From the NCBI GenBank assembly GCA_014730235.1, contig WJIO01000306.1, forward strand, positions 1-49,145: a stretch of DNA of 49,145 bases. Direction: 5' to 3'. This document shows, in pieces, positions 1 through 49,145 of this stretch. Under the pieces are notes generated by a model, which saw only the letters and a program-made list of their open reading frames with translations, was not told where the DNA came from and did not search any database. Both the position numbers and the translations under genes were made by a program. Origin of the DNA: Candidatus Poribacteria bacterium. Its GTDB lineage: Bacteria > Poribacteria > DTPJ01 > WJIO01. Each line of letters opens with the position of its first letter. Position 1 is the first letter of the stretch.

Positions 1-383
1 ATCAGAACTTTTAAAATCTCTTCGTCAGTATCAAAGTATCCAAAGCTGGTAAAGAAATTAACAACCAGATCAAATTCATTTTTATAAGGAATTTCCCGCA
101 TATCGCATTTGATAAACTGCATTATCAATTCACATTCTTCCGCCCTATCACAGGCCATCTTTAGCAGCTCATCTGATAGATCAACACCCACAACATCATA
201 GCCCTGACGCTTCAACTCCACAGCATGGCGACCGCAGCCGCAGCAAAGGTCTAATATCCTCGCTCCTTCGGGTATATCAATATGGGATTTCAGAAATTCC
301 ACCTGTTCAAAGGCTTCTTCTTCGTTTCTATGGGGATATACCAGCTTGTATTCTTCACCGAACCATTTTTCGTACCATTCCAT
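1..383 (-). CDS. Class I SAM-dependent methyltransferase (partial, C-terminus outside window)
   Basis: This open frame starts at ATG 383 (MEWYEKWFGEEYK...) and runs off the left edge, so only about 127 residues are visible. The segment ILDLCCGCGRHAVEL is a classic SAM-binding motif I. It is followed by VVGVDLSDELL (motif II acidic residue) and a motif IV-like stretch, DMREIPYKNEFDLVVNFFTSFGYF. This is the arrangement of the Methyltransf_25 type of small-molecule or general methyltransferase. The substrate cannot be told. It begins 8 bases after the ald stop codon on the same strand, so it is probably co-transcribed with ald. Confidence 0.8.
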   Translation of the reverse strand, partial: MEWYEKWFGEEYKLVYPHRNEEEAFEQVEFLKSHIDIPEGARILDLCCGCGRHAVELKRQGYDVVGVDLSDELLKMACDRAEECELIMQFIKCDMREIPYKNEFDLVVNFFTSFGYFDTDEEILKVL

Positions 384-391
384 ATTTTCAC

Positions 392-1507
392 CTAAACAAT
401 TAATTCCCGGGCTGGTTGATATTCCAGCCCAAAAGTCTCAGCAATAGCTTTAAAGGTAACTTTGCCTTCGGCTATATTTAAACCCCTTAGCAGGGCCGGA
501 TCATCCCTCAATGCCTGTTTCCAGCCTTTATTTGCCAGTTTCAGCACATACGGGAGAGTGACGTTATCCAGGGCATAGCTGGACGTTCTTCCCACCGCGC
601 CGGGGATATTTGTCACGCAGTAATGCACCACGTCATGTTCCAGATATGTAGGTTTCTGATGTGTTGTGGGTCTTGTGGTTTCCACGCATCCACCCTGATC
701 TACGGAAACATCCACGATCACGGCTCCGGGTTTCATGGTCTTTACCATATCCCGGGTTATAAGGCGTTGGGTTCTGCTTCCAGCCACCAGTATTGCGCCT
801 ATTAGAAGGTCAGCTTCTTTCACCTTATCCCTTATATTATGGGCGTCAGACATGAGGGTAACAACATTTTTAGGCATAATGTCATCCAGATAGCGCAATT
901 TATCCAGGTTTATGTCCATAATAGTAACCTGTGCCCCGAAACCTGCTGCCACCTTTGCCGCGTTTGTACCCACTGTGCCGCCGCCTACTATCAGCACATT
1001 GGCCGGGGCCACGCCGGGAACACCTCCCAGCAGTATACCTCTCCCCATCATAGGCTTTTCCAGATATTTTGCCCCCTCCTGGATAGCCATTCTCCCTGCA
1101 ACCTCGCTCATAGGTGTTAGCAAAGGTAATGATCCGTCGGATTCCTGTATGGTCTCATAAGCTATACATACAGGTTTACGCTTTACCATTTCATGAGTAA
1201 GTTCTTCGTTGGCGGCAAAGTGAAAGTATGTAAAAACTATCAGACCTTTTCTTATAAGCTCATACTCCTGGGGCAAGGGCTCTTTGACCTTTACGATCAT
1301 ATCGGCAGAATTATATATTTCCTTAGCTGTTTCGACTATCATCGCTCCTGCATCTATATACTCCTGGTCTGAAATGCCGCTCCCGATACCCGCTTCTTGC
1401 TGGATAAGAATCTTGTGCCCGAATAATTTTAAAGTCTCTACACCCACCGGCAGCATAGCCACCCTGTATTCCGCATCCTTTACTTCCTTGGGAACTCCCA
1501 CTATCAT
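392..1507 (-). CDS. ald: Alanine dehydrogenase
   Basis: This enzyme catalyses NAD-dependent interconversion of L-alanine with pyruvate and ammonia in the cytoplasm. The N-terminus MIVGVPKEVKDAEYRVAMLP is the family signature. The NAD-binding Rossmann loop is VLIVGGGTVGTNAAKVAAGFGA, and the segment VDVSVDQGGCVETTRPTTH is typical of the substrate and NAD site. GTG 1516 and ATG 1513 also lie in frame. ATG 1507 is preferred because a GAAGG ribosome site ends 8 bases upstream and it gives the canonical MIxGVPKE start; the resulting 371 residues is the usual family length. The gene lies downstream of selA, separated from it by a MITE-like repeat, and directly upstream of a methyltransferase. Confidence 0.93.
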   Translation of the reverse strand: MIVGVPKEVKDAEYRVAMLPVGVETLKLFGHKILIQQEAGIGSGISDQEYIDAGAMIVETAKEIYNSADMIVKVKEPLPQEYELIRKGLIVFTYFHFAANEELTHEMVKRKPVCIAYETIQESDGSLPLLTPMSEVAGRMAIQEGAKYLEKPMMGRGILLGGVPGVAPANVLIVGGGTVGTNAAKVAAGFGAQVTIMDINLDKLRYLDDIMPKNVVTLMSDAHNIRDKVKEADLLIGAILVAGSRTQRLITRDMVKTMKPGAVIVDVSVDQGGCVETTRPTTHQKPTYLEHDVVHYCVTNIPGAVGRTSSYALDNVTLPYVLKLANKGWKQALRDDPALLRGLNIAEGKVTFKAIAETFGLEYQPARELIV

Positions 1508-1529
1508 GTCCATCACCTTCTTTATTTTT

Positions 1530-1670
1530 GGTTCTCCCGGGTTCAGTGTGGTAAAGATAATAAACTTCTATATGCTCTCATTCCTGCTTCAAGCTTTTTG
1601 AAAAAGCTTGAAGCAGGAATGACAAGCTGAGAGGATTTTCAATTATTACCACACTGAACCCGGAAGAACC
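1530..1670. repeat. MITE-like family 1, copy A (complete, with target duplication)
   Basis: The element is bounded by inverted ends GGTTCTCCCGGGTTCAGTGTGG and its complement at 1649-1670. The interior holds a long perfect palindrome (CATTCCTGCTTCAAGC and its complement, about 1590-1622). The 8 bases TTATTTTT stand directly on both sides (1522-1529 and 1671-1678), as expected for a target-site duplication. The right copy contains the selA stop codon, so the insertion abuts the end of selA. The palindrome could act as a transcription terminator between selA and ald. Confidence 0.85.
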
Positions 1671-2852
1671 TTATTTTTTAAGCTTCTGAACTACTGTTTC
1701 CGCCGCCTTAACTATACAGAAAAAGTCCTGTTCTTCAACAGTGCGCATATCCATAATAAATTTATTTTCGCTTATCCTGCCTATTACAGGCGTTTCGCAT
1801 TTACGAAATAACTCGGCAATCCTGTTAGTTGAAACTTTCTGAGACTGTATAGCAACACATCGGGATTCTATTGTATCCACAGGCAGAGCACCGCTGCCCA
1901 CCTGAGACATACATACATCAATTGAAACGTCAACATATTCCCCAAATATTTCCTTTATTTTACCTGAGACAAATATAGCTGTTGATTCGATATTCTGTAT
2001 AGGTCGGGCTAGCCAGCGTAAAGGAGGTATTTCCATTTCTTTATTTTCCACATAAATTCTGAGAGTAGCCTCCAGAGCCGATATAATCATTTTACCGACT
2101 CTTACGCATCTCATGAGAGGATTCTCCCTGATCTTTTGGATATATTTCTTCTTCCCGGCGATAATACCTGCCTGAGGCCCGCCCAACAGCTTATCACCAC
2201 TGAAAGTCACCACATCCACGCCAGCTGATATACTATCTTTAACCAGTGGTTCTTTTGGCAGACCATATTTGCTTAAATCTATAAATGCCCCGCTTCCCAA
2301 ATCTTCCATTACCACCAGGTTAAATTTCCTGGCCAGTTTCACAATTTCAGTTATATCCGGGCTATAAACCGATCCCTCAACTTTATAGTTGCTGGTATGG
2401 GCTTTTAAAAGCATGGCCGTATTATCGTTAACGGCATTTCGATAGTCATTGATATAAGTTTTATTAGTTGTTCCCACTTCCCGGAGTATGGCCCCGCTGT
2501 TCTGCATTACCTCCGGCAGTCGAAATGATCCGCCGATCTCCACAAGTTCTCCCCGGGAGGCGATCGCCTCTTTGCCCTTTGACAATGTATTCAAACCAAG
2601 CAGAACCGCAGCGGCGTTATTATTTACCACAGTTGATGCCTCGCATCCCACCAAAAGCCTGATTAAACCCTCTGTCACCACATCCCGGTGGCCCCGCTTA
2701 CCGGTCTCCAGGTCATATTCCAGATTTACAAAGTTACCGCAGGCTTTCTCTACATTGGATATGGCAGCACTGCTCAGTATAGACCTGCCCAGATTGGTAT
2801 GGATTACCGTTCCGGTGGTGTTTATAACCTTACGGAATTTTAAATTAGACAC
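1671..2852 (-). CDS. selA: SelA-like PLP-dependent L-seryl-tRNA(Sec) selenium transferase, lacking the N-terminal domain
   Basis: In the family this enzyme converts seryl-tRNA(Sec) to selenocysteinyl-tRNA(Sec) using selenophosphate. Family motifs are clear: INTTGTVIHTNLGRS near the N-terminus, VVNNNAAAVLLGL, RGELVEIGGSFRLPEVM, LREVGTTNKTY, HTSNYKVEG, and the PLP-lysine segment TFSGDKLLGGPQAGII around residue 220. Bacterial SelA is normally about 460 residues and carries roughly 70 residues before INATGTVxHTNLGRA; here only 8 precede it. The start is GTG 2852, and an in-frame TAA lies two codons upstream, so the N-terminal domain is truly absent from this frame. It could be a shortened SelA or a SelA-fold enzyme with another substrate. 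No selB, selD or tRNA-Sec is in the window. A strong promoter lies 50 bases upstream. Confidence 0.82.
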   Translation of the reverse strand: MSNLKFRKVINTTGTVIHTNLGRSILSSAAISNVEKACGNFVNLEYDLETGKRGHRDVVTEGLIRLLVGCEASTVVNNNAAAVLLGLNTLSKGKEAIASRGELVEIGGSFRLPEVMQNSGAILREVGTTNKTYINDYRNAVNDNTAMLLKAHTSNYKVEGSVYSPDITEIVKLARKFNLVVMEDLGSGAFIDLSKYGLPKEPLVKDSISAGVDVVTFSGDKLLGGPQAGIIAGKKKYIQKIRENPLMRCVRVGKMIISALEATLRIYVENKEMEIPPLRWLARPIQNIESTAIFVSGKIKEIFGEYVDVSIDVCMSQVGSGALPVDTIESRCVAIQSQKVSTNRIAELFRKCETPVIGRISENKFIMDMRTVEEQDFFCIVKAAETVVQKLKK

Positions 2853-2908
2853 AGATTAATTCCCATAGAAATGGATGATTTGGTTCTTTCGTATTTAATG
2901 ACGTTCTG

Positions 2909-2937
2909 ATTATACTACAAGGCATTTTCATCGTCAA
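2909..2937 (-). promoter_or_regulatory. Sigma-70-type promoter for selA
   Basis: On the minus strand TTGACG (2937-2932), 17 bases, then TATAAT (2914-2909). Box match and spacing are near consensus. Predicted start is near 2902, giving a leader of about 50 nt to the GTG start of selA. It is divergent from the promoter at 2965-2993. Confidence 0.75.
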
Positions 2938-2964
2938 TATCAAACAAAATTCCATCAAATCTCT

Positions 2965-2993
2965 TTGACAAAGCCATTCTTCTATGTTATTAT
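2965..2993 (+). promoter_or_regulatory. Sigma-70-type promoter for the parvulin gene
   Basis: TTGACA (2965-2970), 17 bases, then TATTAT (2988-2993). The predicted start is near 3000, leaving a leader of about 187 nt before the ATG at 3187, in which no known riboswitch was recognised. Back to back with the selA promoter. Confidence 0.7.
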
Positions 2994-3186
2994 TATACCG
3001 CACACGGGGGCTGTTTTGGACGGCGAGTATAAAGGTCTGATTGCGTAAAATTCGATGTGCAGATTTATCTTACCTATATTATTCCCCTTTTAACCTATTG
3101 ATTCTCTGATTTTATTAGACTTACAAAATTATAGCAATTTACATTCATCATATACGTTTTATTATTTTTAAGGAGGAATAAAAATA

Positions 3187-4167
3187 ATGATTATTAAAAC
3201 TGGCAAAATATCACTGATATTTATATGTACGATATTGTTACTCGTAAATTCCGTTGTATATTCGGATAAGGAAAAACAAGGACCTGCGGCGGCGATTGTC
3301 AACAATAAACCTATTCCAATATCCGATCTGGATAAAGAGATAAAAACAGCGAAATCCATAAATCCAGAATTCCGAAATGCAAATGATCTGGCAACTACCC
3401 GCAAGCTGCGTGAAAAAGCCCTGGATGACCTTATTAATAAAGAGCTTATGGTTCAGGAAGGTGAAAAGATAGGGCTGGAGCCAAAAGCATCCAGAGTTGA
3501 TCTGGAACTAAACAGAATTAAACAAAGATTTGACTCCCAGGAAGCCTTTGAACAGCGTATGAAAATGGAAGGCATAAACGAGGAAAAACTGCGTGAAACT
3601 ATAAGACGCGCCCTTATAGTCAAGGAATTCATAGATACCAAAATCAAAACAAAGGCAAACCCTGTAACAGATGAAGATGCCAGGAATTATTACGAAAATC
3701 ACAAGGAAGATTTTATTATTGAACAGAGAGTTATGGCCCGCCATATTCTCATTAAAGTTCCAGCTGATGCCAGCATCACTGATAAGAATAACGCAAAAAA
3801 ACAGATGGAATCTATACTGGCAGAAGCAAAAAACGGAGCAGATTTCGCTTCACTGGCAAAAAAATATTCCCAATGCCCCACAGGTCCTGAAGGCGGTTTA
3901 TTGAGTTATTTTACAAGAGGGGATATGGTAAAGCCATTTTCCGATGCAGCCTTTGCCCTGGAATCCGGGCAGATCAGCGATGTGGTTGAAACGAAATATG
4001 GATATCATATTATTCTGGTTGAAGATAAAAAACCTGAAGAGCAGTTAACCTTTGAGGATGTGGGTGATGATATAAAAGAAATCCTCACCGATATAGAGGT
4101 GGATTCAACCTTACAGGATTGGTTAAAATCAGCAAGGGAAAAAGCAGTGATTAAGAAGATGATGTAA
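3187..4167 (+). CDS. Secreted PpiC/SurA-type peptidyl-prolyl cis-trans isomerase (parvulin foldase)
   Basis: This is a periplasmic or surface foldase of 326 residues. Residues 1-26 form a signal peptide (IIKTGKISLIFICTILLLV...). Residues 30-160 are a SurA_N-like helical chaperone region (IVNNKPIPISDLDKEI, LRKEALDDLINKEL type). A single rotamase domain follows at about 175-280: RVMARHILIK, FASLAKKYSQCPTGPEGGLLSYFTRGDMVKPF, FALESGQISDVVETKYGYHIILVEDK. A C-terminal helix ends in basic residues. A textbook AAGGAGG (3170-3176) lies 10 bases before ATG 3187. With one parvulin domain it is closer to PrsA or PpiC-type foldases than to two-domain SurA. The client proteins are unknown; secreted LamG and propeller proteins nearby are plausible clients. 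Confidence 0.88.
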   Translation: MIIKTGKISLIFICTILLLVNSVVYSDKEKQGPAAAIVNNKPIPISDLDKEIKTAKSINPEFRNANDLATTRKLREKALDDLINKELMVQEGEKIGLEPKASRVDLELNRIKQRFDSQEAFEQRMKMEGINEEKLRETIRRALIVKEFIDTKIKTKANPVTDEDARNYYENHKEDFIIEQRVMARHILIKVPADASITDKNNAKKQMESILAEAKNGADFASLAKKYSQCPTGPEGGLLSYFTRGDMVKPFSDAAFALESGQISDVVETKYGYHIILVEDKKPEEQLTFEDVGDDIKEILTDIEVDSTLQDWLKSAREKAVIKKMM

Positions 4168-4236
4168 ATCCTGGTATTTACACTAAAATTAATAATCAAA
4201 CAAAAGAATATATTATTAAGCAAGTTTAATAAATGT

Positions 4237-4399
4237 GGTTCTTCCGGGTTCAGTGTGGTAATAATAAAATTCTACTGATTAAATAAAAGCATATCTACTT
4301 CAACAAGTCATTCCTGCAAAAGAAGGAATGACAAACAGAGGATGTTTTTTCTTAATTAGACAATGTTTTTTACATTTCCACACTGAACCCGGAAGAACC
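4237..4399. repeat. MITE-like family 1, copy B
   Basis: Ends GGTTCTTCCGGGTTCAGTGTGG (4237-4258) and the complement (4378-4399). The core carries one ATTCCTGCAAAAGAAGGAAT palindrome. AAATGT is directly repeated at both borders (4231-4236, 4400-4405), a probable but shorter target duplication. The right-hand third matches the element at the right edge of the window (aggatgtttttt...acaatgttttttaca). Confidence 0.85.
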
Positions 4400-4418
4400 A
4401 AATGTTTTAAAGATTTTA

Positions 4419-4480
4419 GATTCTTCACTCCGCTCAGAATGACATTTTTGTATCTATCATTCTGAGCGGAGTGAAGAATC
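4419..4480. repeat. 24-bp perfect inverted repeat (TTCTTCACTCCGCTCAGAATGA type)
   Basis: Arms 4419-4442 and 4457-4480 are perfectly complementary with a 14-base loop. It is a REP-like repeat of a kind seen in many environmental genomes. A single diverged arm recurs at 13064-13091. Next to it, CCCCTTT/AAAGGGG (4488-4504) forms another small hairpin followed by GATTAAGGGGGATTT, a second widespread intergenic motif; a partial relative is at about 30580-30602. The whole 4168-4583 gap is repeat-filled, with no gene seen. Confidence 0.75.
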
Positions 4481-4583
4481 TCATCTACCCCTTTTACAAA
4501 GGGGATTAAGGGGGATTTATAACATATTTGTAAACTTCAAAATTATTTATAAATATGCTTAATCGCTAAAAGAGGTGCTATCT

Positions 4584-5408
4584 ATGAATAAAAAGTTTAT
4601 TATTGCTGTGCTAATTGTTATATCATTAACGGCTATGTCAAATATTGCATCAGCCACCAAACAGACCACTCTTGGATTTATATTCATGGGTGATGATGGC
4701 CCATTCACTGAACCTGCTCTGGAATTTGCATTAAGGGATTTCGATACGGTTGAATTAAGTCGGGATGATTTAACAGATGTTGACCTTTCCCAATTTGCTG
4801 TTTTATGGTGGCATGAAGGTGATTCAGACCCCGGAGCGCTGTCGGATGGTGAAATACAGGCTTTTCTTGATTATGCAGAATCAGGAGGGGCGATCTTGCT
4901 GACTGGTTGGGCCATAAGATACGCGACGCCTATGGGCTTGGAGGATGTAGAAGCCCGGCAGTTTGGTCCTGTAGAAGATGATGGCAGTAATGTTGGTCTA
5001 ATTCTATTAGAAGAATGGATGGATACTCCTCTCCTGTGGGATGATCTGTCAAATTTAGAAGGAGACCCACCCCAGGCCGGGGATAAAGTCCAGGTTAATT
5101 CTACAGGTTATCCAAAAAGCGGAGACTATTTCGACAATATATGGCAGAACTTCATCAACGTTGCCCATGTCTGGGAAGGTGATACTGACTATGCCGACAG
5201 GATCGCCGCTTTCGGTTACTGGGAAGCAGGATCAGGAAAAGTGTTTAACATGAATTGGAGGCTTCCCAACTTCCATGAAAATAACGAAGACATAGAAATG
5301 CTGGAAATCCTCACAGAAAACGTCATCGAATGGCTGGCCAGCGAATCGGCTTATCTGGCAGTAAACCCCTCTGCAAAGATGGCCACAACCTGGGGAAATA
5401 TAAAATAG
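4584..5408 (+). CDS. Secreted protein with glutamine-amidotransferase/ThuA-like fold and shared C-terminal tail
   Basis: Secreted or surface protein of 274 residues. GTG 4575 is possible, but ATG 4584 is preferred because AAGAGGTG (4570-4577) is placed as its ribosome site. MNKKFIIAVLIVISLTAMSNIASA is a signal peptide. The mature part opens TLGFIFMGDDGPFTE and continues FAVLWWHEG...LSDGEIQAFLDYAESGGAILLTGWAIRYATPMGLE. This is the pattern of ThuA/class I amidotransferase-like domains, but the nucleophile elbow has no cysteine, so enzymatic activity is doubtful. It ends LAVNPSAKMATTWGNIK, closely like the tail of the LamG protein at 5716-6477. The element copy at 5411 begins two bases after its stop. 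Substrate or ligand is unknown. Confidence 0.65.
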   Translation: MNKKFIIAVLIVISLTAMSNIASATKQTTLGFIFMGDDGPFTEPALEFALRDFDTVELSRDDLTDVDLSQFAVLWWHEGDSDPGALSDGEIQAFLDYAESGGAILLTGWAIRYATPMGLEDVEARQFGPVEDDGSNVGLILLEEWMDTPLLWDDLSNLEGDPPQAGDKVQVNSTGYPKSGDYFDNIWQNFINVAHVWEGDTDYADRIAAFGYWEAGSGKVFNMNWRLPNFHENNEDIEMLEILTENVIEWLASESAYLAVNPSAKMATTWGNIK

Positions 5409-5410
5409 TT

Positions 5411-5604
5411 AGTTCTTCCGGGTTTAGTTTGGAAATGAAGAAATATTACAAATCTTACACAAAACCCACTTTACTTGTCATTCCTGCGAAAGCAGGAATC
5501 CAGTTTTCCAAAATAGCGTGTTTTCTGGTTTACTGTATTCGCAGGAATGACGAATTTTATAGCCAGCAATAGAAAATACTTCTTCGGGGTTAAGTGTGGT
5601 AAAT
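5411..5604. repeat. Mosaic repeat: two family 1 ends in the same orientation around a family 2-like core
   Basis: A family 1 end (TTCTTCCGGGTTTAGTTTGG, from 5412) and a second, degraded family 1 end (CTTCTTCGGGGTTAAGTGTGG, from 5579) point the same way. The interior (about 5478-5575: GTCATTCCTGCGAAAGCAGG, CCAGTTTTCC, GTTTTCTGGTTT, AGAAAAT) matches the interior of the family 2 copy at 11506-11657. It looks like a nested or rearranged insertion. Bases 5605-5715, before the LamG stop codon, show nothing recognisable. Confidence 0.7.
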
Positions 5605-5715
5605 CAAATGGAAGGGCGAAGACCATTTCCCCTAACCCCTCATGACTAACCACTAATCCCTGAATACAAAGGCTTAGCAGAAACTTCTCCCTCCCGACAA
5701 AAAGATAATACAATC

Positions 5716-6477
5716 CTACTGAACTTTTATAAATGCCCATGAAGCTGTTAGTTTACCTTCACCTGAAACGGCGGCGAATTGCTCTTTCCCCATATTCATA
5801 TTAGCCTTGATTTCGGCCTGAGTCAAAGCCCTGAGCCATACCCGGCCTTCATCTATAAAACCTTCACCATAGGTATCCGGTGGATCAAGCATTCTTATAC
5901 CAAGCCCCAGGTTCATGGTAGAATCAAAATCTCCCAAATCACTGGGAACTTCGTTTTCCAGTTCCCCGTCAATATACATCCGGGCAACGCCATCACCCAT
6001 AGTAGCGGCAAAGTGATGCCACTGGCCATCGTTATAAGCCGCCCCGGCTATAGGAATAGCCACAGTATCCTCCTTATCCCTGAACAAACATCTGATTCTG
6101 CTGTTCGGCGGTTCAACCCTGGCCCAATAGCTACCTCCGGCTCCAGCCGCCTCTTTCCAGATTATGGGGAAATTTTGGGTGGATTCAGTTTTAAACCAGG
6201 CCTCCAGGCTGGCTTCATTTCCAGCAAAAGATTCATCGTCAAGAACTTCCACATAGGCATCCTGACCGTTAAGGGCAACACACTTACCGAATTTACCCTC
6301 AACCAATTCCGCACCGCCCATCAACTGTCCATCGTTGCCATATTGTGATAAATCTTTGACAACTCCACCTGATTCCTCATCCATAGGCAAATACAGAACC
6401 AGTGTATCGTCAATTTGTGAATAAACTGAAGATGAAGCCACAATAAAAATCAGGCATGTTATAAATATGTACCTCAT
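5716..6477 (-). CDS. Secreted LamG/concanavalin-A-like domain protein
   Basis: Secreted carbohydrate- or ligand-binding type protein of 253 residues. Signal peptide MRYIFITCLIFIVASSSVYS. A LamG-like jelly-roll fold fills residues 25-230: LVLYLPMDEESGGVVKDLSQYGNDG, KCVALNGQDAYVEVLDDESF, SLEAWFKTE, WHHFAATMGDGVARMYIDGEL and FIDEGRVWLRALTQAEI are the usual strand motifs. The tail AAVSGEGKLTASWAFIKVQ parallels that of the 4584-5408 protein. It lies 47 bases after hisD on the same strand and may be the last gene of that operon. No catalytic residues can be named. Confidence 0.85.
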   Translation of the reverse strand: MRYIFITCLIFIVASSSVYSQIDDTLVLYLPMDEESGGVVKDLSQYGNDGQLMGGAELVEGKFGKCVALNGQDAYVEVLDDESFAGNEASLEAWFKTESTQNFPIIWKEAAGAGGSYWARVEPPNSRIRCLFRDKEDTVAIPIAGAAYNDGQWHHFAATMGDGVARMYIDGELENEVPSDLGDFDSTMNLGLGIRMLDPPDTYGEGFIDEGRVWLRALTQAEIKANMNMGKEQFAAVSGEGKLTASWAFIKVQ

Positions 6478-6524
6478 AACTGATCCCCCTTTGATTTATC
6501 AAACCTGCTTAATTCGCCAGTATT

Positions 6525-7820
6525 TCACTTAAACCTCTCTCTAACAGCCCGGGCGTGCATAAATAAGCCCTCAGCTTCAGCCAGAGTGGTAACGGTATCC
6601 TTAAGCTTTCTCAACCCATCTTTTGTCAGATACTGAAAAGTAGGTTTCTTGATAAAATCGTCAACAGATAACCCACTAAACATCTTTGCACACTGACCGG
6701 TAGGTAGCACATGGTTAGTTCCCGAAGCATAATCCCCTACAGGCACAGGTGCATAAGGCCCCATGAAAATTGAACCGGCATGTTTAATCCTTGGTAGAAG
6801 AGCAAATGGTTCTTCCGTTACAATTTGCAGGTGTTCAGCCGCGTAATCGTTGGTAAAATCAATGGCCTGGTCCATGTCCTTTGCAATTAATACAGCCGAG
6901 TTATTAATCAGGGCTTCCCGCATTATTTCTTTCCGGGGAAGATCATCAATTTCATCATTGATTATATTACATACTTCCTCCGCCAGTTGTTCTGAAGTTG
7001 AAACCAGCACACCGGCTGCGTCTTCATCATGCTCAACTTGTGAGATAAAATCAATGGCCACCAGTCGGGGATCGGCAGATTTATCGGCTAAAATAAGCAC
7101 TTCGCTGGGGCCTGCCGGTGAATCAATATCAATCTGTCCGAAAACTATCATCTTTGCGGCTGTAACATATTTATTGCCAGGCCCAACGATCTTATCAACT
7201 TTCGGCACGCAGTCTGTTCCATAAGCCATGCTGGCTATAGCCCAGGGCCCACCGATTTTTATAACTATATCCGCGCCGGCAATATCAGCCGCCACCAATG
7301 TAGCTTCGCTGGCCACCATGCCCATATCAGGCGGCGTGCAGGTCACGATCTTTTCCACCCCGGCCACCTTTGCCGGAATAACATCCATCAAAACGCTGGA
7401 CGGATATATGGCCTTTCGTCCCGGAAGATAAGCTCCGATAGCGTCCATAGGTCGCGTCAGCCTTCCGGCCAGGATACCCTCCATAACCTCCATTGACCAC
7501 ATCTCCCGATCAAGCTGAGCCCGGTGAAATTTCTCAATATTTTTCGCCGCATTTTTAAGCTCTTTAATCACATTATCATCAAGGGATTCATAAGCCTTTT
7601 CCGTTTCTTCTTTAGTAACTACCAGATCAACCCGGCTTATATCCTCTTTAAACTTGCGATAATGATCTATGGATACCTCATCACCTCGATTCTGGATGTC
7701 CATAACAATATCTCTTACGTCAAGATATATGGACGATATATCTTCCATAGACCTTTTCAGGATGGTCTGCTTGCGTTCTTCGGTAAGTTCAAATATCCTT
7801 TCAGGTTTTATGACACTCAT
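6525..7820 (-). CDS. hisD: Histidinol dehydrogenase
   Basis: Catalyses the last two steps of histidine synthesis, L-histidinol to L-histidine with two NAD, in the cytoplasm. It has the full family length (431 residues). Visible motifs are the substrate/NAD segment RPMDAIGAYLPGRKAIYPSSVLM, GPGNKYVTAAKMIVFGQIDIDSPAGPSEVL, the zinc ligands in SQVEHDEDA, the catalytic Glu-His in DYAAEHLQIV, the zinc aspartate in GDYASGTNHVLPT, and FSGLSVDDFIKKPTFQ. It is not in a his operon; its upstream neighbours are an adenylate-forming enzyme and a TIM-barrel protein. HisD paralogues acting on other alcohols exist, for example sulfopropanediol dehydrogenase, but motif retention favours true HisD. Confidence 0.9.
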   Translation of the reverse strand: MSVIKPERIFELTEERKQTILKRSMEDISSIYLDVRDIVMDIQNRGDEVSIDHYRKFKEDISRVDLVVTKEETEKAYESLDDNVIKELKNAAKNIEKFHRAQLDREMWSMEVMEGILAGRLTRPMDAIGAYLPGRKAIYPSSVLMDVIPAKVAGVEKIVTCTPPDMGMVASEATLVAADIAGADIVIKIGGPWAIASMAYGTDCVPKVDKIVGPGNKYVTAAKMIVFGQIDIDSPAGPSEVLILADKSADPRLVAIDFISQVEHDEDAAGVLVSTSEQLAEEVCNIINDEIDDLPRKEIMREALINNSAVLIAKDMDQAIDFTNDYAAEHLQIVTEEPFALLPRIKHAGSIFMGPYAPVPVGDYASGTNHVLPTGQCAKMFSGLSVDDFIKKPTFQYLTKDGLRKLKDTVTTLAEAEGLFMHARAVRERFK

Positions 7821-7846
7821 AGCAACTTTTTCCTTTCGTTTCCTAT

Positions 7847-9397
7847 TTATGAATAATGAATCTTTATGCTTTCATTATTATGTATTTCGCCTTGTTCTTT
7901 GAATACCACCTGAACTTTGGCTGTAGGATCAACTGATTCTACTGTCTCGGCATAATCCATGTTTACTTTACAGAGATTTCCATGTAATACTTCTTCATAT
8001 CTGTCTTTCAATTCATCGCTGGAAATACCTATATCCAGCAATTCAATATCCACATAAAACTGCAAATTGCCTTTTTCATCATCTCTGCAATTAAGCTTGA
8101 AAGCCCCGGTTATCTGTGACGATATATCGGGATCAGAAAACAATGCGTCCCTTATATTATCAGGATATACAAACCCCCCGCAAACAGGTATTTCACCGGT
8201 AGATCTGCCGTATACATAGAACAAGGGTGCAGGTAAGTCCATATCAATTTTTAAATCAGCATCTACCAGCATGTCCCTCATCTTTTCATAGGTTACAACT
8301 CCCCCTAAATCATGTATATTATATCGCATTAATGGGACAAGGGTGTCAGGAGAAAGAGTGCTGAATTCCAGTTCATACCTTTCATTTATTCTTATGTGAT
8401 ACTGAAGGGGATTATAGGAAAAAAGCATGGGCAGATTTCTGCTTTTCTTGTTGAAAACCAATTCGGCAAAATCCGGGCAAGAATAAGCAGCTTGCCTGAT
8501 TTTCACAGTAAACGGAGTCTCCGTAAATCCCACGATGCCAAGATCCGACGCGCCGTATGTGGAGTATACATGATTTTCCGTTCTATTATGGTTTAAATTA
8601 TTGTTAATATATTCACGCCATCCCTCGCTGAAACCTTCTGCGCTGGCCATTAAAATAAATCTGGTAGAATCATCCATCCAGAAATTTTCTCTGTTTTTCT
8701 TTCCCTGTTCTAATACAAGCTTAAGAAATGGAGGATAACCGAATATAATTATCTGGTCATATCCTGATCTGCATCTATCCACTATTTCTATTATCTCTTT
8801 ATCGTTTGTACCTGTAACGCAGAAAGAAACACCTGATAGCATCAACCGACTCAAACCTGTTCCCGATACCCATGTACCTTGTGAAAAAGCATTGATAACC
8901 AAGGTTTTATATTTGCTAAATTCAAGCAGATATTCAAAAAAGATGCAGGTAGACCTTCTCCCCCGTTCCTCTTCTGCTTGAGAACATGGCCATATACAGG
9001 GTTTACCTGAAAAACCTGAACTTCTGGATAGAAGAGAAGCATCACAAATTCTTCCGCTGACGCATAAATCTTCCAGAGAACTGATGGTCTGGATATAGCT
9101 CTTTTTATCAATAACCGGAACTTTGTCTATGAAGTCATTCAGATTTTTTATGCTTGCAATATCCACACTTTCAGACTGAAGAAATTTCCTGTAATGGGGA
9201 ACTTCTTTCGCCGCTCGATGAAAAGCAGATATTAGCCTTTTCTCTGACATTATTTCCAGGAATTCCGGTGACATTCGTTTTACTCTTTTTATACGCTTTT
9301 CCATACTGGTACTGGATTTGCGCTTTGTAATGATATTTAGTGCCCTATCCGGCAGCATGGTTATTAATTTTTCCCTTAATCTCATTTTTGATGACAT
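7847..9397 (-). CDS. PaaK/CapK-like adenylate-forming enzyme
   Basis: A 516-residue member of the phenylacetate-CoA ligase-like (PaaK/CapK) branch of AMP-forming enzymes, acting in the cytoplasm. The phosphate-loop motif is LLSRSSGFSGKP (about residue 125), the A5-type motif is VYSTYGASDLG (about 285), and the A7-type segment is LVPLMRYNIHDLGGVV (about 370), followed by VYGRSTGEIPVCGGFVYPDNI. The N-terminal region, RAAKEVPHYRKFL, is characteristic of CapK-type proteins. The acid substrate is unknown. It lies 26 bases upstream of hisD and 43 bases after the TIM-barrel gene, all on the minus strand, so the three are probably co-transcribed. Confidence 0.78.
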   Translation of the reverse strand: MSSKMRLREKLITMLPDRALNIITKRKSSTSMEKRIKRVKRMSPEFLEIMSEKRLISAFHRAAKEVPHYRKFLQSESVDIASIKNLNDFIDKVPVIDKKSYIQTISSLEDLCVSGRICDASLLSRSSGFSGKPCIWPCSQAEEERGRRSTCIFFEYLLEFSKYKTLVINAFSQGTWVSGTGLSRLMLSGVSFCVTGTNDKEIIEIVDRCRSGYDQIIIFGYPPFLKLVLEQGKKNRENFWMDDSTRFILMASAEGFSEGWREYINNNLNHNRTENHVYSTYGASDLGIVGFTETPFTVKIRQAAYSCPDFAELVFNKKSRNLPMLFSYNPLQYHIRINERYELEFSTLSPDTLVPLMRYNIHDLGGVVTYEKMRDMLVDADLKIDMDLPAPLFYVYGRSTGEIPVCGGFVYPDNIRDALFSDPDISSQITGAFKLNCRDDEKGNLQFYVDIELLDIGISSDELKDRYEEVLHGNLCKVNMDYAETVESVDPTAKVQVVFKEQGEIHNNESIKIHYS

Positions 9398-9440
9398 AAT
9401 TAAATCATTCTCAAGCTGCTGGTAATCTGCCCTACCTTTT

Positions 9441-10313
9441 CTATTCGTTAGCGCAGTTACAGAACCAGTGATCCTTTCCCTTCATTACCAGATGTTTACA
9501 CTTTCTGCATCTGAAGTTTATATCCTCCGGGTTATCCAGAAGCGCGCCAACTTCCTTAAGCATCTGTTTATAGCTGGCATTACCCCAGGGTGCAGTCTCG
9601 ATAGTTAAAGGCATATCATAGTTTATCTTGTGTAAAAGCCTGACAAAATCTGGCCAATCTGTCGTGCCATAAGGTGGTTGGATGTGGGTATCCCTGATTT
9701 TGTCATTGTCCTGTATATGAATATTTATGAATTTCTCCCCCAGTGTTTCCATGAATTCTTCTATGTTATCGCACAGATGGGCATGTCCGGTATCAAAACA
9801 CACACCCAGCAGAGGTGAATCTATCTTCTCGATAGTCTTCTGTATATGACTTACCTTGTATCCCGGATGGGAAGCCAGCATGTTCTCCAGGGCCAACTGG
9901 ACATTGGAGAGACTGGCAGAATCCATTAACCTGCATATGCTTTCATAAGCTATCTGGTTTGCTTTGTCCATATCTTCTTCTGTCTCAAGTCCGCCCACGC
10001 CCGGATGTATAACGATCATCTCAACACCGGCTATACCAGCTTTATGTATAAGATTCCTGTGGGTTTGTATGGCTGTCTCCCGTTTATCAACATCAAAATC
10101 CGAAAGGTTACAATTCGATCCAAAGGGGGCATGTATTGATCTTATCCATATGTCACTTTTCTTAAACATGGATACCGTTTCTGTAACCAGATCATCCTCA
10201 TTTTCCAGAAAGAAATAGGGTGAAGTCTCTACGATCCTGGCTTCATTATCTTTTAACCAATCTATAGTTTCTTGTGTTTTATCCAGATCACCTCTGCATA
10301 TAGCAAGCTCCAT
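9441..10313 (-). CDS. Xylose-isomerase-like TIM-barrel protein with C-terminal zinc-ribbon-like tail
   Basis: AP-endonuclease-2/sugar-phosphate-isomerase family of 290 residues. Metal-site landmarks are IHPGVGG, LALENMLA, GVCFDTGHAH, INIHIQDND, and LTIETAPWG at the barrel end. Members isomerise or epimerise sugars; the substrate here is unknown. A TTG at 10343 is possible, but ATG 10313 is preferred because GGAAGGA (10322-10328) ends 8 bases before it. The last 25 residues hold a C-x2-C ... C-x-C set (FRCRKCKHLVMKGKDHWFCNC), not usual in this family and resembling a zinc ribbon or a small Fe/Zn site. It is the first gene of the operon; promoter at 10383-10412. Confidence 0.75.
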   Translation of the reverse strand: MELAICRGDLDKTQETIDWLKDNEARIVETSPYFFLENEDDLVTETVSMFKKSDIWIRSIHAPFGSNCNLSDFDVDKRETAIQTHRNLIHKAGIAGVEMIVIHPGVGGLETEEDMDKANQIAYESICRLMDSASLSNVQLALENMLASHPGYKVSHIQKTIEKIDSPLLGVCFDTGHAHLCDNIEEFMETLGEKFINIHIQDNDKIRDTHIQPPYGTTDWPDFVRLLHKINYDMPLTIETAPWGNASYKQMLKEVGALLDNPEDINFRCRKCKHLVMKGKDHWFCNCANE

Positions 10314-10382
10314 TAAACTTATCCTTCCTGAATTTTTATTCAAAATTAAAATAAATCGTAAATTACTATTTAAATCCGCTTC

Positions 10383-10412
10383 ATACTATCATATAATAAG
10401 TTTATAAGTCAA
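10383..10412 (-). promoter_or_regulatory. Probable promoter of the TIM-barrel/PaaK-like/hisD operon
   Basis: Minus strand TTGACT (10412-10407), 18 bases, then TAGTAT (10388-10383). Predicted start near 10376, about 63 nt before ATG 10313. The -35 is good, the -10 moderate. Confidence 0.5.
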
Positions 10413-10528
10413 GTTCTACAAAACAGGCATCGGCTATAATCCAGTCAATTAGTTTATTAACAATATGTATAAAAATTCAACAAAATTCCGTTGCATAAAG
10501 AACCATGACGCGCTATGCAAATCAACTT

Positions 10529-10683
10529 GGCTTTTCCGGGTTCAGTGTGGTAAACTTCTTTATGCTGTCATTCCTGCGAAACCAGGAATCCAGTAGATCC
10601 ACCTAAAGACTGTATTCCTGCTTTCGCAGGAATGACAAGCGGAGAGAATTTTCAATTATAACCACACTAAACCCGGAAGAACC
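10529..10683. repeat. MITE-like family 1, copy D (complete, perfect 8-bp target duplication)
   Basis: Ends GGCTTTTCCGGGTTCAGTGTGG (10529-10550) and the complement of GGTTCTTCCGGGTTTAGTGTGG (10662-10683). ATCAACTT stands immediately outside both ends (10521-10528 and 10684-10691). The interior has two nested arms of CATTCCTGCGAAA...CAGGAATG. This is the cleanest copy for defining the element. Confidence 0.9.
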
Positions 10684-10885
10684 ATCAACTTTTAATAATT
10701 TTCTTAAGCAAAATTTAAATGAGATAGATTACAAAGGAACTTATACTCCCGGATATTTTGGATCTATATTTACAAACGACTTACATCTGGAATAATTCTT
10801 GCAAAGGAATAATATCGGCATCATCAGTCTGAAGGAAAAACAGCAAATCATGAGAACGAGAAAAAGCAAATACAAAAAAGTAAAA

Positions 10886-10924
10886 TACTGCCTGCGATTC
10901 CCAAGGACAACACAGCAGGCAGTA
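10886..10924 (+). other. 10-bp perfect hairpin ahead of the FlgM-like gene
   Basis: TACTGCCTGC (10886-10895) and GCAGGCAGTA (10915-10924) with a 19-base loop. It lies 24 bases upstream of GTG 10949. No T-run follows, so it is not an ordinary terminator. It may shape the leader of the FlgM-like mRNA. Confidence 0.5.
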
Positions 10925-10948
10925 AAATTCAGAAGAAAGGACTTTTCT

Positions 10949-11143
10949 GTGTCAAGGCATAATAAAGAAGTCCAAAAATATATAAAAATGGCAAAGAATG
11001 TTTCCCATATTCGTCAGGATAAAATTGAAGAATTAAAAAAACTTATCGAAAGTGGAGAATACAAAATAGATAGCGATAAAGTCGCACAGAGCATTATTGA
11101 ATTACACAAAGATATATGCTCAAAAAAATCTTCCGATAAATAA
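10949..11143 (+). CDS. flgM: FlgM-like anti-sigma-28 factor
   Basis: The C-terminal half, VSHIRQDKIEELKKLIESGEYKIDSDKVAQSIIELH, is the FlgM signature (IRxEKVExLKxAIxxGxYxVDxxxIAxxLI). In the family it binds the flagellar sigma factor FliA until the hook-basal body is complete. The open frame extends upstream (ATG 10850), but that extension is a lysine/arginine-rich stretch crossing a perfect hairpin. GTG 10949, with AGAAAGGA (10934-10941) 7 bases upstream, is the better start and gives 64 residues, short for FlgM. The gene stands alone; no flagellar gene is nearby. Alternative start ATG 10850 gives 97 residues. Confidence 0.68.
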   Translation: MSRHNKEVQKYIKMAKNVSHIRQDKIEELKKLIESGEYKIDSDKVAQSIIELHKDICSKKSSDK

Positions 11144-11505
11144 TACCTGCTATTTGGTCTTCCTTTATATTTCTTACCATTATAAAATAGATATAAGTAT
11201 TTCCATCCATAGAGATCTTACCGAACTTCCGATAATAAGGAATAAAGCCAAATCAAAAAGTGTTTTACTGTTCAAAACATATTTAGCGTATTTAATTTTC
11301 AGGCGTAAGCCGGTATTACAAAAGATTTGAGATATTAGATGTTGGGAGCTTCACTCATATAAAATTCCGACGCATCTCGTAATAAATATTATACTTGGAT
11401 CTTATTTGATTGTTGAAATTATGGCTTGAATAGGTTAAAATTATAAACGTGTTCTGAATCACAAAGAAAACTTACCTTAAAAACATTTCATATAATCTTA
11501 CTTAG
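11144..11505. other. Intergenic stretch with no recognised feature
   Basis: AT-rich DNA between the FlgM-like gene and the family 2 repeat. No gene, good promoter or stable hairpin was recognised. The remaining 11658-11733 holds only the leader of the first propeller gene, ending in AGGAGGG (11718-11724). Confidence 0.4.
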
Positions 11506-11657
11506 TATTCACTGTTTTTCTGTGAATGTATTTAAAAATTAAGTCCTGTCATTCCTGCGAAAGCGAGAATCCAGTTTTCCAGAATAACGCGTTTTCTGGT
11601 TTCCTGCCTTCGTTAGAAAGACGAACTCTATAGTCAACAATAGAAAATCAGTGAATA
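11506..11657. repeat. MITE-like family 2, complete copy
   Basis: Ends TATTCACTGTTTTTCT (from 11506) and AGAAAATCAGTGAATA (11642-11657) are inverted copies with one mismatch in 16. The left end is itself a hairpin (TATTCAC...GTGAAT). The interior carries GTCATTCCTGCGAAAGC and CCAGTTTTCCAGAATAACGC. A solo left end is found at 15021-15060, and an interior match at about 5478-5575. No clear target duplication is visible. It sits upstream of the propeller locus and may influence its transcription. Confidence 0.7.
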
Positions 11658-11733
11658 TTAATTAATTCCACATTCGTAACGTTTTAAATGAAGCACACTT
11701 TCTAGGATACAAAATCCAGGAGGGTAACATAAT

Positions 11734-12981
11734 ATGGAAGCTCAACCGTTGTTGAAACGGTACAATAGGATAACGATATTCACAGTTATGCTGTTTATAA
11801 TATGTTTTACTGCTCAATATTCTTCCGCCGACGATTGGCCCCAATGGCGCGGCCCTGACAGAAACGGGGTATCAAATGAAACTGGATGGTCTGCCTATTG
11901 GTCAGAATCTGGTCCGGAGGAATTATGGCGATTGTCCGTAGGTACTGGTTATTCCTCGGTAATTGTAGTCGATAACCGGTTGTATACTATGGGTAACATT
12001 GATAAGCAGGATATTATATACTGCCTCGATGCCACAACAGGCAAAGAGATATGGAAACACTCATATCCAGCCGCTTCTAGTGGTGCTGGATATCCAGGAC
12101 CAGCCTCTACACCCGCTTTTGATCATGACAGGCTCTACATCTTCGGCCGTGAAGGTCATCTGGTTTGTCTGGATGCAAATTCCGGTGAACCAGTATGGTC
12201 TAAACACTCAGCAGATTTTGGCGCAAACTTGCCCGAATGGGGTTTTGCCTCATCTCCCCTTGTTTATGATAATATGGTCATAGTTGACGCTGGTATGACC
12301 CTGGCCCTTAACAAATCCAACGGTAATTTGATATGGAAAACAAAGGATTATGGTGACGCATGGGATATAAAAAACCAGGGTGGCGGCTATTCAGCACCTG
12401 TTGTCTTTGATTTCAATGGCAAAAAACTTCTGGCTGTATTCAATTCATCAGGATTAACTATACTGGATCCTAACGATGGCAGCGAATTAATGCAGCATCC
12501 CTGGAAGACTGCATATAACGTAAATGCCGCTACTCCCATAATTAAAGACGATAAAATATTCATATCCTCAGGTTACAACGTGGGCGGTGCCCTGTTACAG
12601 GTAAGCGAGAACGGCCTTTCTGAAATCTGGAAAAATAAGGAAATGAGAAATCATTTCAATAGCTGTGTTCTGTGGAATGATTATCTCTATGGCTTTGACG
12701 AAAGTGAGGTAAAATGCCTGGACTGGAACACAGGACAGGCTAAATGGGGTCAAAGAGGATACGGTAAAGGCTCATTGATGATAGCCGATGGTAAATTGAT
12801 TATAATGAGTGACAAGGGAAAGCTGGCAATTGCAGAGGCATCACCCGAAGCCTTTAAAGAGCTATCCAGCGCAAAAGTCCTCAGCGGTCTATGCTGGACA
12901 GTGCCGGTCCTAGCCAACGGCAAGATATACTGCCGCAACCATGACGATGGTGAGTTAGTATGTCTTAATGTTAAAAATTAA
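11734..12981 (+). CDS. Secreted PQQ-type beta-propeller protein 1
   Basis: Periplasmic propeller of 415 residues. A hydrophobic signal segment (IFTVMLFIICFTAQYSSA) is followed by DDWPQWRGPDRNGVS, a typical opening of this family. Repeated blade motifs of the PQQ type follow: IIYCLDATTGKEIWKHSY, LVCLDANSGEPVWSKH, TLALNKSNGNLIWKTK, VKCLDWNTGQAKWG. Such proteins adopt the fold of quinoprotein dehydrogenases and BamB, but no PQQ or calcium ligand set is evident, so a cofactor is not assured. AGGAGGG lies 9 bases before ATG. It is the first of five similar propellers in this locus and likely its first gene. Confidence 0.85.
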   Translation: MEAQPLLKRYNRITIFTVMLFIICFTAQYSSADDWPQWRGPDRNGVSNETGWSAYWSESGPEELWRLSVGTGYSSVIVVDNRLYTMGNIDKQDIIYCLDATTGKEIWKHSYPAASSGAGYPGPASTPAFDHDRLYIFGREGHLVCLDANSGEPVWSKHSADFGANLPEWGFASSPLVYDNMVIVDAGMTLALNKSNGNLIWKTKDYGDAWDIKNQGGGYSAPVVFDFNGKKLLAVFNSSGLTILDPNDGSELMQHPWKTAYNVNAATPIIKDDKIFISSGYNVGGALLQVSENGLSEIWKNKEMRNHFNSCVLWNDYLYGFDESEVKCLDWNTGQAKWGQRGYGKGSLMIADGKLIIMSDKGKLAIAEASPEAFKELSSAKVLSGLCWTVPVLANGKIYCRNHDDGELVCLNVKN

Positions 12982-13107
12982 GATCTGATATTTCTAAAAT
13001 TAACTAAAACCAGATGTTGCAGTGCTTAAAGAGACACTAGCAAATGAAAATGCTATCAGGCTGTCATTCTGAATGGAGCGAAGAATCTCATTTAGGAGCA
13101 TAAATTC

Positions 13108-14301
13108 TTGAGCAAAACAAGATTAATATTCAGCATCCTATCAATTATCATAGTAATATTCTTTATACTTCTCGCCGTTATAACCCTCGTCAGAAAACCT
13201 GATGAACAAACATCAAGTATTTCCACTGGCGATTTAAAAATCGCCAGTGGAAATATAAGCTGGCCAGTATTCAGGGGGAATCAAGCCCTTCAGGGTCTGG
13301 CTTTCGGTAAGCTTTCCAACTCTTTAACCCTTTTATGTAAATTCAAAACAGATGCAGCTATCAGGTCTTCTCCGGTGGTCAAAGATGGTCGCGTATACTT
13401 TGGTTCTAACGATAATAAGGTTTATTGCATTGACTTATACAGTGGCAACGAAATATGGTCATACGAAACTATGGACATGGTAGAGGCCTCCCCATGTGTT
13501 GTGGATGATGCAGTTTACGTCGGCTCATCCGATTCGTTTGTATATGCCATGGATGCCAGAACCGGGGAATTAAAATGGAAATACGAAGCCGGGGAAAAAA
13601 TATTAGGAGCCGCAAATTGGGCAAAGAATCCCGACGGAAGTCTGAGTATATTAGCCGGAAGCTATGACAATAAGCTCCACTGTATAGACACCGTCAGCGG
13701 ACAGGCAAAGTGGACATACGAAGCGGATAATTACATTAACGGTGCTGCTGCTGTAACATCCGGCGTGGCGGCTTTCGGCAGCTGTGATGCCTTGCTTTAT
13801 ATAATATCAATAGCCGACGGCACAAAAGCCACAGACATAATGTCAGAAGCTTATATACCCGGATCTCCTGCCATAGTTGACGGAATAGCATACTTCGGCA
13901 ACTATGCAGGTGAACTGGTAGCTGCAGATATAAATACCGCTGATGTTAAATGGACTTATCAGAACGACGATATGGCATTTTTCTCATCTCCCGCCGTTGA
14001 TAACAGGCACATGGTTATAGGAGCGCGAGATGAAAACCTCCACTGTTTTGATGTAAAGAACGGTGATCTTTTATGGAGTTTTCAGACCAGGGGTAACGTG
14101 GACAGTTCCCCGGTTATATGTGATAATAAAGTCGTTGTAGGTTCTGATGATGGACGTTTATACATGGTCAACCTGAATGACGGCAACCTGATATGGTCAT
14201 ACCAGATCGGAGAGGCCATAACCTCATCACCAGCCGTAGTCAATGGCATGGTAATAGTAGGTTCTGAAGATGGATACTTATACACATTCAAATCAGAATA
14301 G
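13108..14301 (+). CDS. Membrane-anchored PQQ-type beta-propeller protein 2
   Basis: A 397-residue propeller with an N-terminal membrane anchor (LIFSILSIIIVIFFILLAVITLV) and seven or so blades of the form VYCIDLYSGNEIWSYE, VYAMDARTGELKWKYE, LHCIDTVSGQAKWTYE, LHCFDVKNGDLLWSFQ, LYMVNLNDGNLIWSYQ. It starts at TTG 13108 with AGGAG (13093-13097). A perfect 18-bp inverted repeat (13218-13255) is in frame in the linker between anchor and propeller. The 3' end overlaps the ABC ATPase gene by 32 bases, suggesting translational coupling. A sensor, scaffold or assembly factor role is possible. Confidence 0.85.
   Translation: MSKTRLIFSILSIIIVIFFILLAVITLVRKPDEQTSSISTGDLKIASGNISWPVFRGNQALQGLAFGKLSNSLTLLCKFKTDAAIRSSPVVKDGRVYFGSNDNKVYCIDLYSGNEIWSYETMDMVEASPCVVDDAVYVGSSDSFVYAMDARTGELKWKYEAGEKILGAANWAKNPDGSLSILAGSYDNKLHCIDTVSGQAKWTYEADNYINGAAAVTSGVAAFGSCDALLYIISIADGTKATDIMSEAYIPGSPAIVDGIAYFGNYAGELVAADINTADVKWTYQNDDMAFFSSPAVDNRHMVIGARDENLHCFDVKNGDLLWSFQTRGNVDSSPVICDNKVVVGSDDGRLYMVNLNDGNLIWSYQIGEAITSSPAVVNGMVIVGSEDGYLYTFKSE
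13218..13255 (+). repeat. Perfect 18-bp inverted repeat inside coding sequence
   Basis: Arms 13218-13235 (TATTTCCACTGGCGATTT) and 13238-13255 with a 2-base loop. It encodes the segment SISTGDLKIASGN in the linker of propeller protein 2, reading through in frame. Confidence 0.85.
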
Positions 14302-15010
14302 TTCCGAAAAGGTTATTCTCAAACTTGAAAGCATATCAAGGCATTATGAGAATCCTGCTGGTGAATCTATTCCAGTTCTACAAAGCATAAATCTACAGGT
14401 TAAAACCGGTGATTCCATAGCAATAGTTGGTCCTTCCGGTTCGGGCAAAAGCACACTGCTAAACATTATAGGCGCTCTGGACAGTCCTACCTCCGGTCGC
14501 GTTTTATTTCAGGATAGAGATTTATCCCGATTGGATGAAAAAGAGTTAGCGGCTTTAAGAAACCGTCAGGTAGGCTTTATATTCCAGCTACACCACCTTT
14601 TGCCTCAATATACCGTTCTGGAAAATGTACTTATACCAACATTGGCCAACGCAAGTAAAAATAGACTCAATAGAGCAGAACGCAGAGCAAGGGATTTACT
14701 GAACCGCGTAGGCCTGGAATCACGCATGTCATATCGCCCTGGTATCCTTTCTGGAGGGGAACGCCAGCGAGTGGCTGTAGTGAGAGCACTTATTAATAAC
14801 CCTAAAATTCTGCTTGCCGATGAACCAACCGGCTCTCTGGACAGGTCATCAGCCGATGAAGTGGCAAAGTTGATTATGGAGCTAAAACACGAACAAAATG
14901 TCACTCTGATTCTGGTCACTCACTCCCTGGAACTGGCAGATCGTATGAAATATATATTCGAACTGACTGACGGTATCCTGAAACCATATAATGAAGAAGA
15001 CTCTATATAA
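14270..15010 (+). CDS. ABC transporter ATP-binding protein (LolD/MacB-type)
   Basis: Cytoplasmic ATPase of 246 residues for the giant permease that follows. All motifs are intact: Walker A GPSGSGKST, Q-loop FQLHHLLPQYTVLENV, signature LSGGERQRVAVVRAL, Walker B ILLADEPTGSLD, switch histidine LVTHS. The LSGGERQR and the ...DEPTGSLD context place it in the LolD/MacB/FtsE group, which drives lipoprotein release, efflux or envelope mechanics rather than solute import. It overlaps the end of the preceding propeller gene by 32 bases. 74 bases containing a solo family 2 hairpin separate it from the permease. Confidence 0.92.
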   Translation: MDTYTHSNQNSSEKVILKLESISRHYENPAGESIPVLQSINLQVKTGDSIAIVGPSGSGKSTLLNIIGALDSPTSGRVLFQDRDLSRLDEKELAALRNRQVGFIFQLHHLLPQYTVLENVLIPTLANASKNRLNRAERRARDLLNRVGLESRMSYRPGILSGGERQRVAVVRALINNPKILLADEPTGSLDRSSADEVAKLIMELKHEQNVTLILVTHSLELADRMKYIFELTDGILKPYNEEDSI

Positions 15011-15020
15011 TATTCAATAA

Positions 15021-15060
15021 TATTCACTGTTTTTCTGTGAATATATTTAAAATTAAATCA
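15021..15060. repeat. Family 2 solo end (hairpin)
   Basis: TATTCACTGTTTTTCTGTGAATA forms a 7-bp stem; its extension TATTTAAAATTAA matches the left end of the copy at 11506. It lies between the ABC ATPase and permease genes. Confidence 0.6.
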
Positions 15061-15084
15061 CTAATTACCGATCACAAATAACCA

Positions 15085-18000
15085 ATGACAATCTGGCATC
15101 TAATAAAACAAAGCATCAAATTCCACTGGCGAACACATCTGGGTGTCTTGCTGGGGGTAGCTGTGAGTGCGTCTGTGCTTATAGGCGCACTGATAGTGGG
15201 CGATTCGGTAAGATACACTCTGAAAGAGCAGGCTTTACAGCGTCTGGGCAAAACCCAACTGGCCATGGCCCCGCCCAACCGATACACCAGAGCTGATTTG
15301 GCTAAAGGTTTACAATCAGAATTAGGCGAAGACGTTGTTGTTGCACCTGTGCTGCTTTCGCCGGGGATAGCTATAAGAGGTGACAGCACGGCCAGGGTCA
15401 ATTCCGTCCAGATCATTGGTATAAATGATAATTTCCTGAAGCTTGCCCGTAAACCGGATTTTACCCTACCATCGGAAGATAATGTCGTCATTAACCAGCG
15501 CATGGCCCATCAGCTTGGTGTGACCGAAGATGATGATATACTCCTCACCATCGAAAAGGCCAGTCTTATGTCAAGGGATGCGCCTATGGCCATAGCTGAG
15601 GATTTTCATGTTTCCCTGCGTGTCACGGTGTCGGCTATTGCATCCGATTCGGGTATCGGGCGGTTCAGCCTTAATTCCAGCCAGGTAGCCCCCTATAATG
15701 CCTTTGTGCCTCTGGAATGGCTACAAAAAAAGCTGGAATTACAGGATCAGATCAATCTGGTATTAACAGGCAGTGAATATGAAATAACCACAACAGAGGC
15801 AAATTCAGCTTTAGGCAAAGCGTGGGAATTAGCTGATGCAGGATTGGAAATTAGGGAACTGCCGGATCAAAATGTAATTGAAATCCGCACACCCCGAATA
15901 TTTCTTGAACCTGCCATTGCCAATACTGCTGTGGAGAAAATCCCCGATTCTACAAGGATATTAACGTATTTTGTCAACCAGATAAAGCATGAGCAGCGCA
16001 CCGTTCCCTATTCTGTCGTAACAGCTTTAAATCCCATACCAGAGCAGTATTCCAATATAAAGGACGACGAAGTAATAATTAACCGATGGCTGGCAGATGA
16101 TTTAAAAGCCAGAACCGCTGACATGATAGAGATGACATACTTCACTTTCGGCCCCATGCGCAAACTGGAAGAACGTACAGCGTCGTTTAAGGTTCATGAT
16201 GTAGCGTCTATGGATTCATCATTGATGGATCCAGAGCTAATGCCCGATTTTCCGGGTCTTCACAGTGTGAACAATTGTCGGGATTGGGAGCCAGGAATAC
16301 CGGTGGACCTGGATCATATCAAAGACGAGGACGAAGATTACTGGGATGAATACAAAGGAACACCAAAAGTCTTTCTTACGTTACAGGCTGGGCAATCAAT
16401 ATGGGGCAATAGGTTCGGTGATCTTACTGCATTAAGATACCCATCGGACATGTACTCAATAACAGATATTGAGACAAAGCTGAAACAAAATTTAGAACCG
16501 GCAGCTTTTGGTATGCTCTTTCAGGACGTGCGGGAAAGGGCAATTACAGCCAGTTCCAGATCTATAGACTTCGGTCAGTTATTTCTCAGCCTCAGCTTCT
16601 TCCTTATCGCTTCTGCGTTGATACTCACAGGGCTGCTGTTTGTTTTCGGTGTTCAGTTGCGCACAGAGGAATCCGGCACGCTCTTGTCTCTTGGATTTCT
16701 GCGAGGGCAGGTGCAAAGGTTATTACTGGCTGAAGGTGCTGTTATATCTGTAGCGGGAACTCTTTTAGGATTAATTATAAGCATTTTTTACACCCGGATA
16801 GTATTAATAGCGTTATCCACTGTATGGCGAGGAGCTGTGGGAAATACCAGCTTTTATTATCACGCAACTCCCCAGACCTTTATTGTTGGCATACTGGCCA
16901 GTATAATAGCTTCTTTGTTGACTATATGGATCGCTTCAAGAAGACAGTTTAAAAGAAATATACGGGAGCTTCTGTCGGGGATACCTGAAACACAGGGTAA
17001 AGCTGGAACGAAACGTTCCAGCTTTACCCTGTGGATTGCTCTGGTTTCAGGTATATCTGCATTAGTTATCATCATTGCTGCTCTTTCCGGCAGAGCATCA
17101 CAAACCGCAGCCTTCTTTGTATCCAGCGCATTACTGCTTATATGCTGTCTGGCGTTAATCCACAGCTTCCTGACTGGACGATCTCTGAGCATCATGGGTC
17201 ATGGCCTTTCCAGCATGGGCATGCGCAACAGTTCCCGACGATGGGGAAGAAGCCTGGCCACAATCGCTGTGCTGGCCTGTGGATGTTTTATAACCATAGC
17301 TGTAGGAGCAAATCGAAAGGACGTCACGCAAAACGCCCGGAAGCGCAGTTCCGGCACAGGTGGATTTGTATACTATGGTGAATCGGTTCTGCCGGTGATC
17401 CACGATCTGAATACATCCGAAGGCCGTAAAGTCTTCAGAATGGACAATCCTGCTATGACTGATGTGCGTTTTGTCCCTATGCGTATACACGAAGGTGAGG
17501 ATGCCAGTTGTCTGAATCTGAACCAGCCGCAGAATCCAACCCTTATGGGCGTAAATCCGCAAATGATGCACACGCGGAGTGCTTTCAGCTTTGTAAAGAC
17601 CATGGAAGAGACGGATTCACCCTGGCTTCTGCTTAATTCCAGCCAAGAGCCAGACACTGTAAACGCTGTGGCTGACCAGAACACCTTAACGTGGTCTGTA
17701 GGTAAAGCTGTAGGTGACACCATGACCTTTGTGGACGAATCGGGAAAAGCCTTCAATGTGCGGATTGTTGGGGCTATTGCCAGTTCTATTCTACAGGGAA
17801 GTCTTATTATATCCGAGGAGAATTTTATACAGCGTTATCCGTCAGAAAGCGGTTACCGGGTATTTCTGGTAGACGCACCATGGTCATGGAGTAAAAGCAA
17901 GAAAATCGATGTATCAAGAAGTATCATGAACGCCATGCAAGATGTTGGTACAGAGCTTATGACTACAACTTCCAGACTGGCCATGTTCAACACTGTGCAG

Positions 18001-18384
18001 AACACATATCTGTCTATCTTCCAGTCATTAGGAGGATTGGCTTTAATGCTGGGTAGTATAGGTCTTGGTATAGTTGTAGCACGAAACGTAATGGAACGCC
18101 GAAGCGAACTGGCCCTGTTACAGGCAGTAGGATACCAGAAGCTGTCTATACAGCATCTGGTGCTGATTGAGCATATATTCCTGCTGGTTATGGGATTGGT
18201 TGTAGGTGTGCTGGCCGGGGTTGTGGCTGTTATACCAACGTTGAGATCCGCAGGGGTGGAGATACCATATTTATCCCTGTCGCTAACACTGTTAGGGATT
18301 CTTGTCAGCGGGGTTTTGTGGACATGGCTCGCATCCCGACTGGTATTGCGTAGTCCTTTGTTGAATGCTTTACGAAATGAGTAA
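15085..18384 (+). CDS. Giant FtsX/MacB-type ABC transporter permease
   Basis: Inner-membrane permease of 1099 residues, the partner of the ATPase just upstream. Layout: one N-terminal membrane helix (LGVLLGVAVSASVLIGALIVGDSVR), a large extracytoplasmic MacB_PCD-like region (about 40-480), an FtsX module of three helices (about 495-640: LFLSLSFFLIASALILTGLLFVFG, LLLAEGAVISVAGTLLGLIISIFY), further helices, a second extracytoplasmic region, and a C-terminal FtsX module (about 970-1090: LGGLALMLGSIGLGIVVARNVMERRSELALLQAVGY). This two-module form is known for putative ABC transport systems of the YbbP/LolE superfamily. A 20-bp perfect inverted repeat lies in the central linker (16991-17033). The substrate is unknown. 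Confidence 0.85.
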   Translation: MTIWHLIKQSIKFHWRTHLGVLLGVAVSASVLIGALIVGDSVRYTLKEQALQRLGKTQLAMAPPNRYTRADLAKGLQSELGEDVVVAPVLLSPGIAIRGDSTARVNSVQIIGINDNFLKLARKPDFTLPSEDNVVINQRMAHQLGVTEDDDILLTIEKASLMSRDAPMAIAEDFHVSLRVTVSAIASDSGIGRFSLNSSQVAPYNAFVPLEWLQKKLELQDQINLVLTGSEYEITTTEANSALGKAWELADAGLEIRELPDQNVIEIRTPRIFLEPAIANTAVEKIPDSTRILTYFVNQIKHEQRTVPYSVVTALNPIPEQYSNIKDDEVIINRWLADDLKARTADMIEMTYFTFGPMRKLEERTASFKVHDVASMDSSLMDPELMPDFPGLHSVNNCRDWEPGIPVDLDHIKDEDEDYWDEYKGTPKVFLTLQAGQSIWGNRFGDLTALRYPSDMYSITDIETKLKQNLEPAAFGMLFQDVRERAITASSRSIDFGQLFLSLSFFLIASALILTGLLFVFGVQLRTEESGTLLSLGFLRGQVQRLLLAEGAVISVAGTLLGLIISIFYTRIVLIALSTVWRGAVGNTSFYYHATPQTFIVGILASIIASLLTIWIASRRQFKRNIRELLSGIPETQGKAGTKRSSFTLWIALVSGISALVIIIAALSGRASQTAAFFVSSALLLICCLALIHSFLTGRSLSIMGHGLSSMGMRNSSRRWGRSLATIAVLACGCFITIAVGANRKDVTQNARKRSSGTGGFVYYGESVLPVIHDLNTSEGRKVFRMDNPAMTDVRFVPMRIHEGEDASCLNLNQPQNPTLMGVNPQMMHTRSAFSFVKTMEETDSPWLLLNSSQEPDTVNAVADQNTLTWSVGKAVGDTMTFVDESGKAFNVRIVGAIASSILQGSLIISEENFIQRYPSESGYRVFLVDAPWSWSKSKKIDVSRSIMNAMQDVGTELMTTTSRLAMFNTVQNTYLSIFQSLGGLALMLGSIGLGIVVARNVMERRSELALLQAVGYQKLSIQHLVLIEHIFLLVMGLVVGVLAGVVAVIPTLRSAGVEIPYLSLSLTLLGILVSGVLWTWLASRLVLRSPLLNALRNE
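16991..17033 (+). repeat. Perfect 20-bp inverted repeat inside the permease gene
   Basis: Arms 16991-17010 and 17014-17033 are exactly complementary with a 3-base AAA loop. It encodes the cytoplasmic linker segment TQGKAGTKRSSFTLW, at the boundary between the two halves of the permease. Read in frame, with no stop codon. Confidence 0.9.
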
Positions 18385-18428
18385 ACAATTCGTCGGAAAT
18401 ACAATGCCCAGAGTCTTGAGTCTAATAA

Positions 18429-19847
18429 ATGGATATTAGCATTAAAAATCAAACATCGTTATTAAAGATACTCCCATACATTACCGGGATAATTGCCCTT
18501 CTGGTTTTATCCCTGTGGGTATTCAGGCAGCCGGAGATAGAATTAACCGAGCGTGTTCCCGGCACTGACAACGTGATCGGCGAAGAGCCTGAAGCAAAAT
18601 CCGGCGGCGACGTGTTTAGCGGGAGTTTAACAGTTGGAAACGCTGCGCCTGCGAATATAGCCGGATCGTGGCCCAATTTCAGGGGTTTGGATTATGACTC
18701 TATAAACAAGGAAAGCATAAAACTGGATCGAAGCTGGGCAGAAAGCGAACCTAAAGAAATATGGGGTATGGATGTAGGCGAGGGATATGCAGGAGCCGCC
18801 ATACTGGACGGTAAAGTCTATCTGCTGGACTATGATGCAGAAGCTCAGGCCGATGTTATGCTGTGCCTTTCGCTGGCCGACGGCGGGGAAATATGGCGAT
18901 ACTCTTATCCTGTAGCCATAAAGCGCAATCACGGCATGTCCCGCACCGTTCCGGCTGTGACGGATAAATACCTGGTATCTATAGGCCCTATGTGCCATGT
19001 TCTGTGCCTTGACCCCAATACAGGAGAATTCCTATGGGCTTTTGACCTTGTAGAGCAGTATGGCACCGTTATACCCGAATGGTACGCCGGTCAATGTCCG
19101 ATTATAGAGCAGGATAAGGCCATAATAGCTCCCGGCGGTGAGGATGTGCTGATGATGGCCGTTGACTGTGCAACCGGCGATATAATATGGAAAACACCCA
19201 ACCCCAACGCTTGGAATATGACTCATTCATCAATTATACCTATGGACATCCTGGGTCAACGCACTTACGTTTACTGTGCCAGCGGTGGAGTTGTAGGCGT
19301 TTCCGCTCAGGATGGTTCGATTTTGTGGGAGACTACAGACTGGAAGATCAGCATAGCCACAGTTCCCTCCCCTGTGCAGGTGGGAGAAGACTTAATATTT
19401 CTGTCTGGAGGTTATAATTCGGGCAGTATGATGTTAAAGATAAAGGACGAGAACGGAAATTTAGTTCCGGAGACGCTATTTCGGCTGAAACCAAACGTTT
19501 TTGGCTCTGACCAGCAGACTCCCATATTTTACAAAGGATATATATACGGGGTCAGACCTGATAAACAGATGGTCTGTCTCGATTTAAATGGTAGTGTTGT
19601 ATGGAAAAGCGGAACAGCAAATCGTTTCGGCATAGGGCCGTATATGATTGCTGATGGAATGATGTATATTCTGGATGATTCGGGCCTGCTAACCCTGGCA
19701 GAAGCCAGAAGCGATACTTATAACCAGCTTGCCCAATCCCAGGTGCTTCACGGGCATGACGCCTGGGGACCCATGGCAATGGTAAAGGGTAGGCTGATAC
19801 TACGAGATCTGACCAGAATGGTATGTCTTGATGTCGCGGCAAAATAA
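18429..19847 (+). CDS. Membrane-anchored PQQ-type beta-propeller protein 3
   Basis: A 472-residue protein with an N-terminal anchor (ILPYITGIIALLVLSLWVF) and a propeller that opens with SWPNFRGLDYDSINKE. Blades include LCLSLADGGEIWRYSYP, CLDPNTGEFLWAFD, MMAVDCATGDIIWKTPN and SAQDGSILWETTDWK. It lies 44 bases after the permease and 12 before the next propeller, so it is part of the same operon. It is related to propeller 1 (shared endings of the type ...EA...LSSA/QSQVLxG...W..P.....G...RD/NL...VCL). No cofactor residues can be assigned. Confidence 0.83.
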   Translation: MDISIKNQTSLLKILPYITGIIALLVLSLWVFRQPEIELTERVPGTDNVIGEEPEAKSGGDVFSGSLTVGNAAPANIAGSWPNFRGLDYDSINKESIKLDRSWAESEPKEIWGMDVGEGYAGAAILDGKVYLLDYDAEAQADVMLCLSLADGGEIWRYSYPVAIKRNHGMSRTVPAVTDKYLVSIGPMCHVLCLDPNTGEFLWAFDLVEQYGTVIPEWYAGQCPIIEQDKAIIAPGGEDVLMMAVDCATGDIIWKTPNPNAWNMTHSSIIPMDILGQRTYVYCASGGVVGVSAQDGSILWETTDWKISIATVPSPVQVGEDLIFLSGGYNSGSMMLKIKDENGNLVPETLFRLKPNVFGSDQQTPIFYKGYIYGVRPDKQMVCLDLNGSVVWKSGTANRFGIGPYMIADGMMYILDDSGLLTLAEARSDTYNQLAQSQVLHGHDAWGPMAMVKGRLILRDLTRMVCLDVAAK

Positions 19848-19859
19848 GAAAGGAAGAAG

Positions 19860-21266
19860 ATGATAAGGAAGTTAGTGATATTTATTGTTGTAACACTTAT
19901 AGCCTGTATGAGCGTTAATGCTGAAACCATAATCGGTTGGAGGCATGACCCTACAGGCAGATTCCTGGACGCTGAACCACCTATAGAATGGTCAGCAGAA
20001 AATGATGTAAATATTATCTGGAAAACCCCCATGCGCAATTGGAGCAACGCTTCACCACTGATGGTGGGTAATAAGATTTTTGTATGTTCCGAACCATCCA
20101 CACTGGTATGTATAAACGCGGATATTGGCGGTATTTTATGGGAGCGAACCAACACATACCTGGATTTACTTGATCCTGAAGAAGCTGAAAAATTAGGGAA
20201 AGAACTGGAACAGGTAGGACTGGATCAGTTGACAAAAGATTACAGGTCTACCAAGGGTAAGCTGGATAGAGCCAGGAACAAGTTAAAGAAACTGCCCGAA
20301 GATGCAGATCCAGAGGAGAAAAGCAAGTTAGAGCAGGAAATAAAGGAATTTACCCAGAAGTATGAAGAAATCGAAGCTAAAATGAAGCCATACTGGGATT
20401 ACGTCATGCCTTCAACACATGATGTCAACGGTTATTCTTCCCCAACACCGGTCAGCGACGGTGAATATGTATATGTGCTGTTTGCCACCGGAGTTGCCGC
20501 CTGCTACGATCTGAAAGGCAACCGCAAGTGGATAAAGTTTATAGAAAAACCAACTCACGGCTGGGGCCACAGCACCACGCCTATACTAGCTGGTGATAAA
20601 CTGTTGATACATATTCTTGACCTTGTAGCTCTGAATAAAAACTCCGGTGAAACCTTATGGCGCAGCAAAGCCCAGAACGGATGGGGAACAGGACTTGTAA
20701 CACAAATCGGCGGAGAAGATATTTTAATTACAGCTAAAGGAGATTTTTTCCGGGTAAGTGATGGCAAGCAGCTGGCAAAGGAAGTCAGCTTGCTGGAATA
20801 CGGCCGTCCCATACTTCACGACGGTATTGTGTATTTCATTCAGCACGAAGGCAAAGCCTTTAAACTGCCGGATGAGATTACCGGAGATGAAATTAATCTG
20901 GAAGAACTATGGCAGACAATGCCAAAGAAAGACCGATACTACGCATCATCGGTCTACCATGAAGGCCTGATTTATGCTATAGTAAGAAGAGGGCATGATT
21001 TCAGCGTTATTGACGCTGATACCGGCGAGGTTATATACGAGGAACGCCTGAAACTGGGTAAAGGTGAAACCTACCCAAGTATCACTCTGGCTGGCGAATA
21101 TCTATTTGTCAGTAACGACAACGGCACGACGGTTGTAATGAAGCCGGGTCGGGAACCAAAAGAGATCAGGCGAAACGATCTGGAAAACTTCCGTACTTCT
21201 CCTTTGTTCATTGGCAATAAAATATATATCCGGGGTCGGGAGCATATGTATTGTATAGGAGAATAG
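19860..21266 (+). CDS. Secreted PQQ-type beta-propeller protein 4 with coiled-coil insertion
   Basis: A 468-residue periplasmic propeller. Signal peptide MIRKLVIFIVVTLIACMSVNA. The segment IIGWRHDPTGRFLDAEPPIEWSAENDVNIIWKTPM is typical of the WxxWRGP-like opening. Between the first and second blades (about residues 100-175) an insertion rich in Glu and Lys, EEAEKLGKELEQVGL...KLDRARNKLKKL...KLEQEIKEFTQKYEEIEAK, is a predicted coiled coil, a likely protein-protein contact. The C-terminus ENFRTSPLFIGNKIYIRGREHMYCIGE matches that of propeller 5. AGGAAGAAG precedes ATG. Confidence 0.83.
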   Translation: MIRKLVIFIVVTLIACMSVNAETIIGWRHDPTGRFLDAEPPIEWSAENDVNIIWKTPMRNWSNASPLMVGNKIFVCSEPSTLVCINADIGGILWERTNTYLDLLDPEEAEKLGKELEQVGLDQLTKDYRSTKGKLDRARNKLKKLPEDADPEEKSKLEQEIKEFTQKYEEIEAKMKPYWDYVMPSTHDVNGYSSPTPVSDGEYVYVLFATGVAACYDLKGNRKWIKFIEKPTHGWGHSTTPILAGDKLLIHILDLVALNKNSGETLWRSKAQNGWGTGLVTQIGGEDILITAKGDFFRVSDGKQLAKEVSLLEYGRPILHDGIVYFIQHEGKAFKLPDEITGDEINLEELWQTMPKKDRYYASSVYHEGLIYAIVRRGHDFSVIDADTGEVIYEERLKLGKGETYPSITLAGEYLFVSNDNGTTVVMKPGREPKEIRRNDLENFRTSPLFIGNKIYIRGREHMYCIGE

Positions 21267-21274
21267 GTGTTATA

Positions 21275-21295
21275 GGGGCGTATTGTATACGCCCC
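21275..21295 (+). terminator. Intergenic hairpin after propeller 4
   Basis: GGGGCGTAT (21275-21283), TGT loop, ATACGCCCC (21287-21295). It is followed by AAAAG and not a T-run, so on the plus strand it is a weak terminator or a processing/attenuation hairpin within the operon. Confidence 0.45.
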
Positions 21296-21341
21296 AAAAG
21301 TACCAACTCAAGAAGATTTATTTTTATTACAGGTAATCAAA

Positions 21342-22391
21342 ATGAAAAGCTCAAAGTTAAGCAAAATAATTTCCGTTACACTCACCAGTATTAGTGTCCT
21401 AATTATAGCACTTTTAATATATATAACTTTCTTCGGCAGGGATGCTGAAAATCCCGGTGGTGTATTCAGTTATAACATAGATAAATACAGGAAGACTGAC
21501 CCTAAGTTAATTAAATTTAATGAAACGGGTTCAATTGATACCGGATTTCTATCAGTTTCGGCTGTGACAACCGACCTCAAAGACCAGATATATGTAGCTG
21601 GTGATAAAGCTGTTCGGATATTTGACAGCGCTGGTAATCTTTTATCAGAGTTCCAATTATCTGATTCGGCCAACTGTATGTCTGTTTCTGAAGATGATAT
21701 GATCTATCTGGGTATTGGGGATCATGTGGAAGTATACAACATGGACGGAAAGCTATTAAACACCTGGAAAACTGCTGGTGAAATGTCAATACTCACGTCT
21801 GTAGATGCTTACGGTGACGATATTTTCGTTGCTGATGCCGGTGGTCGGGTTGTGCTTCGTTATGACCGTTCCGGTAAGCTAATTAAGCGCATTGCAGAAC
21901 CGGATGAATATAACAACATACCCGGACTGGTTGTTCCCAGTCCTCATGTTGATCTGGCAGTGGCTCGGGATGGTCTGCTAAGAGTAGTAAATCCGGGCAA
22001 TCACCGAATTGAAGCCTATACATTCGACGGATATCTGGAATTTTCGTGGGGTGAACCTTCCATGACCATAGAAGGCTTCAGCGGATGCTGTAATCCGGTG
22101 AATTTTGCTATTATGCCTAATGGTCGTTTTGTCACATGCGAACAGGGGCTTACAAGGGTTAAAATCTACACCGAAGCTGGAGAGTTTGAGAGCGTTGTGG
22201 CCGGGGTTGAGTCCTTTGATATGAAAGAGGATATGCCTATTCCTGATGGACGATCTGAGAGCGGCTCGATGGTTCTGGATGTAGCTGTTGACTCAATTGG
22301 TAGGGTGCTGGTTTTAGACCCGGTGCAAAAGTCTGTGAGAATATTTACAGAAATAAATACTCAGGAATCCATTAAGGAAGAAGAGATATAG
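21342..22391 (+). CDS. Membrane-anchored NHL-type six-bladed beta-propeller protein
   Basis: A 349-residue protein with an N-terminal helix (IISVTLTSISVLIIALLIYITFF). A propeller of NHL/6-bladed type follows: QIYVAGDKAVRIFDSAGNLLSEF, DIFVADAGGRVVLRYDRSGKLIKRI, LLRVVNPGNHRIEAYTFDGYLEFSWG, VLVLDPVQKSVRIFTE. The segment GFSGCCNPVNFAIMPNGRFVTCEQGLTRVKIY suits the widely found NHL-repeat partners of Tat and Fe-S operons. Its stop abuts the ATG of the next gene, so translation is coupled. It probably acts outside the cytoplasmic membrane as a binding or docking protein. Confidence 0.8.
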   Translation: MKSSKLSKIISVTLTSISVLIIALLIYITFFGRDAENPGGVFSYNIDKYRKTDPKLIKFNETGSIDTGFLSVSAVTTDLKDQIYVAGDKAVRIFDSAGNLLSEFQLSDSANCMSVSEDDMIYLGIGDHVEVYNMDGKLLNTWKTAGEMSILTSVDAYGDDIFVADAGGRVVLRYDRSGKLIKRIAEPDEYNNIPGLVVPSPHVDLAVARDGLLRVVNPGNHRIEAYTFDGYLEFSWGEPSMTIEGFSGCCNPVNFAIMPNGRFVTCEQGLTRVKIYTEAGEFESVVAGVESFDMKEDMPIPDGRSESGSMVLDVAVDSIGRVLVLDPVQKSVRIFTEINTQESIKEEEI

Positions 22392-22673
22392 ATGGGAAAT
22401 AAAGATAATCAAAAACATGATCGCCGCGAATTTTTGAGAACTCTTGGGCGTTATACTATATTGGGTGGATTGTTTTCCATTGGTGGATTTCTTGCCATCA
22501 ACCGCAAGATGGATTTCTCATGTCCTGCCCCGCAGGATGGAAGCCCGAAACGGTTAGAAGGAATCTGCCGCAGCTGTGTTGTGTTTAAAGATTGTGATCT
22601 ACCTCTTGCAGAAGATATAAAGTCGAAAAATAAAAAAATACAGCGGGAGCTTCGCTCTCCCGATAAAACATAG
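22392..22673 (+). CDS. Small Tat-exported four-cysteine protein
   Basis: A 93-residue protein whose N-terminus, HDRREFLRTLGRYTILGGLFSIGGFLA, is a twin-arginine signal or anchor. The mature part has four cysteines (44, 59, 62, 68: SCPAP, GICRSCVVFKDC), enough for one metal or Fe-S centre. The family is not recognised. The immediate downstream genes are a Tat-exported polyferredoxin and a membrane ferredoxin, so it probably belongs to the same electron-transfer complex. A 6-bp GGGAG/CTCCC hairpin (22644-22662) falls within its last codons. Confidence 0.65.
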   Translation: MGNKDNQKHDRREFLRTLGRYTILGGLFSIGGFLAINRKMDFSCPAPQDGSPKRLEGICRSCVVFKDCDLPLAEDIKSKNKKIQRELRSPDKT

Positions 22674-22695
22674 ATATTAAAGAAGGTGTTATTAA

Positions 22696-23265
22696 TTGCC
22701 TGAAAAAGATAAAGATAAAATATCGCGACGGGATTTTATAAGTAATACAATTAGAGGGGTCTGTTTGCTGGGTTTGGGAGGAACACTGGGACTTGTTGCC
22801 ACCCGTACCCAGGCCGGGGATACGGTATGGCAGATTGATCCCAACAAGTGCATAGGCTGTGGTAGGTGTGCAGACCATTGTGTTCTGGAAATATCGGCTG
22901 TTAAATGTGTCCATAACTTCGCCATGTGCGGATATTGTAAGCTGTGTACAGGTTACTTTGAACCACAGCCCAACGCCCTTAACACCGGCGCGGAAAACCA
23001 GCTATGCCCTACAGGTGCTATCCGGCGAAGCTTTGTGGAACACCCGTATTATGAATACGAGATCGACGAGGAGTTGTGTGTGGGGTGCGGTAAATGTGTA
23101 GTAGGTTGTAATGCCTTTGGCAATGGTTCGTTGTTCCTTCAGATAAGGCATGATGTTTGTGTAAACTGCAACGAGTGTGCAATATCTGTAGTATGTCCAT
23201 CAGGGGCTTTTAAACGGGTAAATGCCAGTAAACCTTATATACTTAAGGGTGAGGAAGGTGAATGA
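22696..23265 (+). CDS. Tat-exported polyferredoxin (NapG/NosR-partner type)
   Basis: Periplasm-facing electron carrier of 189 residues. The signal ISRRDFISNTIRGVCLLGLGGTLGL has the Tat SRRxFI motif. It has 17 cysteines, 16 of them in cluster-forming groups: C52-x2-C55-x2-C58-x3-C62; C71, C78, C81, C84 with C104P; C128-x2-C131-x2-C134-x3-C138; C155-x2-C158-x2-C161-x5-C167P. This allows up to four [4Fe-4S] clusters, as in NapG-like proteins. It starts at TTG 22696 with AAGAAGGTG upstream. The 3' end overlaps the NapH-like membrane gene by 4 bases, the usual NapG-NapH arrangement. Confidence 0.83.
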   Translation: MPEKDKDKISRRDFISNTIRGVCLLGLGGTLGLVATRTQAGDTVWQIDPNKCIGCGRCADHCVLEISAVKCVHNFAMCGYCKLCTGYFEPQPNALNTGAENQLCPTGAIRRSFVEHPYYEYEIDEELCVGCGKCVVGCNAFGNGSLFLQIRHDVCVNCNECAISVVCPSGAFKRVNASKPYILKGEEGE

Positions 23266-24551
23266 TATACGGCTACTGTAAAATCTCAGGCGCAGTTTTA
23301 CTGATAATTTGTTTATTATTTGCTTTTGCGCCTAATTATGCTTTCAGTGTACAACGTTTTCCGCCGCCCCAGTTTAAGTCGGGCCACGTGCTGCCGGAAA
23401 CTACTCAGGCGCCGCCCAGAAGCGATTTTTACGAATATCTGGATGCGGGAGTATTGCTGGCGGCTCTGGCTGTGGCTACATATCTGGCCCTGAAAAGACG
23501 CAGCCGGACAGGCTTACTTATACTTACCATATTTTCCCTGGCCTATTTTGGTTTCTGGCGAATGGGCTGTGTATGCGCCGTTGGGTCTGTACAGAATGTT
23601 ACGATTACGCTGTTTCAAACTGGCTATTCCATACCGCTTGTTGTAGTAATATTTTTTGCCCTACCTCTGATCTTTACCCTGTTTTTTGGCAGAACTTTCT
23701 GCGCCGCCGTATGTCCCCTGGGGGCCATACAGGATATTTTTGTAATAAAACCTGTGAGGGTTCCTCGTTGGCTGGACAGGGGACTTCGGGTAATCCCCTA
23801 TTTATACCTCGGATTTGCGGTGCTTTTTGCCGCCACAGGCAGCGCGTTTATCATCTGTGAGTATGACCCTTTTATAGCTTTTTTCCGAAGGGGTGGCAGA
23901 GCCGCAATTCTGGCTTTCGGTGGTTTATTGTTGATACTGGGGATGTTTGTGGGAAGACCTTACTGCCGGTATCTGTGCCCTTACGGCGTGGTCTTAAGCT
24001 GGATGTCCAAGGCTTCCAAGTGGCATGTAAGCATTACACCTAACGAGTGCATACAATGCAGGCTGTGCGAGGACTCATGCCCCTTTGAAGCTATTGACTC
24101 TCCAACGGAAGAGAAAGCCAATACTCCCAGAACTGAAGGTAAAGGAAGGTTGATAACCTTAATAATTCTTTTGCCTCTGTTCATCGCTATGGGTGTGGGT
24201 CTGGGCGCTGGCGTAGGATCGTATTTATCCAGGATCGATCCTGATGTTAGACTGGCCGAGAGAATATGGCTTGAGGATACAGGACAGATTGATGAGATGG
24301 ACGACGCAAGCGAAGCATTTCGTAAGACCGGAAGACCTTCCAGCGAACTTTTTGCCGAAGCAAAACAGCTACGCAGGCAGTTCAGGATAGGTAGTATGAT
24401 CCTGGGTGGGTTTCTGGGATTATTTACAGGTATAAAGATGATAAGCCTTTCAATTAAACGCAGCAGAAAGGATTATGAAACAAACCGCACCCATTGTGTA
24501 TCGTGCGGCCGATGCTTTTCTTATTGTCCAGTGGAGAAGGATGAAAAATGA
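23262..24551 (+). CDS. NapH/NosR-like membrane ferredoxin
   Basis: Polytopic inner-membrane Fe-S protein of 429 residues. It has a signal/TM segment at 8-28, further helices at about 60-76, 84-98, 121-142, 176-198 and 215-231, and the paired CxxxCP motifs of the family (CAAVCPLG at 147, CRYLCPYG at 235). A [4Fe-4S] motif, CIQCRLCEDSC, is at 263-273. Two more helices follow, with a second [4Fe-4S] motif, CVSCGRCFSYC, at 412-422. In NapH and NosR such proteins pass electrons across the membrane, usually from quinol or flavin sites. No nap or nos reductase gene is present, so the terminal acceptor is unknown. Confidence 0.83.
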   Translation: MIYGYCKISGAVLLIICLLFAFAPNYAFSVQRFPPPQFKSGHVLPETTQAPPRSDFYEYLDAGVLLAALAVATYLALKRRSRTGLLILTIFSLAYFGFWRMGCVCAVGSVQNVTITLFQTGYSIPLVVVIFFALPLIFTLFFGRTFCAAVCPLGAIQDIFVIKPVRVPRWLDRGLRVIPYLYLGFAVLFAATGSAFIICEYDPFIAFFRRGGRAAILAFGGLLLILGMFVGRPYCRYLCPYGVVLSWMSKASKWHVSITPNECIQCRLCEDSCPFEAIDSPTEEKANTPRTEGKGRLITLIILLPLFIAMGVGLGAGVGSYLSRIDPDVRLAERIWLEDTGQIDEMDDASEAFRKTGRPSSELFAEAKQLRRQFRIGSMILGGFLGLFTGIKMISLSIKRSRKDYETNRTHCVSCGRCFSYCPVEKDEK

Positions 24552-24568
24552 GGTTTTAGGAGGCTATG

Positions 24569-26281
24569 ATGTTTATTTCTGAATGTGTATCTTTAATTCT
24601 GGTGTGTGTTTGTTCTGATGCTATGACAACTCTTGATAAGGACACATTTTTTCCCAAGCCTGGAACCCATGGAAATTATGCTGTACTTACCGGCAAGGTG
24701 CATACGCCGCCGCCTTTTAAGATCGTAGATATAGTTTATGGACCTCGGGAGAAAGTTGAGAATCAGGAGATGATATGGTGGCAGATGTCAGTCCGGGCGG
24801 AATCGGACAACAAGATGCCACTCTTTATGATACGGGCACTGACGACCCATGACCCCTTAAGCTCTGCGGAGCAGATGCCCCAATTTCACCGCTACTTGCT
24901 TTATATACCGGAGACCGAGGAGACGCTGGAATATCGGAATGTAAATACTGGCAAAGCCCTTTTGCCGGTGTGGAAAGATTTTCACCAGTATTTTGTACCC
25001 CGCAGGGCCAAAGGAAGTTATGTTCAGAAAGGGCTTCCTGAAACCCTGGAATACATGGGACATGTGCTGACGCTGCATTTTCCCGGCAAAAATATTCCAT
25101 GGGGTGACTGGGATGATGCCAAGGTACTGGAGCTTGATCCTGAACTGCTGGTGGGAACAGGGCGCAATTTCAAGGATTCAGAAGGTCACAGGCTGCCACA
25201 GGAACCGGAGAGGCAGAATTACGATTATATTAAGTTTGTGGAAGAAGATTATAAGACCATGATAGACGCAGGGATAAACCTGTTTACTATATCCCCGGAT
25301 CAGCAAGAATTTATAATAGACGAACCGGTGTTTTATATCCGTCAGCCAGAAGGAGATCCATCCCTTCGCTTCCCGGCAGACCTTTACCGCAGTAACTACC
25401 TGGGATCGGTGATGTTTATGGATGAACCGGCCATAATCATGGTGGGCGATGAGAACATACATAAAGACCTGATGTATTTTTCAGATGCGGCGGCTGTGTT
25501 GAAAAAACGAGTTAAAGAACGCTATTACTGCGGAAGTAACTACAGCGCGTTTAAGCTGGAAACATCTCTTAAAAATATGGGCGTAAACCTTGGCGATATG
25601 CGCCTTGAGCAATATGACTACCCGGCCTGGGAAACCCTGTATGACATGGCATTTTATGAAGTGGAAGCGGAAGTAAACGGCGTTGTCCACGAAGGCCGTT
25701 ACCAGTTGAAACCCTTTGACGAAGCTGTGGCAAAATGGGCGGATACACCAAGACAGCATACAACAGAGGAACTTCTGCGCTATCATTTCGCATTTCTGCG
25801 AGGCGGGGCCAGGGCCTTTGACAAATACTGGGGAACCAGTATCTATGGGCAATGCGACCCCGATATATCGCCGGAAGCTATCAAGCTGGCCTATGACATG
25901 GGCGCGAGATATATATGGTTCTGGACTTCTGACCATGAACACCACATGCCCTGGCCTGAACAGTTGGAACTTGTTAAGACCTTAAGGAAACATGAATCCG
26001 AAAATCCCCGACAGTCCATCAATGGTCCAAAGAAGGAATTGGATACGGCCATTGTAATACCTTATGGATACTTTCTTTCCCTGGGTAATCTCTGGTGGGT
26101 GCGCTCCCTTGATGAAGAGGGCAAAAGCGAAGCCAGCCAGCGGTACGACAAAATAATGCAAAGGTCTATAAAAGCTATACACAATGCTATGGATCGGGGA
26201 GATGATTTTGACATATTAGTGGACGATGGGAGAGAGATTCAGGGCTACCGCAGGATAATATATATAAATCATGATGAATAA
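24569..26281 (+). CDS. Unrecognised 570-residue protein, possible TIM-barrel glycosidase-like fold
   Basis: I do not recognise the family. The N-terminus has a short hydrophobic segment (ISECVSLILVCVCSDAM) that could be a signal. Segments resembling sugar-hydrolase barrels are DYKTMIDAGINLFTISPDQQ, SVMFMDEPAIIMVGDEN (a glutamate after a strand), AFDKYWGTSIYGQCDP, LAYDMGARYIWFWTSDHEHHMPW, and a C-terminal domain DTAIVIPYGYFLSLG...DFDILVDD. The FMDEP and WTSDHEHH positions would suit active-site residues of a barrel, but this is inference. Two ATGs are possible (24566, 24569); the second is better spaced from AGGAGG (24558-24563). It overlaps the next propeller gene by 11 bases and lies within the redox locus. 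Confidence 0.55.
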   Translation: MFISECVSLILVCVCSDAMTTLDKDTFFPKPGTHGNYAVLTGKVHTPPPFKIVDIVYGPREKVENQEMIWWQMSVRAESDNKMPLFMIRALTTHDPLSSAEQMPQFHRYLLYIPETEETLEYRNVNTGKALLPVWKDFHQYFVPRRAKGSYVQKGLPETLEYMGHVLTLHFPGKNIPWGDWDDAKVLELDPELLVGTGRNFKDSEGHRLPQEPERQNYDYIKFVEEDYKTMIDAGINLFTISPDQQEFIIDEPVFYIRQPEGDPSLRFPADLYRSNYLGSVMFMDEPAIIMVGDENIHKDLMYFSDAAAVLKKRVKERYYCGSNYSAFKLETSLKNMGVNLGDMRLEQYDYPAWETLYDMAFYEVEAEVNGVVHEGRYQLKPFDEAVAKWADTPRQHTTEELLRYHFAFLRGGARAFDKYWGTSIYGQCDPDISPEAIKLAYDMGARYIWFWTSDHEHHMPWPEQLELVKTLRKHESENPRQSINGPKKELDTAIVIPYGYFLSLGNLWWVRSLDEEGKSEASQRYDKIMQRSIKAIHNAMDRGDDFDILVDDGREIQGYRRIIYINHDE

Positions 26282-28103
26282 GACCAACATTGACCCGGAT
26301 ACATGGTATTCACTATACAGGATATTTCTGGCTGTGGCTGTCATAGCCGGAACTTTTTCGCTGATAGTCAGCCTGCTTTTGACTGTAAATTATATAGCAG
26401 GCAAGCAGGGCGATCCCCTGGATTCTGAGCGACTACTGGAACTGAAAGAGGAGTTACTGAGAAATCCTAACAACGAAGTGCTTAAAGAGGATATACGAAA
26501 ACTTGATCTGCGTCTCAGGAAGGAGTATTTCCGTCGGCGCAGGTTTACCAGAATCGGCGCATACATGCTTATATTCGGGATAGCTATCTTTTTAGGCAGT
26601 ATGCTGCCAGTAATGAAATACAGAAAGAATCCCCCAATGCCTGATTCACCAAAAACCAGTCAAAAAGCGGAAGCATCCAGAACAAGACAGCTTGTAATCG
26701 GTATAGGATCTTTTATCGCAGGCTTTGCCATTGCCATCGCTGTGATTGATAGGCCCAATAATTACGAGATTCCTCAGCAACAGCCTGTGGCAGATATAAC
26801 CGCTTCTGAAGAAAAAATCGAAATACAGGAGATTCCTGCTACACAGGTAACCGAAGGAAGTCCTGCTGAAACTCAAGGTACTCAAGAAACGCAAGTTGAA
26901 ACAACAAAATCCTATCCAACAGAAGAAGAATTAAAGAAGAACTGGCCACGATTTCGAGGGCCTGGTGGACTTGGTATATCCCAATATACCAATATACCGG
27001 AAATGTGGGATGGTACTACCGGAGAAGGCATCCTGTGGAAATCGTCCATAAGGCTTCCGGGTAAAAATTCGCCGGTAATCTGGGGAAACCGGGTATTTGT
27101 AACAGGCGCAAACGAAACGGAACGTGCTGTATACTGCTTTGACGCTGGTTCAGGTGAATTACTGTGGGAAAAACCGGTTGTAGTGGCCATGGCTGATCCT
27201 GAACCGCCGGAGGTGTCGGATGATACGGGATTTGCCGCTCCCACGCCTGTTACCGACGGAAGATGGGTTTTTGCCATGTTTGCCAACGGTGATATAATAT
27301 GCTTTGACTTCGACGGGAATGAAATCTGGTCAAGAAATGTTGGCCCTTTTGACAGCATGTATGGATATGCTTCATCTCTGCTGATGTATAAAGACCTGCT
27401 TATTGTTCTGCTGGATCAGGGAGGCGCAGAGGATGGAATGTCAGAAATCATTGCACTGGAAGCAGCTACAGGTAAATCGGTATGGGGTACAGATCGCCCT
27501 GTGCCCAACTCCTGGGCCACGCCTATTATTATTGACACCGGAGAACGGGAGGAGATCATTACCTGCGGAAGCCCCTGGGTTATTGCATACGACCCGGCCA
27601 CAGGCGCGGAATTGTGGAGAGCTGACTGCCTTGGTGGTGATATAGCACCTTCGCCAGTGTATGCAAACGGGCTTGTTTACGTCACTAACACATACGAAAC
27701 GCTGGCGGCTATCCGCCCCGGCGGTGAAGGCGATGTAACGGAGACGCATATAGTCTGGGAAGCTGAGGACGGCCTGCCGGATATATGCAGTCCGTTGACT
27801 AACGGTGAACTGGTGTTTTTGCTGGAAACTTACGGTCTTATGACATGCTACGACGCCAAGGATGGAACAAAGGTATGGGAGGAGGATACGGTTGAAACGT
27901 TTAACACCTCTCCAAGTCTGGTGGGCGATAAGATTTACCTGATAACGGTGGATGGTATTACTATAATAGTCGAAGCAGGCAGGCAGTTTAAAGAAGTAGT
28001 TAGGAATGAACTGAGCGAAGGAGTTTTGACTTGTCCGGGTTTTGTGGATGGCAGGATGTATGTTCGGGGGGAGGAAAATCTTTATTGCATTGGAGAAAAG
28101 TAG
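26271..28103 (+). CDS. Membrane-anchored PQQ-type beta-propeller protein 5
   Basis: A 610-residue protein with three predicted membrane helices in the first 165 residues (IFLAVAVIAGTFSLIVSLLLTVNYIAG; IGAYMLIFGIAIFLGSMLPVM; LVIGIGSFIAGFAIAIAVI). A Gln/Thr/Glu-rich periplasmic linker follows (about 165-220), then a propeller opening with NWPRFRGPGGLGISQ. Blades include YCFDAGSGELLWEKP, ICFDFDGNEIWSRN, EAATGKSVWGTDR and AYDPATGAELWRAD. The C-terminus GRMYVRGEENLYCIGEK matches propeller 4. It could tether a periplasmic propeller to the membrane ferredoxin. Confidence 0.82.
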   Translation: MMNKTNIDPDTWYSLYRIFLAVAVIAGTFSLIVSLLLTVNYIAGKQGDPLDSERLLELKEELLRNPNNEVLKEDIRKLDLRLRKEYFRRRRFTRIGAYMLIFGIAIFLGSMLPVMKYRKNPPMPDSPKTSQKAEASRTRQLVIGIGSFIAGFAIAIAVIDRPNNYEIPQQQPVADITASEEKIEIQEIPATQVTEGSPAETQGTQETQVETTKSYPTEEELKKNWPRFRGPGGLGISQYTNIPEMWDGTTGEGILWKSSIRLPGKNSPVIWGNRVFVTGANETERAVYCFDAGSGELLWEKPVVVAMADPEPPEVSDDTGFAAPTPVTDGRWVFAMFANGDIICFDFDGNEIWSRNVGPFDSMYGYASSLLMYKDLLIVLLDQGGAEDGMSEIIALEAATGKSVWGTDRPVPNSWATPIIIDTGEREEIITCGSPWVIAYDPATGAELWRADCLGGDIAPSPVYANGLVYVTNTYETLAAIRPGGEGDVTETHIVWEAEDGLPDICSPLTNGELVFLLETYGLMTCYDAKDGTKVWEEDTVETFNTSPSLVGDKIYLITVDGITIIVEAGRQFKEVVRNELSEGVLTCPGFVDGRMYVRGEENLYCIGEK

Positions 28104-28148
28104 AGTTTTTTATTACTACAATAAACCCAAAATATATAAATAAATGAT

Positions 28149-30557
28149 ATGGAAGCATTAGAAAATTTACTGGAAGAAAAGAAAATACAGGATCATGAAG
28201 CTGATATAAGCGAAGAGCTGGACTTGTCATACGTGGATAAAATAGTTCAGGAAACAGGCACCGGCAGCGAGTTGACTATACCTATACTTCAGGCGATCCA
28301 GGAGCATTACCGCTATCTGCCCCAATCGGCACTGGAGAGGGTTTGTGAGCTTACGGAGATTACGCCGACACAGATTATAGGCGTGTCCACATTTTACTCA
28401 CAGTTTCGTCATCATCCTATGGGCAAGCATCTTATCAGCCTTTGTGATGGCACAGCGTGCCATGTCAAAGGTGCAATTACAATGTATGATGCTATACGTG
28501 ACCACCTGGAGATGGAGGGTGACGATGACACCGACTCAGATGGTACGTTTACCATACAGAAAGTGGCCTGCCTGGGGTGCTGTACCCTGGCTCCGGTTAT
28601 GCAGATAGATGGTGTTACATACGGACATCTTACCACTGATATTATCCCGGATGTACTCAGGGATTTTCTCGAACTTCAGAAGAAAAAGAGCAAGGAACAG
28701 GGAGCGAGAAAATCTGGAGTTGAGACGGATATGGGTGAAATCCGTATCACCCTGGACTCATGCTGTGTAGCCAACGGATGCGGTAAGGTTCATAACGCTC
28801 TGGCTCAGGCCCTTATGGATACTGATGCACCGGCGAAGCTGAAACGGGTGGCTTGTGTGAATATGTGCTACCAAACGCCCATGGTGGAAATTGTGGATAC
28901 TGGGGGTAAGTCAAACCTTTATGCCAGGGTTCAACCAGAAGATGCCAGGGATTTAATCTTAAAACACTTTAAGCCTAAAAATTTATTCAAACGGGCTAAA
29001 ACAGCTATATCCCGATCCATTGACAGCATACTCACTGACGAAGTCTGGAAGCCGGTAAGCCGCTATTCAGTAGGGATTAGAGATCCTCAGGTGGCTGAAT
29101 TCCTAGGAACTCAGAAGCATATAGCAACGGAAAATTGGGGGGATATTAACCCCACAAAGATCGAGGAATACCTGGAACATGAGGGCTTTGAAGCCCTGAA
29201 AAAGTGCCTGCTGGAAATGTCACCGGAGGATGTGATCCAGGGGGTGCAGGACAGCGGTCTGCGAGGTCGCGGCGGCGCCGGATTTCCTACGGGACTTAAA
29301 TGGTCTATGGTTAGCAAGGTTAAGGGTGATGTGAAATACATCATCTGCAACGGTGACGAAGGCGACCCCGGAGCATTTATGGACCGGATGCTGCTGGAAT
29401 CATACCCTTATAGAGTTATTGAGGGCATTATCATTGCCGCTTATGCTGTTGGTGCGAACAGAGGTTACATTTATGTTCGCTCAGAATACCCGGCGGCGGT
29501 GCAGAGGGTTAAGGAAGCGTTGAAACAGTGTAAGGAAAAGGGCTTCCTGGGTGATAATATTCTTGACAGCGGATTTGGCCTTGATCTTAAGATAATGCAA
29601 GGAGCCGGGGCTTTTGTATGTGGTGAAGAAACGGCCCTGCTGGCTTCTATTGAAGGACAAAGGGGTATGCCCAGGTTACGACCACCCTATCCGGCCCAAA
29701 GCGGGTTGTGGGGAAAGCCTACACTAGTTAATAATGTGGAGACCTACTCCCTTGTACCCTGGATTATAAGGAACGGATCGGAGGAATTCTCAGAAATAGG
29801 TACGCAAGAAAGCAAGGGAACGAAAGTCTTTGCCCTGGCCGGCAAAGTGAATCGGGGGGGCCTAATCGAAGTTCCTATGGGCGTTTCTATACGGGAGATC
29901 GTGGAGGAGATCGGCGGCGGGATTGCTGATGGACGAAAATTTAAAGCAGTTCAGATCGGCGGCCCTTCCGGCGGATGTATACCGGCCAGTCTGGCTCATA
30001 CTCCTGTTGACTATCAAGCCCTTAAGGAGGTAGGGGCTATCATGGGTTCCGGGGGCATGGTGGTGCTGGACGATTCGGACTGTATGGTAGAGATCGCCCG
30101 GTATTTTCTGGAATTTACCCAGGATCAGTCATGCGGAAAATGTACCTTCTGTCGTGTTGGAACACGGCGTATGCTGGAATCATTAACCAGATTATGCAAC
30201 GGTGAAGGCAAAAAGGGAGATATTGAGGAACTTGAGCAACTGGCTCACATGGTACAAAAAGGCAGTTTGTGCGGATTGGGTAAAACCGCGCCAAATCCTG
30301 TCCTTTCGACTCTCAAGTATTTCCGGGAGGAGTATGGAGCCCATATAGAAGGTCGCTGCCCGGCGGGGAACTGTAAAGCGCTTATAAAGTATTACATTAC
30401 AGACGACTGCATAGGATGCACCAAATGCGCCCAGGGATGTCCGGCTGATGCTATCCACATGAAGCCCTATGAGAAACATGAGATTGATGATGAGAAATGC
30501 ACCCGGTGTGATGCGTGTCGGCAGGTTTGTCCCAGTGATGCGGTGAAGATAGAATAG
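28149..30557 (+). CDS. NuoE-NuoF fusion flavoprotein with 2[4Fe-4S] tail (HydC-HydB/HndA-HndC-like)
   Basis: Cytoplasmic NAD(H)-linked electron-input module of 802 residues. Domain 1 (about 25-175) is NuoE-like with the [2Fe-2S] set C99, C104, C141, C145. Domain 2 (about 195-275) is a second thioredoxin-like [2Fe-2S] domain (C206, C211, C236, C240). Domain 3 is NuoF-like: GLRGRGGAGFPTGLKW (FMN/NADH), NGDEGDPGAFMDR, MQGAGAFVCGEETALLASIEG, and the N3 cluster CGKCTFCRVGT...LCGLG. The C-terminal ferredoxin has two [4Fe-4S] motifs (CIGCTKCAQGCP, CTRCDACRQVCP). In bifurcating hydrogenases and formate dehydrogenases, E and F are usually separate subunits; here they are fused. The next gene supplies a NuoG-like 2Fe-2S domain. 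Confidence 0.9.
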   Translation: MEALENLLEEKKIQDHEADISEELDLSYVDKIVQETGTGSELTIPILQAIQEHYRYLPQSALERVCELTEITPTQIIGVSTFYSQFRHHPMGKHLISLCDGTACHVKGAITMYDAIRDHLEMEGDDDTDSDGTFTIQKVACLGCCTLAPVMQIDGVTYGHLTTDIIPDVLRDFLELQKKKSKEQGARKSGVETDMGEIRITLDSCCVANGCGKVHNALAQALMDTDAPAKLKRVACVNMCYQTPMVEIVDTGGKSNLYARVQPEDARDLILKHFKPKNLFKRAKTAISRSIDSILTDEVWKPVSRYSVGIRDPQVAEFLGTQKHIATENWGDINPTKIEEYLEHEGFEALKKCLLEMSPEDVIQGVQDSGLRGRGGAGFPTGLKWSMVSKVKGDVKYIICNGDEGDPGAFMDRMLLESYPYRVIEGIIIAAYAVGANRGYIYVRSEYPAAVQRVKEALKQCKEKGFLGDNILDSGFGLDLKIMQGAGAFVCGEETALLASIEGQRGMPRLRPPYPAQSGLWGKPTLVNNVETYSLVPWIIRNGSEEFSEIGTQESKGTKVFALAGKVNRGGLIEVPMGVSIREIVEEIGGGIADGRKFKAVQIGGPSGGCIPASLAHTPVDYQALKEVGAIMGSGGMVVLDDSDCMVEIARYFLEFTQDQSCGKCTFCRVGTRRMLESLTRLCNGEGKKGDIEELEQLAHMVQKGSLCGLGKTAPNPVLSTLKYFREEYGAHIEGRCPAGNCKALIKYYITDDCIGCTKCAQGCPADAIHMKPYEKHEIDDEKCTRCDACRQVCPSDAVKIE

Positions 30558-30643
30558 AGGTTATTGATCAGGTCAGGAAATCCCCCTTTGGAAAAGGGTA
30601 ATTTATAATAAAGTAATCGTTAAAAAATAAATATAAAAATATT

Positions 30644-30716
30644 GTCATTCCTGCAAAAGCAGGAATGACAGCATAAAAAATTTCTTATCTCTACCACACT
30701 GAACCCCAGAAGAACC
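30644..30716. repeat. MITE-like family 1, right-hand half (truncated copy E)
   Basis: Core GTCATTCCTGCAAAAGCAGG (from 30644) and right end CCACACTGAACCCCAGAAGAACC (to 30716). The left terminal repeat is missing. The right half matches that of copy F at 32372-32491 (GACAGCATAAA...CTTATCT). It lies 14 bases before the ATG at 30731. Confidence 0.75.
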
Positions 30717-30730
30717 ACAAATTTTTCATT

Positions 30731-32368
30731 ATGGTAAAACTAACAATTGACGGACAAAGGGTTGAAGTTGACTCCGGAACGACGATACTTGATGCAGCTC
30801 ATAAGATAGGCATTGGTATACCGGCTTTGTGCTATCGGGCCGGATGTGATCCATCTACGTCCTGCATGGTGTGTGTGGTGAATGTAAGCGGCAAGCTGCT
30901 TCCATCATGCGCCACGCTGGTTCAGGAGGATATGGTGGTGGAGAGCGAAACGGCCGAGGTACATGAAGCCCGACAGGCGGCTCTGGAACTGCTTCTCAGT
31001 GACCATATCGGCGACTGTATAGCTCCATGCCATCGCTCATGCCCGGCTGATATGAATATTCCCCTGATGATACGTCAGATTTCATCGGGTAAAATTCGGG
31101 ATGCCATAGTCCCTGTCAAAAATGACATTGCACTACCTGCTGTATTGGGCAGAATCTGTCCTGCACCATGCGAAAAAGCCTGCCGTCGAGGCTCTTATGA
31201 TGAAGGCGTGGCGATATGCCTTCTTAAGAGATTTGCCGCTGATGTTGATCTGGTATCAGAAACGCCCTATATCCCCGAATGTAAACCTGACACTGGAAAA
31301 ACAGTAGCCATCATTGGAGCAGGGCCGGCTGGTCTTTCAGCGGCTTACTATCTCGCTCAGTATGGTTATAAGTGCGTCATATTTGACGAACATGAAAAGC
31401 CCGGCGGGATGTTAAGATACGGCGTTCCAGAAGACAAACTGCCCCATAAAGTGCTGGACATGGAAATAGAAATTATCCGGGAACTAGGGGCAGAAATGGT
31501 TATGAATAAGAAAATTGATGAAGAAGCCCTGGAAAATCTGCGAAAAGAATACGATGCCGTTTTAATTTCCACCGGCGGGAATAAAGAGGGTATTGCATCA
31601 CTGTTTAAAGTAAGTAGAAGCACATTGCAAACTGAAGAAAAAGATGTATTTATAGCCGGTAACGCTGTTGGTCGTAACAGTAAAATGGCTGTTAGATCCG
31701 TCTCTGATGGAAAACTGGCGGCAAAATCCATCGCTCAATACCTTTCAGGATCAATGGTAACAGGCGCAGAAAAGCCATTTACGACAAACATAGGTAAACT
31801 AAACGAAGGTGAAATACACAGCTTCATGAAGGGAGTTAGCGATTCTCCCAGATATAAACCGACAGAAATCGCCGACGCACAAAGGCACGGAGGAAAGCAA
31901 TCATCGCTTTTTTCCCCTCCCCTCCGTGCCTCATACTTTGACATCTTTCCAGACAAACAAACCGGATTTTCACCCCAGGAAGCTGTAGCCGAATCCAATC
32001 GATGTCTGCACTGCGACTGCCGCAAGGCTGATAACTGCAAACTCCGGGATTATTCGAATATTTATGACGCCAGTTCCAGAAAATACAAGGGCGATGGAAA
32101 AACTTTTGATCAGTATTTCCATCCAGCCGATACCCAAGATAGTTCTGTTGAACCTTATGTTATTTACGAGCCGGGGAAATGTATTAAGTGCGGATTATGT
32201 GTCCAGATAACCACAAAAGCCAGAGAACCCCTGGGACTGACGTTTGTGGGCAGGGGATTTGATGTTAAAATCGGAGTTCCTTTTAATCGTCGTATTGACG
32301 AAGGTCTGAGAAAAGTTGCTGAAGAATGTGTTGAAGCCTGTCCCACTGGCGCGCTGGCCTTTAAGTAA
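30731..32368 (+). CDS. 2Fe-2S/FAD/4Fe-4S oxidoreductase with the GltD-type NAD(P) domain deleted
   Basis: A 545-residue protein that probably pairs with the NuoE-NuoF fusion. Residues 1-80 are a NuoG-type [2Fe-2S] domain (C34-x10-C45-x2-C48-x11-C60). Residues 90-175 are the GltD/NfnB-type Fe-S helical domain (CIAPCHRSCPADMNIP, VLGRICPAPCEKACRRG). Residues 188-300 are the FAD domain (VAIIGAGPAGLSAAYYLAQYGY, GGMLRYGVPEDKLP). After EYDAVLISTGG the sequence passes within about 25 residues to KDVFIAGNAVGRNSKMAVRSV, the FAD-binding C-part, so the roughly 150-residue NAD(P)-binding domain is missing. The C-terminus has CLHCDC and CIKCGLC...CVEACP Fe-S motifs. An in-frame inverted repeat lies at 31883-31931. 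There is no clear ribosome site; a repeat end occupies that position. Confidence 0.82.
   Translation: MVKLTIDGQRVEVDSGTTILDAAHKIGIGIPALCYRAGCDPSTSCMVCVVNVSGKLLPSCATLVQEDMVVESETAEVHEARQAALELLLSDHIGDCIAPCHRSCPADMNIPLMIRQISSGKIRDAIVPVKNDIALPAVLGRICPAPCEKACRRGSYDEGVAICLLKRFAADVDLVSETPYIPECKPDTGKTVAIIGAGPAGLSAAYYLAQYGYKCVIFDEHEKPGGMLRYGVPEDKLPHKVLDMEIEIIRELGAEMVMNKKIDEEALENLRKEYDAVLISTGGNKEGIASLFKVSRSTLQTEEKDVFIAGNAVGRNSKMAVRSVSDGKLAAKSIAQYLSGSMVTGAEKPFTTNIGKLNEGEIHSFMKGVSDSPRYKPTEIADAQRHGGKQSSLFSPPLRASYFDIFPDKQTGFSPQEAVAESNRCLHCDCRKADNCKLRDYSNIYDASSRKYKGDGKTFDQYFHPADTQDSSVEPYVIYEPGKCIKCGLCVQITTKAREPLGLTFVGRGFDVKIGVPFNRRIDEGLRKVAEECVEACPTGALAFK
31883..31931 (+). repeat. In-frame inverted repeat inside the FAD oxidoreductase gene
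   Basis: AGGCACGGAGG (31883-31893) and its exact complement (31921-31931), with an inner AAAGC/GCTTT pair. It encodes the linker QRHGGKQSSLFSPPLRAS, just before the C-terminal Fe-S region. The protein segment looks unrelated to any known domain. Confidence 0.7.
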
Positions 32369-32371
32369 TTT

Positions 32372-32491
32372 GGCTCTTCCGGGTTTAGTATGGTAATAAT
32401 TGAAAATGCTCTCAGCTTGTCATTCCTGCGAAAGCAGTAATGACAGCATAAAGAAGTCTCTTATCTTTAACACACTAAACCCGGAAGGAGC
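32372..32491. repeat. MITE-like family 1, copy F
   Basis: Ends GGCTCTTCCGGGTTTAGTATGG (32372-32393) and the near-complement ending CCCGGAAGGAGC. The core is GTCATTCCTGCGAAAGCAGTAATGAC. It begins three bases after the stop codon of the FAD oxidoreductase. Flanks AGTAATTT and TTAAATTT may be a decayed 8-base duplication. Confidence 0.8.
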
Positions 32492-32540
32492 TTAAATTTT
32501 AAAGCTTCATTTATCTGGATTTGGTTATGCTGAAAGGAAT

Positions 32541-33509
32541 TTATATCGAGAGCATTTCCGCCAGACGTATAAGGTTTTTATCTATTTCTTTTTTACCATC
32601 CCATATATTTTCAAGAGGAGTAGGTTCCATTTTATTATTAATTTCACCCACCATAACTCCTGAAACACCTTCTATAAGTAATTCAACAGCCCCGGCCCCA
32701 AGCTTACTTGCCAATACCCTGTCCCTGACAGTAGGAGAACCACCTCGCTGAATATGACCAAGGATCGTAACTCTGTAATCTATGCCGGTTTTTTCCTTAA
32801 CCATTTCGGCTATTTTATACGCTCCACCCTCTTCGTCACCCTCTGCAACAATGACAATAGAGCTGTTTTTACCTCTTTGTATACCATGAAGCAATAACTG
32901 AGAAACTTTATCAATATCAGTCATAACTTCAGGAATTAAGATATATTCTGCCCCTCCAGCCACCCCCACATCCAGAGCTATAAATCCTGTATGCCGACCC
33001 ATAACTTCTATAAAAAATATTCTATCATGGGATGCGGCTGTATCTCTTATTCTGTCTATCGAATCAAGAGCGGTGTTAATGGCTGTATCATATCCTATGG
33101 TGAAATCTGTGCCGCGTATATCGTTATCTATCGTTCCGGGAACACCGATTATGGGTATTCCATGTTCTTCGTTAAAATCGCTTGCGCCTCGGAAAGTTCC
33201 ATCACCCCCGATGGCTACCAGACCATCTATACCCCATTTTTTTATATTTTGAGCAGCGGCTTCCCTGCCTTCTTTTGTTCGGAACTCTTTGGAACGCGCA
33301 GTCTTTAGTATAGTACCACCCTGTTGTATAATATTTGAGACTGATCCAATATCCATACTCATCATTTCGCCACTTATCAATCCAACGTATCCTCGCATAA
33401 TACCAACCACACTGACATTATGATAAATAGCGGAACGTACAACAGCTCTTATACAGGCGTTCATCCCCGGCGAATCACCACCGCTTGTAAATAATCCTAT
33501 TTTTTTCAT
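32541..33509 (-). CDS. pfkA: ATP-dependent 6-phosphofructokinase
   Basis: Glycolytic enzyme converting fructose-6-phosphate to fructose-1,6-bisphosphate, in the cytoplasm, of normal length (322 residues). Motifs are KIGLFTSGGDSPGMNACIRA (ATP loop), VAIGGDGTFRGA, IIGVPGTIDNDIRGTDFTIGYDTA (catalytic aspartate) and EVMGRHTGFIAL. The glycine in GGDGT and the glycine of PGTIDND are the pattern of ATP-using enzymes; PPi-dependent forms have GGDDT and PKTIDND. GAGGAT lies just before the ATG. Repeat copy F is downstream and a repeat of related type is upstream (33548-33639). Confidence 0.95.
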   Translation of the reverse strand: MKKIGLFTSGGDSPGMNACIRAVVRSAIYHNVSVVGIMRGYVGLISGEMMSMDIGSVSNIIQQGGTILKTARSKEFRTKEGREAAAQNIKKWGIDGLVAIGGDGTFRGASDFNEEHGIPIIGVPGTIDNDIRGTDFTIGYDTAINTALDSIDRIRDTAASHDRIFFIEVMGRHTGFIALDVGVAGGAEYILIPEVMTDIDKVSQLLLHGIQRGKNSSIVIVAEGDEEGGAYKIAEMVKEKTGIDYRVTILGHIQRGGSPTVRDRVLASKLGAGAVELLIEGVSGVMVGEINNKMEPTPLENIWDGKKEIDKNLIRLAEMLSI

Positions 33510-33547
33510 AATCCTCTACTATTTCATAGTTATTTACAAAATAAAAT

Positions 33548-33639
33548 GGTTCTTCTGAATTAAGTTTTATTATATTATAAAGATTGATTAATAAATCGAG
33601 TAATAAGCACTAAAGCTCTATACTTAAATCAGAAGAACC
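33548..33639. repeat. Diverged short inverted-repeat element with GGTTCTTCTGA ends
   Basis: GGTTCTTCTGAATTAAGT (33548-33565) is mirrored, with few mismatches, by ACTTAAATCAGAAGAACC (33622-33639). The first eight bases equal the family 1 ends, but the interior is AT-rich and lacks the ATTCCTGC core. It is probably a related but separate subfamily. It sits between pfkA and the STAS gene stop codon. Confidence 0.65.
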
Positions 33640-33649
33640 ACTTTTTAAA

Positions 33650-33997
33650 CTAGCTAAAACTTTCAACAGCTTCTTCTTTTGTTTCATACATATCAAAAAC
33701 TCTTGCCAGTTTGGTAATTGCTATCAAATTCTGAAGACCTCTTCCAAGACCTGAAAGAACAAGTCTTCCATCCTTTTTCTGGACAGATGTATAAGACGAA
33801 ACAAGTACACCTAAACCTGAGCTGTCCATCATACTTACTTTGTCCAGATCGAGTACTATCATTGGTTTTTCGTCTTCTGGTATTTCAGCCAACCATCCAT
33901 TTATGGCTCTGCGAAGTTCCATACTGGCATCACCAACAATACGTCCCTGAATAGATAAAACTATTATATCGTTTTCTTTTTTGCTATTCACTCTCAT
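33650..33997 (-). CDS. STAS-domain anti-sigma factor antagonist
   Basis: A 115-residue single STAS domain of SpoIIAA/RsbV type. The segment VLDLDKVSMMDSSGLGVLVSSYT carries the conserved phosphorylatable serine in the DSSGLG loop. It would act by binding an anti-sigma/HPK-like kinase in a partner-switching cascade. No RsbW-like kinase or sigma factor is adjacent, so the partner is unknown. AAGGAGAGAG lies before ATG 33997. Confidence 0.88.
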   Translation of the reverse strand: MRVNSKKENDIIVLSIQGRIVGDASMELRRAINGWLAEIPEDEKPMIVLDLDKVSMMDSSGLGVLVSSYTSVQKKDGRLVLSGLGRGLQNLIAITKLARVFDMYETKEEAVESFS

Positions 33998-34211
33998 TTA
34001 TCACTCTCTCCTTAAAAACCTGTATAGAATACTAAAGTGATCGACTATATTATCCCCAAAAACTGGATAGAAAATGAGCCTTTTATTTTAATAGATAATA
34101 CAGGTTGTGAATTAGTTTGTCAAGAGAAAATACACGAATGTCAAGAATATTATTGCTCCTGTTTGCAACGGTCTCTATAATAATGATTAAAGTAAATGGA
34201 CTTTTTCTGTT

Positions 34212-35054
34212 TCAAAAGCTTATATCCATTTCTTTTCCCACAGAGAATACATATTGCCGCGCTAAATCATATTCTTCTGATGAACTGAGATGTTCAAGCA
34301 TCAAAGGCGCGTCCTGCTGTAAGTCTTCCAACTTTCGTAAATATGTATGATAATCCAGGATACCAGTACCTGGTCTGGCTTCATTAATGTGAGTAGTAAG
34401 TTGATTTGTAAGCTGGGAATCTTTGGCATGACAGCTTATTATCCATTGTCCCAGTTTGTCAAAACATTCTTCCAGAAGTCTGATGTTTTCATAATAACGT
34501 CTTGGTGAGTTAATCAGGTTTACCGGATCAAGATGTACAGCAAATCCAGGTCTTTCAACCAATTCTATAAGTTCCAGGAAACTATCAGGACTATCAGGAA
34601 CGGCCCATGGCATCATCTCCAGAGCAAATTTTGCCCTCTTGGGCTTCACCGAATCCAGTATATATCTGACATTTTCAACTGTAAGATCAATACCTTTTTG
34701 TGTCAGGTTGTCCGGGTGCGGCCCATCCCATGCTTCAGGGTTAAACGAACCGGCAATATCAACACAACAAAGAGCACCTACTTCATCGGCCAGAGCCAAC
34801 CTGTCGCACACTTTATCCAGATTATTCTTTCTTTTCTCTTCATCAGGATCCATCAGATTTATCCAGATACCAACCTCCGCTATTGCCACATCGGCTTCTT
34901 TAAATGCTTTTTCTATCTGCCTTATTTTCTGCTGATCCTTAAGCTCAACATGTGGGCAATAAGCAGCCCGATAACCCAATTTTAGATGAGCTCGGGCAAG
35001 TTCTACCGGATCTTCAGATTTAATAAAAACAGGACCACCAAGTCTTATAGCCAT
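34212..35054 (-). CDS. Sugar phosphate isomerase/epimerase-like TIM-barrel protein
   Basis: Xylose-isomerase-like TIM barrel of 280 residues. Likely metal-site residues are in FALEMMPWAV (Glu), FAVHLDPVNLINS (Asp), WIISCHAKDSQ (His) and LMLEHLSSSEEY (Glu). Homologues include inositol catabolism IolE/IolH and ketose 3-epimerases. AAAGGAG precedes ATG 35054. It is divergent from a Gfo/Idh/MocA gene across a 315-base gap carrying a promoter and a palindrome, so the genes at 34212-37838 probably form one sugar or polyol pathway. The exact substrate is unknown. Confidence 0.75.
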   Translation of the reverse strand: MAIRLGGPVFIKSEDPVELARAHLKLGYRAAYCPHVELKDQQKIRQIEKAFKEADVAIAEVGIWINLMDPDEEKRKNNLDKVCDRLALADEVGALCCVDIAGSFNPEAWDGPHPDNLTQKGIDLTVENVRYILDSVKPKRAKFALEMMPWAVPDSPDSFLELIELVERPGFAVHLDPVNLINSPRRYYENIRLLEECFDKLGQWIISCHAKDSQLTNQLTTHINEARPGTGILDYHTYLRKLEDLQQDAPLMLEHLSSSEEYDLARQYVFSVGKEMDISF

Positions 35055-35218
35055 TGGGTATCTCCTTTATAAAAATAGACACAAGTTACGTTTTATTCTA
35101 CCTGAAAAATTAAAAGGAAAACATAAGATGATACAACGATTATAAAGAAGAATAGTCATCAATACAAGGAAATAAATACCCGATCATATTTATACGGTAT
35201 CCAAACTGAAAAACACAT

Positions 35219-35247
35219 TTGACAAACAATGGCTGATCTGTTATTCT
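35219..35247 (+). promoter_or_regulatory. Sigma-70-type promoter of the sugar dehydrogenase genes
   Basis: TTGACA (35219-35224), 17 bases, TATTCT (35242-35247). Predicted start near 35254, with a leader of about 115 nt to ATG 35370. The only other signal noted in the 35055-35369 gap is the palindrome just downstream. Confidence 0.65.
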
Positions 35248-35269
35248 CATACTAATCCTGGCTCATAAC

Positions 35270-35284
35270 CTGGTTCTGAACCAG
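35270..35284. promoter_or_regulatory. Palindromic operator candidate
   Basis: CTGGTTC-T-GAACCAG, a perfect 7-bp dyad around one base, centred about 23 bases after the predicted transcription start. Size and position suit a dimeric repressor of GntR or LacI type. Confidence 0.45.
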
Positions 35285-35369
35285 ATTAATCTCCGTCAAA
35301 TTCCTTTTCAGACAGAGAATAAATAGAGTCTATTTATTACATTTTTATAATTAAAAAAGGAGGCTAATA

Positions 35370-36599
35370 ATGCTAAAAATAGGTATGGTTGGGGCTGGCT
35401 TTGTGGCCGAGTTCCATCGTAAATCACTGGAATCAATTCGTGGTATCGAATTAGCTGGAGTTTGCGCCCTTAAAGGAGCGGAAGAACTTGCTGAACGAGC
35501 CCGTAATGCTGGCCTGGGGGATACAAAAGTATATAAAAGCATAGAAGAGATGTGCAAAGCCGTTGATGTGGCTTGTATTTTTGTTCCAAACTTTGTTCGT
35601 CTTACAATTCTTAAAGAGATTATTGACGCGGTAAAAAATGGTGCAGAATTAAAAGGTATCGTATGCGAAAAACCTCTGGCTCGAAATATGGCCGAAGCTG
35701 ATGAGATGTTGAAACTCGTTAATTCTGTTGGAGTTAAGACGGCTTATTTTGAAAACCAGATACATATGCCTTCTGTAACCAACGCAAGGACACAGCTTAA
35801 AGCATGTGAAAAATCAATGGGTTCTGTGCATCTTACCCGAAGCGCCGAAGAGCACGGAGGCCCTCATGAACCCTGGTTCTGGGATCCCACAAGACAGGGC
35901 GGCGGCGTATGGTGTGATATGGGATGTCACAGCATAGCAGTTGGCATGTATATGCTCACCCCCAGCGGCAAAGCCCCCGATCACCTAAAACCCCTCTGGA
36001 TCAGCGGTAACATGGCCCTGTTGAAATGGGGTAAAGAACCCTGGAAAAGCCAGCTTAAGGAAAAAGGCGTTGATTATGATGTGACCCCAGCCGAAGACTA
36101 TGCTCTGGTTACTGCCATGTTTGAAGACCCGGAAACAGGTGTAAAAGGTGTTGCTCAGGCCACCGACTCATGGATGTATGATGCTCCCGGTCTGAGACTT
36201 CTCATGGAAGCCTTTGGCCCCGGTTATTCTTACACCGTTAACTCCCTTGATTCCCCGGCTGGTATATTCATCAGCGACGCTGCCGCTGATGCCATTGCCG
36301 ACAGCGAACTGGCCCTGGAAAAAGCTCAGGCAACCCGCGGCGCTTTAGTCCTTCAGCCCAATGAACCTGATCTATACGGTTATGTAGGTGAATGGAAAGA
36401 TGCTATCGCCGCCTTTGAAAAAGGTGAAGACGCTCTGCTTAACTTTGAGTATGGTCGTATGATCACCATGCTGATTATGGCCGGTTATATGTCCCACGAA
36501 AAAGGAAAGGTTCTTGACCTGACTGATCCGAAGGTTATGGAAGAATTAAAGACCTACGTCCCCAAAATTCAGCAGGGAAAAGGTTCAGAAATACTCTAA
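35370..36599 (+). CDS. Gfo/Idh/MocA-family oxidoreductase
   Basis: NAD(P)-dependent sugar or polyol dehydrogenase of 409 residues. The Rossmann motif is IGMVGAGFVAEFHRKSL. EKPLARNMAEADEM carries the conserved lysine, and the substrate-site segment is QGGGVWCDMGCHSIAVGMYML. AAGGAGG (35357-35363) is well placed before ATG 35370. It is 78 bases upstream of a xylose-isomerase homologue on the same strand, with a hairpin between them. In this family substrates range from glucose and inositol to glycosides; none can be named here. Confidence 0.87.
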   Translation: MLKIGMVGAGFVAEFHRKSLESIRGIELAGVCALKGAEELAERARNAGLGDTKVYKSIEEMCKAVDVACIFVPNFVRLTILKEIIDAVKNGAELKGIVCEKPLARNMAEADEMLKLVNSVGVKTAYFENQIHMPSVTNARTQLKACEKSMGSVHLTRSAEEHGGPHEPWFWDPTRQGGGVWCDMGCHSIAVGMYMLTPSGKAPDHLKPLWISGNMALLKWGKEPWKSQLKEKGVDYDVTPAEDYALVTAMFEDPETGVKGVAQATDSWMYDAPGLRLLMEAFGPGYSYTVNSLDSPAGIFISDAAADAIADSELALEKAQATRGALVLQPNEPDLYGYVGEWKDAIAAFEKGEDALLNFEYGRMITMLIMAGYMSHEKGKVLDLTDPKVMEELKTYVPKIQQGKGSEIL

Positions 36600-36617
36600 T
36601 ATAGACCTTTGAAATTC

Positions 36618-36651
36618 AATTAGCCACGATTCATTTAAATCGTGGCTAATT
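36618..36651 (+). other. Intercistronic hairpin, 14-bp perfect stem
   Basis: AATTAGCCACGATT (36618-36631) and its complement (36638-36651) with a 6-base loop. It lies between the dehydrogenase stop and the ribosome site (AGATAGGAGAAA) of the next gene, with no T-run. It may set the relative mRNA stability of the two cistrons. Confidence 0.6.
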
Positions 36652-36677
36652 CTATCTTAGATAGGAGAAATTGAGAA

Positions 36678-37838
36678 ATGGATAAAAAAATTATGATGCC
36701 GGAGGAGATATGGCCCGATAAACATAATCACAATATGGATGCCTTTTCCTTTGGCGTATGGAATATGAATTCCGGTGGTGGGCGATTCTTCAAAGCCAAC
36801 CGGGAATGGATTTCCACAGCTAAAAAGCTGGATTTACTGGCTGACGCAGGTGTAGAATACATCGAAGCCCATGATTCGGATATTCTTGACCTGGTTCTGG
36901 GCGAAGAAGCCCAAAATATAGTGGGCTATCCTGAAGATATGAGCGAATCACAGAAGATGGACTTGCTCATGAAAGCCGCCCATAAATTCAACGATGAATT
37001 GAAATCACACAACCAGAAATGCGGCGCTTTCACCATGAACTTATTCAATTCTGAAAAGGAATGGAACTACGGTAACTACGGTTCTGAAATGGACGAAGTG
37101 CGCCAACTAGCCATGCAGAGGACATCATTTGGTATTGACATAGCTGTCGAAGTGCTAAATGCTCAGGTCTATATCTACTGGGTTGGAACTAACGGCACTG
37201 ACGGTCTGCTTTCGGCTTTCCATCCCAAGCGCATCCGCAGAACCCGAGAAGCGTTGATAGAGATCATGGACAAAGCCGTTGAGAAACACGGTGATAAGAT
37301 GTGCCCCTTCGCCTTTGAGCCAAAACCTGAAGAGCCAAAATTTAAGATGTATTACGGTACAGCCGCATCAGCTTTAGCCTGCGTTTTTCGTATCACAGTG
37401 GAACGACCGGAATTAGGCAAGATGATGGGACTAAACATCGAAGTGGCCCACAGCCTTATGGGCAAGACCGACCCAGCTATGGACTACGGTGAAGCTCTGG
37501 AAGCCGGAAAGCTCTTTCACATCCACGAAAACGCCCAGGGCGAACCGGCTTATGACCGGGACCTGGCTGCCGGTGACGACAGTATGGTAAGTCTTATTGA
37601 CCGCATGTGGCAGCTTAAGGTAGGCGAATACAAGGGCCTGCTGGGTGCTGATGTCCAACCCTTGCCCCAGGATCGTGACGACCAGATGTCTGCAACTATA
37701 GTCAGAACAAAACGCCGGGTAACATGGGCAATAGAACAGGCTAGAAAGCTGGACGATTCAGTCATGGCCGAACTTCATTCAAAACACGATCAGGCCGGTG
37801 TGCTGGATTATCTGGATGCTACGGTTTTTTCCATGTAA
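36678..37838 (+). CDS. Xylose isomerase-family protein with an altered metal ligand
   Basis: A 386-residue TIM barrel with the layout of the short (actinobacterial-type) xylose isomerases. Conserved elements are FSFGVWNM, the catalytic-base loop EAHDSDILD (His54/Asp57 of the Streptomyces enzyme), FEPKPEEPKF (Glu181/Lys183), LNIEVAHSLM (Glu217/His220), YDRDL (Asp255/Asp257) and LLGADVQPLPQDR (Asp287 region). In the segment KLFHIHENAQGEPAYDRDL, the metal-1 ligand Asp245 is replaced by His. It probably isomerises an aldose/ketose pair, perhaps not xylose; no xylulokinase gene is present. It is co-directional with the Gfo/Idh/MocA gene. Confidence 0.75.
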   Translation: MDKKIMMPEEIWPDKHNHNMDAFSFGVWNMNSGGGRFFKANREWISTAKKLDLLADAGVEYIEAHDSDILDLVLGEEAQNIVGYPEDMSESQKMDLLMKAAHKFNDELKSHNQKCGAFTMNLFNSEKEWNYGNYGSEMDEVRQLAMQRTSFGIDIAVEVLNAQVYIYWVGTNGTDGLLSAFHPKRIRRTREALIEIMDKAVEKHGDKMCPFAFEPKPEEPKFKMYYGTAASALACVFRITVERPELGKMMGLNIEVAHSLMGKTDPAMDYGEALEAGKLFHIHENAQGEPAYDRDLAAGDDSMVSLIDRMWQLKVGEYKGLLGADVQPLPQDRDDQMSATIVRTKRRVTWAIEQARKLDDSVMAELHSKHDQAGVLDYLDATVFSM

Positions 37839-37846
37839 TATTGACT

Positions 37847-37880
37847 TAAAGACAATGGAAAATATTTTCCATTGTCTTTA
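37847..37880 (+). terminator. 34-bp perfect palindrome, probable terminator
   Basis: TAAAGACAATGGAAAAT followed directly by its complement, starting 8 bases after the xylose-isomerase-like stop. The 17-bp stem can end transcription in combination with its AT-rich apex, although no long T-run follows. Confidence 0.6.
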
Positions 37881-37985
37881 CATAGTTATTCAGGGAGTGA
37901 GGGAACTTCAAAATCATTATATGTGTATAAAACGTATAAATTTACAGATAAATAGTTATAATGCCGGTTTTTTAAGACTTTTGGG

Positions 37986-38014
37986 TTGACACTTCAAAAA
38001 TCGTATGGTATTCT
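37986..38014 (+). promoter_or_regulatory. Sigma-70-type promoter of the candidate RiPP operon
   Basis: TTGACA (37986-37991), 17 bases, TATTCT (38009-38014), the same box sequences as the promoter at 35219. Predicted start near 38021. The leader before the precursor ATG is about 280 nt and includes a CGTTTTT/AAAAACG hairpin (38094-38111). Confidence 0.68.
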
Positions 38015-38245
38015 TTATTACTGGAGGATTGTTTTTTCTGCAAACATTTTTAACTTAGGTCGAATTGTATTTAAATTTCGTCCAGATATAAAGCGTTTTT
38101 ACACAAAAACGTAATATAGTGTTTGTGATTTTCTGCTAATATGCACTGGGGATATTGGCTTTGTTTTGCAATTACTAAATGAAGCTGAAGTTACATAGTT
38201 TTTGGGGAAAACTGTGTATAGTTTATCAAAGGATATAGATATATA

Positions 38246-38300
38246 AAGGAGGAGGTATATAAGAAGCGATATCCCGTCGTTTTGTATATACCGGATTAAC
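38246..38300 (+). promoter_or_regulatory. Structured ribosome-loading leader: distant Shine-Dalgarno bridged by a hairpin
   Basis: AAGGAGGAGG (38246-38255) is the only strong ribosome site, but it lies about 45 bases before ATG 38301. GGTATATA (38254-38261) and TATATACC (38285-38292) can pair exactly, looping out 23 bases. The paired form places GGAGGA about 8 bases from the ATG. No ATG, GTG or TTG stands in the precursor frame between the site and 38301. Confidence 0.6.
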
Positions 38301-38663
38301 ATGGACAGACGTACATTTATGAAAAAAGTTGGTGAATTTGCCAAAATCTCTGTCGCAGGAGTAACTTTGAGCAAATTACAAACAGCCGCTATAGCCACAG
38401 GCTTGGCAGGCGCATTGGGTAGTTGCGACCGTAATGGCGGTTCAGTGGCAGGACCTGAAGATAGTGCTAAGTTCAGTCCACCTTGTACTAATCACATTTG
38501 TTCAAATCAGTATTCCTGTTCAGGTGATGAATTTGTATGCACAAACGTGTTTACATGCAGGGATGATTATGAATGTCAGGCCCTAATTTTTTCCTGTTCA
38601 AGCAATTTTGAATGTTCAGGAAGTTACACTTTACCGCATGATCAGGGTGGAACCCCCGGTTAA
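38301..38663 (+). CDS. Candidate RiPP precursor: Tat/lipoprotein leader plus eight-cysteine core
   Basis: A 120-residue protein. MDRRTFMKKVGEFAKISVAGVTL is a Tat-like signal (RRTFMK). The hydrophobic stretch ends ALGSC, a lipobox-like site at Cys42. After a Gly/Asp-rich spacer, the core (62-105) has eight cysteines at 62, 67, 73, 80, 86, 92, 99 and 105, spaced x4, x5, x6, x5, x5, x6, x5. From the third onward each is preceded two positions earlier by Tyr or Phe (YSC, FVC, FTC, YEC, FSC, FEC). Such periodic Cys cores next to a radical SAM/SPASM enzyme are typical of thioether-bridged RiPPs (sactipeptide or ranthipeptide type). The specific family is not recognised. The tail LPHDQGGTPG may be a follower. 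A metal-binding Tat lipoprotein is an alternative. Confidence 0.7.
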   Translation: MDRRTFMKKVGEFAKISVAGVTLSKLQTAAIATGLAGALGSCDRNGGSVAGPEDSAKFSPPCTNHICSNQYSCSGDEFVCTNVFTCRDDYECQALIFSCSSNFECSGSYTLPHDQGGTPG

Positions 38664-38841
38664 AATTACTTATTTACATTAAATAGTATGGGATATACGT
38701 TCCCAATCAAAATTGAATCTACATATAGAAATCAGGAATGCTTATCGCCTGTTTATTCCATGATTAGACTTCTCTATATATGGTTATTCAAGCATTATTA
38801 GTATGTCTACTTTTATGTCAGGATAGATAAAGACTATTAAA

Positions 38842-40125
38842 ATGGCATCAAATAAAAACCTAATTAAAGTTGACTCTGATAAATATATATCCCATATTAA
38901 CAACACTCTTACCCATCTTTGGCAAAACGAAATATCAAACACATCAAAAAGCCAGATAATCTCACAACTTACAGACCTTTTAAAGCAGCAGAAAATTGAA
39001 TATGTAACTCCTGATGATATAAATCTTATTATAACTTCAGCGATTAGCAAAGCTTTTATGCACCCGTTGAATTATATGGAGTTATTTCTTACCGAAAATT
39101 GCAATCTGCGATGCGATTATTGCTTTGTTCATGGTAAGAATGAGTTTAATCGCATGACACAGAAAGTCGCCTTTGAGGCTGTAGACCTCTTAATATCTGA
39201 ATCGGGACATAATAAAACCCTCGATATTGTATTTTTTGGGGGTGAGCCGCTGCTGGAATCAGATTTAATCAGGAGTGTTGTTGAATATGCAGAACCAAAA
39301 GCGGCTTCCATAGATAAAAAGATTAATTTCAGCGCGACCACAAACGGAACCATTTTTGATGAAGATATTCTAAAATTAAGTCAGGGAAGGATCAATTATC
39401 TCATAAGCATGGATGGTGATAGAGAAACTCATGATCAGCATCGCAGGGATACATCGGGAGTAGGCTCTTATGACACAATTACCGAAAAGCTGGATATGGT
39501 AAAAAGCTATCAACCCTGGCTTGGTGTAAGGATGACTGTTTATCCCGATACAGCCAATAAACTTGAATATAATGTATCCCATCTTTTTTCCCTGGGTTTT
39601 AATCAATTTATAATCTGTCCCTCATACGGCCCCTACTGGAGCGAAGATGCAATATCTGAATATGAATCCCAGTTGGATAAGGTTGGTATCTTCTATTTAA
39701 ACAAAAAGCGAGAAAAAGCTCCTATTAGAATGACCTTTTTTGAAAGCGATTCCAACTCCCGGTTTTGTGTTTCCAACATATGGGGATGCCACGCCGGTAG
39801 AAACGCCGTTACCGTTGCTACCAATGGAAACCTGTATCCATGCAGTAAATTTATCGGCCTTGGAAAATCAAAGCGGGAAACCTACTGCTTTGGTAATGTA
39901 TCCACCGGCATAACAGACCTGGAAATACGCGACGAGTTTGAAAATATTGGAGCAAACATCTGGGAAGAGTGCAAAATCTGTGATGCTGCGGATTACTGCA
40001 CCGGTGGATGCCCTGCCAATAATTACAATGATACGGGTAGTGTATCTCAACCCTCACCCTTTGATTGTCAATTAGCAAGGCTAAACCGAAGAGTGCTTAA
40101 GAGATTTGAAAAGGCATTGGACTAA
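38842..40125 (+). CDS. Radical SAM/SPASM peptide maturase
   Basis: Cytoplasmic 427-residue Fe-S enzyme, probably modifying the Cys-rich peptide encoded just upstream. The radical SAM motif is ENCNLRCDYC (C87, C91, C94), with the SAM-binding segment FFGGEPLLES (133-136) and ISMDGDRETHDQHR. The SPASM domain is complete: C316-x12-G329-x4-C334, then C377-x2-C380-x5-C386-x3-C390 and C409, ligating two auxiliary [4Fe-4S] clusters. Residues 1-75 are an extra helical N-terminal region that could bind the leader peptide; I cannot confirm an RRE fold. Anaerobic sulfatase maturases share this layout, but no sulfatase is present. A 178-base gap with a small TGGGA/TCCCA hairpin precedes it. Confidence 0.85.
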   Translation: MASNKNLIKVDSDKYISHINNTLTHLWQNEISNTSKSQIISQLTDLLKQQKIEYVTPDDINLIITSAISKAFMHPLNYMELFLTENCNLRCDYCFVHGKNEFNRMTQKVAFEAVDLLISESGHNKTLDIVFFGGEPLLESDLIRSVVEYAEPKAASIDKKINFSATTNGTIFDEDILKLSQGRINYLISMDGDRETHDQHRRDTSGVGSYDTITEKLDMVKSYQPWLGVRMTVYPDTANKLEYNVSHLFSLGFNQFIICPSYGPYWSEDAISEYESQLDKVGIFYLNKKREKAPIRMTFFESDSNSRFCVSNIWGCHAGRNAVTVATNGNLYPCSKFIGLGKSKRETYCFGNVSTGITDLEIRDEFENIGANIWEECKICDAADYCTGGCPANNYNDTGSVSQPSPFDCQLARLNRRVLKRFEKALD

Positions 40126-40142
40126 TAAATACAGGTTAAAGG

Positions 40143-40856
40143 ATGAAGCATATAAAACTAATTATTTTGACAACTATAGTAATATTAATATCACCGATCT
40201 TTCAGGTTTATGCTTTATCCCTTACCGGCTCCAATGGTCTTTTGTATATACCAACAGCCCAAATGCAGAATGACAGGCATGTAAAAATTGGTATGACATG
40301 GCTTAATAAAGAAAGCTTTGCCTATGGTGAAGGTAAATATAACGGTCTGGCTTCCTTTGCAACCATAGGGTATCTACCATTTATGGAGATCAGTTTGAGA
40401 CTTACAAGAAAACTGGATTTTCCCGAAATACAGGCTCTGGGCGACAGGATGATTATAATCAGAATAAGACCTATAAAAGAAGGACGCGTATATCCTGCTG
40501 TTGTTTTCGGAGCACATGATTTTATCTGGTCAGTACCCGAATCACCCACCAATGAGTTTAACGCCCTTTATGCTGTTGCATCAAAGACTTTAGTTCTGGA
40601 ATCCGTCATTAATAAAATGGGACTCCATCTGGGATATGGAAGCGATTTAATAAAGGCAAAACATCGGGAATTTGTTGGTCTATTTGGGGGAGTAGATCTT
40701 TATTTCACTCCCAATATAGCTCTCATGATGGAACATGATTCCAGTCGTTTCAACTGGGGAGCAAAGCTATCTTTGTTTAACAAATTGGAAGTTGTAGCCG
40801 CTCTTCTAGATTTCAGTGTCTTTTCGGCGGGTATGAATTTTAGATTTTCTATTTGA
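40143..40856 (+). CDS. YjbH-like outer-membrane beta-barrel protein
   Basis: A 237-residue secreted protein. Signal MKHIKLIILTTIVILISPIFQVYA. The mature part opens LSLTGSNGLLYIPTAQMQNDRHVKIGMTWLN, close to the start of YjbH/exopolysaccharide-type barrels (TGxxGLIxxPTA). Alternating amphipathic strands follow, and it ends MNFRFSI, an outer-membrane insertion-type terminal Phe/Ile. It is 17 bases after the radical SAM gene and therefore probably in the same operon. It may anchor, export or receive the modified peptide. It could instead be a generic surface protein. Confidence 0.7.
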   Translation: MKHIKLIILTTIVILISPIFQVYALSLTGSNGLLYIPTAQMQNDRHVKIGMTWLNKESFAYGEGKYNGLASFATIGYLPFMEISLRLTRKLDFPEIQALGDRMIIIRIRPIKEGRVYPAVVFGAHDFIWSVPESPTNEFNALYAVASKTLVLESVINKMGLHLGYGSDLIKAKHREFVGLFGGVDLYFTPNIALMMEHDSSRFNWGAKLSLFNKLEVVAALLDFSVFSAGMNFRFSI

Positions 40857-40880
40857 TTTAACAGAAATAGGAACTTTATG

Positions 40881-40910
40881 TTCTTCCGGGTTTAGTGTGG
40901 TTATAATTGA
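40881..40910. repeat. Family 1 solo terminal repeat that supplies the tlyA stop codon
   Basis: TTCTTCCGGGTTTAGTGTGG followed by TTATAATTGA is identical to one end of copy D. The opposite end and core are missing. The convergent genes at 40143-40856 (+) and tlyA (-) meet here, and the tlyA TAA is at 40901-40903 within the repeat. Confidence 0.75.
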
Positions 40911-41710
40911 GTATGGGATTCCTGAACTACTGAATTTATTGTATTTTCAGGATCAATAGATTTTTCGCAAATACCCTTTTGAAGCCAGATAAGATACTCT
41001 ATATTACCGGCAGGACCTTTAAGCGGGGAGTAAGTTAAGCCGCTTACAATCAAATCCATATCCAGAGCTAAAGACCAGATGCCTTCTATTACATCCCTGT
41101 GAATTTCCCCCTCTCTGACGACTCCTCCCTTACCCACGTTACCTCTACCAGCTTCAAACTGTGGTTTGATAAGGGCAATAATCTGGCCCTGGGATTTCAG
41201 GAGAGAATTTACAACAGGAAGAACACTTTTCAGGGATATGAAGGACACGTCAATAGTAGCCAGTTCCAGTTCTTCTTCAAACTGATCCGGTTTTACATAC
41301 CTTATATTTGTACGTTCAAAAAGTATAACTCTTTTATCGTTACGGAGCTTCCAGTCTATCTGTCCATACCCCACATCTACAGCATATACCATGGCCGCGC
41401 CGTTCTGAAGCAGACAGTCGGTAAATCCCCCGGTTGACGCACCTACATCAATACAGTTTTTACCTGTTACATCTATCTTAAAAAAAATCAATGCTTTTTC
41501 TAACTTTAGACCGCCGCGGCTTACATAGGGGATATCTGGCTTCTGGAGGGTAATCTGGGCATCAATACTGACTTGCTTGCCCGGTTTGTCCACAATTTGA
41601 CCATCTACGGATACATCCCCGGCCATTATAAGACGTTTTGCCCTTCCCCGGCTGGGAACTTCACCCCGTTGTACTAACAGTATGTCCAGTCTCTCGGATT
41701 GTCTGGGCAT
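40901..41710 (-). CDS. tlyA: TlyA-family rRNA (cytidine-2'-O)-methyltransferase
   Basis: A 269-residue enzyme that in this family 2'-O-methylates ribosomal RNA. Residues 6-65 are an S4 RNA-binding domain (RLDILLVQRGEVPSRGRAKRLIMAGDVSVDG). Residues 65-245 are an FtsJ-like SAM domain: YVSRGGLKLEKAL, CIDVGASTGGFTDCLLQNGA (motif I), VYAVDVGYGQIDWKLR, IDVSFISLKSVLP, ALIKPQFEAGR. The last residues, ...HTQL, and the stop are derived from an adjoining repeat element. The gene overlaps the end of dxs by 50 bases. It is the last gene of the rny-to-tlyA operon. Confidence 0.9.
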   Translation of the reverse strand: MPRQSERLDILLVQRGEVPSRGRAKRLIMAGDVSVDGQIVDKPGKQVSIDAQITLQKPDIPYVSRGGLKLEKALIFFKIDVTGKNCIDVGASTGGFTDCLLQNGAAMVYAVDVGYGQIDWKLRNDKRVILFERTNIRYVKPDQFEEELELATIDVSFISLKSVLPVVNSLLKSQGQIIALIKPQFEAGRGNVGKGGVVREGEIHRDVIEGIWSLALDMDLIVSGLTYSPLKGPAGNIEYLIWLQKGICEKSIDPENTINSVVQESHTQL

Positions 41711-43577
41711 CTTCCTCCCGATTAAACATCTCTAATACATTAACAGCTATGTTTTCTGAGGTTAAGCCATAAAGCTTCAGCAATAATTCCCTCTCACCGT
41801 GTTGGATAAATTTGTCCGGTAGTCCTATTTGCCTGATGTCTATGCCGCTTAATATTTCTTCGTTAATGAGCATTTCTGTTACAGCACTTCCAAAGCCGCC
41901 ATCGATTTGGTTTTCTTCCACTGTAATTACTTTTCTGATACTGCGGGATAATGGAGCAATCAGACCTTTATCCAGGGGTTTAATAAATCGGGCATTTATA
42001 ACAGCAGCGGAAATATCGTATTCCATTAGAATTTTAGCTGCTTCAATAGCAGGATAAACCATAGTACCTACTGCCAGTAAAAGTATATCTTTACCTTCCC
42101 GCAGTACCTCTCCTTCTCCAATTTTTAAAGACTCATACGTTTTCGGCATGGGAACTCCCAGGCCTGAAGAGCGGGGATAACATAAAGCAGCAGGGCCGTC
42201 ATGCTCAACAGCGGTTTTTATCATCTGTCTTAGTTCCGCTTCGTCTTTTGGTGCCATCAAGACCATGTTGGGTATATGGCGCAGAAAGGAAAAGCCAAAA
42301 GTTCCATGATGTGTTGGCCCATCTGCGCCTACAAGTCCAGACCTATCAACAGCAAAAACCACCGGCAGTTCCTGAAGACATACATCATGTATTATCTGGT
42401 CATAGGCTCTTTGGAGAAAAGTAGAATAAATAGCTACCACAGGTTTCATACCCTCGCATGATAAACCGGCGGCTAATGTAACGGCGTGTTGTTCAGCTAT
42501 GCCCACATCAAAACATCGGGTAGGATACTTTTTCATGAATTTTACAAGACCGGTTCCATCGGGCATGGCCGCGGTTATGGCCATGATACGATCGTCTTCG
42601 GCAGCAAGTTCAACCAGAGTATCGCTGAAAACGTTGGTGTAAGATATTTTTTTCTTTTTGAGATTTTCACCTGTGTCGGTGTTAAAGGGAGAAGCACTGT
42701 GGTATCTGGTAGGATCATCTTCGGCAAAATCACAGCCTTTGCCTTTTTTGGTTATGGCATGCACCACAACAGGGCCTCGAATATTCTTAACCCGGTTAAA
42801 TGTCTCAATAAGTCCATGTATATCATGACCGTCCACAGGGCCAAAATACCTGAGACCTAAAGACTCAAAAAACATACCATCAGCCAGAAGTGTTCTGACG
42901 CTGTCGTCTATTTTCCGGGCTATCTGAGTTGCCCTTGGACCCAGTTTATTCATCAGGTCAGCCATATCCCGGCGAAAATAATTGTATACTGCCGATGTTC
43001 TCAGATTATTAATGCGCTGGGTAAGCCCTCCTATAGTAGGGGATATGGACATCTCATTATCGTTATAAACCACGATCATATCTGTCTTAAAATGGTCGGC
43101 ATGATTAAGAGCTTCAAATGCCATACCACCAGTAAGGGCCCCGTCCCCCACTACAGCCAAAATTTTATGATCTTCATCGTGTGCATCTCTGGCCAGAGCC
43201 ATGCCAAGAGCGGCTGATATTGCTGTACAGGCGTGTCCTGTTCCAAAGCTGTCATATTCGCTTTCAGTTCTTTTGGGAAATCCACTTAAACCGCAGTATT
43301 GTCTTATAGTGTTTAATTTATCTAATCTCCCGGTCAGTATTTTATGAGTATAACACTGATGTCCTACATCCCAGACGATTTTATCCCGTGATATATCAAA
43401 AGCCCGATGCAAAGCTATTGTTAGCTCCACAACCCCCAGGTTAGATGCCAGATGTCCTCCGGTTTGAGATACAGTGGATATAATCTTTTGCCGTATTTCG
43501 CATGAGAGATCGTCAAGTTTATGTGGTTCGATCTTTTTAAAGTCCCCGGGACTGTGTATTTGTTCCAGGATAGACAA
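41661..43577 (-). CDS. dxs: 1-Deoxy-D-xylulose-5-phosphate synthase
   Basis: First enzyme of the MEP isoprenoid pathway: pyruvate plus glyceraldehyde-3-phosphate to DXP, using thiamine diphosphate. It has the normal length (638 residues). Motifs are HLASNLGVVELTIALHRAF, WDVGHQCYTHKILTGR, the ThDP site GDGALTGGMAFEALNHAD...NDNEMSISPTIGGL, the transketolase central part FDVGIAEQHAVTLAAGLS, and VFAVDRSGLVGADGPTHHG. It starts at TTG 43577 behind GGAGGGACG. It follows the prenyl synthase gene by 17 bases, so the pathway's first step and chain elongation are co-transcribed. Confidence 0.95.
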   Translation of the reverse strand: MSILEQIHSPGDFKKIEPHKLDDLSCEIRQKIISTVSQTGGHLASNLGVVELTIALHRAFDISRDKIVWDVGHQCYTHKILTGRLDKLNTIRQYCGLSGFPKRTESEYDSFGTGHACTAISAALGMALARDAHDEDHKILAVVGDGALTGGMAFEALNHADHFKTDMIVVYNDNEMSISPTIGGLTQRINNLRTSAVYNYFRRDMADLMNKLGPRATQIARKIDDSVRTLLADGMFFESLGLRYFGPVDGHDIHGLIETFNRVKNIRGPVVVHAITKKGKGCDFAEDDPTRYHSASPFNTDTGENLKKKKISYTNVFSDTLVELAAEDDRIMAITAAMPDGTGLVKFMKKYPTRCFDVGIAEQHAVTLAAGLSCEGMKPVVAIYSTFLQRAYDQIIHDVCLQELPVVFAVDRSGLVGADGPTHHGTFGFSFLRHIPNMVLMAPKDEAELRQMIKTAVEHDGPAALCYPRSSGLGVPMPKTYESLKIGEGEVLREGKDILLLAVGTMVYPAIEAAKILMEYDISAAVINARFIKPLDKGLIAPLSRSIRKVITVEENQIDGGFGSAVTEMLINEEILSGIDIRQIGLPDKFIQHGERELLLKLYGLTSENIAVNVLEMFNREEDAQTIRETGHTVSTTG

Positions 43578-43594
43578 GCTTCGTCCCTCCTTTT

Positions 43595-44680
43595 TTAAAA
43601 TTCGCGTTCAATCATATATTCTGCCCAGAAAGACAGAAGGTCTTTATACTTTGATGACGGTAGTATTGAAAGATGTTCCAGCGCCTCTTTTACATAACCC
43701 ATTGCTAATTCTTTTGTATACTCAATGCCGCCTAAATCCCTTAAAAGTTTCTTTGCCTGCTCAATATCATGAATATCGGAATCTTCATTGCCAAAGATAC
43801 TTCTTAATTTATCTTTATCCCTGCCATTGGCATTCTTGAATGATTTATGAAGTATAACGGTACGTTTGCCTTCTCTAATATCAGAACCTACAGGCTTTCC
43901 AAGAAGCTGTTCATCACCTACAATTCCCAGTATATCATCCTGAAGCTGAAAGGCGATTCCGCACTTACTGGCAAAGGAAGAAACGGCTTTAACCAATTTA
44001 TTTTCAGGTTCAACTTTATTGATCCCCAGCATAGCACCAGATCTACTGGCAAATTCATATAAAACGCCGGTTTTCTTCCAGAGCATGTCCAGTATCTGTT
44101 CCTCAACGAGAGATTCTACAGGCAGTTTGGAATATTGTATATCCAATACCTGACCTTCAATAAGCATGCTCTGCACCCGCATTTCCGAATCATTAATAAG
44201 ATATAAAACCAGCCTTGGATCAATATCCTTTTCATCAGCAAGTTCCGTAAGCATGGAAACAGCCCATCCCTGCTGCATATCCCCGGCCAGCATTGCTATT
44301 GATATTCCGTAATGGACAGCCTCATCCTGATTATATCCAAGTTCATTTAAGGCTTTCTGTCGAAATTCCTCGTGAACCGTAAGACCGCCCCTGCGCTTTA
44401 AATCCCTGTCAATTATGTCATCATGGACTATGGTCCATGTATGAAAAACCTCTATGGCGGCAGCGGCTGGTATTATATTTTCTTCGTTACCGCCTACAGC
44501 GCCACAGGAAAATAAAAGAACAGCAGGACGCAGGGATTTACCTCCCTGTTTCATGTAGCTGTAGACTGAGTCTTGTATATGCTCGGGGCGAAACATACTT
44601 CGAAACCGTTCAGATCCCAGATAACTGTAAACCTTGTCCTTTCGCTTGGATAACTCATCCAAGAATATCTTATATTCCAT
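43595..44680 (-). CDS. Polyprenyl (farnesyl/geranylgeranyl-type) diphosphate synthase
   Basis: Trans-prenyl chain elongation enzyme of 361 residues. The first aspartate-rich motif is WTIVHDDIIDRDLKRRGG, and the second is QLQDDILGIVGDEQLLGK. YMKQGGKSLRPAVLL is the IPP-binding lysine/arginine segment. It is about 60 residues longer than IspA of E. coli, with extra sequence in the middle (EMRVQSMLIEGQVLDIQYSKL), so the product chain length cannot be stated. The stop of xseB is directly before its ATG. Its place between xseB and dxs is a very common bacterial gene order. Confidence 0.88.
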   Translation of the reverse strand: MEYKIFLDELSKRKDKVYSYLGSERFRSMFRPEHIQDSVYSYMKQGGKSLRPAVLLFSCGAVGGNEENIIPAAAAIEVFHTWTIVHDDIIDRDLKRRGGLTVHEEFRQKALNELGYNQDEAVHYGISIAMLAGDMQQGWAVSMLTELADEKDIDPRLVLYLINDSEMRVQSMLIEGQVLDIQYSKLPVESLVEEQILDMLWKKTGVLYEFASRSGAMLGINKVEPENKLVKAVSSFASKCGIAFQLQDDILGIVGDEQLLGKPVGSDIREGKRTVILHKSFKNANGRDKDKLRSIFGNEDSDIHDIEQAKKLLRDLGGIEYTKELAMGYVKEALEHLSILPSSKYKDLLSFWAEYMIEREF

Positions 44681-44681
44681 A

Positions 44682-44936
44682 TTATTCCCTTGTATTTTCC
44701 AGATTAAATTCTTCTATTTCCAGTTGCCCGTCTTTACCTTTAAGCAGCACTTCGATCTTTCTTTCAGCTTCATTTAATTGATTGGTGCAAATACGGGACA
44801 ACCGGATACCCTCTTCAAAAGCTGTCAGGGCTTGATCCAGTGGTAATTCACCTTTTTCCAGGTCTTCTACTATTTTTTCCAGCCTGGCCAAGGCATCTTC
44901 AAATTTAATTTCTTCGTTTGTTTTTTCTTTTTTCAT
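44682..44936 (-). CDS. xseB: Exodeoxyribonuclease VII small subunit
   Basis: A helical 84-residue subunit that assembles in several copies on XseA. The signature is FEDALARLEKIVEDLEKGELPLDQALTAFEEGIRLSRICTNQLNEAERKIEVL. It sits 20 bases after xseA and directly before the prenyl synthase gene. Its length and gene order are standard. Confidence 0.95.
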   Translation of the reverse strand: MKKEKTNEEIKFEDALARLEKIVEDLEKGELPLDQALTAFEEGIRLSRICTNQLNEAERKIEVLLKGKDGQLEIEEFNLENTRE

Positions 44937-44956
44937 AATTTTATTAACACCTGTTA

Positions 44957-46315
44957 TTACTGCAATATTTCATCAGCACGACACAAAACTCTACCCTTAG
45001 CCAGCTTTAATTCCAGCTTTTCACCTGTTGAAATCTGGTTTGCATCTGTAACCAGTTCTCCATCTGGGTGTTTATAACATATACTGTAACCCCGTTGAAG
45101 TACGTCCAGAGGACTGAGGGCGTTTAGTTGGGCAACAAGGCTTTTAAAGCTTTTTTGCCTCGCATCCATAATGTGCTTTATACTTACATTGAGCCTTTTT
45201 TCAAAATTTTCTTTTACCCGCTTCATATTCTTTATTCTGGATGGCAAACCAACGTATCTCAACTTTTCACTGCTGTTCTGAAAATCCTTTCGCCAGTGCT
45301 GTATAGTATTGGTTAAAGTTCTTTGCAGACGAGATATCTGTTCATCAATTTTTTGCCTTTGGGAATTTATAATTTCTCTGCTGTCTCTTGCCATCAATCG
45401 CTTTTCAGCATTACCAACCCGCTGATGCAGAATATTTTGCTGATTATTTATACTGCTGAATAATCTTGCTCTGAGGTTTTCAAGCTTGTTAATCAGGTCT
45501 GCTTTATTGGCCACTACAAGTTCAGCCGCCGCCGATGGCGTCGGTGCTCGATGATCTGCCACAAAATCTGCAATAGTAAAATCTATTTCGTGACCCACTG
45601 CCGAAATCACTGGTATTTTGCTTTCGTAGATGCTCCTGGCGACTATCTCTTCATTAAATGCCCATAAGTCTTCTATAGAGCCGCCGCCGCGACCTACGAT
45701 TAAAACATCAATATCACCTATCTCATTGAGGGTAAAAATAGCTTCGGCAATTTCCCGGGCTGCCCCGTCACCCTGAACAGTAACAGGATATAAAAGCACC
45801 GACACGCTGGAAAATCGGCGTCCCATAACGTTAAGTATATCCCGTATTGCCGCTCCTGTGGCCGAAGTGACAACACCAACCCTTTTGGGAATAAGGGGTA
45901 TAGGGGCCTTATTCTCAGGGGCAAACAAACCCTCTTTTTCCAGCCTTTCTTTAAGCTGTTCAAAAGCCAGTTGTAAAGAACCTAATCCCAGGGGTTCCAG
46001 CCGTGTTCCAATTATCTGATATTCTCCCCTGGGTTCGTAAACTGATATATTTCCATATAAAAGCACACTTATACCATTTTCCGGCTTAAATTTAAGGCGG
46101 TTTACTGAGTTTTTGAATATCACACATCTTATCTGACTTCTGGAATCTTTCAGGGAGAAATATATATGCCCGGAAGCTGGCCTGCTAACATTTGACACTT
46201 CCCCCTCTACCCATAGTGTGGATACAGGGCTTTCTTCCAGCACATCCCTGATGATCCTTGTAACTTCACTGACTTTGTATATGCGACGGGGATCAACCTC
46301 GAATAAGTCCATCAT
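44957..46315 (-). CDS. xseA: Exodeoxyribonuclease VII large subunit
   Basis: Catalytic subunit of the single-strand exonuclease active in both directions, 452 residues. N-terminal OB-fold: LWVEGEVSNVSRPASGHIYFSLKDSRSQIRCVIF. Catalytic domain: KRVGVVTSATGAAIRDILNVMGRR, DVLIVGRGGGSIEDLWAFNEE, IPVISAVGHEIDFTIADFVADHRAPTPSAAAELV. A long coiled-coil region follows (about 270-390). The C-terminal strand is LDVLQRGYSICYKHPDGELVTDANQ. Its start overlaps the end of ymdB by 4 bases (ATGA). Confidence 0.95.
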   Translation of the reverse strand: MMDLFEVDPRRIYKVSEVTRIIRDVLEESPVSTLWVEGEVSNVSRPASGHIYFSLKDSRSQIRCVIFKNSVNRLKFKPENGISVLLYGNISVYEPRGEYQIIGTRLEPLGLGSLQLAFEQLKERLEKEGLFAPENKAPIPLIPKRVGVVTSATGAAIRDILNVMGRRFSSVSVLLYPVTVQGDGAAREIAEAIFTLNEIGDIDVLIVGRGGGSIEDLWAFNEEIVARSIYESKIPVISAVGHEIDFTIADFVADHRAPTPSAAAELVVANKADLINKLENLRARLFSSINNQQNILHQRVGNAEKRLMARDSREIINSQRQKIDEQISRLQRTLTNTIQHWRKDFQNSSEKLRYVGLPSRIKNMKRVKENFEKRLNVSIKHIMDARQKSFKSLVAQLNALSPLDVLQRGYSICYKHPDGELVTDANQISTGEKLELKLAKGRVLCRADEILQ

Positions 46316-47178
46316 CGTTCAACAATTCTCTGCAATCTCTGAATTGAAATGGCTTTGCTTGTTTTAGTGTCAATATCAATTATAACAGCGCATACCCTGA
46401 CTTTTCCTTTGGCCACATCAAATCTTACAGGCATCTGAGTCAAAAATTTCTGGATTATTAAATCCTTTTTAGTACCAATAACAGAGACCGCCGGCCCTGT
46501 CATACCCACATCTGTAATATAGGCCGAACCTTCTGGAAGTATAATTTCATCGGCTGTCTGCACATGGGTATGAGTTCCGATAACGGCGCTTACCTTTCCG
46601 TCAAGATACCATCCCATCGCTATTTTTTCCGAGGTGGCTTCAGCATGAAAGTCCAGAAGGATAACCTTGCATTTATCTTTTAATATATTAACAATATTTT
46701 TAGCTACAGTAAAGGGATTATCAAGGGCTTCCATGAAAATCCGGCCTGATAGATTAAATATACCGACAGGCATTCCATCCAGTATTTTATATCCTCTTCC
46801 AGGTGCACCTTCAGGATAATTAGCTGGTCTTATTATTCTTTCCTCTGAATTAATATAATCAATGGCTGTCCGTTTATCCCAGACATGATTGCCGGTGGTC
46901 AGAAAATCAATACCGTATGAAAAGAGGTCATCAGCTGTTTCTCTTGTTAATCCAAGGCCTCCGGCCAGATTTTCACCGTTGGCTAATATAAGATCGGGTT
47001 TAAATTCATCTTTAAGGGATGGGAGAATAATGCGTACTGCGCTTCGGCCCGGGCGACCGACAACATCTCCGAAGAATAGAATTCTGAAAGGTGATTTAAG
47101 ATTCAGGACATCAGACTCAGAACTTTCGGCATCCTGTTCTAAGTCTGGTATTTTGTGTCCTGAATTTGGGGATATCAT
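46312..47178 (-). CDS. ymdB: YmdB-type metallophosphoesterase (TIGR00282 family)
   Basis: A 288-residue dimetal phosphoesterase; B. subtilis YmdB hydrolyses 2',3'-cyclic nucleotides. Metal motifs are RILFFGDVVGRPGR, LILANGENLAGGLGL, DFLTTGNHVWDKR, LLDFHAEATSEKIAMGWYLDG and VIGTHTHVQTADE. An unusual N-terminal extension of about 30 residues (ISPNSGHKIPDLEQDAESSESDVLNLKSPF) precedes the normal start; an internal start is possible. It abuts rny, the usual pairing in Firmicutes-like gene orders, where both influence RNA turnover. Confidence 0.9.
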   Translation of the reverse strand: MISPNSGHKIPDLEQDAESSESDVLNLKSPFRILFFGDVVGRPGRSAVRIILPSLKDEFKPDLILANGENLAGGLGLTRETADDLFSYGIDFLTTGNHVWDKRTAIDYINSEERIIRPANYPEGAPGRGYKILDGMPVGIFNLSGRIFMEALDNPFTVAKNIVNILKDKCKVILLDFHAEATSEKIAMGWYLDGKVSAVIGTHTHVQTADEIILPEGSAYITDVGMTGPAVSVIGTKKDLIIQKFLTQMPVRFDVAKGKVRVCAVIIDIDTKTSKAISIQRLQRIVER

Positions 47179-48732
47179 TTATCTTGCATATTCGACTGCA
47201 CGGGTTTCACGTATAGCCGTCACTTTAATCTGACCGGGATATTCCATTTCTTCCTCAAGTTTTTTGGCAATATCTCTGGCAAGCTGGGATGCTCCCAGAT
47301 CATCCACTTCTTCGTGGCGCAATATTACCCTTATTTCCCGACCAGCCTGAATAGCATAAGTCTTATCAACTCCGTCAAATGAATCAGCAACTTCTTCTAA
47401 TTTCTGCAAACGTTTAACATAAGATTCCAGAGTCTCCCGGCGCGCTCCCGGCCTGGCAGCCGAAAGAGCGTCAGCAGCCTGGATAAGCACTGCCAGAACC
47501 GTATGGGGCACAACTTCACCATGATGAGCTTCAATGGCATGTATGACTTTGCCCGACTCATCGTATTTCCGGGCAAGCTCTGCGCCGATACTGGCGTGAG
47601 TTCCCTCTACTTCATGGTCTACAGACTTACCTATGTCATGAAGCAGACCGATCCTTCTGGCAAGTTTTTCATTTTCGTGAAGTTCCGCTGCCATCATACC
47701 TGCCAGCAGAGCCACTTCCTTTGAATGTTGCAAAACATTCTGACCGTAACTTGTTCTGTAAGCAAGCGTACCTAAAAGCCTGATTTCCTCCGGGTGAAGA
47801 CCGTGAACGTCAACGTCCAATGCTGTTCTTTCGCCTTCTTCCCGAATAATTTGATCCATTTCTTCCCGGGCTTTTTCTACCACCTGCTCGATCCGGGCAG
47901 TATGAATCCTGCCGTCAGCGATAAGGCGCTCCAGGGCAATCCTGGCTATTTCACGCCTGATGGGATCAAAGCCCGAAAGAATTACCGCTCCAGGAGTATC
48001 ATCAATTATCAGGTCAATACCAGTCTCTGTCTCCAAAGCCCGGATATTGCGACCTTCCCTACCGATGATCCTTCCTTTCATTTCGTCATCAGGTAGTGGA
48101 ACCACAGTAACTGTGCTTTCCACCACATGATCTGCGGCACATCTTTGAATAGCTTGACTTATAATATCTCTGGCTCGTTTATCAGCAGTTTCCCGGGCTT
48201 GCTCTTCAATTCTGCGTATCATGAGGGCAGCTTCGTATTTTGCCTCATCCCGCATACGGGATAATAGAGCCTCTTTGGCCTGTTGGGGAGATAAACCCGA
48301 AAGCCTCGATAAAACCCGTTTTTGCTCATCTTCCAGCTTTGAAAGCTGATTTTCCCGTTCATCAAGTTCCTTTTTTCTGGATTCTACACCTTTTTTCTGG
48401 TTTGAAATGTCCTTCTCTTTTTTCTCTATTATCTCAACTTTATTATCTATATTTTCCTCTTTTGTTATAAGTCTTTTTTCGTATCGTTTTAGTTCCCCTT
48501 TCTGTTCCTGATATTCTTTATCAAGTTCAGACCTGAGTTTGTATAATTCGTCTTTGGCCTGAAGTTCAAGCTCTTTTTTCCTGTCTTCGGCCTCCTTTCG
48601 AGCTTGCTCTTCAATTTCCCTGGCTTTCATTTCCGCCAGGTCTTGCCGCTTTTTACCTAATAAACCGCGAATATAATACCCGATACCGAGACCTAATAAA
48701 CAAAAGATTATTGAAAAAACTACGTATAGTAT
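47179..48732 (-). CDS. rny: Ribonuclease Y (likely AUA start)
   Basis: Membrane-anchored endoribonuclease initiating mRNA decay, 517 residues from the proposed start. N-terminal helix [20 protein letters not shown] is followed by a long Glu/Lys-rich coiled coil (about 35-200). The KH domain contains [31 protein letters not shown], and the HD domain has [34 protein letters not shown] and AIEAHHGEV. The first canonical start in frame is ATG 48630, which would omit the membrane helix. The frame remains open upstream to a TGA with no ATG, GTG or TTG. AUA at 48730-48732, 7 bases from a perfect GGAGGTG (48740-48746), restores normal length. It is the first gene of the operon down to tlyA. Confidence 0.85.
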
Positions 48733-48815
48733 TGGTATACACCTCCAAACACGAGAGAACAGCTTAACACTATTTCTCTCCGTATTTAGCTGAATAAGAC
48801 TTAGTACTCAAGCTA

Positions 48816-48844
48816 AGTTTAAACCTTTTTCATATTAGTGTCAA
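48816..48844 (-). promoter_or_regulatory. Promoter of the rny-to-tlyA operon
   Basis: Minus strand TTGACA (48844-48839), 17 bases, TAAACT (48821-48816). Predicted start near 48809, with a leader of about 75 nt. Confidence 0.6.
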
Positions 48845-48982
48845 GGGCAAAAACTTTTATGATAATCGCCTTTCCTGCGGTATTTACTTGTCTAAATAAG
48901 TTTCTGAAAATTCCTCAAATATTCGGAATGGTAAATCGGATAATTTTTATCGAAGCATAAATTTTATGTCCGTGAAAACTTT

Positions 48983-49145
48983 GGTTCTTCCGGTTTGAGT
49001 ATGGTAATAATTTGAAAATTTCTCAGCTTGTCATTCCTGCGAAACTCTTATTCCTTTTTGCTCAAGCTTTTTCAAAAAGCTTGAAGCAGGAATGACAAAT
49101 GGAGGATGTTTTTTTCTTAATTGGACAATGTTTTTTACACTTCCA
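48983..49145. repeat. MITE-like family 1, copy I (cut by window end)
   Basis: Left end GGTTCTTCCGGTTTGAGTATGG (48983-49004). The interior has GTCATTCCTGCGAAAC and a second long palindrome (GCTCAAGCTTTTTC...GCTTGAAGCAGGAATG, similar to copy A). The end matches the right part of copy B. Its right terminal repeat lies outside the window. Bases 48845-48982, upstream of the rny promoter, hold nothing recognised. Confidence 0.8.

Follow-up and report, generated by a model that had tools for sequence, protein, structure and literature searches.

The window analysed here is a 49,145-nt stretch of DNA from Candidatus Poribacteria bacterium. Three genes on its forward strand encode, in order, a small Cys-rich peptide, a radical SAM/SPASM enzyme and an outer-membrane-type protein. 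The features of the locus are as follows.

37847–37880 (+), hairpin resembling a terminator (15-bp stem), behind the xylose-isomerase-like gene upstream; marks the edge of the locus.
38301–38663 (+), gene for the putative precursor peptide, 120 aa, with a Tat/lipoprotein leader and an aromatic-x-Cys core (from the sequence and a match to a profile of foreign precursors).
38301–38423 (+), precursor leader, residues 1–41, with the twin-arginine motif RRTFMK and a weakly hydrophobic stretch (from the sequence).
38424–38426 (+), precursor Cys42, within the lipobox ALGS-C and with Asp at +2 (from the sequence).
38484–38627 (+), precursor core, residues 62–109, with eight Cys and six Y/F-x-Cys, ending Cys-Ser-Gly-Ser-Tyr.
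38842–40125 (+), radical SAM/SPASM peptide maturase, 427 aa, with CX3CX2C and the full SPASM Cys set.
40143–40856 (+), 237-aa protein of outer-membrane type, YjbH-like, encoded in the same direction; doubtful as a member of the system.

The hairpin at 37847–37880 lies between the upstream gene and the locus, setting the latter apart. There is no Rfam match. The original prediction placed the peptide immediately upstream of a complete radical SAM/SPASM enzyme. The order of the genes and the completeness of the enzyme are borne out (CNLRCDYC and a full SPASM set in the 427-aa ORF); "immediately" is not, since 178 bp separate the precursor stop from the maturase gene. The outer-membrane-type ORF does begin 17 bp after the maturase gene, as described, and it matches Pfam YjbH (PF06082, E 2.1e-8).

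The precursor has Cys at positions 42, 62, 67, 73, 80, 86, 92, 99 and 105. The spacing originally reported for the eight core Cys (x4, x5, x6, x5, x5, x6, x5) is exact from Cys62 to Cys105, and Y or F indeed stands two residues before each of the last six. The core has seven aromatics in total: six stand at −2 relative to a Cys, and the remaining one follows the final Cys at +4; when the non-Cys residues of the core are shuffled, six aromatics at −2 arise by chance with p ~1e-5. At the DNA level, a three-fold [FY]xC pattern is not by itself rare, being found in 126 of 386 genomes with backward controls giving similar numbers, so its significance here comes from homology and context rather than from the pattern alone. 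Such homology is evident. A profile made from nine other precursors, with the window peptide left out, gives that peptide 40.1 bits, against 9.5 bits for the best other ORF of the window and at most 27.2 bits for 1000 Cys-preserving shuffles. On this evidence from sequence, the window peptide is a member of a precursor family. No Pfam or NCBIfam model meaningfully matches any precursor, from the window or its relatives; the precursor profile matches none of the solved protein chains, and precursor tblastn finds nothing among plasmids and phages.

The adjacent enzyme carries the motif CNLRCDYC (CX3CX2C) followed by CX12GX4C ... CX2CX5CX3C ... C, a SPASM Cys set that reads as complete for two auxiliary clusters. 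Among NCBIfam models it scores highest with PapB (NF047865, 269 bits), then with SCIFF maturase (229, far below the cutoff of 425 for that family) and NlpM (214); QhpD/PeaB (176) comes next among characterised families. No model is matched at or above its curated cutoff. The closest solved relative is CteB (5wgg/5why), both by sequence and by Foldseek with a model of medium confidence (pLDDT 66.6). The first ~78 residues are predicted, with low confidence, to form three helices, and the prediction has no clear beta-wing of a canonical RRE. PADLOC matches to viperin reflect only the common radical SAM core and were set aside. Judged by its sequence, the enzyme is a SPASM peptide maturase near the thioether-forming PapB, CteB/ScfB and QhpD.

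A survey of 386 whole genomes yields two close relatives of this maturase, in genomes G262 and G402, which belong to two different small phyla, neither of them the host's. The G262 enzyme is 42% identical to the window enzyme over the matched part (E 1.6e-91), and the G402 enzyme is found with E 9.4e-134 by a two-sequence profile; over the full length, the two are 39 and 43% identical to the window enzyme. The three maturases form one clade (aLRT 99) in a 33-row tree built by a quick method and midpoint-rooted for drawing only. All three fall short of the PapB cutoff of 340 bits (269, 229 and 271 bits), and for this reason we leave the clade unnamed. Elsewhere, matches are more distant. Plasmids, viral contigs and reference genomes contain only maturases of ~25–33% identity, SCIFF-type, NlpM and PeaB among them. 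Eighty-three other genomes of the host phylum contain no close maturase, just paralogues of 27–38% identity, and no further precursor was found in that phylum. Around G262 and G402, searches at the level of phylum and order (n = 4 genomes each) return only the genome itself. In the phylum of G379, more distant maturases are paired with other types of precursor.

Both relatives have a precursor at the maturase locus. The G262 maturase contig starts within a peptide ending CSTYECGGAAQFACIGNTYRCTGAFKCYTGFNCTGRFSCTGTYNP, directly upstream of the maturase; in G402, a 92-aa precursor lies downstream of the maturase, with an HprK-like kinase gene in between. A search for three [FY]xC units at x5 spacing found further precursors in G262, including four away from the contig that carries the maturase. 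The precursor profile then added one more complete precursor and one fragment in G262, a second precursor in G402, and a truncated contig-edge copy in G387, a family-mate of G262. Several other matches were rejected: one in G323 has internal stops, and [FY]xC matches in G217, G354, G173, G329, G023, G003 and others have no maturase of the family within 5–11 kb, some of them being apparently non-coding frames or long Cys-rich exported proteins. Exported-looking proteins with TCERFYTCDSYYTC-type repeats occur in two genomes (L074:4587-5204, + strand; L075:4700-6115, − strand), where they adjoin a 790-aa membrane protein and have no radical SAM gene of the window family nearby.

Homologues of precursor and maturase therefore co-occur in two other phyla, and this pairing, conserved across three phyla in all, supports the RiPP-type precursor/maturase pair originally proposed. 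Two findings that would have told against the proposal, maturase homologues with no Cys-periodic neighbour and precursor homologues kept elsewhere as metal or Fe-S proteins with no maturase, are not seen: all three clade members (3/3) have a precursor at the locus, and precursor hits in the 386 genomes are limited to maturase carriers plus the truncated G387 copy. Within this set, members of the maturase clade are confined to G262 and G402, and precursors to these two plus G387. Such an overlap has a chance probability of ~4e-5, but some of these same genomes contributed training sequences to the precursor profile. Because that profile includes G262 and G402 sequences, the precursor counts for these two are partly circular. 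In G387, no maturase was detected, which is not decisive given that the genome is 86% complete and the precursor lies at a contig edge. Most G262 precursors, and the exporter described below, are on contigs other than that of the maturase, the assembly being fragmented. Recurrence of the peptide-enzyme pair in two further bacterial phyla points to a genuine peptide-modification family that has yet to be described, and the window enzyme very probably cross-links the adjacent precursor.

We consider it very unlikely that the peptide is instead a disulfide-bonded or metal-binding lipoprotein and the radical SAM enzyme acts on something else: exported Cys-rich lipoproteins are common, and the L074 and L075 proteins are Sec-exported, have YTC/FTC repeats and lack a neighbouring radical SAM gene, but the pair is kept in three phyla, the precursor is confined to maturase-bearing genomes plus one relative, the precursors match no metal-protein family, and the L074/L075 proteins differ in length, leader and spacing and come from genomes with no match to the precursor profile.

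What the enzyme does to the peptide is best approached through the ten cores. An aromatic occupies −2 of 72/78 Cys, while most other offsets have counts of 4–15. The exception is +4 (aromatic at 44/79 Cys), a high count that we attribute to the repeat structure; no Asp/Glu position is conserved, and freyrasin-type Cys-X3-Asp/Glu repeats are absent. In 9/10 tails, Phe or Tyr stands exactly four residues after the last Cys with no further Cys behind it. Across three phyla, then, precursors consist of C-X(2–6)-[F/Y]-X-C units and end in C-X3-[F/Y], and the conserved elements are the aromatic-x-Cys and the terminal Cys-X3-aromatic. Residues between the Cys vary freely, and offset counts reveal no non-aromatic position that is kept. 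The expectation that relatives would share both the aromatics and a strict Cys spacing thus holds for the former only; spacing is mostly x4–x7.

Placement of the enzyme favours ranthipeptide-like thioethers, perhaps in a Cys-X3-aromatic arrangement. In Cys-X3-Asp, PapB links the sulfur of Cys with the Asp beta carbon, accepting 0–6 intervening residues and refusing the reversed order (PMC9413430); a review gives stricter spacing for PapB (PMC8172795). By analogy, the Cys-first order and the spacing of 2–6 fit the PapB range, with Phe/Tyr replacing Asp. A benzylic hydrogen is a reasonable site for abstraction. PapB needs a carboxylate acceptor, and a Phe/Tyr acceptor would be new for the PapB/CteB/QhpD group.

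Two other chemistries have to be weighed for the same pair. In one, which we regard as unlikely, the thioether forms on a residue lying between the Cys (Asp, Asn, Ser or Thr) or on an alpha carbon (sactionine), and the aromatics serve in recognition or packing. Precedent exists, as known acceptors include Asp/Glu (PapB, QhpD), Thr (CteB) and Asn (PMC9413430, PMC8172795, PMC11002830), and Phe is an alpha-carbon acceptor in subtilosin (PMC8172795), but the lack of any conserved non-aromatic position between the Cys weighs against it. In the other, a little less likely again, a chain of three-residue cyclophanes would link each Phe/Tyr ring to the beta carbon of the Cys at +2, leaving the thiol free. 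This reading comes from the spacing, whereas the thioether is argued from the enzyme family. Aromatic-x-Cys is the tightest spacing of the core and suits chemistries other than a Cys-Xn-aromatic thioether; it has the triceptide Omega1-X2-X3 geometry, and known links of this kind include Phe-Ser and Phe-Asn (PMC11002830). However, the enzyme is far from the cyclophane-forming families (YhhB 88, FxsB 72 and GrrM/OscB 64 bits, with cutoffs of 445, 370 and 310) when compared with its standing against PapB (269 of 340), and does not belong to the triceptide/3-CyFE maturases. Cys as X3 is not reported in the review (PMC11002830), and the cyclophane reading leaves the aromatic conserved behind the last Cys without explanation.

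The leader of the window peptide sets it apart from the others. It reads MDRRTFMKK...ATGLAGALGS-C, that is, a twin-arginine motif plus a lipobox. By eye, the MDRRTFMKK N-terminus agrees with the twin-arginine consensus and is close to its textbook form; the NCBIfam TAT model TIGR01409 gives 11.5 bits against a cutoff of 16.7. A lipobox pattern precedes the Cys to which lipid is attached in bacterial lipoproteins, and ALGSC at residues 38–42 agrees with it, again by eye. Counting along the chain, Cys42 matches the first Cys in the other precursors, the one that lacks an aromatic (LGC/EGC). Precursors of G262 and G402 open with a common helical leader (MKDKEIDKIAQAIAAKLG and MNFKDIEKIASAVVGSLF), and the window peptide is the one case of a Tat-type lipoprotein leader. 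Within the window, two further ORFs in the stretch 22392–23265 have Tat-type leaders, at 22392 and 22696 (KHDRREFLRTLG; ISRRDFISNT); one is a 4Fe-4S ferredoxin, and the region is a large run of redox genes. These other leaders suggest that Tat is in use in the host.

Our preferred reading, to which we assign a probability of roughly 60% as a whole, is that the locus encodes a radical SAM RiPP of an undescribed family, with Cys-Phe/Tyr thioethers, whose product is exported by Tat and anchored by lipid. In the cytoplasm, the maturase would bind the precursor leader and attack an aromatic residue by hydrogen abstraction, most likely at the benzylic beta carbon. It would then couple that residue to the sulfur of a Cys, and doing so in every repeat would produce a rod of small thioether rings. 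In the relatives, the product would be handled by way of the helical leader and probably an ABC exporter. In the window system, the leader would have turned into a Tat-type lipoprotein signal, and on account of this signal we propose that the cross-linked peptide is exported folded by Tat; the original order of events, cytoplasmic cross-linking and then Tat export, is inferred only. Lipidation on Cys42 and cleavage by signal peptidase II would leave the product tethered in the cell envelope. More tentatively, and with the odds somewhat against it, one branch of a Cys-S-to-Phe/Tyr RiPP family may have exchanged its leader and ABC exporter for a Tat lipoprotein signal, in which case the cargo of Tat would be a lipid-anchored RiPP already folded by its chemistry.

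Neighbouring genes bear on these routes. Related ABC exporters (47% identity) adjoin one G402 and one G262 precursor; both genomes also have related HprK-like kinases (27% identity) close to precursors. In G402, precursor, exporter, kinase and maturase form one gene cluster; in G262, exporter and kinase sit on contigs separate from that of the maturase. Neither an ABC exporter nor an HprK-like kinase adjoins the window locus. A secreted-looking protein comes after the precursors of G262 and G387 at L072, L073 and L101. Its start is shared between the copies (..GLDDVCAPQLGTSYPDFVFCAGSG..), the long one of which has FG-GAP repeats, and it may be a partner of the peptide.

The outer-membrane protein, contrary to the role first proposed for it, probably stands outside the system. 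Two paralogues (36 and 35% identity) stand beside unrelated genes elsewhere in the same genome, and no YjbH-like counterpart adjoins the G262 or G402 maturase. The gene may be co-transcribed with the maturase. A single-sequence AlphaFold model of the protein is unusable (pLDDT 31.5). In E. coli, Asp at +2 of the lipid-attachment Cys leads to retention in the inner membrane. By analogy, the Asp at +2 of Cys42 would favour the inner membrane, which speaks against a surface lipopeptide displayed by the barrel.

How does the system compare with known ones? With a leader-plus-core precursor, a SPASM maturase and a conserved pairing of the two, it has the general makeup of a radical SAM RiPP, and it is probably ranthipeptide-like. 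Freyrasin (PapA/PapB), made by the closest curated maturase family, likewise has repeated Cys-Xn-acceptor units, Cys first, and several rings per peptide are to be expected here too; the window system differs in having Phe/Tyr in place of Asp/Glu as acceptor, a Tat/lipoprotein leader, and a maturase below the PapB cutoff, in its own clade. SCIFF/thermocellin (CteA/CteB) shares the enzyme fold and SPASM set, whereas the window system lacks the SCIFF peptide motif and its maturase has an N-terminal part of only ~78 residues. In QhpC/QhpD, a related radical SAM enzyme forms Cys-Asp/Glu thioethers in an exported Cys-rich polypeptide; in contrast, the window locus has no amine dehydrogenase genes and its precursor no NCBIfam match. 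Triceptides share the repeated Aromatic-X-X3 motif, but with a different enzyme family, and X3 is Cys in the window core. Bufferins and DAG-RiPPs (DybA) resemble the window peptide in that the RiPP leader is an export signal, in some cases with a lipobox; they use MNIO enzymes and Sec-type signals, whereas the window maturase is a radical SAM/SPASM enzyme and its leader Tat-type, so that it belongs to neither group. Export signals as RiPP leaders are known and called highly unusual (bufferins, PMC12452194), and lipoprotein-type RiPPs have been demonstrated for MNIO enzymes (PMC12636315). In the open literature searched, no paper found connects a radical SAM RiPP with export by the twin-arginine route.

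The precursor is described by no curated Pfam or NCBIfam family. If the Cys-to-Phe/Tyr links are true, aromatic side chains would be added to the known acceptors of PapB/CteB/QhpD-type enzymes (carboxylates, Thr and Asn), and the repeats would be ready-made for engineering. The exchange of leaders among the relatives would make it directly testable whether a radical SAM maturase can act on a Tat signal peptide and whether cross-linking has to come before Tat export.

Several other candidate loci came to light. On the minus strand at L037:2612-3052, a 146-aa putative precursor with Cys at every third residue (GCGYCEKCFGCQSCNSCEGCYSCETC...) immediately precedes a radical SAM/SPASM enzyme whose branch lies close to the window clade; this pair is possibly another new RiPP type. 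In G107, an 86-aa peptide with repeated GCTLNQPxGKGA units (L019:1217-1477, + strand) is directly upstream of a radical SAM/SPASM enzyme, and in G151, a peptide ending TDICLLDYAQCPNTDVCILADYGSGCQTQDWCLVDKD (L024:1130-1489, − strand) adjoins a distant radical SAM relative. Finally, Lacrimispora amygdalina has three radical SAM/SPASM maturases in tandem (L013:4325-8554, + strand).
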